Origin: a virus
Length of the DNA: 48,744 nt
Strand: one strand, 5' to 3'
Virus record (IMG/VR): IMGVR_UViG_3300036846_000837
Coordinates: 1-48,744 of that record
Position 1 is the first letter of the stretch; every line of letters begins with the position of its first letter. The position numbers and the translations under genes are program-made. Below are positions 1 to 48,744 of the stretch, one piece after another. Under the pieces are notes generated by a model that made no database searches, was not told where the DNA came from, and was given only the letters and a program-made list of their open reading frames with translations.

Positions 1-43
1 GAAATGTTCAGAGTTTGGCGACGCTATCGTTAAACACATGTAA
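1..43 (+). CDS. icd: Isocitrate dehydrogenase, last 13 codons (5' part outside window)
   Basis: The first 43 bases encode the C-terminus [13 protein letters not shown] followed by TAA, which matches the conserved end of NADP-dependent isocitrate dehydrogenase (TCA cycle, cytosol). The same bases recur at 46750-46792. By analogy with phage 21 and e14, this copy should be the functional gene whose 3' end was restored by phage-carried sequence. That cannot be checked here because the upstream part is missing. Confidence 0.9.
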   Translation, partial: KCSEFGDAIVKHM

Positions 44-65
44 TGGTGTTTAAGCGTTAAATGAT

Positions 66-95
66 AACGGGAGCCTGATGGTTCCCGTTTTTTAT
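66..95 (+). terminator. icd intrinsic terminator, attL copy
   Basis: AACGGGA and TCCCGTT form a stem around a short loop and are followed by a run of six T. It starts 22 bases after the icd stop. The same hairpin with one loop-side change recurs at 46815-46842, so the duplicated segment includes the terminator. Confidence 0.85.
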
Positions 96-112
96 TATTC
101 AAATCGCAACGG

Positions 113-145
113 TTATCAAAACATTATCAAAATAAGTTATCAAAA
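113..145 (+). promoter_or_regulatory. Three direct repeats TTATCAAAA, candidate integrase arm-type sites
   Basis: TTATCAAAA occurs at 113-121, 124-132 and 137-145, spaced 11 and 13 bases apart, close to one helical turn. The same nonamer appears near the other prophage end at 46257-46265 and 46501-46509. Phased short repeats flanking the core on both arms are typical of lambda-family integrase arm sites. Binding is inferred. The rest of 98-415 shows no gene. Confidence 0.5.
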
Positions 146-415
146 CTTGGCCATTTAGGTATTTTTGAGTGGATCAATCTAAAGAGTGAGCTCAGTGCAA
201 ACCATAGGAATGGGGTAGTCCCGTTTCCAAATTACTTGTTTGCTTTAAACAAAATCAGTAACTGCACAAGTCAAATCTGACGAGCATTTTAGCTAGTAAC
301 GGGCGCTAACCTGCCGACCATGTAAAGTCTATCAGTCACAATTAGGTTCTTCATAACCGCAGCGTATTAGTGTTTATTCTTGTCGCACATGACGTTAAGA
401 TTAGAAAAATCGTTA

Positions 416-421
416 TATAAT
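416..421 (+). promoter_or_regulatory. -10 hexamer close to the GTG start of the EVE-HNH gene
   Basis: A perfect TATAAT lies at 416-421, 11 bases before the GTG at 433. A start point 6-7 bases downstream would give an almost leaderless message. No convincing -35 hexamer is seen at normal spacing (CGTTAA at 393-398). Confidence 0.4.
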
Positions 422-432
422 AGGGCTACAAC

Positions 433-1290
433 GTGATTTGGGCTGTGTACATATCTGATAAACCGCATTCAAGAATTAACTTCCCCATTGGTATGAATCA
501 AGGCATTTGGGGGGTTAAAGAGACGAAGAAAGCAACTGTTCAAGAGATAAGGAAAGATGATCTGATTGCCTTTGTTTACTCTATTTCTTGGCTAAAGGCT
601 GAGGGAGCAGCTCCTCCAGGATTCTCGCGTGTGGGGAAAGATCAGCTACAAAATTTCCGAGGACTGGTGCAAAAAATCATAATTGGTCAAGTAACCGAGG
701 GATTTTATACATCTTCCACTAAAGTTTGGCCTGATGATGAGATTTATCCGCATCGTTTTAAGTTCAAAATTGTTCAGGATTTCGGTGAAAATATTTATTT
801 TGGTACAGAGTTCTTCAATGAAGCATTCGTTGAAGCGGTGCGCTATTCGGCTTGTACCCAAGGTTCTATTACCCTAGCCAGTTCGATAGATTTACTGGAA
901 GATATTACATATAACGTCAATGATCAGGATGACGAAGAATCATCTGTTGTCGAACTTGGTTATGAAGGTAAACCTATTATGAGGTTACACCAGTCCCGGG
1001 AAAGAGCTCCCAAAATTGTCAAACAGAAGAAAGATCTTATATTTAACGAGACCGGAAAACTTGAGTGCGAAATCTGCTCAATGAATTTTGAGGAAATATA
1101 CGGTGAGTTGGGCCGAGGTTTTGCTGAGTGTCACCACAAAGAGCCCTTAAGTCTACGGGATAAAAACGAAGAAACGTCTATTCACGATCTTGCTATTGTC
1201 TGTGCAAATTGTCATCGGATGCTTCATAGGAAACGTCCATGGTTATCACTTGATGAATTGAAGGGAATTTATGAAAAACAAAAGTCTTGA
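433..1290 (+). CDS. EVE-like/HNH fusion, putative modification-dependent restriction nuclease
   Basis: The 285-residue protein has two parts. Residues 1 to about 155 resemble the EVE/PUA-like fold that flips or reads modified bases: an N-terminal WAVYIS strand, QGIWGV at 23-28, and VWPDDEIYPHRF at 98-109. Residues 212-265 form an HNH nuclease of the McrA type with C212/C215, ECHH at 232-235 and CANCH at 257-261. EVE-HNH proteins are known as type IV enzymes that cut DNA carrying modified cytosine. Translation starts at GTG; the next in-frame ATG (493) would truncate the EVE-like part. The downstream MazG-like gene overlaps by 20 bases, so the two are probably co-translated. Its place between attL and int marks it as cargo. 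The EVE assignment rests on motif recall. Confidence 0.75.
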   Translation: MIWAVYISDKPHSRINFPIGMNQGIWGVKETKKATVQEIRKDDLIAFVYSISWLKAEGAAPPGFSRVGKDQLQNFRGLVQKIIIGQVTEGFYTSSTKVWPDDEIYPHRFKFKIVQDFGENIYFGTEFFNEAFVEAVRYSACTQGSITLASSIDLLEDITYNVNDQDDEESSVVELGYEGKPIMRLHQSRERAPKIVKQKKDLIFNETGKLECEICSMNFEEIYGELGRGFAECHHKEPLSLRDKNEETSIHDLAIVCANCHRMLHRKRPWLSLDELKGIYEKQKS

Positions 1291-1624
1291 AGACCTACAG
1301 AAGATACTTGCTGACTTTGCTAAGGCCAGAGACTGGGATAAATTCCATTCTCCAAAGAATCTATCGATAGCACTTTCTGTCGAAGCTAGCGAGTTAATAG
1401 AAATATTTCAATGGTTAACGGAGGAAGAGAGTAATAACCTCACTTCGGAACAATTAATTCAGGTTGAGGAAGAGATGTCTGATGTCCTTTTATACCTTCT
1501 TCAGCTTTCGGGGAAATTGAATATTAATATTTTGGAGGCTGCTTATAGGAAACTTGAAGCGAACAATGATAAATATCCTGTTGAGGCTTGCTTTGGATCA
1601 GCAAAAAAGTACACAGAGCTTTAG
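1271..1624 (+). CDS. MazG-like (RS21-C6/dCTPase type) nucleotide pyrophosphohydrolase
   Basis: This 117-residue all-helical protein has the MazG-superfamily metal-binding pattern: EASELIEIFQW near residue 40, and EEEMSDVLLYLL near residue 67. These supply the ExxE and ExxD carboxylates that hydrolyse a (d)NTP to its monophosphate and pyrophosphate. Its length fits the small RS21-C6/XTP3-transactivated subfamily, which prefers dCTP-like substrates, rather than housekeeping two-domain MazG. The ATG lies inside the end of the EVE-HNH gene with AAGGGAA upstream, so it looks translationally coupled. A nucleotide-pool enzyme beside two HNH nucleases suggests a shared defence role or processing of modified nucleotides; this is inference. 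Confidence 0.8.
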   Translation: MKNKSLEDLQKILADFAKARDWDKFHSPKNLSIALSVEASELIEIFQWLTEEESNNLTSEQLIQVEEEMSDVLLYLLQLSGKLNINILEAAYRKLEANNDKYPVEACFGSAKKYTEL

Positions 1625-1642
1625 CACGAAAAGGAGCCCTGA

Positions 1643-1726
1643 ATGACAGCAGGATCTATTCTACTCCAAGTGTATATTATGAGATATCTCAAGCTTATGA
1701 AAAATCAAGGCGGAGAATGCCAGTAA
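1643..1726 (+). CDS. Possible 27-residue peptide in the defence-like island
   Basis: An ATG follows AAGGAG at good spacing and opens a short frame ending at TAA (1724-1726). The peptide begins MTAGSILLQVYIMRYLKLMK. I recognise no family. It fills the gap between the MazG-like and second HNH genes, and may be a leader or a decayed gene. The ribosome site is the only support. Confidence 0.25.
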   Translation: MTAGSILLQVYIMRYLKLMKNQGGECQ

Positions 1727-1817
1727 GTATAGATGTGAACATGATCTCTATAAAAATGTTGCATGTTCATATAGATGCGGAGTATTTTGTAGAAAACACT
1801 TATAAAAGATAAAACCA

Positions 1818-2651
1818 ATGTATGTTCTTGATAGAAATGGAATTGAGCTGAATGCCGAGTGCTTTGTGGGCGAAGAGGATGGCGTTTATGGCCTGATCCT
1901 TGAGTCTTGGGGGCCTGCACATAGAAACAAAGATTATAATGTGGCACTCGATTATATCATTGAGCGGCTGATTTATTCTGGAATAGATAAGGTCACTGTG
2001 TATTTGGCCTCATTGCCAGCCAGAAGATTTATGCCATTTATAGCTGAAAGGAAAATACATCCTGATGAGTATTTCCCTCTAATTGGTAATTCCCCTTCCG
2101 ATATTCGACAAAAAATGTGTAGGTATCAGGCCAATTTCAGTAGTACGGGTAAAAAAACTGCACCCTCTGGGAACAGGACCAAGCGAATAATGATAAGTGT
2201 TCCAGGTGTTAACAGTGCTGAGTTTTGGGATTCTATTATATATGGAGACACATCAACGTTCTTCGAACCGACTGATGATGAGAGTGTTCTAAGTGAAAGG
2301 GTCAGCAGGTTAATAAAACTGCCTTTGAAAGAACCCGAAGGATATAAAATACCTAGTACAGTTGAAAGAGTTAAGAGGGTTTATGTTAGAGATCCTGCTG
2401 TTAAAGCTTGGGTATTGCGGCAGAGCAAGGGATACTGTGAGAGGTGTGGCGAATATGCACCTTTCTCAATTAAATCTGATAGTCCATATCTCGAAGTACA
2501 TCATGTGATACCGCTCTCGTTATCTGGTGCGGATACCGTTAGCAACTGTGTTGCGCTATGCCCGAATTGTCATAGGGCGTTGCATTACAGCGAAAACGCT
2601 GAAGAGTTGATTGAGATGCTTTATATAAAAATTAAAAGATTGCAAAGATGA
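1818..2651 (+). CDS. HNH endonuclease with N-terminal recognition-like domain
   Basis: The 277-residue protein ends in an HNH domain: C207xxC210, EVHH at 226-229 and CPNCHRALH at 248-256, the layout of McrA-type nucleases that chelate zinc and cut DNA. The N-terminal 130 residues contain NKDYNVALDYIIERL (about 37-51) and GNRTKRI (118-124). I recall a similar tyrosine/TKRI pattern in domains fused to HNH nucleases in other bacteria, presumably for DNA recognition. No strong ribosome site precedes the ATG. It follows the EVE-HNH and MazG-like genes on the same strand and ends 55 bases before the int stop, so it is convergent with int. Restriction of incoming DNA is the likely role but is inferred. 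Confidence 0.7.
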   Translation: MYVLDRNGIELNAECFVGEEDGVYGLILESWGPAHRNKDYNVALDYIIERLIYSGIDKVTVYLASLPARRFMPFIAERKIHPDEYFPLIGNSPSDIRQKMCRYQANFSSTGKKTAPSGNRTKRIMISVPGVNSAEFWDSIIYGDTSTFFEPTDDESVLSERVSRLIKLPLKEPEGYKIPSTVERVKRVYVRDPAVKAWVLRQSKGYCERCGEYAPFSIKSDSPYLEVHHVIPLSLSGADTVSNCVALCPNCHRALHYSENAEELIEMLYIKIKRLQR

Positions 2652-2706
2652 TTAGTTAGTTCTGCTGGGATACTGATAGGTGATAGCTCGAGGGTATCCC
2701 ATCAGG

Positions 2707-3834
2707 CTAGCAATTCACTTTTATCCATTCCTTCCCTCTGTCATCGTGATAACGGTCTGTCTGAGACTGCGTTTTGTGTCCCAGAAGTATCTGTGTGTTT
2801 ACTCCTTGGGACTTATATAGCCTTTCAGCAAGCGATCGTTGTTCATGAAATGTTGCTGGTGTGCCGCTCCCCCAATCAATATCAGTTTTATCCCTGGCTT
2901 TGCTAAAGTTGGTTGTCAAAGTATTGCCTGGCACTTTGGCACCACGTTGAGCCATTGATGTCGAACGGAAGTAATGTACAAGATACTGACTGACAGCATA
3001 ATCTCGGCAACGCGAGATAACCTCACGCAAGCTCGTGTTCAAAGCATCGCAACGAAGGGAAAGTGGTAATGCCAATTTTGCACCAGTTTTCTCCTGCACA
3101 ACATGTAAGTGGTCATCCCAGATATCGCTGAATTTCATTGCTGAGATATCACCCAAGCGCTGCCCTGTAACTATGGCCAATAGCATCGCATTGCCCATGT
3201 AGCGATGCTGTTTATCAGCAATGTCGAAAATCTTCTGCCATTCCTCTAGATTCAAACGCTGCCTGGTAATCTTCCTGCGCGGTTGCTTTGTTGCGAGCGC
3301 GGGATTGTAGCCCGGAGGAACTTCACCAACATGCTGAGCCTCTTTGAATACATCGATCAGCACTGAGCGAACAACCTGGCCCATACGTGGCTGTCCGGCG
3401 TCTGTGTACTCATCCAACAACGAAGCGATATCTCTGGCATCAATCTCGGGCAAGGATTTCATTGCAAATTTTTGGCGTAGAAGGTCCACAGGCTTACGTT
3501 TTTGTTTAAACGTGTTGGGCTTGATATCACCGGTGCTAAGTCGTTCTTCCTGTATTTTCCAATACCGGTCGAGCCAGGTACTGACAGTTATATTTTTACC
3601 CTTAATTTGAGCCACACGATCGCTAAGTGCCAGGATCTGCCGGCTACGCTGCTCCGCTAGTCGGCTATTGGCTTCGATCGCAATCTCACGGGCTTCCTGC
3701 TCATTATCGCCAAGAGCATGGTACTTCCCTGTAACTGGATGCCGGTACCGCCAGTACACTTTATTGGCCTTACGACTAAATAGCGGATACAGGTTAGGAA
3801 TATCAACATTGTTCTTACGCGGTCTGACTGCCAT
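2707..3834 (-). CDS. int: Tyrosine-recombinase integrase
   Basis: This 375-residue protein of the phage 21/e14 (lambda) integrase class recombines attP with the 3' end of icd. An arm-binding-like N-terminus (LYPLFSRKANKVYWRYRHP) is followed by a SAM-like core-binding domain (about 80-175) and the catalytic domain. Catalytic residues are visible: R226 (TGQRLGD), K249, H330 and R333 (FHEQR), H353 (LLGHK) and the nucleophile Y362 (RYHDDRG). Its start overlaps the end of xis by 20 bases, so the two are read from one leftward message. It lies 2.7 kb from attL because an accessory island intervenes, unlike the usual adjacent position. Confidence 0.95.
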   Translation of the reverse strand: MAVRPRKNNVDIPNLYPLFSRKANKVYWRYRHPVTGKYHALGDNEQEAREIAIEANSRLAEQRSRQILALSDRVAQIKGKNITVSTWLDRYWKIQEERLSTGDIKPNTFKQKRKPVDLLRQKFAMKSLPEIDARDIASLLDEYTDAGQPRMGQVVRSVLIDVFKEAQHVGEVPPGYNPALATKQPRRKITRQRLNLEEWQKIFDIADKQHRYMGNAMLLAIVTGQRLGDISAMKFSDIWDDHLHVVQEKTGAKLALPLSLRCDALNTSLREVISRCRDYAVSQYLVHYFRSTSMAQRGAKVPGNTLTTNFSKARDKTDIDWGSGTPATFHEQRSLAERLYKSQGVNTQILLGHKTQSQTDRYHDDRGKEWIKVNC

Positions 3835-4060
3835 CGTTCAATATCCTTCGGAGCTTCGGATTGTCGTTGTGCTTAATGACCGGAGTAGTGAGTGGGCCAA
3901 CTAGCTCAGCATCTTCTCGCACACGCCATAACTTGCCTTCCTTACGTGCGGGCGGGGCGAAGTGGCCCTCTTTAGCGCAACGCCGCAAGGTATTTAGAGA
4001 GGGTGGTTTGCTGCGGTATCGCTCCGCAGCCCATTCTTCAAGCGTCAACATCTGTAGCAT
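3815..4060 (-). CDS. xis: Excisionase
   Basis: This 81-residue basic protein starts MLQMLTLEEWAAERYRSKPP, the winged-helix excisionase signature: a LxEWA opening, then LRRCAKEGHFAPPARKEGKLWRV. Xis bends attR and switches Int towards excision. The ATG at 4060 is chosen over one five codons upstream because GGAGG lies six bases before it. It overlaps int by 20 bases. Confidence 0.85.
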   Translation of the reverse strand: MLQMLTLEEWAAERYRSKPPSLNTLRRCAKEGHFAPPARKEGKLWRVREDAELVGPLTTPVIKHNDNPKLRRILNDGSQTA

Positions 4061-4096
4061 CAAGTACCTCCACACATCACCCGCCGCATACGGGCA

Positions 4097-4462
4097 TTAA
4101 TTCAATCGTGACATGTCACACACTGTTAATTTGGTTTCATGCCACCCGTAGGTTTGCCAGCACTCAGAATCACCAAGGAAATAACAACCTGCTGGGTCAC
4201 CTGGTAGTTTGTCTTTGCACTTACCGCAGCACCGTTTATTCCGTGCCGCCAGCTGCTTTTTTAATTCGGCGTTATCCTTCCTGATCAGCATGGTGATGTA
4301 TTCATCCAAGTCGTATGGTTCGCGTTGTGGCCGGCGAGCTGCACAATTCTCTCGTAACATCTTAGCCTCTTGCTGATCTAGCTTGATTTCGACAGGGACA
4401 ATACCCGTCAGTCGCTGGCGCTCGCGTTGGGCTGCTTTACGCTCTGCATTAGTCTTCGCCAT
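4097..4462 (-). CDS. Phage protein of unknown function with cysteine-rich C-terminus
   Basis: The predicted protein has 121 residues. A very basic N-terminus ([17 protein letters not shown]) leads into a helical middle and a cysteine-rich tail (CCGKCKDKL, then CYFLGDSEC) that could bind a metal. The start at 4462 follows GGAG and overlaps the methyltransferase stop by 14 bases. It belongs to the leftward int-xis operon. The family recurs in early left regions of enterobacterial prophages as far as I recall, but no function is known to me. Confidence 0.65.
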   Translation of the reverse strand: MAKTNAERKAAQRERQRLTGIVPVEIKLDQQEAKMLRENCAARRPQREPYDLDEYITMLIRKDNAELKKQLAARNKRCCGKCKDKLPGDPAGCYFLGDSECWQTYGWHETKLTVCDMSRLN

Positions 4463-5309
4463 TGATGATCTCCATATATGCATTTATGAAGGTTTGCGCA
4501 GCTTCCGCATTGATGGCATTGCCATAGGCGCGCAGTCGTCCCACTCTTGCGGTAACCCCATTAACCAACGGGAATGAGCCGGGTCTAACTGGCCGCCACT
4601 TTCCATCCCTGCAGAAGAGCCAGTCAGCATCTCGCCAGAAACCATTAGTCTGGCTTGGGTTCCTGCTCCGGAGGCAGGCCTTGCTGCATTTTCCCCATCT
4701 AATTCCTTCGGGTCTGGCCATGTTGTCAACCACGCCACTCGTCCCAGCAATGAGTTCAGTGGAACATTCAGGCATTCTTTTCCATCCTTCCAGTCCCTCG
4801 TTGTGGGCGTTGGCCACCCAGTATGCGCGGTCACGGATGTGCGGAGAGCCGATGCCCGCAGACGGGAACGGGACAATCCCGAAGGCGTAATCCATTGCTT
4901 CCAAGTCAGCTTGTACAAGGTCGAACCAAGCATTTGCGTTGCCGCTTGCAACTTGCTCGCCAAGGATGTGCTCAGGGCGGCACTCGCTGATGAGCCAATG
5001 GAAATGTGGCCATAGGTGCCGCTCGTCATCAAATCCATCGCCTTTGCCCGCCGTGCTGAAAGGCTGGCACGGACAAGAACCTGTCCAGACTGGTTTATCG
5101 TCAGGCCATCCGGCGTTGCGCAAGGCATAAGACCAGACTCCGATTCCAGCGAAGAAATGGCATTGAGTGTAGTTTCGTAAGTCATCGGGTTTCACATCCT
5201 CGATTGAACGCTCATCAACATCCCCAGGCGCTATATGACCAGCAGCTATCAAATTACGGAGCCACTGGGCGGCGTATGGATCAATTTCGTTGTAATAAGC
5301 AGAAGTCAT
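4449..5309 (-). CDS. Phage DNA (cytosine-5) methyltransferase
   Basis: The 286-residue protein has motif I FAGIG (about 54-58), motif [11 protein letters not shown] with the catalytic cysteine (about 82-90) and motif VI as GEQV instead of the usual ENV. It transfers methyl groups from SAM to cytosine C5, presumably protecting phage DNA from host restriction. The N-terminal 45 residues are an extension before motif I. The C-terminus has [15 protein letters not shown], the GNA(V/I) motif X region. Its start codon overlaps the exonuclease stop (TAATG), so the two are coupled. A second long frame on the same strand overlaps most of it. Confidence 0.88.
4484..5185 (-). CDS. Long overlapping frame inside the methyltransferase gene
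   Basis: A 233-codon frame on the same strand, shifted relative to the methyltransferase, begins [18 protein letters not shown]. It contains [32 protein letters not shown] and ends near [17 protein letters not shown] recall these blocks from a widespread set of phage proteins, always tied to this methyltransferase type. Either the frame is truly translated (dual coding) or it is a conserved shadow of the methyltransferase. The lack of stops over 700 bases and the recurrent WPTP and WLMGLP blocks argue for keeping it on the list; expression is unproven. Confidence 0.3.
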
Positions 5310-5941
5310 TAGGACTTCCTCAGTTCGGCATCCATCTGGAAGCTATTTTGTTGATAGGCAATGGCCATTTGCTCGGCATCGTTCATCGCGTCATGGAGCG
5401 AGTTATGCTTAACCACCGCAAAGCAGGGCTGGTGGGTTTTAGGTAGATAGCCACGGTTTCCCTTTGTCATTGCGTCGATATAAGTGCGTACGTCACGCTT
5501 GCCACCCCAATGCCAAGGGCATTCGATCCCGTTAGTTCTATAGGCATGCTCCAGGATAGAACCATCGAAGTCAGTGCCACGGAAGAATATCCGGGCATCT
5601 GGATGGGCTTTTATCCAATGAGAGAGCAGGGCGAGGCTTTGGCCAATTGGCTCTCGGTCTCCCGCAAGAGCTTCATGTGCATCTTCAGATTGTTCACGCC
5701 ACCAAGCCTGAGTCTTGACGCTTACATTGCGGCCCTGCATTAACTGACCGAAAGTATCTACCAGACAGTAGAAGGCCGTATTTGAGTAATCAGCCATCTC
5801 TGCATCACGGGCTATCTGGATAATGCTTTGTTGTGTTTGACGAACGTCAGAGATATCGAATGCAAATGCCCCAATAGATAGAATCACAGCACTTGGCTTG
5901 GTATCCATTGTTTCGGTATCGATCGTAATAGTGTTGATCAT
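5309..5941 (-). CDS. 3'-5' exonuclease of the RNase H/DnaQ fold
   Basis: This protein of about 210 residues starts MINTITIDTETMDTKPSAVI, with the DxE metal motif (Asp8, Glu10) of DEDD exonucleases. Later acidic motifs appear as FFRGTDFDGSILEHAY and SLHDAMNDAEQMA, the last resembling the HDAxxD motif of the DEDDh class. It resembles the exonuclease VIII-like proteins of phage early regions. The ATG at 5941 is chosen because the DxE motif follows at once; an in-frame ATG 18 codons upstream adds unlikely sequence. Its stop overlaps the methyltransferase start. A role in recombination or degradation of competing DNA is inferred. Confidence 0.8.
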   Translation of the reverse strand: MINTITIDTETMDTKPSAVILSIGAFAFDISDVRQTQQSIIQIARDAEMADYSNTAFYCLVDTFGQLMQGRNVSVKTQAWWREQSEDAHEALAGDREPIGQSLALLSHWIKAHPDARIFFRGTDFDGSILEHAYRTNGIECPWHWGGKRDVRTYIDAMTKGNRGYLPKTHQPCFAVVKHNSLHDAMNDAEQMAIAYQQNSFQMDAELRKS

Positions 5942-6221
5942 GTTAATTACTCCACACTGTTCTTCGGAAAAGTGAAACTTGGCCTGGAAGGTCATATTTC
6001 GTCCAAGTTAAAAGTGGTTTGGTGTTTGAGGACAATAACCCGCATAGTTAAGCCTCATACTTTCTATTAGACATGCCCATAAAAACTTCATTAGTTAAAT
6101 TATAAAATACATGAAAAATAGAACGCTAATTAATGTTAAATGAAATTATCAATAACTGTAACATTGTCATAATTAATGGGAGTCCAGTATAGTATTGCTT
6201 TTAAAATATACTAGGTGACTC

Positions 6222-6812
6222 ATGAGTATAAATTTGGCTATGTATAGGTACAACAATGCAATTGATAGAGGACGAAAGTCCATACAGCTTTCAATAGCAA
6301 TAATGACTGTTTGGATGGCATTGTGTATTTTTGTTTTTAAGGTGATAGATTTATCTATAGGTAATACTAGTTTAAATGCTGCAATTCATATTGATTTTAA
6401 CTGGAAAGTCTTCTCGACATGGGGGATTATTACATTATTCACTTTGACAGGTGCTTTCACGTATGGATTCCTTGCATCCAATACTGAATTGAAAAATGCT
6501 AATGAAATAATAAATAATTTTTTTATCTCAGATGACGATGATCCAGCCAGGTTGACAGTAATAGTTAAAAAGCTGAACGAAATCACTAACGAGCTTGAAA
6601 ATTTTTATATAAAATCCTCAGCTCTAAATTTGATATCATTTATTCTTGTATTCGTTAGTTTTACAACTGGCTATCTGTCTGTTGAGGAGGTAATTAAGTT
6701 CTTGGATAAACATGACTTACTTTACTCTATAGGGGCATCCATAGCTATTCTTGTTTTTGTTGGTAATTACCAAAAGTTAACTTTATGGTTAAAAAAAAAG
6801 AAAGAAAAATAA
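6222..6812 (+). CDS. Four-helix inner-membrane protein, unknown, AT-rich accessory gene
   Basis: The 196-residue protein has hydrophobic segments at about 21-42, 64-84, 133-153 and 166-182. A cytosol-facing helical stretch (85-130, with SDDDDPARL) lies between the second and third, and the end is very basic (LKKKKEK). It is clearly more AT-rich than its neighbours and runs against the flanking leftward early operon, both marks of an inserted accessory gene. I recognise no family. Membrane proteins in such sites often mediate superinfection exclusion; that is a guess from position and topology only. Confidence 0.7.
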   Translation: MSINLAMYRYNNAIDRGRKSIQLSIAIMTVWMALCIFVFKVIDLSIGNTSLNAAIHIDFNWKVFSTWGIITLFTLTGAFTYGFLASNTELKNANEIINNFFISDDDDPARLTVIVKKLNEITNELENFYIKSSALNLISFILVFVSFTTGYLSVEEVIKFLDKHDLLYSIGASIAILVFVGNYQKLTLWLKKKKEK

Positions 6813-6865
6813 AACTAATGATAAGTTATAGCTTCTTTTGAGAGGCTATAGGGTTTTCTATTATT

Positions 6866-6877
6866 CTGTTAAAGAGC
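6866..6877 (-). promoter_or_regulatory. boxA-like antitermination element, copy 2
   Basis: The minus strand reads CGCTCTTTAACA, matching the boxA consensus CGCTCTTTA used by NusB/NusE in rRNA and lambdoid nut sites. It lies in the path of transcripts from pL. The stretch 6813-7230 holds no confident gene: only this site, a weak hairpin after the membrane-protein gene, and a 48-bp segment repeated near 7840. Confidence 0.5.
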
Positions 6878-7065
6878 GAAAAAAGTGCGGCTGACACCAA
6901 CCCAGCGAACAGCCGCCAAGACTACACACAGCATAAATTCTTGCCGGATATCCGCGCTTGCTTTCGCTGCAGTGCCGCCGGCGCGGCGCATAAGGTGTGG
7001 CGGCTGGTAAACAACGCCCCCGAAGTTTCCAGCCTAACCACATCGGTATGCTCACTCATGAGTGT

Positions 7066-7113
7066 CAGGATTCTCCACCGCTTCCAGACTTAAGGGAAAG
7101 GGCGAGTGAGCAT
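7066..7113. repeat. Imperfect 48-bp repeat, copy 1
   Basis: The segment containing TCTCCACCGCTTCCAGACTT and ending GAGTGAGCATGC is similar to 7841-7888. Each copy lies 50-200 bases on the plus-strand side of a boxA-like element, so the unit boxA plus repeat appears duplicated around the 7231-7746 gene. Confidence 0.6.
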
Positions 7114-7230
7114 GCCGTTGTGTGCCTGGTTAAACTTATCCACCTCAGGCGGCGGTGGACCTTGCTATTCCCCAACAACAAGGATTCGGTTAATCTGGAT
7201 ATCCCCAACAACAATAGAGTAATCGACAAG

Positions 7231-7746
7231 ATGGTTGATATTTCTTTAGGCTTTACTGCTATTAAAGAGACTCTGGGTCTGCTTAAAACAATCAACGATG
7301 CAAAGTCTGATTTTGAAATTAGAGCAGCGACCTCAGAAGTACAGAGCAAACTTTTAACTCTTCAGTCTGAATGCTTTTCTCTTGGCGATGCGATCCGCTC
7401 TCGAGAGGAAGAGATAATGCATCTCAAAGCAAAAATTGCAAAATTCGAAGATTTTGAAAGCAAGGTTGAAGGTTATGTTTTGAATCAGCTTGATTCTGGA
7501 ACACTTGTTTACACGAAGAGTGAAGCTGTGCATGGCAAAGAAATAGCAGTGAATCTTTGCCCAAACTGCTTTTCCCGCCATGCAATATCGATACTCCAAC
7601 CTCTGTCGATAGGTGAAAGCTCTGTCTTTCATATCAGCCGTTGCCTCTCTTGCGATCAGAAATTAGCCATGAACAAAAACGTGAACTATAAGCCCCCAAA
7701 AACAATGAGAGAGATTGGGGAAGAGCTCAATGGTGGTCTTTGGTAG
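7231..7746 (+). CDS. Coiled-coil protein with C-terminal zinc ribbon, unknown
   Basis: From the ATG at 7231 the protein has 171 residues. It begins MVDISLGFTAIKETLGLLKT, then a long amphipathic helix rich in E, K and L (about 40-85, AIRSREEEIMHLKAKIAKFE), then a zinc-binding pair CPNC and CLSC about 33 residues apart. An upstream in-frame ATG at 6997 would add 78 residues, but that part overlaps repeated leader sequence, has no family character and is rejected. It is oriented against the leftward operon and flanked by two boxA/repeat units, suggesting insertion. I recall similar proteins near phage immunity regions but know no function. Confidence 0.65.
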   Translation: MVDISLGFTAIKETLGLLKTINDAKSDFEIRAATSEVQSKLLTLQSECFSLGDAIRSREEEIMHLKAKIAKFEDFESKVEGYVLNQLDSGTLVYTKSEAVHGKEIAVNLCPNCFSRHAISILQPLSIGESSVFHISRCLSCDQKLAMNKNVNYKPPKTMREIGEELNGGLW

Positions 7747-7776
7747 AAACATCAGTCTCAGTTGGTGATATCCAGA

Positions 7777-7788
7777 TTGTTAAAGAGC
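7777..7788 (-). promoter_or_regulatory. boxA-like antitermination element, copy 1
   Basis: The minus strand reads ACGCTCTTTAACAATCTGG, which contains the boxA core CGCTCTTTA and closely resembles rrn leader boxA. It lies about 110 bases past the end of the first leftward gene, where a nutL-type site would act on pL transcripts. Confidence 0.55.
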
Positions 7789-7840
7789 GTATCGTCACGA
7801 AGGGCGTTTTTTCTTGCGAACCATCCCGACTGAGTTTCTG

Positions 7841-7888
7841 AACTCTCCACCTTACTCAGACTCAAGGAAAAGGGTGAGTGAGCATGCT
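7841..7888. repeat. Imperfect 48-bp repeat, copy 2
   Basis: This segment includes CTCTCCACCTTACTCAGACT and ends GTGAGTGAGCATGC, paralleling 7066-7113. A further short echo (GCGAATCATCCCGATC near 8126 against GCGAACCATCCCGACT near 7816) suggests the leader grew by duplication. Confidence 0.55.
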
Positions 7889-7906
7889 GATGTGGGCCAG
7901 CTTTTA

Positions 7907-8098
7907 CTATCCAGCAATGTCACAGCACGGTTCTTGAACTTGAGATGAAAGGGTGGCGGCTGCCGAAAGATGCCATTTTTGGCAATCAGCACCCTGAAGA
8001 CTAAGTACTTGCAACTCACATAAGTTAGTTTCTGCAGTTGCTTTAATTAACCGCCAGAATTCAATTTTGGCGGTAACACTTTCAGATCCTTCCATCAT
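7907..8098 (-). CDS. Small first gene of the leftward early operon
   Basis: The 63-residue protein begins MMEGSESVTAKIEFWRLI and is preceded by AGAGG at six bases. It is the first frame after the predicted pL, the place of N in lambda. It is not arginine-rich at the N-terminus as N proteins are, and has three cysteines. I cannot name it. Its location and ribosome site support it being real. Confidence 0.5.
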   Translation of the reverse strand: MMEGSESVTAKIEFWRLIKATAETNLCELQVLSLQGADCQKWHLSAAATLSSQVQEPCCDIAG

Positions 8099-8201
8099 CT
8101 AAACCTCTTATTGAGTACCTGCTTCAGCGAATCATCCCGATCTTCGTGTGCCTCGGGCGGCTACTTCATGGGCGTCCTGCCTGTTCGCTGCTGATGGAAT
8201 A

Positions 8202-8230
8202 ACATTAAGATATCTTAAATTAAAAGTCAA
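8202..8230 (-). promoter_or_regulatory. Leftward early promoter pL
   Basis: On the minus strand TTGACT (8230-8225) and TAATGT (8207-8202) are separated by 17 bases. The palindromic operator TTAAGATATCTTAA fills the spacer and touches the -10. The -35 matches consensus at five of six positions; the -10 is weak. Position and operator overlap support it. Confidence 0.6.
8205..8218. promoter_or_regulatory. Repressor operator in pL
   Basis: TTAAGATATCTTAA is a perfect 14-base palindrome. Its AAGATATCTT core recurs at 10198-10207 in front of cro, and the half site ATCTTAA recurs beside pR. It is the likely CI/Cro binding site. A second inverted repeat (ACAACTT/AAGTTGT) lies at about 8244-8261. Confidence 0.65.
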
Positions 8231-8324
8231 TATCAAAGTGAAGACAACTTAAATAAGTTGTGTGGCAGTGGGTGGGCTGGTGGAGTTGAGGGGAACGCAG
8301 TAGAGGGATTGGCAGGGGGGCGCA

Positions 8325-8350
8325 TAAAAAAACCGACTGTAAAGTCGGTT
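8325..8350 (-). terminator. Terminator of the cI operon
   Basis: AACCGACT (8331-8338) pairs with AGTCGGTT (8343-8350). On the minus strand the stem is followed by seven T, just after the stop of the last leftward gene of the cI operon. The 8231-8324 stretch holds no gene. Confidence 0.85.
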
Positions 8351-8361
8351 TTCGAGTATAG

Positions 8362-9048
8362 CTATGGGGTTGGATTTCCAGACATTACCCCGTAAATTTT
8401 ATAAAGCGCAAACGCTAATGCAGGCAAGCCAAGCGCCCATTTGATAATTTCAAGTTTTACATCACTAAGCTTACCTTCGAGTTTTGCTTCTTGTATGGAC
8501 AGAGCCGCATCAATTTTCTTGGAATGAGACTCCAAAGCAGTTTCGATACGCACTGATTGAAGATCAAGCCTACTGTTAATACTTGCATGTTGTGACGAAA
8601 CAAGGCTTTTGATCTCCTTTAAGTCGGAGGACATAAGCTCACGCCATTTGGCCATGTCAGCTTGCATACTGGATGCAACAGCATCCACTTCAGCTTTGTT
8701 GGCCTTAAGCAGCGCTTGAATCTCGTTTCTGGTCAAATCAGACATGTCATTTTCCACGCTTGGTTTACTATCCATAGCTTCTGGATCCTCACTTGGTGAA
8801 TCTAATCTTATGTTTAGATTACCTTCCGAAGTCCTAGGCAGTATCTCACGCTCAGTTTGCTCAGTGATGACAATACTATTGGGTTGTTTTGAATTATACT
8901 GTTTTACAGCATTTGTGCCAGTTTCCACAAATGTCATAAAGCTATTATGTGGTAAACCGTCAACTTTTATAGTGTAGGGTGTGGATTCTCCAGGCATCTC
9001 ATAAGAAATGTTCATGGTTCCACATGACATGCTGTGTGATTTATCCAT
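8362..9048 (-). CDS. Coiled-coil protein with C-terminal membrane anchor, rex-position gene 2
   Basis: The 228-residue protein has three parts. A beta-like N-terminal region (1-90) opens MDKSHSMSCGTMNISYEMPG. A long coiled coil (about 105-200) has phased K/E/L and the repeated pattern ADMAKWRELMSSDLKEIKSL. One hydrophobic helix (about 202-222) sits near the C-terminus. It is the distal gene of the cI transcript, the place of the membrane protein RexB in lambda, but has no sequence likeness to RexB that I can see. A lysogenic role such as exclusion of other phages is inferred from position. Confidence 0.7.
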   Translation of the reverse strand: MDKSHSMSCGTMNISYEMPGESTPYTIKVDGLPHNSFMTFVETGTNAVKQYNSKQPNSIVITEQTEREILPRTSEGNLNIRLDSPSEDPEAMDSKPSVENDMSDLTRNEIQALLKANKAEVDAVASSMQADMAKWRELMSSDLKEIKSLVSSQHASINSRLDLQSVRIETALESHSKKIDAALSIQEAKLEGKLSDVKLEIIKWALGLPALAFALYKIYGVMSGNPTP

Positions 9049-9057
9049 GATGTAAGA

Positions 9058-9402
9058 TTATTTTTGTTTTTGTTGTTCTAGCTGTAGGAGGAGAGAGTCA
9101 ATAGCTTCTCTTAGGCCTTTCAACTGTACTAGCGGCATTGTTACTGTACAAGAGTGAACTAGTTCGTTAGTTGAGCCAATTTGTAACGATTTTTCCTTCA
9201 CGATATGCTCGTCTTCATTGTGGTTGTCTGATTCATTATCTTCATTATCTTCATTAATGATTGCTGGGACCGCCCTAGTGCTAATGAAGTGCACATCAAC
9301 TGTTGTCTCATTGGTTGTAGCTACAGGTGCAAAACCAACGAAGTCGGCTCTGTATTCGGCATAATTTTCTATTTTCTTTATTTTACTTAATTTAACTGAC
9401 AT
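9058..9402 (-). CDS. Unknown cytosolic protein, rex-position gene 1
   Basis: This 114-residue protein starts at MSVKLSKIKKIENYAEYRAD, with AAGGAG 8 bases upstream; an earlier ATG lacks such a site. It has a beta-rich first half, an acidic asparagine/glutamate-rich loop (NEDNEDNESDNHNEDEH, about 60-76) and a C-terminal helix (LREAIDSLLLQLEQQ). The ends vaguely resemble the DUF3467 fold, with low confidence. It lies 9 bases before the coiled-coil gene and 82 after cI, so it should be expressed in the lysogen together with the repressor. Confidence 0.65.
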   Translation of the reverse strand: MSVKLSKIKKIENYAEYRADFVGFAPVATTNETTVDVHFISTRAVPAIINEDNEDNESDNHNEDEHIVKEKSLQIGSTNELVHSCTVTMPLVQLKGLREAIDSLLLQLEQQKQK

Positions 9403-9484
9403 CTTTTTCTCCTTGATAAGATGCTTTGATTCTAACTGCATGAAATTAAATAAAAACCTAACGTAAAGTTAAGTGAAGTATAAA

Positions 9485-10144
9485 TTATAGTGAAGTGTCG
9501 TTAACTCCATCACTGTCTACATACCTCGAGGCTTTGAGTATGCCTGCAACGTATTCAACTTTTTGAATACTATCACAGTTCATAGTAACTGGCCTGTGAT
9601 CCTGGTTGATACTTGTGAACTGGTACTCCCCTTCACGAGTGTAGTTGAGCACCTTGATCATGTTGTGCCCATCTTTGGTGCGTACAAACACTTCATCGCC
9701 AGGATGGGTCGTCGTGCCAGGTTCAATCAGAACAAACTCACCAGACTGGATACGTGGCCACATGCTATCACCACGGACGCGAAGCCCGTACGCATTCGGG
9801 TCATCGCTATAAATCTTCAGCCATCCACCACGGTACTCGACCATGTCGATCATGCCATCAACTCCTAAAACGGCATCACCAACAACGGGGACAAGCCCTG
9901 GTCGAACCTTGCCTACATATGTGATGTTTTCGTCGATCGCATCCCCATACAAGAGATGCGATGGAGAGCATTCTAATGCTGCCGCGAGAGACATCAGATT
10001 ATCCCCCTTTGGCTCTGTTTCAGATCGCTCCCACTGTGAAATCGCAGCGTTAGAAACGCCGACTTTTTTAGCCAATGTTACTTGGCTCAACTTCTTTGCC
10101 TTTCTCCGCGCATGAATGCGCTCGCCCACGGTTTCTTTTTTCAT
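9485..10144 (-). CDS. cI: CI-type repressor with LexA-like peptidase domain
   Basis: Of its 219 residues, 6-60 form an XRE helix-turn-helix (SQVTLAKKVGVSNAAISQWE) and about 120-205 form an S24 peptidase domain with the dyad S127 (GDSMWP) and K164 (MIKVLNY). RecA-stimulated self-cleavage would link induction to DNA damage. The linker reads VPVVGDAVLGVDG, with no canonical Ala-Gly pair, so the cut site may be unusual. Operators with AAGATATCTT or ATCTTAA cores lie upstream and in pL. Two further genes follow on the same strand. Confidence 0.92.
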   Translation of the reverse strand: MKKETVGERIHARRKAKKLSQVTLAKKVGVSNAAISQWERSETEPKGDNLMSLAAALECSPSHLLYGDAIDENITYVGKVRPGLVPVVGDAVLGVDGMIDMVEYRGGWLKIYSDDPNAYGLRVRGDSMWPRIQSGEFVLIEPGTTTHPGDEVFVRTKDGHNMIKVLNYTREGEYQFTSINQDHRPVTMNCDSIQKVEYVAGILKASRYVDSDGVNDTSL

Positions 10145-10152
10145 AGTTAAGC

Positions 10153-10179
10153 AATCTTAAATCTAGTTGACTTAAGATT
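10153..10179. promoter_or_regulatory. Operator between cI and cro, inverted ATCTTAA half sites
   Basis: AATCTTAA (10153-10160) and TTAAGATT (10172-10179) form an inverted repeat with an 11-base spacer. It overlaps the -35 of pR and lies 9 bases before the cI start, so binding could control both directions. Confidence 0.55.
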
Positions 10180-10195
10180 CCTTTGGTTAAATAAT
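10167..10195 (+). promoter_or_regulatory. Rightward early promoter pR
   Basis: TTGACT (10167-10172) and AATAAT (10190-10195) are separated by 17 bases, each one mismatch from consensus. Operators flank both elements. Transcription would start near 10202, 26 bases before cro. Confidence 0.75.
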
Positions 10196-10210
10196 TAAAG
10201 ATATCTTAAA
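10195..10210. promoter_or_regulatory. Operator at the pR start point
   Basis: The core AAGATATCTT (10198-10207) is the central ten bases of the pL operator palindrome. It covers the predicted start point of pR, so a bound repressor would block initiation. Confidence 0.6.
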
Positions 10211-10227
10211 TTTATTAAGGTAAAAAA

Positions 10228-10425
10228 ATGCTTAAGGAAAAAGTGGTCAAGCACTACGGCTCTCAGCGTGCAATTTCCGCTGCCCTTGGAGTCAGTGATT
10301 CGGCCGTATCTCAATGGGGGGAAGTCATTCCAGAGAGAGCTGCTCTAAAGCTAAGCCGCATCACTGGTGGAACTCTTGTATATGACCCGTCGTTTTACAA
10401 AAAGTCTACCGCGCCAGCGGCTTAA
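10228..10425 (+). CDS. cro: Cro-like repressor
   Basis: This 65-residue protein has a helix-turn-helix at residues 12-31 (SQRAISAALGVSDSAVSQWG) and the short C-terminal strand typical of Cro (GGTLVYDPSFYKK). It is the first gene of the pR operon, divergent from cI, with an operator-bearing gap of 83 bases. AAGG lies 10 bases before the ATG. Cro would turn down early transcription after induction. Confidence 0.88.
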   Translation: MLKEKVVKHYGSQRAISAALGVSDSAVSQWGEVIPERAALKLSRITGGTLVYDPSFYKKSTAPAA

Positions 10426-10452
10426 CCAAAACCACAGAAGTGGAGAACCCTT

Positions 10453-10986
10453 GTGGACAACAAAGACTTTCCTACCCAGGACGACATCAGCGAAGCGATA
10501 CACAAGCTGATCACCCAATTCCCAGGAAAATACAGTGCGATGGCCTTGCAGTTGGATCCAGTGGCCGGGACTGAAAATGCTCTTCGTAACCGCGTCCGCC
10601 AAGTATCAGGGCAGGTAGTGCCGCTGGGTATGGCTGTAGAAATGGAGTCAATCTCAGGCCGTAGCGATATCACCGAGGCGATGTGTAAGCACGCTGGTGG
10701 CGTATTCGTGAAGCTGCCAGAAATCGAACAGGCGGATAACGAAGAGTTGTTGATCAAGTTCAACGAGCTGATGTCAGCGCTTGGCCTGTTTGCTAAAGCG
10801 CATAACGAATTTACAGCTGATGGGGTGCTGGACAACGACGAGAGCAGAAAGCTGAAAGCTAAGGGTTACCGGGTTCAATCGCTGGTGGCGGAGATATACG
10901 CGGTGACGGTGATGATGTTTGGAGAGGGTGACGCCCAGGATATGCGGTCCCGGGCGTCGAGTGCATCAATTAAACGTGTGGAGTAA
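10453..10986 (+). CDS. CII-family phage regulator (YmfL type)
   Basis: This 177-residue protein starts at GTG after GTGGAG. An N-terminal helix-turn-helix-like part (DDISEAIHKLITQFPGKYSAMA, ALRNRVRQVSGQVVPLGMA, up to about residue 60) is followed by an alpha-helical C-terminal half. It matches the e14 YmfL/phage regulatory CII family in position and pattern. It presumably influences the lysis-lysogeny choice. It is the second pR gene, 27 bases after cro. Confidence 0.75.
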   Translation: MDNKDFPTQDDISEAIHKLITQFPGKYSAMALQLDPVAGTENALRNRVRQVSGQVVPLGMAVEMESISGRSDITEAMCKHAGGVFVKLPEIEQADNEELLIKFNELMSALGLFAKAHNEFTADGVLDNDESRKLKAKGYRVQSLVAEIYAVTVMMFGEGDAQDMRSRASSASIKRVE

Positions 10987-10993
10987 TTAACGC

Positions 10994-11179
10994 ATGAACA
11001 GTGTACGCAATTTAGCGGGTATCCCGCAACTTCGTTGCCGTGCTGTAGCTGGTGGACGTTCGCCAGCAGCGTTTTCGTATGAGCTCAATGTACAAGGCCG
11101 ATGGTTAGCCATCAACCACAGCTATGCGGCTTGGGTTGTGGGTAACGGCAAGTTTTTAGCGAGGGGAAATCATGGATAA
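10994..11179 (+). CDS. Small phage protein of unknown function
   Basis: This 61-residue basic protein starts at the ATG at 10994, 7 bases after the CII-like gene. It overlaps the DUF4222 gene start by 8 bases at its own stop. The composition (RNLAGIPQLRCRAVAGGRS) does not identify it. Tight packing in the pR operon supports a real gene. Confidence 0.5.
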   Translation: MNSVRNLAGIPQLRCRAVAGGRSPAAFSYELNVQGRWLAINHSYAAWVVGNGKFLARGNHG

Positions 11180-11354
11180 CGAAGTGATTATCCCGTTCGA
11201 AATGCGCTGTCGTGACAGTCACGGTGTGATTGTTCATGTGACTGGAGTTGATCGGGTAAACCACCGGGTCATATTCCGCCGTCCGGGTTACCCATATGAC
11301 TGCGCATGCCCACGCCGGGACTTCGGTACAAAATTTAAAAAGGTAGAGCAATGA
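11172..11354 (+). CDS. DUF4222-family small phage protein
   Basis: This 60-residue protein contains DSHGVIVHVTGVDRVNHRVI followed by RRPGYPYDCACPRRDF and FGTKFKKV, the ordered features of the DUF4222 family found just upstream of phage replication genes. Its role is unknown. Its stop overlaps the replication-gene start (ATGA), indicating coupling. AGGGGAA precedes the ATG. Confidence 0.7.
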   Translation: MDNEVIIPFEMRCRDSHGVIVHVTGVDRVNHRVIFRRPGYPYDCACPRRDFGTKFKKVEQ

Positions 11355-12409
11355 GCGTCTTAATGCAGTTACTGGATCGCCCAATAGCGTTTCAGCCTTC
11401 TTTTGTTGGGCTGGGTGCTGGCGTTACCGGTGCTGTACTGCTTTCGCAGTTGGTGTATTGGCAAAACCGAATGGATGGCTGGTTCTACAAGACCCAGGCT
11501 GAGCTGACGACCGAAACTGGTCTGTCACGCTATGAGCAGGAAGGCGCCAGGAAAAAGTTGGTTACCGCCGGCGTGTTGGAAGAAGACCGCAGAGGGGTAC
11601 CCGCAAAACTCTATTTTCGCGTTAACAAAAGCCGCCTGGAAGCCCTGCTGATTCAGTATGCGGAAAACCAGCAATCCAGTATGCGGAAATCCCGCATTCA
11701 AGAATGCGACAAACCAGCAGACAAGAATGCGGAAATTCCGCGGACAAGTCTGCAGAAAACCCCCGAGCCAGATCGGGGAAATTCCGCATTCATTCATACA
11801 GGAGATTACACAGAGAATACTTCAGAGATTACTACAGAGAAGAAACCTGTACGTCAGCTGGCTCCACCAGCAGACCCACAAGCCGACTCTCTGAAAATCG
11901 ATTACAAGGCCATGCTTGAGGCCTTCCATAGCACGCTTCCTGAACTGCCAGTCGTTCTTAAAATCACTGACGACCGCCGCAAGAAGCTCCGCAAACTCTG
12001 GGCCGACTACGAGCTGAACCTTGAGAAGTGGGGGGCTTACCTGCGGTTCATCTCGAAAAAATGCCGTTGGATGCTGGAAGACCGTGCAGATACCAACACC
12101 GGCAAGACCTGGCGCAAGAAGGATTTCGACTACCTGATCACCGAGAAATGCTACCTCAAGGTCAAGGAGGAGCGAGCCAATGACCTGCCGAAGGTTCAGA
12201 AGCTTGATAGCGCTGCTCGAGAAGACGCTTACACCCGCTTGGTATCCCAACGCCGAAAACCCCAAAACGAGGTTGAGGCACTGGCGAAGGAAATGGCCGG
12301 ATCTCTTGGGCGTATGACCGATTACGACGCACGCAGGGCGTGGACCGGTATCTGGGCGCAGGCAGTAACCAGGGCAAGCGAGAACGACCTAGCGAGGTTG
12401 GCATCATGA
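11351..12409 (+). CDS. Phage replication initiator protein, lambda O position
   Basis: The 352-residue protein has a winged-helix DNA-binding domain at 1-95 (WQNRMDGWFYKTQAELTTET, GLSRYEQEGARKKLVTAGVL). A low-complexity linker (about 100-165) has a coding sequence that carries repeated iterons, and a helical C-terminal domain (about 175-350) is likely to contact the helicase loader or helicase. It stands where lambda O stands: after cro/CII, before RusA and Q. No separate helicase or loader follows, so it must recruit host DnaB/DnaC; this is inference. The stop overlaps the next ATG. Confidence 0.78.
   Translation: MSVLMQLLDRPIAFQPSFVGLGAGVTGAVLLSQLVYWQNRMDGWFYKTQAELTTETGLSRYEQEGARKKLVTAGVLEEDRRGVPAKLYFRVNKSRLEALLIQYAENQQSSMRKSRIQECDKPADKNAEIPRTSLQKTPEPDRGNSAFIHTGDYTENTSEITTEKKPVRQLAPPADPQADSLKIDYKAMLEAFHSTLPELPVVLKITDDRRKKLRKLWADYELNLEKWGAYLRFISKKCRWMLEDRADTNTGKTWRKKDFDYLITEKCYLKVKEERANDLPKVQKLDSAAREDAYTRLVSQRRKPQNEVEALAKEMAGSLGRMTDYDARRAWTGIWAQAVTRASENDLARLAS
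11657..11792 (+). other. Putative replication origin: iterons within the initiator gene
   Basis: Repeats with core ATGCGGAAA occur at 11657-11666, 11680-11689 and 11725-11734, with a divergent copy (GAATGCGACAAA) at 11702-11713. Inverted copies CCGCATTC occur at 11692-11699 and 11784-11791. The unit GAATGCGGAAATTCCGC at 11725-11741 is nearly palindromic. An AT-richer stretch follows (11790-11850). This copies the lambda arrangement, with ori inside O. Confidence 0.65.
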
Positions 12410-12624
12410 AAAATCTAGTTCTGATACCACTGTCGAGCATCGCGTACCACATCTGGCGCCGCCGGGCGTTGAAAGAGGCACGGAGTTTCTGGCGGTCTCG
12501 CCAAAAGAACCGGCTAGATGCTCTGGCCGGTGGGTATGTAACTGGGTGGCAGCAGTGGCACTTCGAATGGGATTACTACGGTGTACGCGGGATTGTCCGT
12601 GCAGCGGTTGGGGAGGGCGAATGA
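12406..12624 (+). CDS. Small phage protein of unknown function
   Basis: This 72-residue protein starts MKNLVLIPLSSIAYHIWRRR at an ATG overlapping the initiator stop (ATGA). It ends by overlapping the RusA start. It has a hydrophobic N-terminus followed by many arginines and tryptophans (WQQWHFEWDYYGVRG). The four-base overlaps on both sides support translation. I know no function. Confidence 0.6.
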   Translation: MKNLVLIPLSSIAYHIWRRRALKEARSFWRSRQKNRLDALAGGYVTGWQQWHFEWDYYGVRGIVRAAVGEGE

Positions 12625-12998
12625 TTCTGACCTTGCCATTTCCTCCAAGCGTTAACGGCTACTGGCGCTCGCCAAACAAGGGCTCGTTGAGAGGCAGAAC
12701 TCTGGTCAGTGAACGCGGCAGAGCATTTCAAGCCGAGGCCATCGCTCAGGTGTTTGAGCAGCTACGTCGCCGGCCGAAGCCAATCAGTGCAGATATCGCC
12801 GTTGAGGTCGTGTTCTGTCCACCGACCAAAGCCCGACGTGACCTGGATAATTACTTCAAGGGCCTGTTCGATGCGATGACCAAGGCTGGTGTGTGGCTCG
12901 ATGACAGCCAGATTAAGCGCATCAATGCGAGCTGGGGGCCAGTGACCAAAGGCGGCAAGGTGGAGCTCCGGATCAGGGAGGTTACTGATGCTGGATAA
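12621..12998 (+). CDS. rusA: Holliday-junction resolvase RusA
   Basis: This 125-residue protein has the RusA signature: PFPPSVNGYWR near the start, then KARRDLDNYFKGLFDAM (about 71-87) with the conserved acidic residues, and WLDDSQI (about 93-99) for metal binding. It cleaves four-way junctions from replication and recombination before packaging. The ATG overlaps the previous stop. The length equals typical RusA (about 120). Confidence 0.9.
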   Translation: MILTLPFPPSVNGYWRSPNKGSLRGRTLVSERGRAFQAEAIAQVFEQLRRRPKPISADIAVEVVFCPPTKARRDLDNYFKGLFDAMTKAGVWLDDSQIKRINASWGPVTKGGKVELRIREVTDAG

Positions 12999-13104
12999 AA
13001 ACACAGGTATCGGTTATTTTGATAGAGCAGTTAATCGCCTCCCCAATCACTATGCGGGTGACGGGATGGGGAGGCTGGCTAAAACCAATGTGTGGAGTAA
13101 TACA

Positions 13105-13902
13105 ATGAATCAATTGATCGCGATTGATGGCGTAGCTGTACGTCAGGATATCAATGGCCGCTATTGCCTGAATGATTTGCACCGTGCAGCAGGAAGCGAA
13201 GGGCGCCAACGTCCGAGCGTTTGGCTGCAGAACAATCAAACCCAAGAGCTTGCTCAAGAAATAAGCAAAGCAGGAATCCCGGCTTTGGAAGTCATCAAAG
13301 GGGGGATCAGCCCTGGCGTTTACGTTTGCAAGGAGCTGGTTTACTCATATGCCATGTGGATTAGTCCTGCATTTAGCCTAAAGGTCATCCGCACTTTTGA
13401 CGCTGCAGCAGTTGGCCAGCATGTTTCACAGACGGCAGATCGCATTCAGGCGGGTATTCTGCTACTTGAGTCAGCATCTCGAATGCTGAACCTTTCAAAT
13501 TCGTCAAAACTTGGCGCCTATCAGAAGCTGCAGGACTTTGCCGGCATTCCTAACCTGATGCCAACCTATGCCATTGACGCTCCATCTGATTCGGTAGACG
13601 GCTCAAGCCGGCCTACAATGTCACTCAGTGCCATTCTTAAGGAACACTCAATCCCTGTCAGTCCCCAAGAGGCTTATCGCCGGCTGGAAGAAATTGGCAT
13701 TGTTGAGCACCGATCACGCCGAAGTACATCGAGAGCCGCTAAGGGAGGCGTTAAGCAGTTCTGGGCTGTGACAACAAAGGGCCTTGCTTACGGTAAAAAC
13801 ATCATCAACCCAGGCAACCCGCGCGAAACTCAGCCTCATTTTTACGATTCCCGGGCATCTGAACTTATCAAGCTGATGATGACGGCTAAGGCCAGGGCAT
13901 GA
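13105..13902 (+). CDS. KilA-N/BRO-type antirepressor-like protein
   Basis: From the ATG at 13105 the protein has 265 residues. Residues 1-110 form a KilA-N domain (MNQLIAIDGVAVRQDINGRY, LNDLHRAAG, VCKELVYSYAMWISPAF) that binds DNA. The C-terminal part (about 170-265) resembles the winged-helix ANT/phage regulator domain (SLSAILKEHSIPVSPQEAYRRL). GTGGAG lies upstream at good spacing. An ATG at 12988 overlapping the RusA stop, with GGAGG before it, would add 39 residues of no known type; the conserved family start favours 13105. It probably counteracts repression or controls early genes. Confidence 0.75.
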   Translation: MNQLIAIDGVAVRQDINGRYCLNDLHRAAGSEGRQRPSVWLQNNQTQELAQEISKAGIPALEVIKGGISPGVYVCKELVYSYAMWISPAFSLKVIRTFDAAAVGQHVSQTADRIQAGILLLESASRMLNLSNSSKLGAYQKLQDFAGIPNLMPTYAIDAPSDSVDGSSRPTMSLSAILKEHSIPVSPQEAYRRLEEIGIVEHRSRRSTSRAAKGGVKQFWAVTTKGLAYGKNIINPGNPRETQPHFYDSRASELIKLMMTAKARA

Positions 13903-14894
13903 GGGGGTTATTGAAGCCGATCATCGTACGTGAGCTAGGGCAGGTCATCTTAAAGCCAGGTGCTGACCTACTGCCGATGTTCGGTGACCGGGTGCTGATA
14001 TCAACTGTACCGGCTGAGTTTCGTGAAATGCCGTCAGGTGCATTGCCAGCGGTTAAGCAGCAGTTGGGCAGTGATCCGCGTTTCCGCCCATTCTTTCAGC
14101 ATGAGCGTGTTCTTGCCGCCGCTGGTGGCATCAACAGCCTTGAGAGCTGGCTGGATCGCCGTAATGAATGCCAGCGCCAGTGTGACGATGGATATCACGA
14201 CAAGAACATGGAGACAATGCGCTATGGCACCGGTGCGATTCGTCTGTGCTGGCATCACTCGCATTTATACCGTGATAAGACGATGCCTGAGCTATCAGCC
14301 ACAGCAGAGCAAAATATTGCTGATTTTGTTGTGTACCGGGCCCGCAGTTACTTCATGTTCGAGGAGAGCCACCAACTGACCTTGCCTGAATTGTGCTGGT
14401 GGGCTTGGGTGAAAGAAGTCATCGATCTGTTGCCTGAGAATGTCGCGGCGGCATCACTGCGTATCAAGCCGATCACAATCCCAACAGGGCACCGAAGAGA
14501 TGCTGACATTACCCCCAGTTTGTCACCTACCCAGCAGATAGCGGAGATAGCCAAGAAGGCGGCAAAGACGTTGGTAATCGATCCGGCCCCGCCAAAATCA
14601 TTCTTCAAGTTACCAAAGCGCGAGCGGTGGGAGAGCAAAGCGTACCTGCAGTGGGTTAAGTCACAGCTATGCGTTATTCGCGGCATCCGGGCTGACGATG
14701 CGCACCACATCATTGGTCATGGACAGGGAGGGATGGGAACCAAGGCGCATGACCTTTTCACTATCCCATTATGCCTAGAAGAACACGATGCATTACACCG
14801 TGACCCGTCACGATGGGAAGCGGAACACGGTAGCCAGATCGAACTATGGTTCAGGTTCATTGACCACTCGTTATCGATTGGTGCCATTTTATAA
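13899..14894 (+). CDS. DUF968 family phage protein with HNH-like C-terminus
   Basis: The 331-residue protein carries the DUF968 hallmark at about 255-310: ADDAHHIIGHGQGGMG, then HDLFTIPLCLEEHDALHRDP. This is a putative metal-dependent nuclease region with HH and late histidines resembling an HNH variant. Such proteins sit next to RusA and Q in many lambdoid phages and are thought to act in recombination, but the reaction is unproven. An N-terminal CxxxC/CWHH region (about 88-117) may bind a second metal. It overlaps the KilA-N gene by four bases. Confidence 0.75.
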   Translation: MRGLLKPIIVRELGQVILKPGADLLPMFGDRVLISTVPAEFREMPSGALPAVKQQLGSDPRFRPFFQHERVLAAAGGINSLESWLDRRNECQRQCDDGYHDKNMETMRYGTGAIRLCWHHSHLYRDKTMPELSATAEQNIADFVVYRARSYFMFEESHQLTLPELCWWAWVKEVIDLLPENVAAASLRIKPITIPTGHRRDADITPSLSPTQQIAEIAKKAAKTLVIDPAPPKSFFKLPKRERWESKAYLQWVKSQLCVIRGIRADDAHHIIGHGQGGMGTKAHDLFTIPLCLEEHDALHRDPSRWEAEHGSQIELWFRFIDHSLSIGAIL

Positions 14895-14946
14895 GTGTGG
14901 AGTATAGGCGGGCTGGCATGCGGGCCAGACGCCTGGAGATTAAAGT

Positions 14947-15345
14947 ATGAGAGATATTCAGTTGGTGTTAGAGCGTTGGGGCCAGTGGGCAATGGACAAC
15001 AGTGGTGTGGACTACTCACCGATTGCCGCCGGTTTTAAGGGGCTGTTGGCAGACACAAGCAAGAGCAAGCCATCCTGTTGCGATAACGACGGCCTAATCA
15101 TTGATAGTGCTGTTGGGCGACTGAAGAAGGTGCGGGACGAGAAGGAACTGGGTGTGATTATGCTGCATTACCTTCATGGAGTATCAAAATCAGCAATAGC
15201 GCGTCGGTGGAAAATCTCTGAGGGCAGTGTTCGGCAGAAGCTGCTGTTGGCTGAAAGCTTTATCGAAGGGTGCCTTGCCATGACTGGTGCATCATTGGAA
15301 ATGGACGACTGGGCGCACAAGTCAGTAATTTCGGCGGTCGCGTAA
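14947..15345 (+). CDS. Late antitermination protein Q
   Basis: This 132-residue protein of the short Q family (phage 82/21 type) starts MRDIQLVLERWGQWAMDNSG. It has a C-terminal sigma-region-4-like helix-turn-helix (VSKSAIARRWKISEGSVRQK, about 80-99). It loads on RNA polymerase near the late promoter and allows read-through of terminators in the lysis, head and tail operon. It is the last gene before the late-promoter region and the 15421-15444 terminator, as in lambda. Confidence 0.85.
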   Translation: MRDIQLVLERWGQWAMDNSGVDYSPIAAGFKGLLADTSKSKPSCCDNDGLIIDSAVGRLKKVRDEKELGVIMLHYLHGVSKSAIARRWKISEGSVRQKLLLAESFIEGCLAMTGASLEMDDWAHKSVISAVA

Positions 15346-15420
15346 AATTCAGCTTTTCGTTACGAATTTTACTGGCTACTGTGATAGAAGTAGTAACACA
15401 GGTCGCAGCCTATATACTAA
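15346..15420 (+). promoter_or_regulatory. Likely late promoter region pR'
   Basis: The segment between Q and the first terminator is the expected position of pR' and its Q-binding site. A TATACT sits near 15413-15418; no clear -35 lies at 17 bases, so the exact promoter is uncertain. Confidence 0.35.
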
Positions 15421-15444
15421 AAAACCACGCAAGGCGTGGTTTAT
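15421..15444. terminator. Bidirectional terminator after Q, tR' position
   Basis: CCACGC and GCGTGG form a tight stem with loop AAG, preceded by A-runs and followed by TTTATT. It would stop late transcripts unless Q is present, and could also end the toxin transcript arriving from the right. Confidence 0.75.
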
Positions 15445-15464
15445 TATGGTTATCTGATCAGGTA

Positions 15465-15824
15465 TTAGCGTTCGATGATTCGCTCGAAAAGAAGCTGTTG
15501 AACATTTTCACGTTGTGAAATGATCACGTGAACATCCACTTCAGTTTCTGCCTGATTTACCGTGTACAGAATACGGTAACCATTAGAAGAGTTGTATTCG
15601 AGATATTTCATACAACCAATCTTGGATAGTTCAATTGATACGCCGAATCCTTTCGGAAAGGCCGTTACCACTTTTTCAAAATTTGCAGTGGCTGCATCAA
15701 TCACAGACTTTGGATCTTGTACACCTTGATTGCTAAGAAACTTCACGATTTTTCGGGCACCGAAAATAGCAGTTTCAGTGTAAGTAACATTGACGGCATT
15801 GCTGTTCGTAGTACGTTGTGGCAT
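15465..15824 (-). CDS. RelE/ParE-superfamily toxin
   Basis: The 119-residue protein shows the fold order of RelE/ParE toxins: N-terminal helices (FGARKIVKFLSNQG), then strands with GCMKYLEYNSSNGYRILYTV and VDVHVIISQRENVQQLL. Such toxins cleave mRNA on ribosomes or inhibit gyrase; which applies cannot be told. GGAG lies before the ATG. It follows the antitoxin gene by 23 bases on the same strand. It faces the lysis operon and probably stabilises the prophage. Confidence 0.75.
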   Translation of the reverse strand: MPQRTTNSNAVNVTYTETAIFGARKIVKFLSNQGVQDPKSVIDAATANFEKVVTAFPKGFGVSIELSKIGCMKYLEYNSSNGYRILYTVNQAETEVDVHVIISQRENVQQLLFERIIER

Positions 15825-15847
15825 TTTTTTCTCCAGTTATCAACAAG

Positions 15848-16075
15848 TTATATACTTGCCAATAACTGGTCACGAGAAAACACTCGGCCCTCAGCTTTAT
15901 CCTTTTCAGAGATAGTTAGTAACTTGAGCAACGCAATCGCATTGTCCCGTTGCTGCCTTTCTTCAAAGGACTCGATTACATAGGCCGGCATGCCATTCTG
16001 AGTGACCAGTATTGGCTCTGACAGTTCCAGCACAGCGGCGTGCTTTTTGATGTAGCTAATAGTTTCTACTCTCAT
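15848..16075 (-). CDS. Phd/YefM-family antitoxin
   Basis: This 75-residue protein starts [20 protein letters not shown] and includes [20 protein letters not shown], the conserved Phd/YefM beta-strand and loop that bind the operator as dimers. The C-terminal half ([20 protein letters not shown]) would wrap the toxin. The ATG at 16075 has GCAGGAG at good spacing; an upstream ATG adds 21 unrelated residues. It is the first gene of the pair, the usual order, and likely autoregulates it. Confidence 0.8.
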
Positions 16076-16138
16076 AGTAACTCCTGCCTCTAAGAGGCGT
16101 TTCTCTATATAAAACAAAAAATTACGAAGGTTTCTCAA

Positions 16139-16690
16139 AAAACTGAGTACTTATCACTCCGTGCCGACGCAAACAGGCCGGTAACACATACGGCACTAAA
16201 GCCGCTCATTATTTCAGTCAAATTGTAACCTCAGCAGCCGCTTTTGAGGTACCCCAAGAAGGAGTGGTCTTATAATAGACCATTTTTAGACTCATAGTCA
16301 AGCTGTTTGCACATGGTGATGTTCATAGTCAACTTTTTTCTGCGAAATATTCTGTTTTTATCTGAAAATTGACTGCCCTTTGGGGTTGAGTTGCGGCTAA
16401 CGGCTCGGTCTTCATATTTTCGGTCCTAAGCAACCTTTGCTCATGCCGCTACCAGCAGCACAAAAAGGCTAATTACATATCGCGTGATAACAGGGCTGCA
16501 CCTCGGTTTAGCCTTTTTGCATTTCAGCCCAAGCCAACATCCGGCACACACTTGGTACACTCCGTATCACCTACTCGTTTACTGTTGGTGGCTGAACCCT
16601 ATTTTCTACAGTGATTACCCTGCGTTGTACGACCTTTGAGACAACGGCCACCATGTGATGCTTAGCTTCTAAATTGATAATGTTCATGTG
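16139..16690. other. Gene-free 550-bp stretch before the SOS-type gene
   Basis: No plausible coding frame with a ribosome site is seen. It holds a direct repeat CATAGTCAA (about 16293 and 16325). It also holds a perfect 12-base inverted repeat CAAAAAGGCTAA (16461-16472)/TTAGCCTTTTTG (16508-16519) with a 35-base loop, able to form a large RNA hairpin or terminator. A small RNA is possible but unsupported. Confidence 0.5.
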
Positions 16691-16706
16691 CTGTATATGG
16701 ATACAG
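16691..16706. promoter_or_regulatory. LexA box upstream of the 16729 gene
   Basis: CTGTATATGGATACAG matches the SOS box consensus CTGT-N8-ACAG exactly at the conserved positions. It lies 22 bases before the ATG, covering the likely promoter, so LexA should repress the gene until DNA damage. Confidence 0.8.
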
Positions 16707-16728
16707 TAACAATGACAAGGAGCCTCAC

Positions 16729-17082
16729 ATGGCAAATCTGATTATTAGCGAAAACAACGAAATTACTTTGACCCCAGAGCAAGCTAAGGCTCTTACTAAG
16801 GTTGAAGTCGCAGGGCAGTTTGAAAATGCTGTACTGCTGAACAAATACCTGGGTCGTATGTCTGTTCCAATGGAACCAGGTACTGAATTCGATGAGGTAC
16901 TGAACACCGTACCTGCATACTCGCTGGCCATCTCTGTCGAAGGGCGTTGTTTTTCTGGTGTAGGTGCTCCGACGGTATCAGCAGCAGGAGACTCGTGGGA
17001 ATTCAAGTATCCATTTTACTTGCTCGAAAGTTATGCCGACCAAGTAATTACTCAACACATTCCGGTTTCCCAACCGGCATAA
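16729..17082 (+). CDS. SOS-controlled protein of unknown function
   Basis: This 117-residue protein starts MANLIISENNEITLTPEQAK with AAGGAG at eight bases. It appears to be a soluble alpha/beta protein with one cysteine, no signal peptide and no membrane helix, and I cannot place it in a family. A consensus LexA box precedes it and a strong terminator follows, so it is a self-contained damage-inducible unit set between the toxin-antitoxin pair and the holin. Roles such as an antirepressor, an inhibitor of host division or a bacteriocin-like factor are possible but unsupported. Confidence 0.75.
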   Translation: MANLIISENNEITLTPEQAKALTKVEVAGQFENAVLLNKYLGRMSVPMEPGTEFDEVLNTVPAYSLAISVEGRCFSGVGAPTVSAAGDSWEFKYPFYLLESYADQVITQHIPVSQPA

Positions 17083-17094
17083 ACAAATAAATCA

Positions 17095-17121
17095 ATCCCG
17101 GCTTATGTCGGGATTTTTTTT
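17095..17121 (+). terminator. Terminator after the SOS-type gene
   Basis: ATCCCG (17095-17100) pairs with CGGGAT (17109-17114), followed by eight T. It isolates the LexA-controlled gene from the lysis genes, which must then rely on Q-modified polymerase. Confidence 0.85.
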
Positions 17122-17161
17122 CATCACCCGGTACCGGGACAGAGCCCCGGAAGGGGGAGGT

Positions 17162-17563
17162 ATGAAAATGCCCAACAATGACAATGCCCTCCTTAGTTGG
17201 TTGGCAAACCTCTATTCGAACAATGCTAACTGGATAAACGGGATGGTGATTACATCGGCCTTGGCATTTGGTCGCGTTCTTTTCTACGGGGGTAAGATCC
17301 GCACGGCGCTGGTTGACGCGTTACTTACCGGACTAATCGCGGTAACTACCGTTCCTGTTCTTTCCCCGTTGCTCGTTCGGTCCATTGAGATGCTGCCTGG
17401 CATGGGAGACGTGCTATCCAAAACCGAGACGATGAAAATCGAACTGTTTGTGTTCTCTGTGCTGGGAGTTATCGGTGCCAGGGTAATTCGCGAAGCAGCG
17501 ATATCGATATTGCAGCGGATCAGCGGCTTGAACAGGAAGGGGGTTAGCGATGCAGATAAGTAA
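17162..17563 (+). CDS. Phage holin with three membrane helices
   Basis: This 133-residue protein has hydrophobic segments at about 25-42, 48-72 and 94-108 and a charged C-terminus, the class I holin layout. It is of the lambda/P2-type holin family. It would form inner-membrane lesions at a set time to release the endolysin. GGGGGAGG precedes the ATG at 17162; a second in-frame ATG two codons later could give a dual start, common in holins. It overlaps the endolysin gene by 14 bases. Confidence 0.8.
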   Translation: MKMPNNDNALLSWLANLYSNNANWINGMVITSALAFGRVLFYGGKIRTALVDALLTGLIAVTTVPVLSPLLVRSIEMLPGMGDVLSKTETMKIELFVFSVLGVIGARVIREAAISILQRISGLNRKGVSDADK

Positions 17564-17984
17564 CAAGGGGCGCGGTTTCATCAAAGGGTTTGAAGACCTT
17601 CGCCTGATGGCTTATCCAGATCCCGGCACTGGTGGTAAGCCGTGGACGATTGGCTGGGGCCATACCAAGGGGGTGAAGCAGGGGGACCGCATTACGCAGG
17701 AGCAGGCAGAACAATTCCTTTCTGATGACTTGGCCTTGTTTGAGCTGACGGTAAACAGCGCCATTAAGCGCTCAATGACGCAGAACCAATTTGACGCAAT
17801 GGTATCGCTGGCATTCAACATCGGCGGATCTGCGTTTGCAGGCTCAACGCTGGTGATGAAATTCAACGCCGGTGATGCAAAAGGCGCTGCAGATGAATTT
17901 TCCAAATGGAAAAACTCTGGTGGAAAGGTTATGCCCGGTCTAGTCAAGCGCCGTGCAGCAGAGCGTGAGATGTTTTTGGCGTAG
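17550..17984 (+). CDS. Endolysin, T4-type lysozyme (GH24)
   Basis: The 144-residue protein has the active-site region GFEDLRLMAYPDPGTGGKPW followed by TIGWGHT. E15 is the acid, with D24 and T33 completing the triad, the last displaced by a three-residue insertion relative to T4 lysozyme. It cleaves the N-acetylmuramic acid to N-acetylglucosamine bond of peptidoglycan. No signal-anchor sequence is present, so it depends on the holin for release, as a canonical endolysin does. Confidence 0.93.
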   Translation: MQISNKGRGFIKGFEDLRLMAYPDPGTGGKPWTIGWGHTKGVKQGDRITQEQAEQFLSDDLALFELTVNSAIKRSMTQNQFDAMVSLAFNIGGSAFAGSTLVMKFNAGDAKGAADEFSKWKNSGGKVMPGLVKRRAAEREMFLA

Positions 17985-18021
17985 AAGTTTACGCCAAATT
18001 CCAGCAAGTTTTGATAAGGGA

Positions 18022-18684
18022 TTATTGTGCCTGATCGTGTTTTTTCGATAAAACCATAGCCGGCAAACTGAAGGCATATATCAAAAAAACCTCAGTAAAC
18101 CCTATCATTTCTTCAGACTCTTCGCGGCTAAACTCTTCATCAGAATGCACTGCTGCATTGGAATCAATGCGCACTATGTGAGCCCAATCTTTCATTTGGT
18201 CGGTGATCAGTCCTTTACCATGCAGTTTAGATATGCGCTTAACCAAGGTTTCTGTGGTGGAATTGTCCTCAAGCAGAGCTCTTGTGGCAATATCTAAAAC
18301 CTTCCTGCAAAGCATTACCGCGGTGTCATAACGGCCTCGGCTAAGGTTTTCTTTCGCTTCTATAAAATTTGATGCGACACGTGGAGGGGTATTTTCCGGT
18401 GCATTAACAGAAATTGGCTTAGGGTAGGTGGCGATTAATTCATAGTCAGGGCTGCCGGGAATAATGACATTAATGTCTTTATTCATACTGGCTCTTTGTT
18501 TTGGGAGAAAGCTACCAGGATTTTTCATAAGAACAACAGCTATGCCTGAATTTGAACAGCTACGGCACGCAAACGCCACATTAACAACTGGTTCCAACTT
18601 ATTACGAATCTCAGCCCAGGCCTCAAGAACAGCATTCTCTCGCAAACAATGCGGGCAAGTCATATCGAAAGTGAGAATCCCCAT
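18022..18684 (-). CDS. DUF4145 (HEPN-like) protein with N-terminal zinc ribbon
   Basis: The 220-residue protein has a zinc ribbon (TCPHC at 9-13 and ACRSC at 39-43) and a helical DUF4145 domain (about 110-205) with the family pattern YDTAVMLCRKVLDIATRALLE and a NAAVHSDEEFSREESEEMI segment. DUF4145 is related to HEPN domains and often appears in restriction and abortive-infection genes. The gene runs against the lysis cassette, splitting endolysin from Rz. Its GGAG lies 8 bases before the ATG. It looks like lysogen-expressed cargo; the function is inferred. Confidence 0.78.
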   Translation of the reverse strand: MGILTFDMTCPHCLRENAVLEAWAEIRNKLEPVVNVAFACRSCSNSGIAVVLMKNPGSFLPKQRASMNKDINVIIPGSPDYELIATYPKPISVNAPENTPPRVASNFIEAKENLSRGRYDTAVMLCRKVLDIATRALLEDNSTTETLVKRISKLHGKGLITDQMKDWAHIVRIDSNAAVHSDEEFSREESEEMIGFTEVFLIYAFSLPAMVLSKKHDQAQ

Positions 18685-18865
18685 GAATGTACTCCATTTA
18701 GCAAAAGAGATTGAAAGAGAACTAATAAGTTCGGATCGGCCAGAGTTTACCCTATTTCAACGTTATGAGGCATCAAGTGAAGGGCAAAGAAAAGTACTAG
18801 TACTATCTATGATCGGTAAGTTGATTGAAATGGACCGCCGTTTGCGGATGAAGGCGCCGTGTTGA
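18683..18865 (+). CDS. Small unknown protein between the DUF4145 gene and Rz
   Basis: This 60-residue helical protein, MNVLHLAKEIERELISSDRP onwards, has a divergent start that shares the tetranucleotide CATG with the DUF4145 gene start. It overlaps the Rz start by 7 bases. The ribosome site is weak (GTGAGA). Tight packing with Rz favours a real gene; the function is unknown. Confidence 0.5.
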   Translation: MNVLHLAKEIERELISSDRPEFTLFQRYEASSEGQRKVLVLSMIGKLIEMDRRLRMKAPC

Positions 18866-19389
18866 GCAATCCGCTCAGCATTCGCACGTTGGCGATCGGT
18901 CTGTTGCTGGTGGGGCTGATTGTTGCTGGCAGGCTGGCGTTTTACTTCCACAGCGATGCAGTAAAGGCCGGTGAGCAGGTTAAGCAGCTTCAGAGTGATA
19001 ACAACCTGCAGGCGAATACAATCGCTACACAGGCGTTTCAGTTCCAGCGTGCCAACGAAATCAGCACCGCGGCGACTAAGTACGGCATCAACACCGACGC
19101 AGCCACCCAGGGGAAAGAAATTGAATACCGGACGATCCTCAAGAATCAGCCAACGTGCGATTTGGCTGTGCCTGCCGCTATTGCTGGTGGGCTGCTCAAC
19201 TACACGCACCGTTTACGTTCCGGCGCAATGTCAGGCGATACCGCCAACGCTGACACAACCAGTGCTGGCACCACTCCCACCCTGACATACTGCCAGGCGG
19301 TGTTGTGGATTGACCCGTTGCTTGCGGCGATCGACAAAGCGAATAACCAACTTCTGGCGATACGTCAACTTGATAATGAGAGACAGTGA
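18859..19389 (+). CDS. i-spanin Rz
   Basis: This 176-residue protein starts at GTG. An N-terminal membrane anchor (about 10-30, LAIGLLLVGLIVAGRLAFYF) is followed by a periplasmic helical region (AVKAGEQVKQLQSDNNLQAN). It joins the inner membrane to the Rz1 lipoprotein and disrupts the outer membrane in the last step of lysis. The Rz1 reading frame lies wholly inside it. The C-terminal extension after residue 110 is longer than usual. Confidence 0.85.
   Translation: MLSNPLSIRTLAIGLLLVGLIVAGRLAFYFHSDAVKAGEQVKQLQSDNNLQANTIATQAFQFQRANEISTAATKYGINTDAATQGKEIEYRTILKNQPTCDLAVPAAIAGGLLNYTHRLRSGAMSGDTANADTTSAGTTPTLTYCQAVLWIDPLLAAIDKANNQLLAIRQLDNERQ
19121..19285 (+). CDS. o-spanin Rz1 lipoprotein nested in Rz
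   Basis: In the frame shifted from Rz, a lipoprotein signal AIWLCLPLLLVGC is followed by a proline-rich mature part (STTRTVYVPAQCQAIPPTLT). No ATG or GTG lies close upstream. A TTG at 19121 with AGGGGA seven bases before it gives a 54-residue precursor with a basic n-region (NTGRSSRISQR), the best start. Lipidation at the cysteine would place it in the outer membrane to pair with Rz. Confidence 0.8.
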   Translation: MNTGRSSRISQRAIWLCLPLLLVGCSTTRTVYVPAQCQAIPPTLTQPVLAPLPP

Positions 19390-19413
19390 TGACTGATGGG
19401 GGTTGAAGTTAGG

Positions 19414-19524
19414 TTATTTGGCGGGATAATGGTGGCGTAGGACTTGAAGCATACATTTGGCAAGAATTTTCAGAGTAGGTGCTATAGCAATAATTGCTAA
19501 CAGTTCCTCATGTGATAATGACAT
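19414..19524 (-). CDS. 36-residue peptide with strong ribosome site
   Basis: On the minus strand AAGGAGG precedes an ATG that opens a 36-codon frame starting MSLSHEELLAIIAIAPTLKI. It appears to be one amphipathic or membrane-leaning helix. The near-perfect Shine-Dalgarno supports translation; function is unknown. It lies just past Rz and opposes it. Confidence 0.45.
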   Translation of the reverse strand: MSLSHEELLAIIAIAPTLKILAKCMLQVLRHHYPAK

Positions 19525-19712
19525 GGCTACCTCCTTGGTTGATTAGATCGTGTAGTGGCTATTAGGGCACCTATTCGACGCTAACTCTCAATAATGAGCG
19601 TCAAAGCAGAATGGTTGGTGTATCTATTGTGTCCGCTATTGGCCTTCCCCTAAGTGAGTCACATTGATCTAACGCAGAAATTATTGCTCCCATGCATCAG
19701 TGTTTATTGAAA

Positions 19713-19731
19713 AAGTCTACGGTGTAGACTT
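19713..19731. promoter_or_regulatory. Perfect 8-bp inverted repeat, candidate operator
   Basis: AAGTCTACGGTGTAGACTT consists of AAGTCTAC and GTAGACTT around GGT. Followed 40 bases later by TATAAT (19772-19777), it could be an operator for the interrupted gene. The remaining sequence 19525-19770 holds no gene. Confidence 0.35.
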
Positions 19732-19798
19732 CCATCTCAGAGTGGTTTTACGAGGATGTTGAGCGATGAGGTATAATCCTCCCCAATAGGAGGATCCC

Positions 19799-20053
19799 AT
19801 GCCATACAATCTCGGCAATCTGCCAAAAGATGAAATGGACAAGGTTAACGTAGACCTTGTATTGTCGGGCGTGGCGTACAAAGAGCGCATGAACCAGCCA
19901 GTGATAGCTGAGCAGGTGCAGCGAGAGTAGCCTGAGCATTTGCGTGAATACTTCCGTGAGCGTGTGGCGCATTACCGAGATGTGAGCAAAAGGCTACCTA
20001 CCGGATCCGCGCCGGTATATCTGCATATGGCTGAGGCCAACGGTAAGAAGTAG
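19799..20053 (+). pseudogene. Small phage gene interrupted by an in-frame amber codon
   Basis: The frame starts [20 protein letters not shown] after a perfect AGGAGGA. It meets TAG at 19928-19930 (after AEQVQRE) and continues without break for 40 codons (PEHLREYFRERVAHYRDVSK onward) to TAG at 20051. I recall related intact phage proteins of about 85 residues with glutamine at this spot, so a single CAG-to-TAG change is likely. The product is unknown. ATCCTCC/GGAGGAT (19776-19795) could hide the ribosome site if the message starts upstream. Confidence 0.6.
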
Positions 20054-20100
20054 ATTTGAAATAGTTGTAATTTATATTGTTATTATTAGTGATTATTTAA

Positions 20101-20526
20101 ATGATTCTTAAAAAATTTTCAAAGTATGTCATCCCCGGGTTCACTATGATGCTCATAGCAAATGCCAGTTTTGCGTCAAGTGATGATCCGGTTAATTACA
20201 CAGAAAAGAGACGACTACACTGCAAGCTTATCGAGAGAAATATCAACTTCTCAGATAGCAAACCAATCGGAAGCCTAAATTCAGGTTGGCTTCGCAAGAT
20301 AGATGGCACATTTGCTTCTATCGAGATAGATGGTTGGAATGTGCAGCGCTATGGTAAAGAGGGGTTTACCGATAGAGGTGGGAAGCTCTTTATCCATGAG
20401 GATTGGGGGGCGGAAGTCATAGCTGACCGTGACACTGGCTATGTATCAATGCAATTACCCACAAGAAGCGGGGAAATGTTGTATATGAAGTGGTTTTGCA
20501 GTGTTGGACCTAATTTATCAAAATAA
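20101..20526 (+). CDS. Secreted protein of unknown function
   Basis: The 141-residue precursor has a signal peptide: basic MILKKFSKYV, a hydrophobic core to residue 20, and a likely cut after ASFA at 25. The mature 116-residue part is beta-rich with two cysteines (C41 in HCKL and C134 in WFCS) that could form a disulphide. It is AT-richer than the neighbouring head genes and ends in its own terminator, so it is probably a lysogenic-conversion gene placed just before cos. No family recognised. Confidence 0.65.
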   Translation: MILKKFSKYVIPGFTMMLIANASFASSDDPVNYTEKRRLHCKLIERNINFSDSKPIGSLNSGWLRKIDGTFASIEIDGWNVQRYGKEGFTDRGGKLFIHEDWGAEVIADRDTGYVSMQLPTRSGEMLYMKWFCSVGPNLSK

Positions 20527-20530
20527 CAGA

Positions 20531-20552
20531 ACCCGCTACGGCGGGTTTTTTA
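20531..20552 (+). terminator. Terminator after the secreted-protein gene
   Basis: ACCCGC and GCGGGT flank loop TACG and are followed by six T, five bases after the stop codon. Confidence 0.85.
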
Positions 20553-20642
20553 TTGCCTATCACAGAGTGCCCAAACCGACGCTGAATAATGCACGATAAC
20601 CAAGGCCATCATCCCCATTCCGGGAGCGATGGACGACTGAAA

Positions 20643-20707
20643 AATGATAATGATTCTTATCATTATGGGTCCTTCTTGGCGTTCAAAACACCGAGGGGCG
20701 GGAGACT
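20643..20707 (+). other. cos site: cosQ-like and cosN-like elements
   Basis: GGGTCCTT (20667-20674) equals the start of lambda cosQ (GGGTCCTTTCCGG). GGGCGGGAGACT (20696-20707) followed by CGCG aligns with the 12-base lambda cohesive end GGGCGGCGACCT followed by CGCG. The sequence CGCTATTTATGA just after is also shared with lambda. Predicted staggered cuts would leave the 12-base 5' overhang GGGCGGGAGACT. An 8-bp inverted repeat AATGATAA/TTATCATT lies at 20643-20664, just before cosQ. cosB should follow up to the small terminase gene but its repeats are not clear. Confidence 0.8.
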
Positions 20708-20783
20708 CGCGAAAGCCCGCTATTTATGAGCATTTCCAGAGGTTGGTTGTTGTTTAGTTGTCACGAAAAATGAGGCAAGGGGC

Positions 20784-21293
20784 ATGGCTGTTTTACTCAA
20801 TAAAAAAGACATGGCCACCTCATTGGGAATATCCGTTCAGGCATTTGATAAATGGGGAGTTATCCCTACAGAGAAACGTGGCCGAGAGGTGTTCTACGAT
20901 GTCCGTTCTGTACTGGAAAATCGTCTGGCTCATCAGGTACGAAAACAACAACCTGACGAAGATTGCGAGGTTGCTGCTGAACAGCGCCTGCAAATCGCTA
21001 GGATCCGGTTGACGGAGGCTCAGGCTGAAGCACAGGAATTGAAAAATCAGAAAGGGAAAGGGTTGGTTGTTGAGACGGCATTTTGCACGTTTGCTCTTTC
21101 TCGGGTGGCCGGAGAAATTGCCGGTATTTTGGATGGCATACCTTTAACCCTGCAACGGCGCTTCCCAGGTGTCGATCCCCGACACCTGGACTATCTGAAG
21201 TCTACGCTGGCAAAAGCCATGAATCGGACCGCCGTTGTGGGGGAACGAGTAGAGGCGTGGATGGATGAATATATCGAACAATCAGCTGACTAA
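20784..21293 (+). CDS. Terminase small subunit, Nu1-like
   Basis: The 169-residue protein opens with a winged-helix DNA-binding domain (KKDMATSLGISVQAFDKWG) that would bind cosB. A coiled region (AEQRLQIARIRLTEAQAEAQ) leads into a C-terminal part that contacts the large subunit. AAGGGG precedes the ATG. It lies 77 bases after cosN, as Nu1 does in lambda, and overlaps the large-subunit gene by 29 bases. Confidence 0.88.
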   Translation: MAVLLNKKDMATSLGISVQAFDKWGVIPTEKRGREVFYDVRSVLENRLAHQVRKQQPDEDCEVAAEQRLQIARIRLTEAQAEAQELKNQKGKGLVVETAFCTFALSRVAGEIAGILDGIPLTLQRRFPGVDPRHLDYLKSTLAKAMNRTAVVGERVEAWMDEYIEQSAD

Positions 21294-23190
21294 TCTGGGA
21301 CGTGCCATTGCTGATGGTTTGCGTGTGTTGGTACGCCCGGTACCGATGACTGCGGTTGAATGGGCGAACGAATATTATTACTTGCCAAAAGAATCTTCTT
21401 ATCAGGAAGGCCGTTGGGAAACGCTGCCATTCCAAGTGGCAATTATGAATGCGATGGGAAGCGATGATATTCGGGAGGTGAACCTGATTAAATCTGCGCG
21501 TGTCGGCTATTCGAAAATGCTTCTTGGGGTCGTTGCTTATTTCCTTCAGCACAAGCAACGCAACGGGTTGATGTGGCAGCCCACGGATGGCGATGCTGAA
21601 AATTTTATGAAATCACATGTCGAACCCACGATACGCGATGTACCCAGCTTATTGGCAATGGCGCCATGGTTTGGGAAGAAGAATCGGGACAACACACTTT
21701 CAATGAAGCGGTTTTCGAATGGAAGGGGCTTTTGGTGTTTAGGGGGAAAAGCGGCGAAAAACTATCGTGAAAAATCGGTCGATTTTGTTTCCTATGATGA
21801 GCTAGCTGCTTTTGATGAGGACATTGAAAAGGAAGGTTCTCCAACGTTCCTGGGTGATAAACGCATAGAAGGTGCAGTTTGGCCAAAGTCTATTCGAGGT
21901 TCGACACCAAAAATTCGGGGTATGTGTCAGATTGAACGCGCGGCAGGTGAGTCGGGGCATTTCATGCGTTTTTACGTTAAATGCCCACATTGCGGTTCGG
22001 AGCAATTTCTCAAATTTGGCGATCGGGAGACGCCTTATGGATTTAAGTGGGAGAGTGGAAAACCAGAGACGGTCTTTTACCTTTGCGAATTCAATGCGTG
22101 TGTCATTCAACAAAGTGAAATGAGTTTGGTGGGCGGACGATACATCTGTGCGGTATCTGGGGAGTACACAGTGGATGGATTACAGTGGTTTGACTCCAAG
22201 GGAGTGGAAATTCCCCCACCAGAATCAGTCTCTTTTCATATCTGGACGGCATACAGCCCGTTTACGACCTGGGTACAAATCGTTAAGGACTTTAGAAAGA
22301 CGAAGGGCGACCCGGGCAAGCTGAAAACGTTCACTAACACGACGCTTGGCGAAACCTGGGCCGAGGAAGTGGGGGAGCGGCCGTTACCTGAAACCTTGCT
22401 CGAGCTGGCCGAACATTACCGGGCAGAAGTGCCCGATCGTGTGGTTTACCTCACCGCCGGCATTGACTCCCAGCTTGATCGTTATGAAATGCGTGTTTGG
22501 GGCTGGGCGCCAGGAGAAGAGGCATTCCTGATCGACCGCGTGATTATCATGGGTCGGCACGATGAAGAGGAAACGTTGCTGCGTGTTGATGAGGCCATCA
22601 ACAAACAGTACCAGTTAGCCGACGGCACGATCATGACCATTGGCCGCGTTTGCTGGGACTCTGGCGGTATCGATCCGGCGATTGTTTATAACCGTTCGAA
22701 AAAGCTGGGCCTCTTCCGGGTAATCCCGATCAAGGGAGCCAGCGTTTATGGGAAGCCTGTGGCCAACATGCCGCGAAAGAAAAACAGTCATGGCGTTTTT
22801 CTGACAGAAATCGGCACTGACATCGCCAAAGAAGTCATTTACAGCCGCTACAAACTAGAACGTTCCGCTGATGGCTCCCCCGTTCCTGGGCTTATCCATT
22901 ACCCGAATAATCCGGCGGTTTTTGACCTGGCCGAAGCCGAGCAGATGACGGCAGAGGAACTCATAGAAAAATATGAGAAAGGGAAAATTAAATTGCTCTG
23001 GGACGCCAAAAAACGCCGAAACGAGGCCCTCGACTGTTTTGTTTATGCCCTGGCGGCTTTGCGTATCAGCGTTTCGCGCTGGCAGCTGGATTTGGATGTG
23101 TTACTGGCCAGCCGTCAACAATCACCGTCCGGCCAGCAGGCCAGAAGTAATAATGACCTCGCCGCTATTGCGGCTCAATTGGGAGGATAA
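21265..23190 (+). CDS. Terminase large subunit, lambda gpA family
   Basis: The 641-residue protein has the lambda gpA-type Walker [10 protein letters not shown] (76-84), zinc-like cysteines CPHCGS about residue 239 and CEFNAC about 273, and a C-terminal nuclease region ([19 protein letters not shown]). It cuts cos and drives ATP-powered DNA packaging into the procapsid. Length equals gpA (641 residues). Confidence 0.95.
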
Positions 23191-23191
23191 C

Positions 23192-23398
23192 GTGGCGACA
23201 CTGGCACAATTGGAAGAAGCCCGAAAAGCCTTACACGAACTGCTAACGGGTAAACGTGTGGCATCGATTCAAAAAGACGGGCGCGCCGTGACATTCACCT
23301 CCGCCACGTTATACGAGCTGCGCGCCTATATCTCTGATTTAGAGGTTCAACTGGGGTTAGCCAGTCGGCGCCGAGGTCCGGCGGGGTTCGGGGTATGA
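23192..23398 (+). CDS. Head-tail joining protein gpW
   Basis: This 68-residue protein starts at GTG after [26 protein letters not shown]. The helix-hairpin-helix layout with the [11 protein letters not shown] hairpin and the length match lambda gpW, which plugs the portal after packaging. Its stop overlaps the portal start (ATGA). Confidence 0.88.
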
Positions 23399-24996
23399 AT
23401 AAAAATCAAACTTTACTTGGCCCGGATGGCGCGACGCCGCTGCGTGAATACGCCGGTTATACCGGTGGCGGTGTGGGCTTTGGTGGCCAAATTGCCGGCT
23501 GGCAACCGTCTTCACAAAGCGTAGACGCCGCATTACTGCCGCAATTTGAACGGGGAAACGCCCGGGCTGATGACCTGGTGCGAAATAACGGCTACGCAGC
23601 CAATGGCGTGCAGTTGCACCAGGATCATATCGTCGGCTCATTCTTTCGCCTTAGCTATCGCCCAAACTGGCGCTATCTCGGTATCGCTGAGGAAGAGTCT
23701 CGGGCGTTTTCTGACGAGATAGAGGCGGCCTGGCGAGAGTACGCAGAGGACCCTGATTGTTGCCTGGACGTGGAGCGCAAACGTACCTTTACGATGATGA
23801 TCCGTGAAGGCGTGGCCATGCACGCTTTTAACGGGGAGGTCTTTACCCAGCCTTGCTGGGATCGTGCTCCGCATCGACTGTTTCGCACCCAGTTTAAAAT
23901 GGTCAGCCCAAAACGTATCCGAAACGCGCCCGGAGTGATCGACAGCAAAACGCAGCGCGCCGGTGTTTCGCTGGACAAATATGGTGCCGCCATTGGTTAC
24001 AACGTGGTGGATGACAGCTATCCGAGCTGGGGCACCCGCCGCGTTTCCTACGTGCCCCGTGAGCTGGCAAATGGTCGGCCGGCAATGATCCACATTTTTG
24101 AACCCCTGGAGGATGGCCAGACGCGTGGTGCCAATCGGTTCTACAGCGTGATGGAGCAAATGAAGATGCTCGATACACTGCAGAATACGCAGCTGCAGAG
24201 TGCGATTGTTAAGGCGATGTATGCCGCAACCATTGAGTCGGAGCTGGATACAGAAAAGGCGTTTGATTACATCCTGGGGGCGGGGAACGTGAAAGGCCAG
24301 GAACCCCCTATGAATAAATTCCTGGAGCAATACCTGATTTATTACCAGGCCGCGCAAGTGAAGTTTGGCGGCGCGAAAGTCCCGCACCTGTTCCCAGGGG
24401 ACAAACTGGAACTGAAAACCGCGCAGAACGCGGATAACGGCTATTCAGTCTTTGAACAGTCGTTACTGAGATACATCGCTGCCGGCCTGGGCGTGTCCTA
24501 CGAGCAGCTTTCTCGTGATTATTCGCAGGTGAGTTATTCCAGTGCCCGGGCATCGGCTAACGAATCCTGGCGTTACTTCCTTGGTCGCCGCAAGTTTATT
24601 GCGTCACGCCAGGCGAGCATGATGTTTTCCTGCTGGCTGGAGGAAGCATTGATCCGTGGTGTGGTAAAAATGCCATCCCGCGCCCGTTTTTCGTTCAGTG
24701 AGGCGCGATGTGCCTGGAGTAATTCAGAATGGATCGGCGCGGGCCGCATGGCCATTGATGGCCTGAAAGAGGTGCAGGAGTCGGTCATGCTGATTGAGGC
24801 GGGGTTAAGTACCTTTGAAAAGGAATGCGGCAAGCTGGGCGAAGACTATCAGGAGATTTTCCGCCAGCAGGTGCGGGAGGCAGAAGAACGGAAGGCAGCT
24901 GGCTTAACACAGCCTGCGTGGGTGGCTGCAGCTTTTCAGGCTCAGCTGCAGAACTCAACACAAAACGAGGGAGGTCAGCGTGGATCAAGCGCGTAA
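23395..24996 (+). CDS. Portal protein, lambda gpB family
   Basis: This 533-residue protein equals lambda gpB in length. Signatures include [20 protein letters not shown] near the start and a clip/stem region ([19 protein letters not shown]). It forms the dodecameric channel at one capsid vertex. The C-terminus is glutamine- and alanine-rich. It overlaps gpW by four bases and the protease gene by 17. Confidence 0.95.
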
Positions 24997-26293
24997 CTTA
25001 CCCCATATCGCCAGCATGGCACTCAATGAGCCGCTTTTATTAGAACCCGCCTACGCGCGGGTTTTCTTTTGCGCGTTGGGTAACGAGCTGGGCGTGGGGC
25101 GCCTGATTGATGGCACAACAAACACGGTCTTATCACCGCCGCAAATGACCGAATTAGCCGCGTCCTATGGTCCCGAACGCGTGACTATCTCGGATAACGG
25201 CTATGACATCCAGGGTCGGATCGCCATTGTCCCGATATCGGGGACGTTGGTCAGTAAGTCCGCCGCTTTGCGTCCGTATTCTGGCATGACCGGCTACAAC
25301 GGGATTGTTTCCAGGGTAACAGCGGCAATTAACGATCCCGACGTTGACGGGATTTTGCTTGATATGGACACCCCGGGAGGGATGGTCGCCGGCGGATTTG
25401 ATGCGGCCGATATTATCGCTCGTCTGCGTAATCAAAAGCCGATCTGGTCATTGGCCAATGATATGAACTGCAGCGCCGGTCAGTTGCTGGCCAGCGCATG
25501 TTCTCGGCGCCTGGTCACGCAAACGGCTAAAGCCGGCTCTATTGGGGTGCTAATGGCCCACAGTAATTACGCCGGCAATCTGGAACAAGCCGGCGTCGAT
25601 ATCACCCTGATTTTTGCTGGTGCTCACAAGGTGGACGGGAACCCCTGGGAAGCCTTGCCAAAGGAGGTCCGGGCAACATTTCAGGCAAAAATGAACGCCA
25701 TCCGGCAATCCTTTGCGGAAAAAGTATCGGGCTATACCGGTATTTCTATTCAGGCGGTGCTCGATACCGAAGCGGCCGTGTACACCGGCCAGGAATCGAT
25801 AGACGCAGGTCTGTCTGATGAACTGGTTATCAACACCGATGCGTTAGCGGTCATGCGTGAGGCTATCAGTAACTCAAAAGTAACCCGGTCTATAGGAGGC
25901 CAAATGTCAGTAAATCAAACCCAAACCGTAGCGGATACGCCAACCGGGTCGGAAGTAACCACAGCACAAACGGCAGCGGATCCGGCAGCGGCTCAGCCCG
26001 CAGGAAGTGTAACAGCGGCCGTTAATGATGCCATTCAGGCCGAAAATGCCCGCATCATGGGGATTTTAGATTGTGATGAGGCCAAAGGCCGTGGCGCCTC
26101 CGCGCGAGCCCTCGCAGCCACGCCAGGTATGACGGTAGAAAATGCCCAGCGCATTCTTGCCAGTATGCCGGAAAGCGCTCAGGTCCGGACTGAAACGGGA
26201 CTTGATCGCCTGATGGCCGATTCTCCCGAAGCCCTGGGACAAGGGGCAGCGGCAAAGGCCGAAGAAAACGACTTAATGAACACCCCGGTGTAA
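24980..26293 (+). CDS. Capsid maturation protease, S49 family, lambda gpC-like
   Basis: The 437-residue protein starts at GTG after GAGGGAGG. The N-terminal 300 residues are an SppA-like S49 peptidase with serine S165 (NCSAGQLL) and lysine K217 (AHKVDGNPW), which cleaves scaffold and portal during head maturation. The C-terminal 129 residues correspond to the scaffold and can be made separately from an internal start at 25904. Confidence 0.93.
   Translation: MDQARNLPHIASMALNEPLLLEPAYARVFFCALGNELGVGRLIDGTTNTVLSPPQMTELAASYGPERVTISDNGYDIQGRIAIVPISGTLVSKSAALRPYSGMTGYNGIVSRVTAAINDPDVDGILLDMDTPGGMVAGGFDAADIIARLRNQKPIWSLANDMNCSAGQLLASACSRRLVTQTAKAGSIGVLMAHSNYAGNLEQAGVDITLIFAGAHKVDGNPWEALPKEVRATFQAKMNAIRQSFAEKVSGYTGISIQAVLDTEAAVYTGQESIDAGLSDELVINTDALAVMREAISNSKVTRSIGGQMSVNQTQTVADTPTGSEVTTAQTAADPAAAQPAGSVTAAVNDAIQAENARIMGILDCDEAKGRGASARALAATPGMTVENAQRILASMPESAQVRTETGLDRLMADSPEALGQGAAAKAEENDLMNTPV
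25904..26293 (+). CDS. Scaffold protein Nu3-like, internal in-frame start
   Basis: Inside the protease gene, GGAGG at 25896-25900 lies four bases before an in-frame ATG. The product of 129 residues begins MSVNQTQTVADTPTGSEVTT and is alanine-, threonine- and glutamine-rich, then helical (VTAAVNDAIQAENARIMGIL). This is the arrangement of lambda C/Nu3, where the nested product is the scaffold around which the shell assembles. Confidence 0.82.
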   Translation: MSVNQTQTVADTPTGSEVTTAQTAADPAAAQPAGSVTAAVNDAIQAENARIMGILDCDEAKGRGASARALAATPGMTVENAQRILASMPESAQVRTETGLDRLMADSPEALGQGAAAKAEENDLMNTPV

Positions 26294-26304
26294 GGAACCC
26301 CAGA

Positions 26305-26637
26305 ATGGTAAATCAAGAAGAGTTTAAGCATGTTCAGCCCTTTGGTGGCAGCGATGCGGCACATACCGCGATCGGCATTAGTGGCCTTACTGCGGCAACG
26401 CCGGCACTCACCCCATTAATGTTGAAAGAAGACGCTAACACGCTGGTGGCATGGGATGGGGCAAAAGCCGGGACGGCCGTTGCTATTTTGGCGCTGGCCA
26501 TCGATGGCCCTCAACCGAAAATCACGTACTACAAATCCGGTACATTCCGGGTTGAGGATGTGCAATGGCCAGAAGCAGCGGCCACTGATGAACTGAAATT
26601 TAACGCCTTTGTTGGCTCGGCTATCAGCGTTAACTAA
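26305..26637 (+). CDS. Head decoration protein gpD
   Basis: This 110-residue protein equals lambda gpD in size and in pattern: ALTPLMLKEDANTLVAWDGA, then AVAILALAIDG and a short C-terminal beta region. It binds as trimers at threefold axes to stabilise the expanded shell. It sits between scaffold and major capsid genes, as in lambda. Confidence 0.93.
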   Translation: MVNQEEFKHVQPFGGSDAAHTAIGISGLTAATPALTPLMLKEDANTLVAWDGAKAGTAVAILALAIDGPQPKITYYKSGTFRVEDVQWPEAAATDELKFNAFVGSAISVN

Positions 26638-26660
26638 TAGCTCACGATCACCACTTTATA

Positions 26661-26684
26661 ACCGCGCCTGGCGCGGTTTTTTTA
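26661..26684 (+). terminator. Terminator-like hairpin between D and E genes
   Basis: ACCGCGC and GCGCGGT surround CTG, followed by seven T, 13 bases before the capsid ATG. It may set the D to E ratio or protect the 3' end of the upstream message. Confidence 0.75.
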
Positions 26685-26696
26685 TGAGGAAAACTC

Positions 26697-27734
26697 ATGT
26701 CGCAATCCATGTACTCGACGAGCAAATTGATCGCCGTCACAGAGACAAAATTCAAGTTTGACCCACTGTTTCTGCGTGTTTTCTACCGTGAAAGCTACGA
26801 ATTTGATACTGAAACCGTAGACCTGGCCAAGATCCCCGGAGAGGTCGCAATGGCGGTTTATATCTCTCCAACGGTTGAAGGTAAAGTGCTGCGTTCGCGT
26901 GGCGGCCTGACCACGCAATTTAAGCCGGGTTACGTTAAGCCAAAGCACGAAGTTAACCCGCAAATGGTGCTGCGTCGTCTGCCAGATGAAGATCCGGAGC
27001 AGTTGAAAGACCCCGCTTATCGTCGTAATCGCATCATCCTGCAGAACCTGAAAGATGAAGAGTTGGCTATCGCCCAGGTTGAAGAAAAACAGGCTGTCGA
27101 TGCTGTGATCAGTGGCAAATACATCATGACCGGCGAAGAGTTCGAAGAGGTCGAAGTAGACCTGCAGCGCGACCCGGCTAACAACATCACGCAGGCTGGC
27201 GCCGGTCGCTGGTCTACCCAGGACAAGGAAACCTACGACCCAACCGGAGATCTGGAGGAGTACGCGCTCAATGCGTCCGGGATTGTCAATCTGGTTGTGA
27301 TGGACCCAAAAGCCTGGTCCCTCTTCCAGTCTTTTAAAGCTGTGCAGAAAAAGCTCGATACCCGCCGGGGATCTGTGGCTTACCTGGAAACCGCGTTGAA
27401 GGATTTGGGTAAAGCGGTGTCGGTTAAGGGCATGTATGGCGATGTGGCCATCGTGGTTTACGTTGGCCAGTATATCGACCCTAAGACCCAGAAAAAAACC
27501 AACTACATGCCTGAAAACACCTTTGTTATGGGTAATAACGAGGCGCGGGGTATCCGTACTTATGGTGCCATCCAGGATATTGAGGCATTAGCTGAGGGCA
27601 TTACCAAAGCCCGCCGTTACCCGAAAAACTGGGTTCAGAAAGGCGATCCGGCGCGTGAATACACCATGACGCAAACCGCGCCTTTGATGCTGTTAGCTGA
27701 TGCTAATGAATTCGTGGTGGTGAAAGTCGCTTAA
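26697..27734 (+). CDS. Major capsid protein gpE
   Basis: The 345-residue protein is of the lambda gpE family (HK97 fold), 341 residues in lambda. It begins MSQSMYSTSKLIAVTETKFK and contains LFLRVFYRESYEFDTETVDL, the family's conserved N-terminal block. ATGAGGA precedes the ATG. It builds the T=7 icosahedral shell. Confidence 0.95.
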   Translation: MSQSMYSTSKLIAVTETKFKFDPLFLRVFYRESYEFDTETVDLAKIPGEVAMAVYISPTVEGKVLRSRGGLTTQFKPGYVKPKHEVNPQMVLRRLPDEDPEQLKDPAYRRNRIILQNLKDEELAIAQVEEKQAVDAVISGKYIMTGEEFEEVEVDLQRDPANNITQAGAGRWSTQDKETYDPTGDLEEYALNASGIVNLVVMDPKAWSLFQSFKAVQKKLDTRRGSVAYLETALKDLGKAVSVKGMYGDVAIVVYVGQYIDPKTQKKTNYMPENTFVMGNNEARGIRTYGAIQDIEALAEGITKARRYPKNWVQKGDPAREYTMTQTAPLMLLADANEFVVVKVA

Positions 27735-27744
27735 CCCATCCCGT

Positions 27745-27763
27745 AGGGGCTACGGCCCCTTTT
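27745..27763 (+). terminator. Terminator-like hairpin after the capsid gene
   Basis: AGGGGC and GCCCCT surround TACG and are followed by a short T-run, ten bases after the stop. Confidence 0.6.
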
Positions 27764-27787
27764 CCCCTGTTTCATAGAGAGAACACA

Positions 27788-28198
27788 ATGGCTAATAAAG
27801 ACGAATTGATCGCCAAACTGGGCGAGTTGGGCAAGGTGTTGGGCCGTGAGCTGAGCACGGAAGGGACTATCGCAGATTTGCAACTGCGTATCCGCGAAGC
27901 CGAAGAGGAAATCGAGGCTCTGGAGGAAGACGGCGACGGTACAGACGGTGGCACCGGTGGGGTGTCTGGTTCCGGTCCGTTGCTGGAGACGACCACCGAA
28001 CAACGCCAGCCAATGGTGCCAAAATCAGAAGGTGAAATCGAGTGGGTACCGGTTCGCGTGCTGACGACGTTGCACATCAACGCATTGCATGAAACGCGTA
28101 ATCAACCGGTGAAAATGGCGTATGCCGGCGATACGGTCCGCGTGCTGGCCTCGGACGTGGACGAGCTGGAAGACGCTGGCCACGCGACAGAGCTTTAA
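27788..28198 (+). CDS. Packaging accessory protein gpFI-like
   Basis: This 136-residue acidic protein, MANKDELIAKLGELGKVLGR onwards, parallels lambda FI (MTKDELIARLRSLGEQLNR). A glycine-rich linker (GDGTDGGTGGVSGSG) leads to the C-terminal block LTTLHINALHETRNQPVKMA that aligns with VALVKLHTDALHATRDEPVA of FI. It helps terminase dock on the procapsid. Confidence 0.85.
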   Translation: MANKDELIAKLGELGKVLGRELSTEGTIADLQLRIREAEEEIEALEEDGDGTDGGTGGVSGSGPLLETTTEQRQPMVPKSEGEIEWVPVRVLTTLHINALHETRNQPVKMAYAGDTVRVLASDVDELEDAGHATEL

Positions 28199-28207
28199 GG
28201 GGGCGGC

Positions 28208-28576
28208 ATGGATGGGTTCGATAACCTTTTTGATGAGGCCCTTTTCGATGCTGACAGCCGAATTATTGAGGTAATGGGGCGGGAAATGGAGGTGTTTATC
28301 AATGGTGCGCCGACGCCTGTCCGTGCCGTTTTCGATGAGCCTGCCGCTGACACCTCTCTGCCTTATGGCGCCGCAACGGTCCAGGACGTCGCCCCTCGGT
28401 TATTTGTTAAAACGGCGCTGATTGCTGGCCTGAAACCTAAAGATCGGGTGGAGATTGGCGCGGAGGCCTTTTGGGTGGTGAAAGTCGGCCCCGACGACAC
28501 AGGAACCTGTGTTGTTACATTGGCGCGCGGAGTGCCAGGGAAGCCCGCGCCGGCGATCGACAAATGGAGTAAATGA
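28208..28576 (+). CDS. Head-tail connector gpFII-like
   Basis: This 122-residue protein begins MDGFDNLFDEALFDADSRII, close to lambda FII MADFDNLFDAAIARADETI. The second half, RLFVKTALIAGLKPKDRVEI, then AFWVVKVGPDDTGTC, also aligns. It forms the ring to which the tail joins. Here it must meet a P2-type tail rather than the siphovirus tail of lambda. Confidence 0.88.
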   Translation: MDGFDNLFDEALFDADSRIIEVMGREMEVFINGAPTPVRAVFDEPAADTSLPYGAATVQDVAPRLFVKTALIAGLKPKDRVEIGAEAFWVVKVGPDDTGTCVVTLARGVPGKPAPAIDKWSK

Positions 28577-28577
28577 T

Positions 28578-29234
28578 ATGGCCCGAGCAAGCAGGTTAAG
28601 GCGAGATTTACCCTTTGATATCGATCTGCAGGTACTGCAGCGGATCGCTATTTCTGCCGGCGCCAACCATACGCAATACATGCGCGCGTATAGCAGGGCC
28701 TTAAATCGCACCATGGCGACGCTAAAAAAACGCGTTGTTGGAGATATGAAAGCTGGCATAGCGCCTCGCAACTTATCCCTTATTCGTAAACGCCTGCTGT
28801 CGTTTCGCTTAACCCGGGGCGCGCAGTTGGATGAGGGGAAATTGTGGTTTGGTCTGAATGCAATCAAGGTTAAGGACCTGAAAGGTCGCGTTAAGGGGCG
28901 GCTCCGCCCGCACCATGACCGCAGGGACCCCCAGACAGGGCGATTTATTGCCGCCAGGCGTAGGGCATCGGCAGAGGTTGGTTTTGAACCTAAAGGCGAA
29001 TTGCTGACGGCTAAAAACTTCCCTGATGGCGAGGTGGGCCGAACGCGTGCCGGCCGGCGAACGGTATTAATTCGTGACCCGCAGACCCGCCGCGCGAAAG
29101 AGGCCGAGGTTGATATTTACGCCCCGATGCTGGACTACATCGAGGACAACGCCTTTTCAGATGTTGCACGGATTTTCTTCCATCACTTTGAAATGGATTT
29201 AAAAGGCCGCGTGAAGATGCGGATCAACGTGTGA
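28578..29234 (+). CDS. Minor tail protein Z-like/tail completion protein
   Basis: This 218-residue, very basic protein has an N-terminal block SRALNRTMATLKKRVVGDMK similar to the AINR region of lambda minor tail protein Z. Z acts at the head-proximal end of the tail. The middle has many arginines (GRVKGRLRPHHDRRDPQTGR). It overlaps nothing and starts two bases after FII. It is the likely adapter zone between lambda head and P2 tail. Confidence 0.6.
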   Translation: MARASRLRRDLPFDIDLQVLQRIAISAGANHTQYMRAYSRALNRTMATLKKRVVGDMKAGIAPRNLSLIRKRLLSFRLTRGAQLDEGKLWFGLNAIKVKDLKGRVKGRLRPHHDRRDPQTGRFIAARRRASAEVGFEPKGELLTAKNFPDGEVGRTRAGRRTVLIRDPQTRRAKEAEVDIYAPMLDYIEDNAFSDVARIFFHHFEMDLKGRVKMRINV

Positions 29235-29241
29235 GGGACGT

Positions 29242-29796
29242 ATGCCAACACCGATTTTAATGGCCAGCTATCACGATGCGATATTGTCTGCGCTGCGCGA
29301 AATTGCGTGGGTAGTCAATGCTGACGATTACCCGGAAGTGGTCACGCAGTTAGAAACGCCGGCGGTGTATTTGTCTATCGCCGGCTGGGAGAATTCTCCC
29401 GGCTCTGATGGTCAGTTGCGCGTTGAATTTGAGCACGATCTCTTTGTTGTTGTGGACCGCTCAGCGACGGCCGACATTTCAAAACCTCAGATTTATATTC
29501 GCACGGCTGCAGCTGACCTTAGCCAATGGATAGAGGGTAAAACGTTTGGGCTTGAAGGGCTGGAGCCGGCGGAGTTTGTCAGAGCCGGGCCCGATGATTT
29601 TGATGTGGCGATGGATGATTACATCGTCTGGCGGATCACCTTCACCCAGGTGGCCGCGATGGGTGAAGATCCGTTTGAATCGAAAGCCGGCCCGCTGAAA
29701 AAGGTATTTTTGGGCAAGGCTCCGAATATCGGCAGCGCGCACATTGACGACTATCGGCTGATCTACGAAAAAAAAGAGGACGCCGGCGATGAGTGA
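29242..29796 (+). CDS. Probable tail terminator or tail-completion protein
   Basis: This 184-residue protein has an alpha/beta pattern: a starting helix SYHDAILSALREIAW, then VVTQLETPAVYLSIAG and LRVEFEHDLFVVVD. This suits tail-terminator folds that cap the tube before head joining. I do not recognise the exact family. It lies between the Z-like gene and baseplate gene V, and overlaps V by 8 bases. The assignment is from position and fold impression. Confidence 0.45.
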   Translation: MPTPILMASYHDAILSALREIAWVVNADDYPEVVTQLETPAVYLSIAGWENSPGSDGQLRVEFEHDLFVVVDRSATADISKPQIYIRTAAADLSQWIEGKTFGLEGLEPAEFVRAGPDDFDVAMDDYIVWRITFTQVAAMGEDPFESKAGPLKKVFLGKAPNIGSAHIDDYRLIYEKKEDAGDE

Positions 29797-30409
29797 TGAC
29801 GCGTTATCAGACCTGCAGCGCCGGGTTGCCAATATGGTCCGCCGAGGGGTTATTCATTCGGTAAAGCATGGCCAGCAACCGACCTGCCGCGTCGAACTGG
29901 GCGACATCATCACAGCCTGGCTTCCTCTATGCATGGGGTTTTCAGGCGCAAATCGTACGGAGTCCAACCCCTGCGCAGTTGGGGACCCTGTGACCGTGTT
30001 ATCTGAGGCTGGCGAACTGAATAACGGGCGAGTGCTTCCCGGCGGTAATACGGGTGTCATGCCGGCGCCAGAAGGCAGCGACGCGGAGCACATCACCCGA
30101 TACAGCGACGGCGCCGAGTTTCGCTACAACCGCGAAGCCCACGCCTTTACGCTGACGCTACCGGAGGGCGGCACTTATGAAATTATCGGCGAAGGGACGT
30201 TGCGCGGGCCAGTTACGATAACGGAAACACTTACCGTACAGGGTGAAAGTTTCCTGCAGGCGAAGACCACAGTCACCGGCGACCTGTCCGCCACAGGGGA
30301 AATCTCCGACGGCAAAAGCTCTCTGGACCGTATCCGGGAAATTTTCAACGACCACACACATCCCGATCCGCATGGCGGGGACACCGACAAACCGAACAAC
30401 CAAATGTAA
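29789..30409 (+). CDS. Baseplate spike protein gpV
   Basis: This 206-residue protein has an OB-fold N-terminus (residues about 20-100) followed by a beta-helix of short repeats (GTLRGPVTITETLTVQGESF). A C-terminal HxH metal motif DHTHPDPHGG binds iron at the spike tip in P2 gpV. It pierces the outer membrane when the sheath contracts. It is the first gene of the P2 V-W-J-I block. Confidence 0.93.
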   Translation: MSDDALSDLQRRVANMVRRGVIHSVKHGQQPTCRVELGDIITAWLPLCMGFSGANRTESNPCAVGDPVTVLSEAGELNNGRVLPGGNTGVMPAPEGSDAEHITRYSDGAEFRYNREAHAFTLTLPEGGTYEIIGEGTLRGPVTITETLTVQGESFLQAKTTVTGDLSATGEISDGKSSLDRIREIFNDHTHPDPHGGDTDKPNNQM

Positions 30410-30430
30410 CCCGCTCCGGCGGGTTTTTTT
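30408..30430 (+). terminator. Terminator after gene V
   Basis: CCCGC and GCGGG surround TCCG and are followed by seven T, overlapping the gene V stop. Late read-through would need Q. Confidence 0.75.
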
Positions 30431-30441
30431 ATGGGGGCACT

Positions 30442-30801
30442 ATGCAGGGAGTTAATGCAGCCAATGGTAAACGCCTGGCGGGAACCGCTCACTTGCGCCA
30501 GTCCGTCTTTGACATCCTGACCACGCCGATCGGTAGCCGCGTTCTGGTCCGGGATTACGGCAGCGATTTACTGGACCTGGTGGACAACCCCCAGGACGAA
30601 AGCACACGGGTGCATATCATCGCCGCCACGGCCAGCGCCCTGGCGAAGTGGGAGCCGCGTCTGCAGGTGAAAACGGTGGCGGTGCAGTTTGCCGGCGCCG
30701 GGCAATTTAATTTGACGATTTACGGCATCAACACAGAAACGGGCTACCCGATCACCTTGAAGGAGTTAACGATAAATGGCGACCAATTCCGCGACGATTA
30801 A
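30442..30801 (+). CDS. Baseplate wedge protein gpW (gp25-like)
   Basis: The 119-residue protein has the gp25/P2 W hallmark LTTPIGSRVLVRDYGSDL and ends LKELTINGDQF. It links the hub to wedge J. It overlaps J by 26 bases. Length is as in P2 W (115). Confidence 0.92.
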   Translation: MQGVNAANGKRLAGTAHLRQSVFDILTTPIGSRVLVRDYGSDLLDLVDNPQDESTRVHIIAATASALAKWEPRLQVKTVAVQFAGAGQFNLTIYGINTETGYPITLKELTINGDQFRDD

Positions 30802-31690
30802 CCTTTCAGAATTGCCCGTTCCTGACGCGGTGAAAATACCCGATCCCGCGCTGATTTTTGCCGGCTGGCTGGCGCGGCTCCGCGAGCTGGACCCGGATTA
30901 TGATGCCTTGCTGGAGTCTGACCCGGTGTTTAAACAAGGGGAGGTCCTGGCGTATCACTCAACGCTGATCCGTCAGGGCATGAATGACTCTATCCGGGCG
31001 GTATTACTGGCCAGCGCTAAAGGGGACGATCTGGACCAGTTGGGCGCTAATTTTGATGTGTTGCGCTTGCTGATAACACCGGGCGACCCGAACGCCGTCC
31101 CTCCAGTGGCGCCGGTCTATGAAGACGACGAGGCGTTTAGAACCCGGATACAACTGGCCTGGTCCCGGTTAAGTACCGCCGGCGCCGAAAACACCTACAC
31201 CTTTTTTGCCGCGTCTGCAGACCCTGACGTTTTAGATGTTCGGGCATACGGCCCCGAAGATCATCAACGGCTTGGCGAGGTGTATCTCTATGTGTTGTCC
31301 CGGACCAATGGGGGGATCCCATCGGCTGATGTGCTGAAAAAAGTGGCCGAAGCGGTCAATAAAAAAGAGGTCCGGCCGCTGACCGATTTCGTCACGGTGA
31401 AGCCGGCGGAAATGGTGGATTTTGAAGTCACCGCCGATATCCAGATCCCCTACGGCCCGGACACTGACACGGTGATGAAAGCGGCAGAGGATGAGCTGGC
31501 CAAGTACCTGGACATTGTTCACCGTCTCGGCCGGCTGGTTTCGCGCTCGGCTATTGACCGCGCATTGCATCAAGCCGGGATCGTGACGGTAAAGCTGCTT
31601 TCACCCGCCGCAGATATCAGCATGGCAATGGGGCAGGCGCCGCGATGCTCAAAAGTGACCCTGCGTAAGGTGATCATTAATGCCGAATAA
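30776..31690 (+). CDS. Baseplate wedge protein gpJ
   Basis: The 304-residue protein has the P2 J pattern: LDQLGANFDVLRLLITPGDP, then EDDEAFRTRIQLAWSRLSTA and GEVYLYVLSRTNGGIPSADV. It forms the wedge ring with W and I. It overlaps I by 11 bases. Length is as in P2 J (302). Confidence 0.93.
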   Translation: MATNSATINLSELPVPDAVKIPDPALIFAGWLARLRELDPDYDALLESDPVFKQGEVLAYHSTLIRQGMNDSIRAVLLASAKGDDLDQLGANFDVLRLLITPGDPNAVPPVAPVYEDDEAFRTRIQLAWSRLSTAGAENTYTFFAASADPDVLDVRAYGPEDHQRLGEVYLYVLSRTNGGIPSADVLKKVAEAVNKKEVRPLTDFVTVKPAEMVDFEVTADIQIPYGPDTDTVMKAAEDELAKYLDIVHRLGRLVSRSAIDRALHQAGIVTVKLLSPAADISMAMGQAPRCSKVTLRKVIINAE

Positions 31691-32825
31691 ATTTAAAACC
31701 CTCCTCCCGCCCAATGCCATCCCGCAAGAGCGCGCCCTGGAGCAGGCGACAATTGAGGAGGTGCTCTCTATCCCTGACCTGATCCGGATAGTGAAAAATC
31801 CGGCGTTGTGCCCTGTTGAGCTGCTGCCGTGGCTGGCGTGGGAGTACAGCGTGGATACCTGGAACACGGACTGGACAGAGGCGGAGAAACGGGCGGCAAT
31901 CGCCCGGGCGGCGTATATCCATCGGCACAGGGGGACCCGGGCGGCGATCGAAATGTCGTTATCCTCTTCACCGTTCGCCAGCGATGTAGTCGAGTGGTTC
32001 GAAAAAACGCCCCGGGGGGAGCCTTACACGTTCTCTCTCGATGTGACCCAGGACGACCGGCCGATCACGTTAACGGACGTGCAGGACCTGAAAAGCGCGG
32101 TAATGAAAGGTAAAAACCTGCGCTCCTGGTTCGATGTGTCGTTTAAAGGCCGCCTGGACGGCAAGGCGATTTTAGCCGGCTACATGATTGCGTCCGAGTC
32201 ATTCTCAATCATCCCCGTGTTTGAGTTTATCGGTGTACACATCAACGGCTGGATGACGTCGGAGTTTGCGCCTACGTCGTCATTTAATGGGGCTGTTTAC
32301 ACGCTGGTAACACAAGGCAACTTTGGCGCGATCACCTGGCACGTAACAGGCCCGGCGACGGTGGCCAGTGATGGAACGGTAACCATTACCGGTCCCGGGG
32401 CCGTCGCTATCACGGGGACGGATGCCCGTAACCGTTCGATCAGCCACGCAATCAACCCTGTTCGTTACCTTATTCCTACGCCGGCAGATATTCAGCTTAG
32501 CCAGTCTGAGATGCCTGCGTTTATTGAAAAGCAGGGCGGCAGAATGTGCCTGGTTGAGGATTTAATTCGTTGGCCAGAGGTGGGAAGCCGAGTGCGCGAA
32601 ATGGGGCACCTGTGGGGGGAGTGGGGAAACATGACTGTCTACGGTTGGCGTGAGTTTTGGATGGGTTCAACCTCGGAGGAGTCCCGCTGGGTTACAGCCT
32701 CCCAAGGGTTTCCCTCAAATTTTAAACTGTATGTGCGCTTAAAATCCGGGTTTAGCAACAGCGTTTCGCCGTGGGACCCTAATAACTATTCGACGGCCGC
32801 CGTGATTGAAGTGGAGAAAAAATAA
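31680..32825 (+). CDS. Baseplate protein gpI fused to Ig-like and adhesin-like domains
   Basis: Residues 1 to about 185 match P2 gpI ([20 protein letters not shown], then [17 protein letters not shown] and [11 protein letters not shown]). P2 gpI is 176 residues but this protein has 381. The extra half has an Ig-like segment (about 205-270, [39 protein letters not shown]) and a C-terminal domain (about 285-381) with [13 protein letters not shown] and [12 protein letters not shown], recalling the ends of intimin/invasin-type Ig proteins. The fusion suggests an extra receptor-binding arm on the baseplate. Confidence 0.85.
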
Positions 32826-34171
32826 TGGCCTCAGGATTAATTTTAACCGCCGTCGGCGCCGAAGCGATAGAGACGGCTTATCAGGCCGGCGAGGTGGTCA
32901 CTATCCCGATCGTCGCCTTCGGTGATGGTGGCGGGGCCTCTGTGACCCCTGACCCAGCAGTCACCAAACTGGTCAATAAATTTGGGGATGTGCCCTTTAC
33001 GCAGGGGGAATCGGGTAGCGGTATGATTGCCGGCCAGGCAGTTATAAACGCCCGCGATTATCCAGGGAAAGTGGTCCGGGAGTTTGGGCTGATGAGTAGC
33101 GCCGGCGTTCTGATTGCCTATGGCGCCTATCCCGACACCTATCTACCGGAGCAAAACGACTCCATCGTAAAAGAGCTGGTGGTGAGCTTTGCCATGCCGC
33201 TGGTACACGCGGAAAGCGTGGTGCTGGAGATTGATCCGAATGTATCGGTGCTGACGATTGAAGAAGCGGACGCCCGTTATCTTTTCAGGAAGGGCGACAC
33301 GGCGACGGGCGATCTCGGCGCCCCAATGTTCCAGGCAAACGGCACTAATGGCGTGCCGGAAGGCTCTGGCATGTATAAGGACCAATTAAACAACCGCGCC
33401 CCGTTTTATTCGCCTGACTATCAATGGCCAATTAATTCCGGGGGGGCGTATGTTCCCCTGGTGAAGGGGCGCTGTACGAGAAAGGCCAAGGGATGGCCAA
33501 CTGTCGTTAGCTTTGGCTATATCATGCCCGGCGTTGATATGCACGCCCATCCGGTTATCCATGCAATTGGCGACAGTGGCCAGGAATGCATATGGGAGTT
33601 TGATACCCAAACCGGAGGCCTAAGAAGTAAAGCCGGGACGTTTGCGATAGAAGAACAGCAACCGATTGTGCCGCTGCCGTTTTCGGGTGATTCCCCGCCG
33701 CCTGGCCATGCATTAATGCTGGGGCAGGCTTTTGATAAAAACGCCTATCCGCGCACGGCGCAGGCGTACCCGTCGGGTGTTTTCCCCGACATGCGAGGCC
33801 GGACTATTTTGGGTAAACCGGATGATCGCGGCCCGCTATCGATGGCTGATGGTGAGATTAAAAACCATGGTCACAGTGGCGAGGTGGCCGGTTCTGACCT
33901 GGGTTCACCAGAAACAACAGAAAGCGGGGGATATAGCCCGAAACTGCGTTCTTATCCATCCAATACGGCATTAGACGGGGGATCCAGTAGCCGTCACTCC
34001 ATTGACCAGGATCGCGGGTTTACTGATTACGGACTGATTGAGGGTGTTCCACCGCATAAACACAACATTCCGTTAGGGTGGCACGGCCACGGTTTACGCA
34101 TTGACGCGTTCGGCGCTGCGAAAAACACCGTTGATAACATCGCATTTAACTACATTGTGAGGCTGGCATGA
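32825..34171 (+). CDS. Tail fibre protein (P2 H-like)
   Basis: The 448-residue protein opens with the P2 H-type attachment domain ([20 protein letters not shown], up to about 150). A shaft and a C-terminal collar-like tip follow ([14 protein letters not shown], then [14 protein letters not shown], with HxH metal sites). It is shorter than P2 H (669). It binds the host surface; the tip decides host range. It overlaps I and the assembly gene by one and four bases. Confidence 0.9.
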
Positions 34172-34896
34172 CAGAGAGCTTTGAGTTTTCGGATATTCCC
34201 CGTTGGGTATGGGTTTACCGCTTTGACGATGCCGGCATTTTTACCGGTTCCCTCAATTTTTACGTAGCGCCGCACACGGGACTACCGGCCAATTGCACCC
34301 CGTTGAAGTGCAACCCGAAGGCGGGCCAGGCGGGCGTATGGGATGGCACGAGCTGGGCATATATTCCCGATGTGCGCGGATCCACCTATTGGGATCAGCG
34401 TGGCAATCAGTTTGTCATGATGGAGCTGGCCGCGCTGCCTGAATGGGCTGTGACCGTCGCGCCGCCGGCTGCAGAACCTGGCCATGCTGTTTTGTATACG
34501 GGCGACGCCTGGCAGCAAATTGAAGACCGATCCGGGCAGACGTATTACACGGCTGACGGTCGCCCCCAGGCAGTGCCCGACCCCTATTTTATCTTGCCCT
34601 CTGACTGCACATTTACGCCGCCGGCAACGCCCTGGGACCAGTGGGACGGTGAGCAGTGGGTAACAGATACCGATGCCCAACAGCGGGCCGCAGTAGAGCA
34701 AGCCGCGCAACGCCGGCAGCAGTTGCGGCAGCAGGCAGATCAACAGATTGAATTGCTTAACGACGCTGCAGAGGTCGGGATTAGCGAAGAGGGCGACGAT
34801 CAACGCCTGGCCAACTGGAGAAAATACCGCGTGCTGTTAAGCCGTGTTGATATTGGCCAGGCTCCTGATATCCCCTGGCCCGCGTTGCCAGCCTGA
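34168..34896 (+). CDS. Tail fibre assembly chaperone (P2 G-like)
   Basis: This 242-residue Caudo_TAP-family protein has a C-terminal signature ([20 protein letters not shown], then [20 protein letters not shown] and IPWPALP). The N-terminal half is formed by two similar beta modules, each with a W-D-G-x-x-W element ([20 protein letters not shown]). It helps fold the fibre encoded just before. Confidence 0.9.
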
Positions 34897-34911
34897 TAAA
34901 ACAACCCCCTG

Positions 34912-34933
34912 ACCGCCGCCGGCGGTTTTTTTA
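34912..34933 (+). terminator. Terminator after the fibre assembly gene
   Basis: ACCGCC and GGCGGT around GCC are followed by seven T, 16 bases before the sheath start codon. Confidence 0.8.
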
Positions 34934-34948
34934 TGCCTGGAGATAACA

Positions 34949-36490
34949 ATGGCAGATTTACATGGTGTGGAAACAATAGAGCTGAATATCGGCTCGGTAG
35001 CCGTGACAACCATTCAGACCGCGATTATCGGGCTGGTGGGGACGGCGCCAAATGCGTCTAAAGGGACGGTAGCAAGCCGGACCACGGGCACCCCGTTGCT
35101 GGATAATGAGCTGACGTTTAACGCCTCAGCGCCGGGGCGCCTGGGCAATCAGTACAGTGTTAAGGCCGTCGCCGGCGCTGCAGATGCGAAAACCTCGGCC
35201 AGCTATGCGGCCGGGGTGCTGTCGATCATCCTGGGCGCAGATACTGAGGGCGTGATAACCGCGACCGCGGCCGAGGTGGCTGCAGCGGTGAAAGCGGTGG
35301 CCGATAGCAAAATCATTGCCGTTGAAACCACGGCACCGGGGATTGTGGCGCCATTCACGGCCCTGTTAGCCGGCGGGACCGATGAGCCGTTTCCGCTGAA
35401 TACGCCGGTGGCCGTGATTGGCGGCACCCAACTAAGCGCCCTCGGCGCCGGCGGCACCCTGGGCGAGGCGATCACGGACATCACCGACCAAACGAACGCG
35501 CTGATCATTGTCGTGCGTGCGGCGGATAAAGCGGAAGGTAAAGCCGCTGCCGTGCTGAGTACGGAGAAGGGCGTGAAGTTAACGACCGAAGACGGGGCGA
35601 AATTGCTCACAGAGCAGAAAGTTGCGGTGGATCCCGACGTGCGGGCCAGTCTGATCGCCGCTATGGGCGCCTGGTCATTAAGCGAATCTGTCACCCGTTA
35701 CCGGCCGCGCATCTTGATTGCGCCGGGTTTCAGTGAAGACGACGCGATCGGGAAGGCGCTGGAAACGGCCGCAAACAAATTGCGCGCGGTGGCTTATGTT
35801 GATTGTGAATCGATGGCCACGGCTCAGGAGGTTGTGACCCGCCGCCAAATGTATGGCGCCCGGGTGGAGCTGTTACGCCCGCGTGTCTCGAAAGTGAAAG
35901 CCAGCGGTGAAATCACCTTTCGCCCTTATTCCGCGTCGGCTGCCGGCCTGCGCGCGCGGATTGACTTAGAAAAGGGCTGGTGGTGGAGCAAGTCCAATCA
36001 GGCGATCGCGAACATCCTCGGCGTTGAACAAGTGGACGAGTTTATCCTCGGCGACCGTAACTGCCAGGCCAACTTATTGAACATGGAAAACGTCACGACC
36101 ATTATTCGCCGTGATGGTTTTCTTCATTGGGGCAACCGCCTTTGTATCCAGGATCCGCAATGGCAGTTTGAATCAGTACGCCGTACTGCAGACGTTATTG
36201 AGGACAGTATCCAGGAGACGGCCTTGCTGTACGTCGATCGTCCGCTCGACCTGGAAAATGTCGATGACATCCTGGGCACGATTAACTCCTACATGCGCAC
36301 GCTGACCAAGCTCAAAGCCATTTTTGGCGGCCGGGCGTGGCTGGATGAGGAGTTGAACACCGCCGAAACCCTGGCGGCCGGTGAGGTCTATATCGATTAT
36401 GACTTTGGGCCGAAATCACCGACAGAACGGATCACGATGCGGGTTCGCATTAACAACCAATATGCAGTAGAGGAGCTGGGGACGGTATGA
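34949..36490 (+). CDS. Contractile tail sheath protein gpFI
   Basis: The 513-residue protein is of the P2 FI family. It starts MADLHGVETIELNIGSVAVT. The conserved C-terminal fold is seen in LEKGWWWSKSNQAIANILGV and IQDPQWQFESVRRTADVIED. Residues about 45-130 form an inserted alanine-rich domain absent from P2 FI (396 residues), likely on the sheath surface. It overlaps the tube gene by four bases. Confidence 0.93.
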   Translation: MADLHGVETIELNIGSVAVTTIQTAIIGLVGTAPNASKGTVASRTTGTPLLDNELTFNASAPGRLGNQYSVKAVAGAADAKTSASYAAGVLSIILGADTEGVITATAAEVAAAVKAVADSKIIAVETTAPGIVAPFTALLAGGTDEPFPLNTPVAVIGGTQLSALGAGGTLGEAITDITDQTNALIIVVRAADKAEGKAAAVLSTEKGVKLTTEDGAKLLTEQKVAVDPDVRASLIAAMGAWSLSESVTRYRPRILIAPGFSEDDAIGKALETAANKLRAVAYVDCESMATAQEVVTRRQMYGARVELLRPRVSKVKASGEITFRPYSASAAGLRARIDLEKGWWWSKSNQAIANILGVEQVDEFILGDRNCQANLLNMENVTTIIRRDGFLHWGNRLCIQDPQWQFESVRRTADVIEDSIQETALLYVDRPLDLENVDDILGTINSYMRTLTKLKAIFGGRAWLDEELNTAETLAAGEVYIDYDFGPKSPTERITMRVRINNQYAVEELGTV

Positions 36491-36993
36491 GCGATAAAGC
36501 AACGGTAAGAGCCTGGACATTTTTTGCCGGCGGTTTTCGTATCCAGGGCGCGCATGAGTACACGCCGCCGGAACTGTCGATCGTCAAAACAGACCTGCGC
36601 ACCGGCGCGCAGGATGCCCCCACGCCGATGGACGACGGCATGGAGGCGCTAATCTGCCAGATCAAGTTTTACGGCATCGATACGGACATGCTGACCCGCT
36701 TTGGTTTTGTGACGGGCAATCGCAATCGCTTTGCGGCCTATGAGGGCTATCTCAGCAACGGCCGCGCACTGGGGGCGATTGACGAGATAGAGGGCTTTGT
36801 TTCGAAAATTACGCCTGACGCCCGGGATAACCAGGCGTTGTCAGAAAAGGCGACCACGGTCGAAATCGCGATCAATTACTACAAACAAACGTTTGAAGGC
36901 CGCGAGCTGTTCGAAATCGACACGGAGCGCTTTATTCGCCGTGTGAATGGCGTGGATCAGTTGCGCGGTATCGCCGCCAAAATCCGCCTTTAA
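36487..36993 (+). CDS. Tail tube protein gpFII
   Basis: The 168-residue protein is of the P2 FII family (172 residues): RAWTFFAGGFRIQGAHEYTP, then CQIKFYGIDTDMLTRFGFVT and INYYKQTFEGRELFEIDTER. It polymerises into the rigid inner tube inside the sheath. Confidence 0.93.
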   Translation: MSDKATVRAWTFFAGGFRIQGAHEYTPPELSIVKTDLRTGAQDAPTPMDDGMEALICQIKFYGIDTDMLTRFGFVTGNRNRFAAYEGYLSNGRALGAIDEIEGFVSKITPDARDNQALSEKATTVEIAINYYKQTFEGRELFEIDTERFIRRVNGVDQLRGIAAKIRL

Positions 36994-37014
36994 TCCTTAA
37001 TCATCCTCGTTATC

Positions 37015-37038
37015 AAGCAGCCCCCGGGCCGCTTTTTT
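37015..37038 (+). terminator. Terminator after the tube gene
   Basis: AAGC and GCTT arms with GCCC/GGGC pairs and one mismatch form a hairpin followed by six T, 21 bases after the stop. Confidence 0.65.
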
Positions 37039-37051
37039 ATTGGAGTTATTT

Positions 37052-37351
37052 ATGAGTTACCCCGCGAACAAAAAAGAGATCACTTTCTATTCCCCGTTGA
37101 CCCTCGAAGACGGCAGCGCACTTACCCGTGTTTTCATGCGGGAGCCGCTGGTGCGGGACCGTATCGAGTTCTCCCGGATGAAAGGGAATGACCTGGAGAA
37201 TGAGGTGGCCATGATCGCCAACCTTTGCGATATGAACGTAAGAGACGTAGAGAACCTAACCTCGGCGGACTTCTCCCAGTTGGAGGATATGTTTAACGAT
37301 TTTTTGCTACCGCCCGAAAAGCGGGAGAAATCGACATCCAGCGAGGCCTAA
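37052..37351 (+). CDS. Tail assembly chaperone gpE
   Basis: This 99-residue protein starts MSYPANKKEITFYSPLTLED, with GGAG before the ATG. It matches P2 gpE (MREPLVRDRIEFSRMK, EVAMIANLCDMNVRDVENLT, FSQLEDMFNDFLLP). It aids folding of the tape measure protein. A slippery T TTT TTG at 37300-37306 near its end allows a shift into E'. Confidence 0.9.
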   Translation: MSYPANKKEITFYSPLTLEDGSALTRVFMREPLVRDRIEFSRMKGNDLENEVAMIANLCDMNVRDVENLTSADFSQLEDMFNDFLLPPEKREKSTSSEA

Positions 37352-37467
37352 GGCTGCTGGGGCGCCGGCTGCATTACACGCTAGGCGACTGGCTGAACAT
37401 GCCTTTCAGCGTGTTTAGTGATTTTCTGGTGCTTGAAGTGGAGATAATCAATCGTGGCCGGACTTAG
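37052..37467 (+). CDS. Tail assembly chaperone E+E', made by -1 frameshift
   Basis: At T TTT TTG (37300-37306) a -1 slip would leave the E frame and continue for 53 codons to TAG at 37465-37467: ATARKAGEIDIQRGLRLLGR, then LHYTLGDWLNMPFSVFSDFL. The same heptamer is used by P2 for E+E'. The product, about 138 residues, ends inside the tape-measure start. The coordinates span both frames; the join is at 37306. Confidence 0.8.
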
Positions 37468-39073
37468 CCAAAAATTAAAGGCCGTTATCAGTTTCGGCGG
37501 CAATATCGACTCCTCCTGGGGCCGGTCTACGGACGGTCTGAAAAAGGGGCTGAGTTCTGTCGAAAAACAGTCTGAGAAGCTGACCAAACAACAGAAGGCC
37601 CTGGCTTTAGAGATGAAGCAGGCCAAATTAGCCGGCAAGGATATTGCCGGTTTAAAACGGGACTATGCCGGCGTTACGCGCGAGATAAAAAAAGCGGATG
37701 CCGCGCAGGTGGCTTTAAATCGTGACCTGCAGCGCGCCGAACGGCTGCGCCGCTTTGGGTCTGGTGCTAAAACGGCGGCCGGCCGAACGTTGAAAGCGGG
37801 GATCGGGATGACCCTCGGCGGCGGAGCGCTGGCGGCAGCGGCCGGCGCCATACTTTCCCCGGTAAATATGAACGCCCGGACCGCTGAATCGGTCGGCAAG
37901 GCGAGAACCTACGGCGTGGGCATCGAGACGTATAACGCCTGGGACAGTTTCGGGAAACAGATGGGGCTGAATGGGGAGAACTTTGGGGACCTCCTGGAGG
38001 AGCTAAAAAACAAGGCCGGCGAATACAAGGCGACCGGGGAGCAATCCTCGCTTAACGATGCTTTCAAGATGCTGAAATTTGGCGCCGGCGATTTTGCCGG
38101 CCTGACCAATGAGCAGCAGTTTGAAAAAATTATGGAGCGCGCCCTAACGCACAAAGACGAGCAGGAGGCGGCGTCCGCGGTCGATATGCTGATGGGGGGC
38201 GAGGCCAATAAAATCCTGACGTACATGCGCCTGACCGGCAAAAGTTACCAGGAGATGATGGATCAGCAGAAGCGTTACAACCTGGTCACGAAGGAGGGCG
38301 CTGATGGCGCCATTCGCGGCAATATTGCTTTCAGTAATCTGCGCAGCGTGTGGGGATCGGCCGTGGAGGAAATCGCCGGCAAGCTGGGCGGTTCGTTGGC
38401 GCCGAAAGTGACGCAACTGGCGGATGAGCTTTCCGCCTGGTTCAAAAATGGCGGCATAGAAATTATCTCCACCACGATAAGGAACAAATGGATCCCGAAC
38501 CTGGTGGAGTTCGCCAACGGCATCATGACTGTCACAAAGTTGTTTCTGGCCATCGCCAGAAAATTAGCCTGGCTGTTGCCCGATGAGCAGAGCGACAAAA
38601 AAGCCATTGTGCGCTCTCTCGGTAAAGGGGATATCGAGGGCGCCCGTGATTTTGCCCAAACGCGGGGCCAGTCTGCCTGGCTGGAATCCATTTTGAAGGA
38701 CCCGGAGAAGCAGAAGGCACTGCAGGGCATTTACAGCGATGCGCAATATTCATTGTCCAGCGAGCGGATTATGAGTCCTGGTGCGTATTGGGATAAGGCC
38801 GACGATCGGATGCTGGCCGCTATCGGGGAAACTGACAAAGGTGATGATCCGTTAGAAGGGGCCTTTTCTTTCCTGTCGTCACTGACCAATCAGGGCGCCG
38901 CTGGCGACAAGCCGGCGATGACAGACAATCGCCGGCAAGAGGTCAATATGACGGTGATCGCTCAACCTGGCCAGGATGCGCAAGCGGTGGCGGATAGCGC
39001 CGTAACGTCAATGAAAAACCTGGATGTATTTAACGGCAACAATGCGATGCATGACCCTGCGGAGGCCTGGTAA
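37454..39073 (+). CDS. Tape measure protein gpT
   Basis: The 539-residue protein starts at GTG within the E' frame. It has a long helical N-terminus (SVEKQSEKLTKQQKALALEM, LKRDYAGVTREIKKADAAQV), a hydrophobic glycine/alanine block at about 115-140 (GIGMTLGGGALAAAAGAILS) and domain SFGKQMGLNGENFGDLLEEL seen in P2-like T. It is shorter than P2 T (815), so the tail should be shorter if length scales with this protein. Confidence 0.9.
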   Translation: MAGLSQKLKAVISFGGNIDSSWGRSTDGLKKGLSSVEKQSEKLTKQQKALALEMKQAKLAGKDIAGLKRDYAGVTREIKKADAAQVALNRDLQRAERLRRFGSGAKTAAGRTLKAGIGMTLGGGALAAAAGAILSPVNMNARTAESVGKARTYGVGIETYNAWDSFGKQMGLNGENFGDLLEELKNKAGEYKATGEQSSLNDAFKMLKFGAGDFAGLTNEQQFEKIMERALTHKDEQEAASAVDMLMGGEANKILTYMRLTGKSYQEMMDQQKRYNLVTKEGADGAIRGNIAFSNLRSVWGSAVEEIAGKLGGSLAPKVTQLADELSAWFKNGGIEIISTTIRNKWIPNLVEFANGIMTVTKLFLAIARKLAWLLPDEQSDKKAIVRSLGKGDIEGARDFAQTRGQSAWLESILKDPEKQKALQGIYSDAQYSLSSERIMSPGAYWDKADDRMLAAIGETDKGDDPLEGAFSFLSSLTNQGAAGDKPAMTDNRRQEVNMTVIAQPGQDAQAVADSAVTSMKNLDVFNGNNAMHDPAEAW

Positions 39074-39531
39074 TGGTGGACATTATTGGCACGATCACGG
39101 GCGCCTATGATGCACGGCGGCCGGCGGACAGCGCCAGCATTATGATGATGCTCGGCACCTTTGAATTTTCTATCGACACGACGACCTATAACCAGTTGAC
39201 GCGGGAAGCCCGTTGGCGCTGGAGTGAGCAGGAGCGGATCGGCAAACAGGACTTGCTGCAGTACACAGGGAAATCCGCCCGGACGGTCAAAATGGACGGG
39301 GAGGCGCATTCCCAGTTTCGAAACGGTGTGGCCAGCATTGATACGCTTTATGACCTGGCCGACAAGGCCGAGCCTCAACAACTGGTGAGCAGTGCCGGTG
39401 ATGTGTTGGGCTGGTGGGTTATTACCGATTTTACCGACACGACGCCGGCGTTTTTGCCTGGCGGCGCTCCCCGCAAGAAAACCTACTCGATCACGATAAA
39501 ACACTATGCCGACGAATTATCTAACCCGTGA
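39073..39531 (+). CDS. Tail protein gpU
   Basis: The 152-residue P2 U family protein has MMLGTFEFSIDTTTYNQLTR, then RWRWSEQERIGKQDLLQYTG and YSITIKHYAD near the end. It is a small baseplate/tail-hub protein, P2 U having 159 residues. It overlaps the T stop by one base and X by 26. Confidence 0.92.
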   Translation: MVDIIGTITGAYDARRPADSASIMMMLGTFEFSIDTTTYNQLTREARWRWSEQERIGKQDLLQYTGKSARTVKMDGEAHSQFRNGVASIDTLYDLADKAEPQQLVSSAGDVLGWWVITDFTDTTPAFLPGGAPRKKTYSITIKHYADELSNP

Positions 39532-39721
39532 GGGTGACGTACTGGATGCCGTCTGTGCGGCCCACTACGGCACGGAGAACCTTTCGCAGACTGTTGTAAC
39601 GGTTTTAGACGCTAATCGTGAACTGGCGGCGCTGGGGGCTGTTTATCCGGCAGGGTTAATCATCACCCTGCCGGACATAGAGACGCCAACGCCTGAATCA
39701 CCGATCCAGCTATGGGATTAA
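39506..39721 (+). CDS. Tail protein gpX with LysM-like fold
   Basis: The 71-residue P2 X family protein has YLTREGDVLDAVCAAHYGTE and VYPAGLIITLPDI. The spacing of the conserved glycine, alanine and leucine residues is LysM-like, suggesting peptidoglycan contact at the tail tip. It lies between U and D here, whereas P2 keeps X elsewhere. Confidence 0.9.
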   Translation: MPTNYLTREGDVLDAVCAAHYGTENLSQTVVTVLDANRELAALGAVYPAGLIITLPDIETPTPESPIQLWD

Positions 39722-39724
39722 CCG

Positions 39725-40852
39725 ATGCAACAAAAACAGCCGGCCGAATTCCGGCCAGAATTCCGCATTATTGCGGAGGGGCAGGATATAACCGCGATCA
39801 TTCGTGAAAACCTGGTGGATATCAGCTTAACGGACAACGGCGGCGCCACGGGCAAAACTGACGAGCTGCAAATTACCCTCCTGTCGGAAACGCTAAAACT
39901 CCCGCCCAAAGGCGCCCGCCTGAGTGTTGCCCTGGGCTTTAATGGTCAGTTGGTCGATAAGGGCTGGTTTGTGGTGTCTGGCCGCGCCAGTAGCGGGCCA
40001 CCGCGCAAGATCCAGCTTTACGCCACATCGGCCCCAATGAACGCGCAAAAACAGCCAGGTGATGTGCAGAGCCAGAAAAGCCGCAGCTGGGACGGCGTGA
40101 CGCTAGGGGACATCGTGAAAACGGTGGCCACCGATAACGGCCTCATTCCCAAGATAGCTGCGCAGCTGGCCGACATCGCGATAGAACACATTGACCAGGT
40201 GAGGGAGTCCGACGCGGCACTGATGACCCGCCTGGCGCGTGCGCATAACGCGGTGAGCAAGGCCGCCGGCGGTTATTGGTTGTTTCTGGAGCAGGGGGAA
40301 GCAACTACCGCCAGCGGTGGCGCCCTCAGTAACGTAAAGATAACCCGGGAGGCGCTTTCCTCCTGGAGCTATTCAGATGGCCAGCGCGGGGCCACAACGG
40401 GAAAGCCGGCGAAGACGGCAGACGGTAAAGGCAAAAAGGGCAAAGTGAGCGTGTCCTATTTCGATCCCGCTGATGGTCGAACGAAAACTCAATCGCTGGA
40501 GCATGACGGACCCGACCAGGCCAACCCCTTCACGCAGTCGAGCAAAGCCCAGGCGGACAGCAGCGCCAAGTCGAAAATGACGCAGGCCAACCGGAATGAA
40601 AGGAGAATGACGCTAAGCGGGCCGGGCCGGCCGCAGTATGTGCCGTTGACTGCCGAAAGTCGGATAACAACGGCGGGATTTGGTGAGGAGGAGGATCGCA
40701 CCTGGTTAATCGAGTCCCTAGCGTTTTCTTTGAGCAGCTCAGGCCTGGCGATGGCGTTTAACCTGGTCACTGATATTAAACCGCCTGCAGAGAGCAAAGC
40801 GAAAGCTGCGAAGAAAGAAAAGAAATCCGATGGCATTGGCTATTTCGATTAA
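39725..40852 (+). CDS. Baseplate hub protein gpD
   Basis: The 375-residue P2 D family (gp27-like hub) has FRIIAEGQDITAIIRENLVD, then LQITLLSETLKLPPKGARLS and WDGVTLGDIVKTVATDNGL. The basic C-terminus is lysine-rich (ESKAKAAKKEKKSDG). It completes the P2-type tail block. In P2 it is followed by ogr, which is absent here, as expected under Q control. Confidence 0.93.
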   Translation: MQQKQPAEFRPEFRIIAEGQDITAIIRENLVDISLTDNGGATGKTDELQITLLSETLKLPPKGARLSVALGFNGQLVDKGWFVVSGRASSGPPRKIQLYATSAPMNAQKQPGDVQSQKSRSWDGVTLGDIVKTVATDNGLIPKIAAQLADIAIEHIDQVRESDAALMTRLARAHNAVSKAAGGYWLFLEQGEATTASGGALSNVKITREALSSWSYSDGQRGATTGKPAKTADGKGKKGKVSVSYFDPADGRTKTQSLEHDGPDQANPFTQSSKAQADSSAKSKMTQANRNERRMTLSGPGRPQYVPLTAESRITTAGFGEEEDRTWLIESLAFSLSSSGLAMAFNLVTDIKPPAESKAKAAKKEKKSDGIGYFD

Positions 40853-40872
40853 CGCTATTCAAGTAAGGTAAA

Positions 40873-41571
40873 ATGATGGAAAAGTTAAGGCTTGTCCGTA
40901 CTGCCCAACAATTAAAATCAGGTGGCCAAAACATTCAAGATAATGAATTATCATTGTCAATATCCAAGTTGCCACCTACTGATAAATTAAACCTCACTGC
41001 TTTAGTTCCCGTTGTTAATGAAGGGGTGACTGAGGCGGCGACAATACAAGATATCGTTGATTTACTCGATGGGGGGGCGCCTGGTGATATCAAGTTAGAC
41101 CCTAGCCCGAATAACTTGCTAAGTAAGAGTAACGCGGGACTTCTGTTAGACCGTTACAAGGCCCCTTGCGTGGGTATTACCGGCACATATGTAAGCACCG
41201 GCGCGGGGCCTGACTTTACTCAGGATAATGCGTTTAGTGAAACCGGAGGCGTTTGGCGAGTAAAAAACACTCTCATGCTTAGCCGAGTACCAAGTACGGC
41301 TAATGGTGCGGTCATTGTTGATATCACGCTGGGAAAAATACCCTGTGACAGTTCCGGGATCCCTTTGCAGTATACGCTAAGTGTCGGGACAACAAGTAAA
41401 AAGGTCAGCGGAGTCTGGCGCCAGCATTCTGTCATGATATTGGCCATTGTTGGCGCCCCCATTAAATTAATGGATGTTGTTTCCGGAGTTTTAGAAGATT
41501 ACAAAGAGGGGGGCGCGTGGGGGGTAAGCGTTAAATATACGTTTGGGGATATGGCTCCATCGGTCCCATAA
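40873..41571 (+). CDS. Orphan gene after the tail block
   Basis: The 232-residue protein starts MMEKLRLVRTAQQLKSGGQN. The N-terminus (DKLNLTALVPVVNEGVTEAA, about 35-54) recalls short attachment segments of phage fibres or head-fibre proteins. The C-terminal 130 residues look like a beta-rich globular domain. Base composition is AT-richer than the tail genes. It starts 20 bases after D with TAAGG upstream and ends at a strong terminator, so it is probably the last late gene. A decoration or receptor-binding role is possible; unidentified. Confidence 0.65.
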   Translation: MMEKLRLVRTAQQLKSGGQNIQDNELSLSISKLPPTDKLNLTALVPVVNEGVTEAATIQDIVDLLDGGAPGDIKLDPSPNNLLSKSNAGLLLDRYKAPCVGITGTYVSTGAGPDFTQDNAFSETGGVWRVKNTLMLSRVPSTANGAVIVDITLGKIPCDSSGIPLQYTLSVGTTSKKVSGVWRQHSVMILAIVGAPIKLMDVVSGVLEDYKEGGAWGVSVKYTFGDMAPSVP

Positions 41572-41592
41572 TTACATTGAAGTTTATAAAGA

Positions 41593-41620
41593 AAAAGAGG
41601 CAGATAATCTGCCTCTTTTA
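41593..41620 (+). terminator. Terminator of the late operon
   Basis: AGAGGCAGA and TCTGCCTCT surround TAA and are followed by four T, about 20 bases after the orphan gene stop. It may also serve transcripts from the right. Confidence 0.85.
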
Positions 41621-41644
41621 GTATCCCTGGTGCTGGTGGATTTT

Positions 41645-41827
41645 TTATCTTTTAATCATACCAATAAATATCGTTCGGATAATGTTTCCGAATCTTGTCG
41701 CAGCACGTCTTAAAATTGATGGTGGCTTGCATTTCTCACAGTAGCTCGGTTCGCCGTTTGCCCAACCGGTGGTTTCAGCTATCCATAACCCGCACGTTCT
41801 GCAAAACGTCATGTTGTGTGCAGACAT
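41645..41827 (-). CDS. Small zinc-ribbon protein
   Basis: This 60-residue protein starts MSAHNMTFCRTCGLWIAETT with GGAGGTG seven bases before the ATG. Two CxxC knuckles (CRTC at 9-12 and CEKC about 30-33) would hold one zinc; the basic C-terminus (RRAATRFGNIIRTIF) may bind nucleic acid or membrane. It is not the P2 Ogr activator, whose spacing differs. Function unknown. Confidence 0.6.
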   Translation of the reverse strand: MSAHNMTFCRTCGLWIAETTGWANGEPSYCEKCKPPSILRRAATRFGNIIRTIFIGMIKR

Positions 41828-42185
41828 GATACACCTCCATATGAAAAACATTATTAATGGTGCGTGTATTGTCTTGGAGTTGCAAATGGGTATTGCCGAT
41901 CAATTAGTTGCAGATTGATCGTTGAAAACGATCGCTTACGATTAGCCAGGTGACTACCAGGCTTGTCTGTACATTGAAATGCCTCGGTAGGGAACACAGA
42001 ACTGCAGTTGTGTTGGGGGAACGTATAATGGCTGAAGTTTTTATCGTGCTTGTGTACTCATTCACGTAGGCCAGATACTGGTAGAACTTCATCTTCATTC
42101 ATCAAAACTATCTTTCTTTACCGATCAATATCCTACCTTTCTGAGAGATTTCCGAACTTTCCCCCGCTAAAAACTTGCGTTTATA
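41828..42185. other. Intergenic stretch before umuDC
   Basis: No reliable gene. An inverted repeat GATCAAT/ATTGATC lies at about 41899-41921. A 64-codon frame on the minus strand (41904-42098) lacks a good ribosome site. Confidence 0.4.
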
Positions 42186-42201
42186 CTGTATAAAAACACA
42201 G
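42186..42201. promoter_or_regulatory. LexA box upstream of umuDC
   Basis: CTGTATAAAAACACAG matches CTGT-N8-ACAG exactly. It lies 15 bases before the umuD ATG and over the likely promoter, so the operon should be repressed by LexA and induced by DNA damage. Confidence 0.9.
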
Positions 42202-42216
42202 TATCAGGGCAACATT

Positions 42217-42639
42217 ATGACTTTCTTTTATCCAACACCAAACCCCACCAAACTAGAGATCCCGCTGTTTTCCGATAAGGTACCTGCGGGCTTTCCCAGT
42301 CCTGCAGCTGATTACGTCAGTTCACGTATCGACTTGAACGAGTACTGCATCAGCCACCCTAACGCGACCTATTTCCTCTATGCGACCGGCGACTCGATGC
42401 TGGAGGCGGGCATCACGGAGGGCTCTATGCTCGTTGTCGATCGCAGTATCAGCCCAGCTCATGGCGATATAGTTATTGCCAGCATCGCTGGCGAGTTCAC
42501 TGTGAAACGTCTCTGCTTACATCCGCGCGCGCAGCTGGAGCCAATGAATCCAAAGTATGAGCCGATCCTACTCCATGACAGCGGCGACGATTTGGAGGTG
42601 ATAGGCGTCGTGGTGTCATCGATAACGAGGCTTAAGTAA
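42217..42639 (+). CDS. umuD: UmuD-like error-prone polymerase subunit
   Basis: In this 140-residue S24 peptidase the catalytic S60 (GDSMLEAG) and K97 (TVKRLCL) fall at the same residue numbers as in E. coli UmuD. The cleavage site is A24-G25 in [12 protein letters not shown] (Cys-Gly in E. coli). RecA-assisted self-cleavage gives UmuD', which joins UmuC as Pol V. The start follows AGGGC by eight bases. The stop overlaps the umuC start (TAATG). Confidence 0.93.
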
Positions 42640-43907
42640 TGTATGCGCTTGCTGATGTGAATAGCTTTTATGCGAGCTGCGAAACCTTGTGGCGTCCAGA
42701 CCTGCGCGGCCGGCCCGTTGTCGTTCTTTCGAATAATGATGGGTGCGTTGTTGCCAGGAACAAGGAGGCGAAGGCTCTGGGCCTGAAAATGGGGGAACCC
42801 TATTTCAAAATTAAGCGTGAATTTGAGAGCGTCGGGGGGATAGCGTTCAGCAGTAATTACGAGCTTTATGCTGACATGTCACAGCGAGTGATGGCCGTTT
42901 TAGAAGAGATGGCACCGCGTGTTGAGATTTACTCGATCGATGAGAGTTTCATGGATCTGACCGGCGTGCGTAATTGTATCGACCTTGAAACCTTTGGCCG
43001 CCAGGTGAGGGCTAAAGTGTTACGCAATACCGGCCTAACAGTCGGGGTTGGCATTGCTCAAACCAAGACACTGGCGAAGCTGGCCAACTTTGCGGCGAAG
43101 AAGTGGGACAAGACTGGCGGGGTTGTGGACCTGTCCAACGAAGGGCGCCAGCGCAAACTTATGGACTTACTGCCGGTGAATGAGGTCTGGGGTATCGGCC
43201 GGCGGATATCGAAAAAACTCAACATGATGGGTATCGAAACCGCGCTGCAGTTGGCTGATGCCAGCACGACGATGATCCGCAAGCATTTTAGTGTTGTGAT
43301 AGAGCGTACGGTGAGAGAGTTACGCGGTCAGCCTTGCCTTGAACTTGAGGAGTTCGCGCCGACGAAGCAGCAGATCATTTGCAGCCGAAGCTTTGGTGAT
43401 CGAATCACTGAATATGACCAGATGCATCAGGCAATCTGCATGTATGCGACACGTGCAGCGGAGAAATTACGAGAGGAACGTCAGTATTGCCGGCATGTCA
43501 GCGCCTGGCTTAAAACCAGTCCGTTCTCTATCAATGAGGAATACTACGGCAACACGGCCAGTATAAAACTGAGCACGCCGACACAGGATACCCGAGATAT
43601 TATTGCCGCCGCGATGCGCTGTCTTGACGCGATTTGGCAATCCGGTCATCGGTATCAGAAAGGTGGGGTGATGCTGCAGGACTTTTTCAGCCAGGGTGTA
43701 GCCCAGCTTGGGCTGTTCGATGAATATCAGCCACGGAAGAACAGTGAGCAACTGATGGGTGTTCTTGACCGCATCAATAACTCGGGGAGGGCCCAGCTAT
43801 GGTTCGCTGGGCAAGGGGCACACCAGTCATGGTCGATGAAGCGCGAGCTACTATCACCTGCATACACGACACGGCTAAGTGATCTACCACGTGCTCGGGT
43901 GTACTAA
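42639..43907 (+). CDS. umuC: UmuC, Y-family DNA polymerase V catalytic subunit
   Basis: The 422-residue protein equals UmuC in length. The palm motifs [13 protein letters not shown] (start) and [12 protein letters not shown] (about 98-109) supply the metal-binding D and DE residues. [12 protein letters not shown] is the helix-hairpin-helix. It carries out translesion synthesis across damage. Carried by a prophage, it may raise lysogen survival or phage mutation after damage. Confidence 0.95.
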
Positions 43908-44233
43908 ACCAGTGGGGCGGCGATAGGTTTAATCTGTGTTAGCTCAGACTTGAATTGACAGCTTCCACAGATAAAACAAAATTTCACCTAGCAGTCAGCT
44001 CTGAGCGAACTGCGGACATTGCAATAGCATGTTGTATGAATCAACGGGGAGCAGGTCAGACTGCTTATGTGACAAAAATTAGTGATATTCCGTTTATCAA
44101 CTGAAAAAAATCGTTAATTGCTGGTTTATATCATTTGAATCAATGTGCTACCATTATTATTTAATGGTGCTATTTATCTGATTGCTGATTTTGTAAGGCA
44201 TTTTAATTTTCATATCAACTGAGTAAACTAACT
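43908..44233. other. Gene-free stretch between umuC and the ApeA-like gene
   Basis: AT content rises from about 44080 on, marking the boundary of a segment of different origin. No clear terminator, repeat or gene is seen; a promoter for the next gene is likely in 44100-44220 but no strong hexamers stand out. Confidence 0.4.
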
Positions 44234-45667
44234 ATGATTATGAATGAACCTGGTTTCTTTTGGTTGTCTAGTATTTCTGAAGGTGAACTTGCTGTACCAG
44301 GGCAATTGAAAATTGATGATAAAGGAATTATTGAACTTGAACTTCATCAAAGTTTTTCCGGCAGGATTGGAGGTGAGGCAATATTTGGTGTCGTTGAGAT
44401 TGATAAGGAAATCTCTATTTTTGGTGTTTTAAAAAAATCAGAAAAATACATTACCTTAAAAAAAATCAGAACCAATGGGGCACAAATTGGGCATGTTTCA
44501 TATGAGAAGTTCGTGGCTGAGATTTGCCTAATATCTAATAAAAAAATAAAAACTGAGAAATTCAATAGAATTAGAATACCACTAAGCAACTTGAATGACT
44601 GGTCTCATCCAGGAACATTCGAACATTTAAAAAACACGGAGTTAACCTCTGCTATCAATATGAATTTGAAAGAGAGTAACTCTTGGGCACTGGATGACGG
44701 TACTCTTAAACTTGTAAATCATCTAGAAGGAAAAAAACCCAATACACAAACGGTTAAGCTCGACGTTAGCATTACATCACATTTTAGTTATGAACTAACC
44801 CAAAGCACTGAAATTGATGACCTCCTGGATAAGTATCATGGACTCCAGGATTTATTAATGATTCTAATTAACGACCAAGCATCGGTTGGTTGGCCATTGT
44901 TATACTGGGAAGATAACGAGAAACTCCAGACAGTAGAGTGTTATTTCAAAAGAGCTCGCATAACGGAGAACGCATTTAAATGGATCGACGTAACAGTACC
45001 ATTCCCTAGAATTAGAGAAAAATTCGGAGCAATGGTTACTACGTGGTATGAAAAAAGGAAAACTCTTGGTCCAGGCATAAATCTCTATTTAAGCATTCTT
45101 AGAAACAAAAGCACTTATGCAGAGAATATTTTTGTCAACATGGTTTGGGGACTAGAGGCATTAGACAGAAGAAATGATTTAAATTCTGATGTAATGGTTA
45201 AGTCAAAACTTGAAGAAAAAATACAACGAATATCTGATATTATTAAAGAAAACAAAATACTCACATCAGATGATCGCAGATGGCTAATGAAGGCATTATC
45301 GAGAGATAATGAACGTTCTCTTGCTGAAAGGCTTTATGATACATTCCTTCATCTTAATCTAGATATTGAACCAACATTACTGAGAGAGTTTTGTGATTCC
45401 TGCGCACATCTCAGAAATGATTTATCACATCACGGAGGAGAAAGAACTCCAGGCGAATATGATAAGTTTATAACAAAGCTGATTCCTCATTTGCACGCGC
45501 TTTCCACTTTATATTTACTTGTCATGCTGGACATACTTCAAATAGAAAATGAAGAGCTTAAAAAAATAATCTATTACTACCCTGGATGTTATAAGCATAG
45601 AAATGCTTTAAGTTCTGTTGGCTTGATTCCGGACATTTACTCACATTCGACACTTGAAATGAAGTAA
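44234..45667 (+). CDS. ApeA-type HEPN abortive-infection protein
   Basis: The 477-residue protein has an ApeA-like beta-rich N-terminal domain (about 1-270, with WSHPGTFEHLKN and FSYELTQSTEIDDLL). A helical C-terminal HEPN domain carries the catalytic motif R394-N-D-L-S-H399 (HLRNDLSHH), the R-x4-H RNase signature. Known ApeA is an anti-phage protein that kills or stalls the infected cell by RNA cleavage. It is AT-rich compared with the phage core and sits between umuDC and attR, a usual place for lysogenic cargo. A strong hairpin follows. Activity is inferred from the family. Confidence 0.8.
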   Translation: MIMNEPGFFWLSSISEGELAVPGQLKIDDKGIIELELHQSFSGRIGGEAIFGVVEIDKEISIFGVLKKSEKYITLKKIRTNGAQIGHVSYEKFVAEICLISNKKIKTEKFNRIRIPLSNLNDWSHPGTFEHLKNTELTSAINMNLKESNSWALDDGTLKLVNHLEGKKPNTQTVKLDVSITSHFSYELTQSTEIDDLLDKYHGLQDLLMILINDQASVGWPLLYWEDNEKLQTVECYFKRARITENAFKWIDVTVPFPRIREKFGAMVTTWYEKRKTLGPGINLYLSILRNKSTYAENIFVNMVWGLEALDRRNDLNSDVMVKSKLEEKIQRISDIIKENKILTSDDRRWLMKALSRDNERSLAERLYDTFLHLNLDIEPTLLREFCDSCAHLRNDLSHHGGERTPGEYDKFITKLIPHLHALSTLYLLVMLDILQIENEELKKIIYYYPGCYKHRNALSSVGLIPDIYSHSTLEMK

Positions 45668-45670
45668 TAT

Positions 45671-45699
45671 TGAAAGAGTGGCGCTTCGCCACTCTTTCA
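45671..45699 (+). terminator. Long perfect hairpin after the ApeA-like gene
   Basis: TGAAAGAGTGGCG and its exact complement CGCCACTCTTTCA form a 13-bp stem with a three-base loop, four bases after the stop. No T-run follows the hairpin, so it may act as an mRNA 3'-end stabiliser as much as a terminator. Confidence 0.7.
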
Positions 45700-46256
45700 T
45701 GCCGAATCAATGAAATCCGTTATATCGCCTCAGACATTCGTCTACTGTGAACGGGGAGCGAGAATTCAGCAGGTCTTCTATACGGTATAGTTTTCGTGTT
45801 AATTATAGTTTTTAACAGTAAAGTGAACTTGACGCAGACTATAAAAGAGGGAGAGTAACAACGACCAGAATCATCGATTATTTGTCGATACTATTGAAAA
45901 CGCTCACCTAATGTTAAATATTTATGCAACCGTTGGTTTTTTTAATTATTGTTAAAGTAGAACGTAATGCTAGCCTCACGTATCCAAATGTAAGAAATTA
46001 GTTTTTTCTTAATAAGTTTTCAAGCATGCCTACATAGTGGATTACAGCATAATGTCACAGGTTTAAATATGGGGTGTTCTTAGGTGAAGTAAGATAAAAT
46101 CCACTGAGATGAGGTTGTTATTGACAGCTGATAACTTTAACTGACCAATAGCTCTTTATCCCTTAAAATCGTTATTCCGATTCACAAAAATTTCACTATG
46201 AGCATTAGCTATCCCTCACAGCTCAACTCGGCGTGTCATCATTATTTTCCGATTGC

Positions 46257-46265
46257 TTATCAAAA
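46257..46265 (+). promoter_or_regulatory. TTATCAAAA, candidate integrase arm site (distal)
   Basis: This is an exact copy of the nonamer that occurs three times at 113-145. It lies 360 bases from the displaced icd fragment, rather far for an arm site. Confidence 0.3.
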
Positions 46266-46500
46266 ATCGAGATATATGCTTGGTTGCTTACAATGTCCGT
46301 TCTTGGCACCGCTGCCTGTCAGATTGGCTCTGGAGCCTAGCAGTGTCAGATTCAAGTCTGGGCTAATACACTTGAGTCATGGTGGAAATCAGTTATCTGC
46401 ATTTTCCCACGCTTCCTGCAGCATTTCCTCGCTAGCCTCTCTGTCCGTTGGTGTACCGTTGCGCGCTGACACTACATGACGGTGAGCCCAGCCGAAGGCA

Positions 46501-46509
46501 TTATCAAAA
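46501..46509 (+). promoter_or_regulatory. TTATCAAAA, candidate integrase arm site (P arm)
   Basis: An exact copy of the attL-side nonamer lies 118 bases before the displaced icd fragment. A related TAATCAAAG lies about 20 bases further on. Confidence 0.45.
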
Positions 46510-46627
46510 CCAGATAAACATTGATTATAATCAAAGGCTTACGAATTACCTAAAATGATACAGTCACATAGATTAAATGTGTTTTTTATTATTATATTCA
46601 ATTGGTTATGATCTAGACTGCAATCTA

Positions 46628-46792
46628 ATGCTGCGTCACATGGGCTGGTTCGAAGCGGCTGACCTGATTGTTAAGGGCATGGAAGGCGCAATCGCTGCCA
46701 AGACCGTGACCTATGACTTCGAACGCCTGATGGATGGCGCTAAACTGCTGAAATGTTCAGAGTTTGGCGACGCTATCGTTAAACACATGTAA
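46628..46792 (+). pseudogene. icd: Displaced 3' fragment of icd at attR
   Basis: The fragment reads [20 protein letters not shown] through [16 protein letters not shown] and stop, the last 54 residues of isocitrate dehydrogenase. Upstream sequence is unrelated, so this is the host end cut off by integration. Its length of 165 bp matches the fragment displaced by phage 21 and e14 in E. coli, which places the crossover near its start. Confidence 0.93.
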
Positions 46793-46814
46793 GGGTGCTT
46801 TAGCGTTGAATGAT

Positions 46815-46842
46815 AACGGGAACCTGATGGTTCCCGTTTTTT
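46815..46842 (+). terminator. icd intrinsic terminator, attR copy
   Basis: AACGGGAA and TTCCCGTT form a stem followed by six T, as at 66-95. Confidence 0.85.
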
Positions 46843-46845
46843 ATT

Positions 46846-47300
46846 CCGCATGAAGCTTTTACCAAAACGTTGTATCACAAAAAACTCATAAAAAGCCTGG
46901 TTGAACCACTGATCGTGGCCTAAATGCTCGGGGAGAAACTGTGTTTTGGTCCCTTGCTCATTGTTTAGTCGTTTCGAACTAGAGAGTTATTCATGGGGTG
47001 CTTCTTGTTCTTCAGCTTCTCAATTAATATTTGCCTTCCCTTAGGTCTTACTAGATTTTTTATCATATCATATCATATCGAGAATCTGCATATCACATAG
47101 GGTTATCAATATCGCCAGAGAGTAATGTATCACTGGGTAATTTATTGCATGAGTAAAATATTATGTATAATGGTTTTATCATTCATTTAATTATGAGTGT
47201 TCTTACCGATTTTATAATTTCTTATACGGGGGTTATTTACAGAATTAAATAATAGATATATAATCATATGTAATTATTTATTGTAGATCGGTCTATTAAA
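46846..47300. other. Host intergenic stretch with TATCA repeats
   Basis: No gene is seen. The pentamer TATCA is repeated nearly four times at 47061-47079. The AT content climbs towards the acyltransferase gene. Confidence 0.5.
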
Positions 47301-48275
47301 GTGATAAACAACATACAAATACTTAGAGCTTTGGCCGTTTTGATGGTAATAGCGTATCATTCCTCTGGGCTAATCTATAAATACGGATTTGAATTTGATG
47401 GATTTTTAAATATTGGACATTGGGGGGCTTTCGGTGTTGATGTTTTTTTTGTGATATCCGGATACATCATGGCTCAGATAGATAGTGTAAAAAAAAAGAG
47501 TTCCATTGAATTTATTAAGGATAGAGTGGTTAGAGTAATCCCAGTTTACTGGATGTTTACTTTTTTAATGATTACAATGCAATTTTTTTACCCTGATGTA
47601 TTTAGATATATTATTTTTTCAAAAGAGCAAAATATATCATCGGTGTTTTTTATTAGCCATTTATTAGGATTCTCTTACCCAACCATATATGTTGGCTGGA
47701 GCCTCGAATTAGAGATGATTTTTTATGCGTTTTTTTCATTGTGTATTATTATTGAAAGTAGAAAGGTAAAAATCCCAGTATTGATTTTAACTATTTTTGT
47801 GATGACAATTATAGGTATAATAAGGCCAATGGCAGTGGAGTTTTTATTTGGAGTCATACTGTATTATGTTGTGCAATTTTTAAATATTGAGAACAAAGCA
47901 AGGGCAATTTTATTCTTCCCAATAACAGTATCTTTAGTGTCTATTTTTTCGATAAGTAATGCATCTTCAGATATTTTTTCGTGGTCGAGGCCATTGACTA
48001 TTGGTTTGGTTGCGCTTGCTATTGTTGCTTTTTCTGTGATTTGTATGGATTTTCGTAAAAGTATTATTACATACATAGGCGATGCATCTTATTCTTTGTA
48101 CCTTATTCAGGTTTTTTCTTTGCCGATAATAATGAAGGCCGCATCAAAAATAGTTCATGAGATCGATGGTGGTTATATTTTTTTTGCATCTATTTTATTT
48201 ACAATTTTTAGTGGAATTGTTTTCCATGAATACGTTGAGAAGAAAATCATAAAGGTAATGAAGAAAAGAAGTTAA
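47301..48275 (+). CDS. Acyltransferase-3 family membrane protein (OafA-like)
   Basis: The 324-residue protein starts at GTG. The family signature is present: NIQILRALAVLMVIAYHSSG with the catalytic-type histidine (His20), then FGVDVFFVISGYIM and RVVRVIPVYWMFT. About ten membrane helices follow. Such enzymes acetylate O-antigen or other surface sugars. It is strongly AT-rich for this genome and lies next to the att site on the host side, which suggests horizontal gain or an older element. Surface modification could change phage adsorption; inference. Confidence 0.85.
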   Translation: MINNIQILRALAVLMVIAYHSSGLIYKYGFEFDGFLNIGHWGAFGVDVFFVISGYIMAQIDSVKKKSSIEFIKDRVVRVIPVYWMFTFLMITMQFFYPDVFRYIIFSKEQNISSVFFISHLLGFSYPTIYVGWSLELEMIFYAFFSLCIIIESRKVKIPVLILTIFVMTIIGIIRPMAVEFLFGVILYYVVQFLNIENKARAILFFPITVSLVSIFSISNASSDIFSWSRPLTIGLVALAIVAFSVICMDFRKSIITYIGDASYSLYLIQVFSLPIIMKAASKIVHEIDGGYIFFASILFTIFSGIVFHEYVEKKIIKVMKKRS

Positions 48276-48584
48276 ATTTAACTTTACTAATTGTGATTAT
48301 TGATGAGATTTACTAAATTAGTTGTGTTTGCAGTGTACCTACTTGTTAGTCTTGGTGATATGTTAAATGGAGTCGAGGAATAGATAAAGATTATCGATTT
48401 TCTCAATAAATGCTATTGCCTATTTGATAGGTTGATTTTGTTAAAAATCGCTAGAATTAAAGTTAGTCATAAGCTCCACCGTCTTATTCTTATTTTAAAA
48501 CATTAAATAATTTCATTGTATTAGAGTGATGGCGGGCCCCTGGGGACACCCGCTTCTCCGTTTTAACCGAAAATAAATAATGTT
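48276..48584. other. Intergenic stretch before the transporter gene end
   Basis: No gene. A GC-rich hairpin GCGGG/CCCGC around CCCCTGGGGACA lies at 48532-48555, between two converging genes, and may be a shared terminator although its T-run is poor. Confidence 0.45.
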
Positions 48585-48744
48585 TCAATCCACCCTAGTG
48601 GCATCAGGGTGATTTTTCCCTTCCTCGATAAAATCTTCATCGATTTCATCAGTGGTTTCTGCGCTGTCGCGGCCGGAAAGAATATTCCAGCAGGCGATGA
48701 ACAGGGCGGCGATCAATGGGCCGATGACGAAGCCGTTGATGCCG
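48585..48744 (-). CDS. AI-2E family transporter, C-terminal end (partial)
   Basis: The last 52 residues read GINGFVIGPLIAALFIACWN, then an acidic tail ending HPDATRVD. GFVIGPLIAALFIA is the last conserved membrane block of the AI-2E/PerM (YdiK-like) family of multi-pass permeases. The gene runs on beyond the window. It is a host gene, convergent with the acyltransferase. Confidence 0.75.
   Translation of the reverse strand, partial: GINGFVIGPLIAALFIACWNILSGRDSAETTDEIDEDFIEEGKNHPDATRVD

Follow-up and report, generated by a model that had tools for sequence, protein, structure and literature searches.

Genes for a nuclease that joins an EVE reader to an HNH domain (EVE-HNH) and for an overlapping MazG-like nucleotide pyrophosphohydrolase form a pair that recurs in at least five unrelated settings, one of which is the attachment-site end of a lambda-type prophage in the 48,744 nt of viral DNA analysed here (IMG/VR record IMGVR_UViG_3300036846_000837, hereafter the window). 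In our judgement the chances are roughly even that the pair is a prophage-borne type IV restriction cassette in which MazG removes 5-modified dCTP, more probably to shield the lysogen from EVE-HNH than to attack the phage. EVE-HNH nucleases, McrA (encoded by a third gene beside the pair) and DCTPP1-like enzymes are all known families; no account was found of the first paired with the last, nor of the way this pairing seems to extend to further reader-HNH nucleases. No description of the EVE-HNH/MazG pair, nor of McrA, prophage and MazG together, was found in the literature searched, with most subscription papers lying outside the reach of either search.

Cargo between the attachment site and the integrase

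The genes lie at the left end of the prophage, in the following order:

1–96, no strand: attL-like direct repeat; attR copy at 46750–46845, 95% identical; sequence shared with the att end of phage Kp4865-4
433–1290, plus strand: EVE-HNH, predicted modification-dependent nuclease; 285 aa, GTG start, HNH family match, EVE fold
1271–1624, plus strand: DCTPP1/RS21-C6-type MazG-like nucleotide pyrophosphohydrolase; 117 aa, MazG-like match, overlaps the upstream gene
1818–2651, plus strand: McrA, EcoKMcrA family type IV restriction enzyme with NEco reader and HNH domain; 277 aa
2707–3834, minus strand: int, lambda-type tyrosine integrase; family match, convergent with the cargo genes

The original prediction placed three co-directional genes here, the first two overlapping by 20 nt, and the open reading frames bear this out: the EVE-HNH and mazG genes overlap by exactly that length (1271–1290), and 193 nt separate mazG from mcrA. 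A further reading frame between mazG and mcrA (1588–1812) was considered as a gene and rejected, with no family match above the curated cut-off. The prediction was equally right that these genes part int from attL, two elements that are normally adjacent. From its sequence, the 96-nt direct repeat recovered in a repeat comparison of the window fits the attL and attR of a prophage; its left copy contains a terminator-like hairpin (66–89). Klebsiella phage Kp4865-4, whose int is 75% identical to that of the window, carries the att sequence of window positions 66–146 at its own positions 21–100, and its int gene ends 24 nt away, at 125. As this phage has the same integrase type and nothing in the interval, the ~2.5 kb between att and int in the window is inserted cargo.

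The cargo genes have a GC content of 38–41%, against 51% in the rest of the prophage, a kind of deviation that is common in acquired cargo. They are taken to be real genes because close homologues in Morganella and Klebsiella keep 77–83% identity over their full length. A search of E. coli for DNA near-identical to positions 1–2700 gave no match, and a promoter scan of positions 1–4000 returned fewer sites than were found in shuffled sequence. Elsewhere in the window lie a 78-nt direct repeat (7059–7136 and 7831–7908, 76% identical) and, outside the attR repeat towards the right edge, an AT-rich and possibly acquired acyltransferase gene (PF01757, 47301–48275, plus strand).

The two enzymes of the pair

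The first protein has an EVE domain of the PUA superfamily at residues ~1–160 and an HNH domain at ~205–270. By sequence the EVE signal in the window protein is weak (NF002008 PRK00809, E 3e-4), and the same PRK00809 model is matched by all 13 full-length homologues. Structure prediction had been named in advance as the check on the proposed EVE-like region, and the region does fold as EVE/PUA in an AlphaFold2 model built on an alignment of 11 homologues: Foldseek ranked the EVE proteins 2p5d, 2hd9 and 1wmm top (E ~5e-6), followed by YTH domains, and VIA-align gave Z 11.2 against 1wmm (3.7 Å over 129 residues) and Z 8.8 over 121 residues against VcaM4I (6yex), the EVE-HNH enzyme with a characterised structure. 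Confidence in the whole model is medium (mean pLDDT 62), with residues 21–160 mostly at 70–87 and a weak stretch at ~51–70; in the predicted structure, the EVE/PUA fold of the N-terminal domain is confirmed. Four residues conserved across the homologues (W26, Y92, W99 and P100) are candidates for a pocket holding a flipped 5mC or 5hmC.

The C-terminus scores above the PF01844 cut-off with its HNH motif intact, and its Cys4 set (C212, C215, C257, C260) and histidines (H234, H261, H265) are all invariant in 13 homologues. The domain is of the Cys4, McrA-like form, and by sequence the closest solved HNH domain is that of EcoKMcrA (6ghc). From these likenesses we infer both substrate and cleavage: the protein is predicted to be a modification-dependent nuclease cutting 5hmC or 5mC DNA. 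VcaM4I and other EVE-HNH enzymes have the same arrangement of N-terminal EVE/PUA reader and C-terminal HNH domain (PMC7897488; PMC7641849), whereas the window enzyme departs from VcaM4I in the type of its HNH domain, Cys4 and McrA-like rather than VcaM4I-like, and in having an overlapping MazG gene.

Among proteins of solved structure, the MazG-like protein is closest to human dCTP pyrophosphatase 1 (DCTPP1) and RS21-C6 (2a3q, 6sqw; E 3.7e-25). Over the aligned domain its metal- and nucleotide-site positions are identical to theirs, with the same residue at each position aligned to DCTPP1 W47, E63, E66, W73, E95, D98, Y102, K121, N125 and Y129, and these ten positions are invariant in 11 relatives. 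The ExxE...ExxD metal site is intact, E38, E41, E68 and D71 corresponding to DCTPP1 E63, E66, E95 and D98, and the remaining six positions we take to be those that contact the nucleotide. The window enzyme differs from DCTPP1 and RS21-C6 in being shorter, in having Leu in place of DCTPP1 H38 and in sharing an operon with a nuclease. The proposal that the MazG-like enzyme acts on modified nucleotides finds support in this family, whose members DCTPP1 and RS21-C6 are reported to hydrolyse 5-methyl-dCTP (PMC10742078); by analogy, the window MazG may hydrolyse 5-modified dCTP to the monophosphate and could in this way control the modified-nucleotide pool. MutT homologues adjoin SauUSI (PMC7641849), which likewise sets a nucleotide pyrophosphohydrolase beside a modification-dependent restriction enzyme, but MutT has a Nudix fold where the window MazG is all-alpha, and the class of nuclease differs.

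Recurrence of the pair

An overlapping mazG lies at the 3′ end of EVE-HNH in 11 of 13 full-length loci. The overlaps measure 14–35 nt (up to 56 nt if an upstream start is used) and are retained across 38–80% identity of the nucleases; the cassette is probably translationally coupled. The other two loci, L090 and L092, have EVE-HNH without an intact MazG, and in L092 the first codons of mazG remain before a truncation. More distant EVE-HNH genes (33–40% identity) at loci L102–L104 have no MazG, and genome G280 has an additional pair on its chromosome. When the search was begun from MazG instead, EVE-HNH lay upstream in all eight of the closest viral loci inspected.

Conserved order in unrelated contexts had been named as support for a unit, and for these two genes such order is found; it does not extend to mcrA, which was not seen beside the pair at the other loci. 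The pair sits between attL and int of the lambda-type prophage in the window, in a P2/186-like Vibrio phage (L002), in a Morganella locus and the G280 locus (both near smpB, with an integrase next to the one in G280), in a Klebsiella locus, and between the lysis and terminase genes of an IMG/VR phage lineage. The MazG type itself occurs in four of 296 genomes of the Klebsiella host's order, twice in the pair and twice in ordinary, housekeeping-like contexts (L196 and L197).

Two neighbouring arrangements were also seen. The Vibrio phage L002 has a row of genes (1885–6636) for a McrA-like HNH protein, EVE-HNH, MazG, a HEPN protein and a GmrSD_N-type protein (PADLOC NsnA / PD-T4-2 models). Locus L139 (7684–10088, minus strand) carries in tandem a small HNH gene, an EVE-HNH ~38% identical to that of the window and an HNH gene ~56% identical to the HNH region of McrA, with no MazG.

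MazG beside other reader-HNH nucleases

In Gram-positive prophages, distant MazGs (~45% identity) have a gene for a ~325-aa protein on their 3′ side, in most cases no more than ~50 nt away; the model of the whole protein has a mean pLDDT of 80. Its modelled N-terminal domain matches the McrB N-terminal domain of Thermococcus gammatolerans (6p0f; Z 14.8, 2.7 Å, 155 residues) and also the structure of VcaM4I, the enzyme to which its HNH domain is similar in sequence (E 2.7e-7). Actinobacterial plasmids, from Nocardiopsis and Streptomyces, show the same order of MazG and then a VcaM4I-like nuclease. Two further MazGs, at L161 and in a Priestia plasmid, sit after MrcB_N (DUF3578) proteins that end in an HNH or HNH-like domain, and in the Priestia plasmid a MutT gene lies directly upstream. 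A small HNH gene divergent from the MazG/VcaM4I-like pair is present at L166 (5186–5827, minus strand) and in many similar Gram-positive prophages.

A MazG tree groups the EVE-linked genes in one clade (support 92/73), recovered as such in 88% of bootstrap trees. The MazGs linked to VcaM4I-like nucleases lie outside it; the label needs four changes on the tree, at least two of them forced by well supported branches. By this tree, MazG of this type probably became associated with reader-HNH nucleases on more than one occasion. Plasmid contexts of the distant MazGs are mixed, including an SLFN-type helicase, a transposase and no nuclease at all, so the association is frequent and not universal. 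Most loci of this wider pattern were collected via MazG, which biases the counts towards pairs; when 399 genomes of the Paenibacillus class (Bacilli) were sampled from the nuclease side, only one of four VcaM4I-like genes had a MazG upstream. The McrB domain that best matches the reader of the Gram-positive partner has been described as a 6mA sensor (PMC7897488), and a purely cytosine-based model therefore fits that partner poorly. It is possible, if on balance doubtful, that DCTPP1-type MazGs partner reader-HNH type IV enzymes as a class (EVE-HNH, McrB-N/EVE-HNH and MrcB_N-HNH) across phyla, guarding the dNTP pool as antidote or second weapon.

At three loci on viral contigs (L151, L156 and L188, ~5000–6350 in each) a DCTPP1-like MazG lies directly 3′ of an apparent N6/N4-type DNA methylase (confirmed by Pfam at L151 alone), which looks like another recurring partnership of MazG.

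What the pair may do for the lysogen

VcaM4I uses its EVE domain to flip 5mC or 5hmC, and this licenses the HNH domain (PMC7897488). In the window enzyme the EVE domain would take up a flipped 5hmC or 5mC in its pocket and the HNH domain would cut, and by this means the lysogen would restrict superinfecting phages with modified DNA. A host that carries such a nuclease without a protective methylase would be endangered if 5-modified dCTP were to enter its own DNA, for instance when a modified phage brings in a kinase that makes hm-dCTP. MazG would clear the 5-modified dCTP, the DNA of the lysogen would stay unmodified and the host would escape cutting by EVE-HNH. Phages that depend on free hm-dCTP to make hmC DNA would be starved by this activity as well. 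That MazG serves protection of the lysogen or attack on the phage is probable when the two are taken together. Sequence cannot separate them; protection of the lysogen is favoured because removing the modification undercuts the partner nuclease during an attack and does not do so in self-protection. One point that may conflict with this picture is that the prophage encodes a C5-cytosine DNA methylase of its own (4449–5309, minus strand; PF00145, E 9e-13), so both nucleases must either ignore its mark or not read its context.

Were MazG chiefly a weapon, it would destroy phage 5hm-dCTP (or dCTP generally), leaving the phage to make unmodified, restrictable DNA or to stall, while EVE-HNH cuts whatever DNA is modified. 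Recurrence of the pair is the same genetic evidence for this as for protection of the lysogen, and DefensePredictor predicts nucleotide-metabolism domains including MazG as defensive, without validation (PMC13092281). There, as here, a MazG-domain gene is assigned to defence computationally; the DefensePredictor assignment is a machine-learning prediction, and the part of the source consulted names no EVE-HNH partner. Yet each modification removed would be a target lost to EVE-HNH, which partly opposes the two arms, and EVE-HNH also exists without MazG, and we consider a primarily offensive role rather unlikely.

MazG might instead be a housekeeping or phage-fitness nucleotidase, linked to the nuclease by chance and hitchhiking with it. 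DCTPP1-like MazGs do occur in housekeeping-like contexts and beside DNA methylases, and a single event could account for the EVE-linked MazGs, which all belong to one clade. This reading appears unlikely when set against an overlap kept over the full range of nuclease identity in several unrelated settings, against the partnership of MazGs from other clades with reader-HNH nucleases of other kinds, in one case with the gene order reversed, and against the rarity of this MazG type in the host's order, where half of its few occurrences are in the pair.

McrA as a probable separate module

The three genes had been proposed to form one compound system of two HNH nucleases with different readers and a MazG-like enzyme. 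HNH domains are indeed present in the first and third reading frames and a MazG-like domain in the second, but the second HNH nuclease proved to be the known enzyme McrA. The protein aligns with PADLOC type IV model PDLC03656 along residues 1–277 of 277 (E 6.4e-134) and with solved EcoKMcrA (6ghc) along its full length of 277 residues (E 5.5e-128). As expected from EcoKMcrA, it keeps the Cys4 ligands together with three histidines of the HNH motif (C207, C210, H228, C248, C251, H252 and H256). EcoKMcrA restricts 5mC and 5hmC DNA, and McrA acts as a single-protein enzyme (structure 6ghc). The window copy differs from it in position only, lying by EVE-HNH and MazG near attL where the E. coli copy lies beside the pin invertase.

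McrA DNA matches, at 70–78% identity, were found in 340 of 5,426 complete E. coli genomes, while the EVE-HNH/MazG region had zero matches in the same genomes, sensitive mode included. One of the E. coli matches inspected is an intact mcrA beside pin, and another appears broken. McrA was sought beside the pair at L004, L005, L084–L092 and L101, and none was found. Since it is widespread in E. coli without the pair and absent at the other pair loci, McrA seems to be a separate module that adjoins the pair by chance, and the window copy is probably a second type IV enzyme that was independently acquired. A three-part system, to which the shared direction and adjacency of the genes in the window and a different McrA-like HNH upstream of the pair in Vibrio phages might point, is most improbable and was rejected, given the 193-nt gap and the occurrence of McrA without the pair and of the pair without McrA.

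Significance

The EVE-HNH/MazG pair appears to be a partnership in phage defence that has been little described. Type IV enzymes lack a methylase to guard the host, and a coupled enzyme that cleans the nucleotide pool would fill that gap, the modified nucleotides in the cell having sources such as phage DNA breakdown and phage-encoded kinases. Such a protective role, if real, would also suggest a function for the MazG genes that machine learning has flagged as defensive and that were unvalidated at the time of that study (PMC13092281). Should the association extend to the whole class of reader-HNH enzymes, it would be a means by which modification-dependent nucleases are carried safely, a form of restriction guarded through the nucleotide pool without a methylase.
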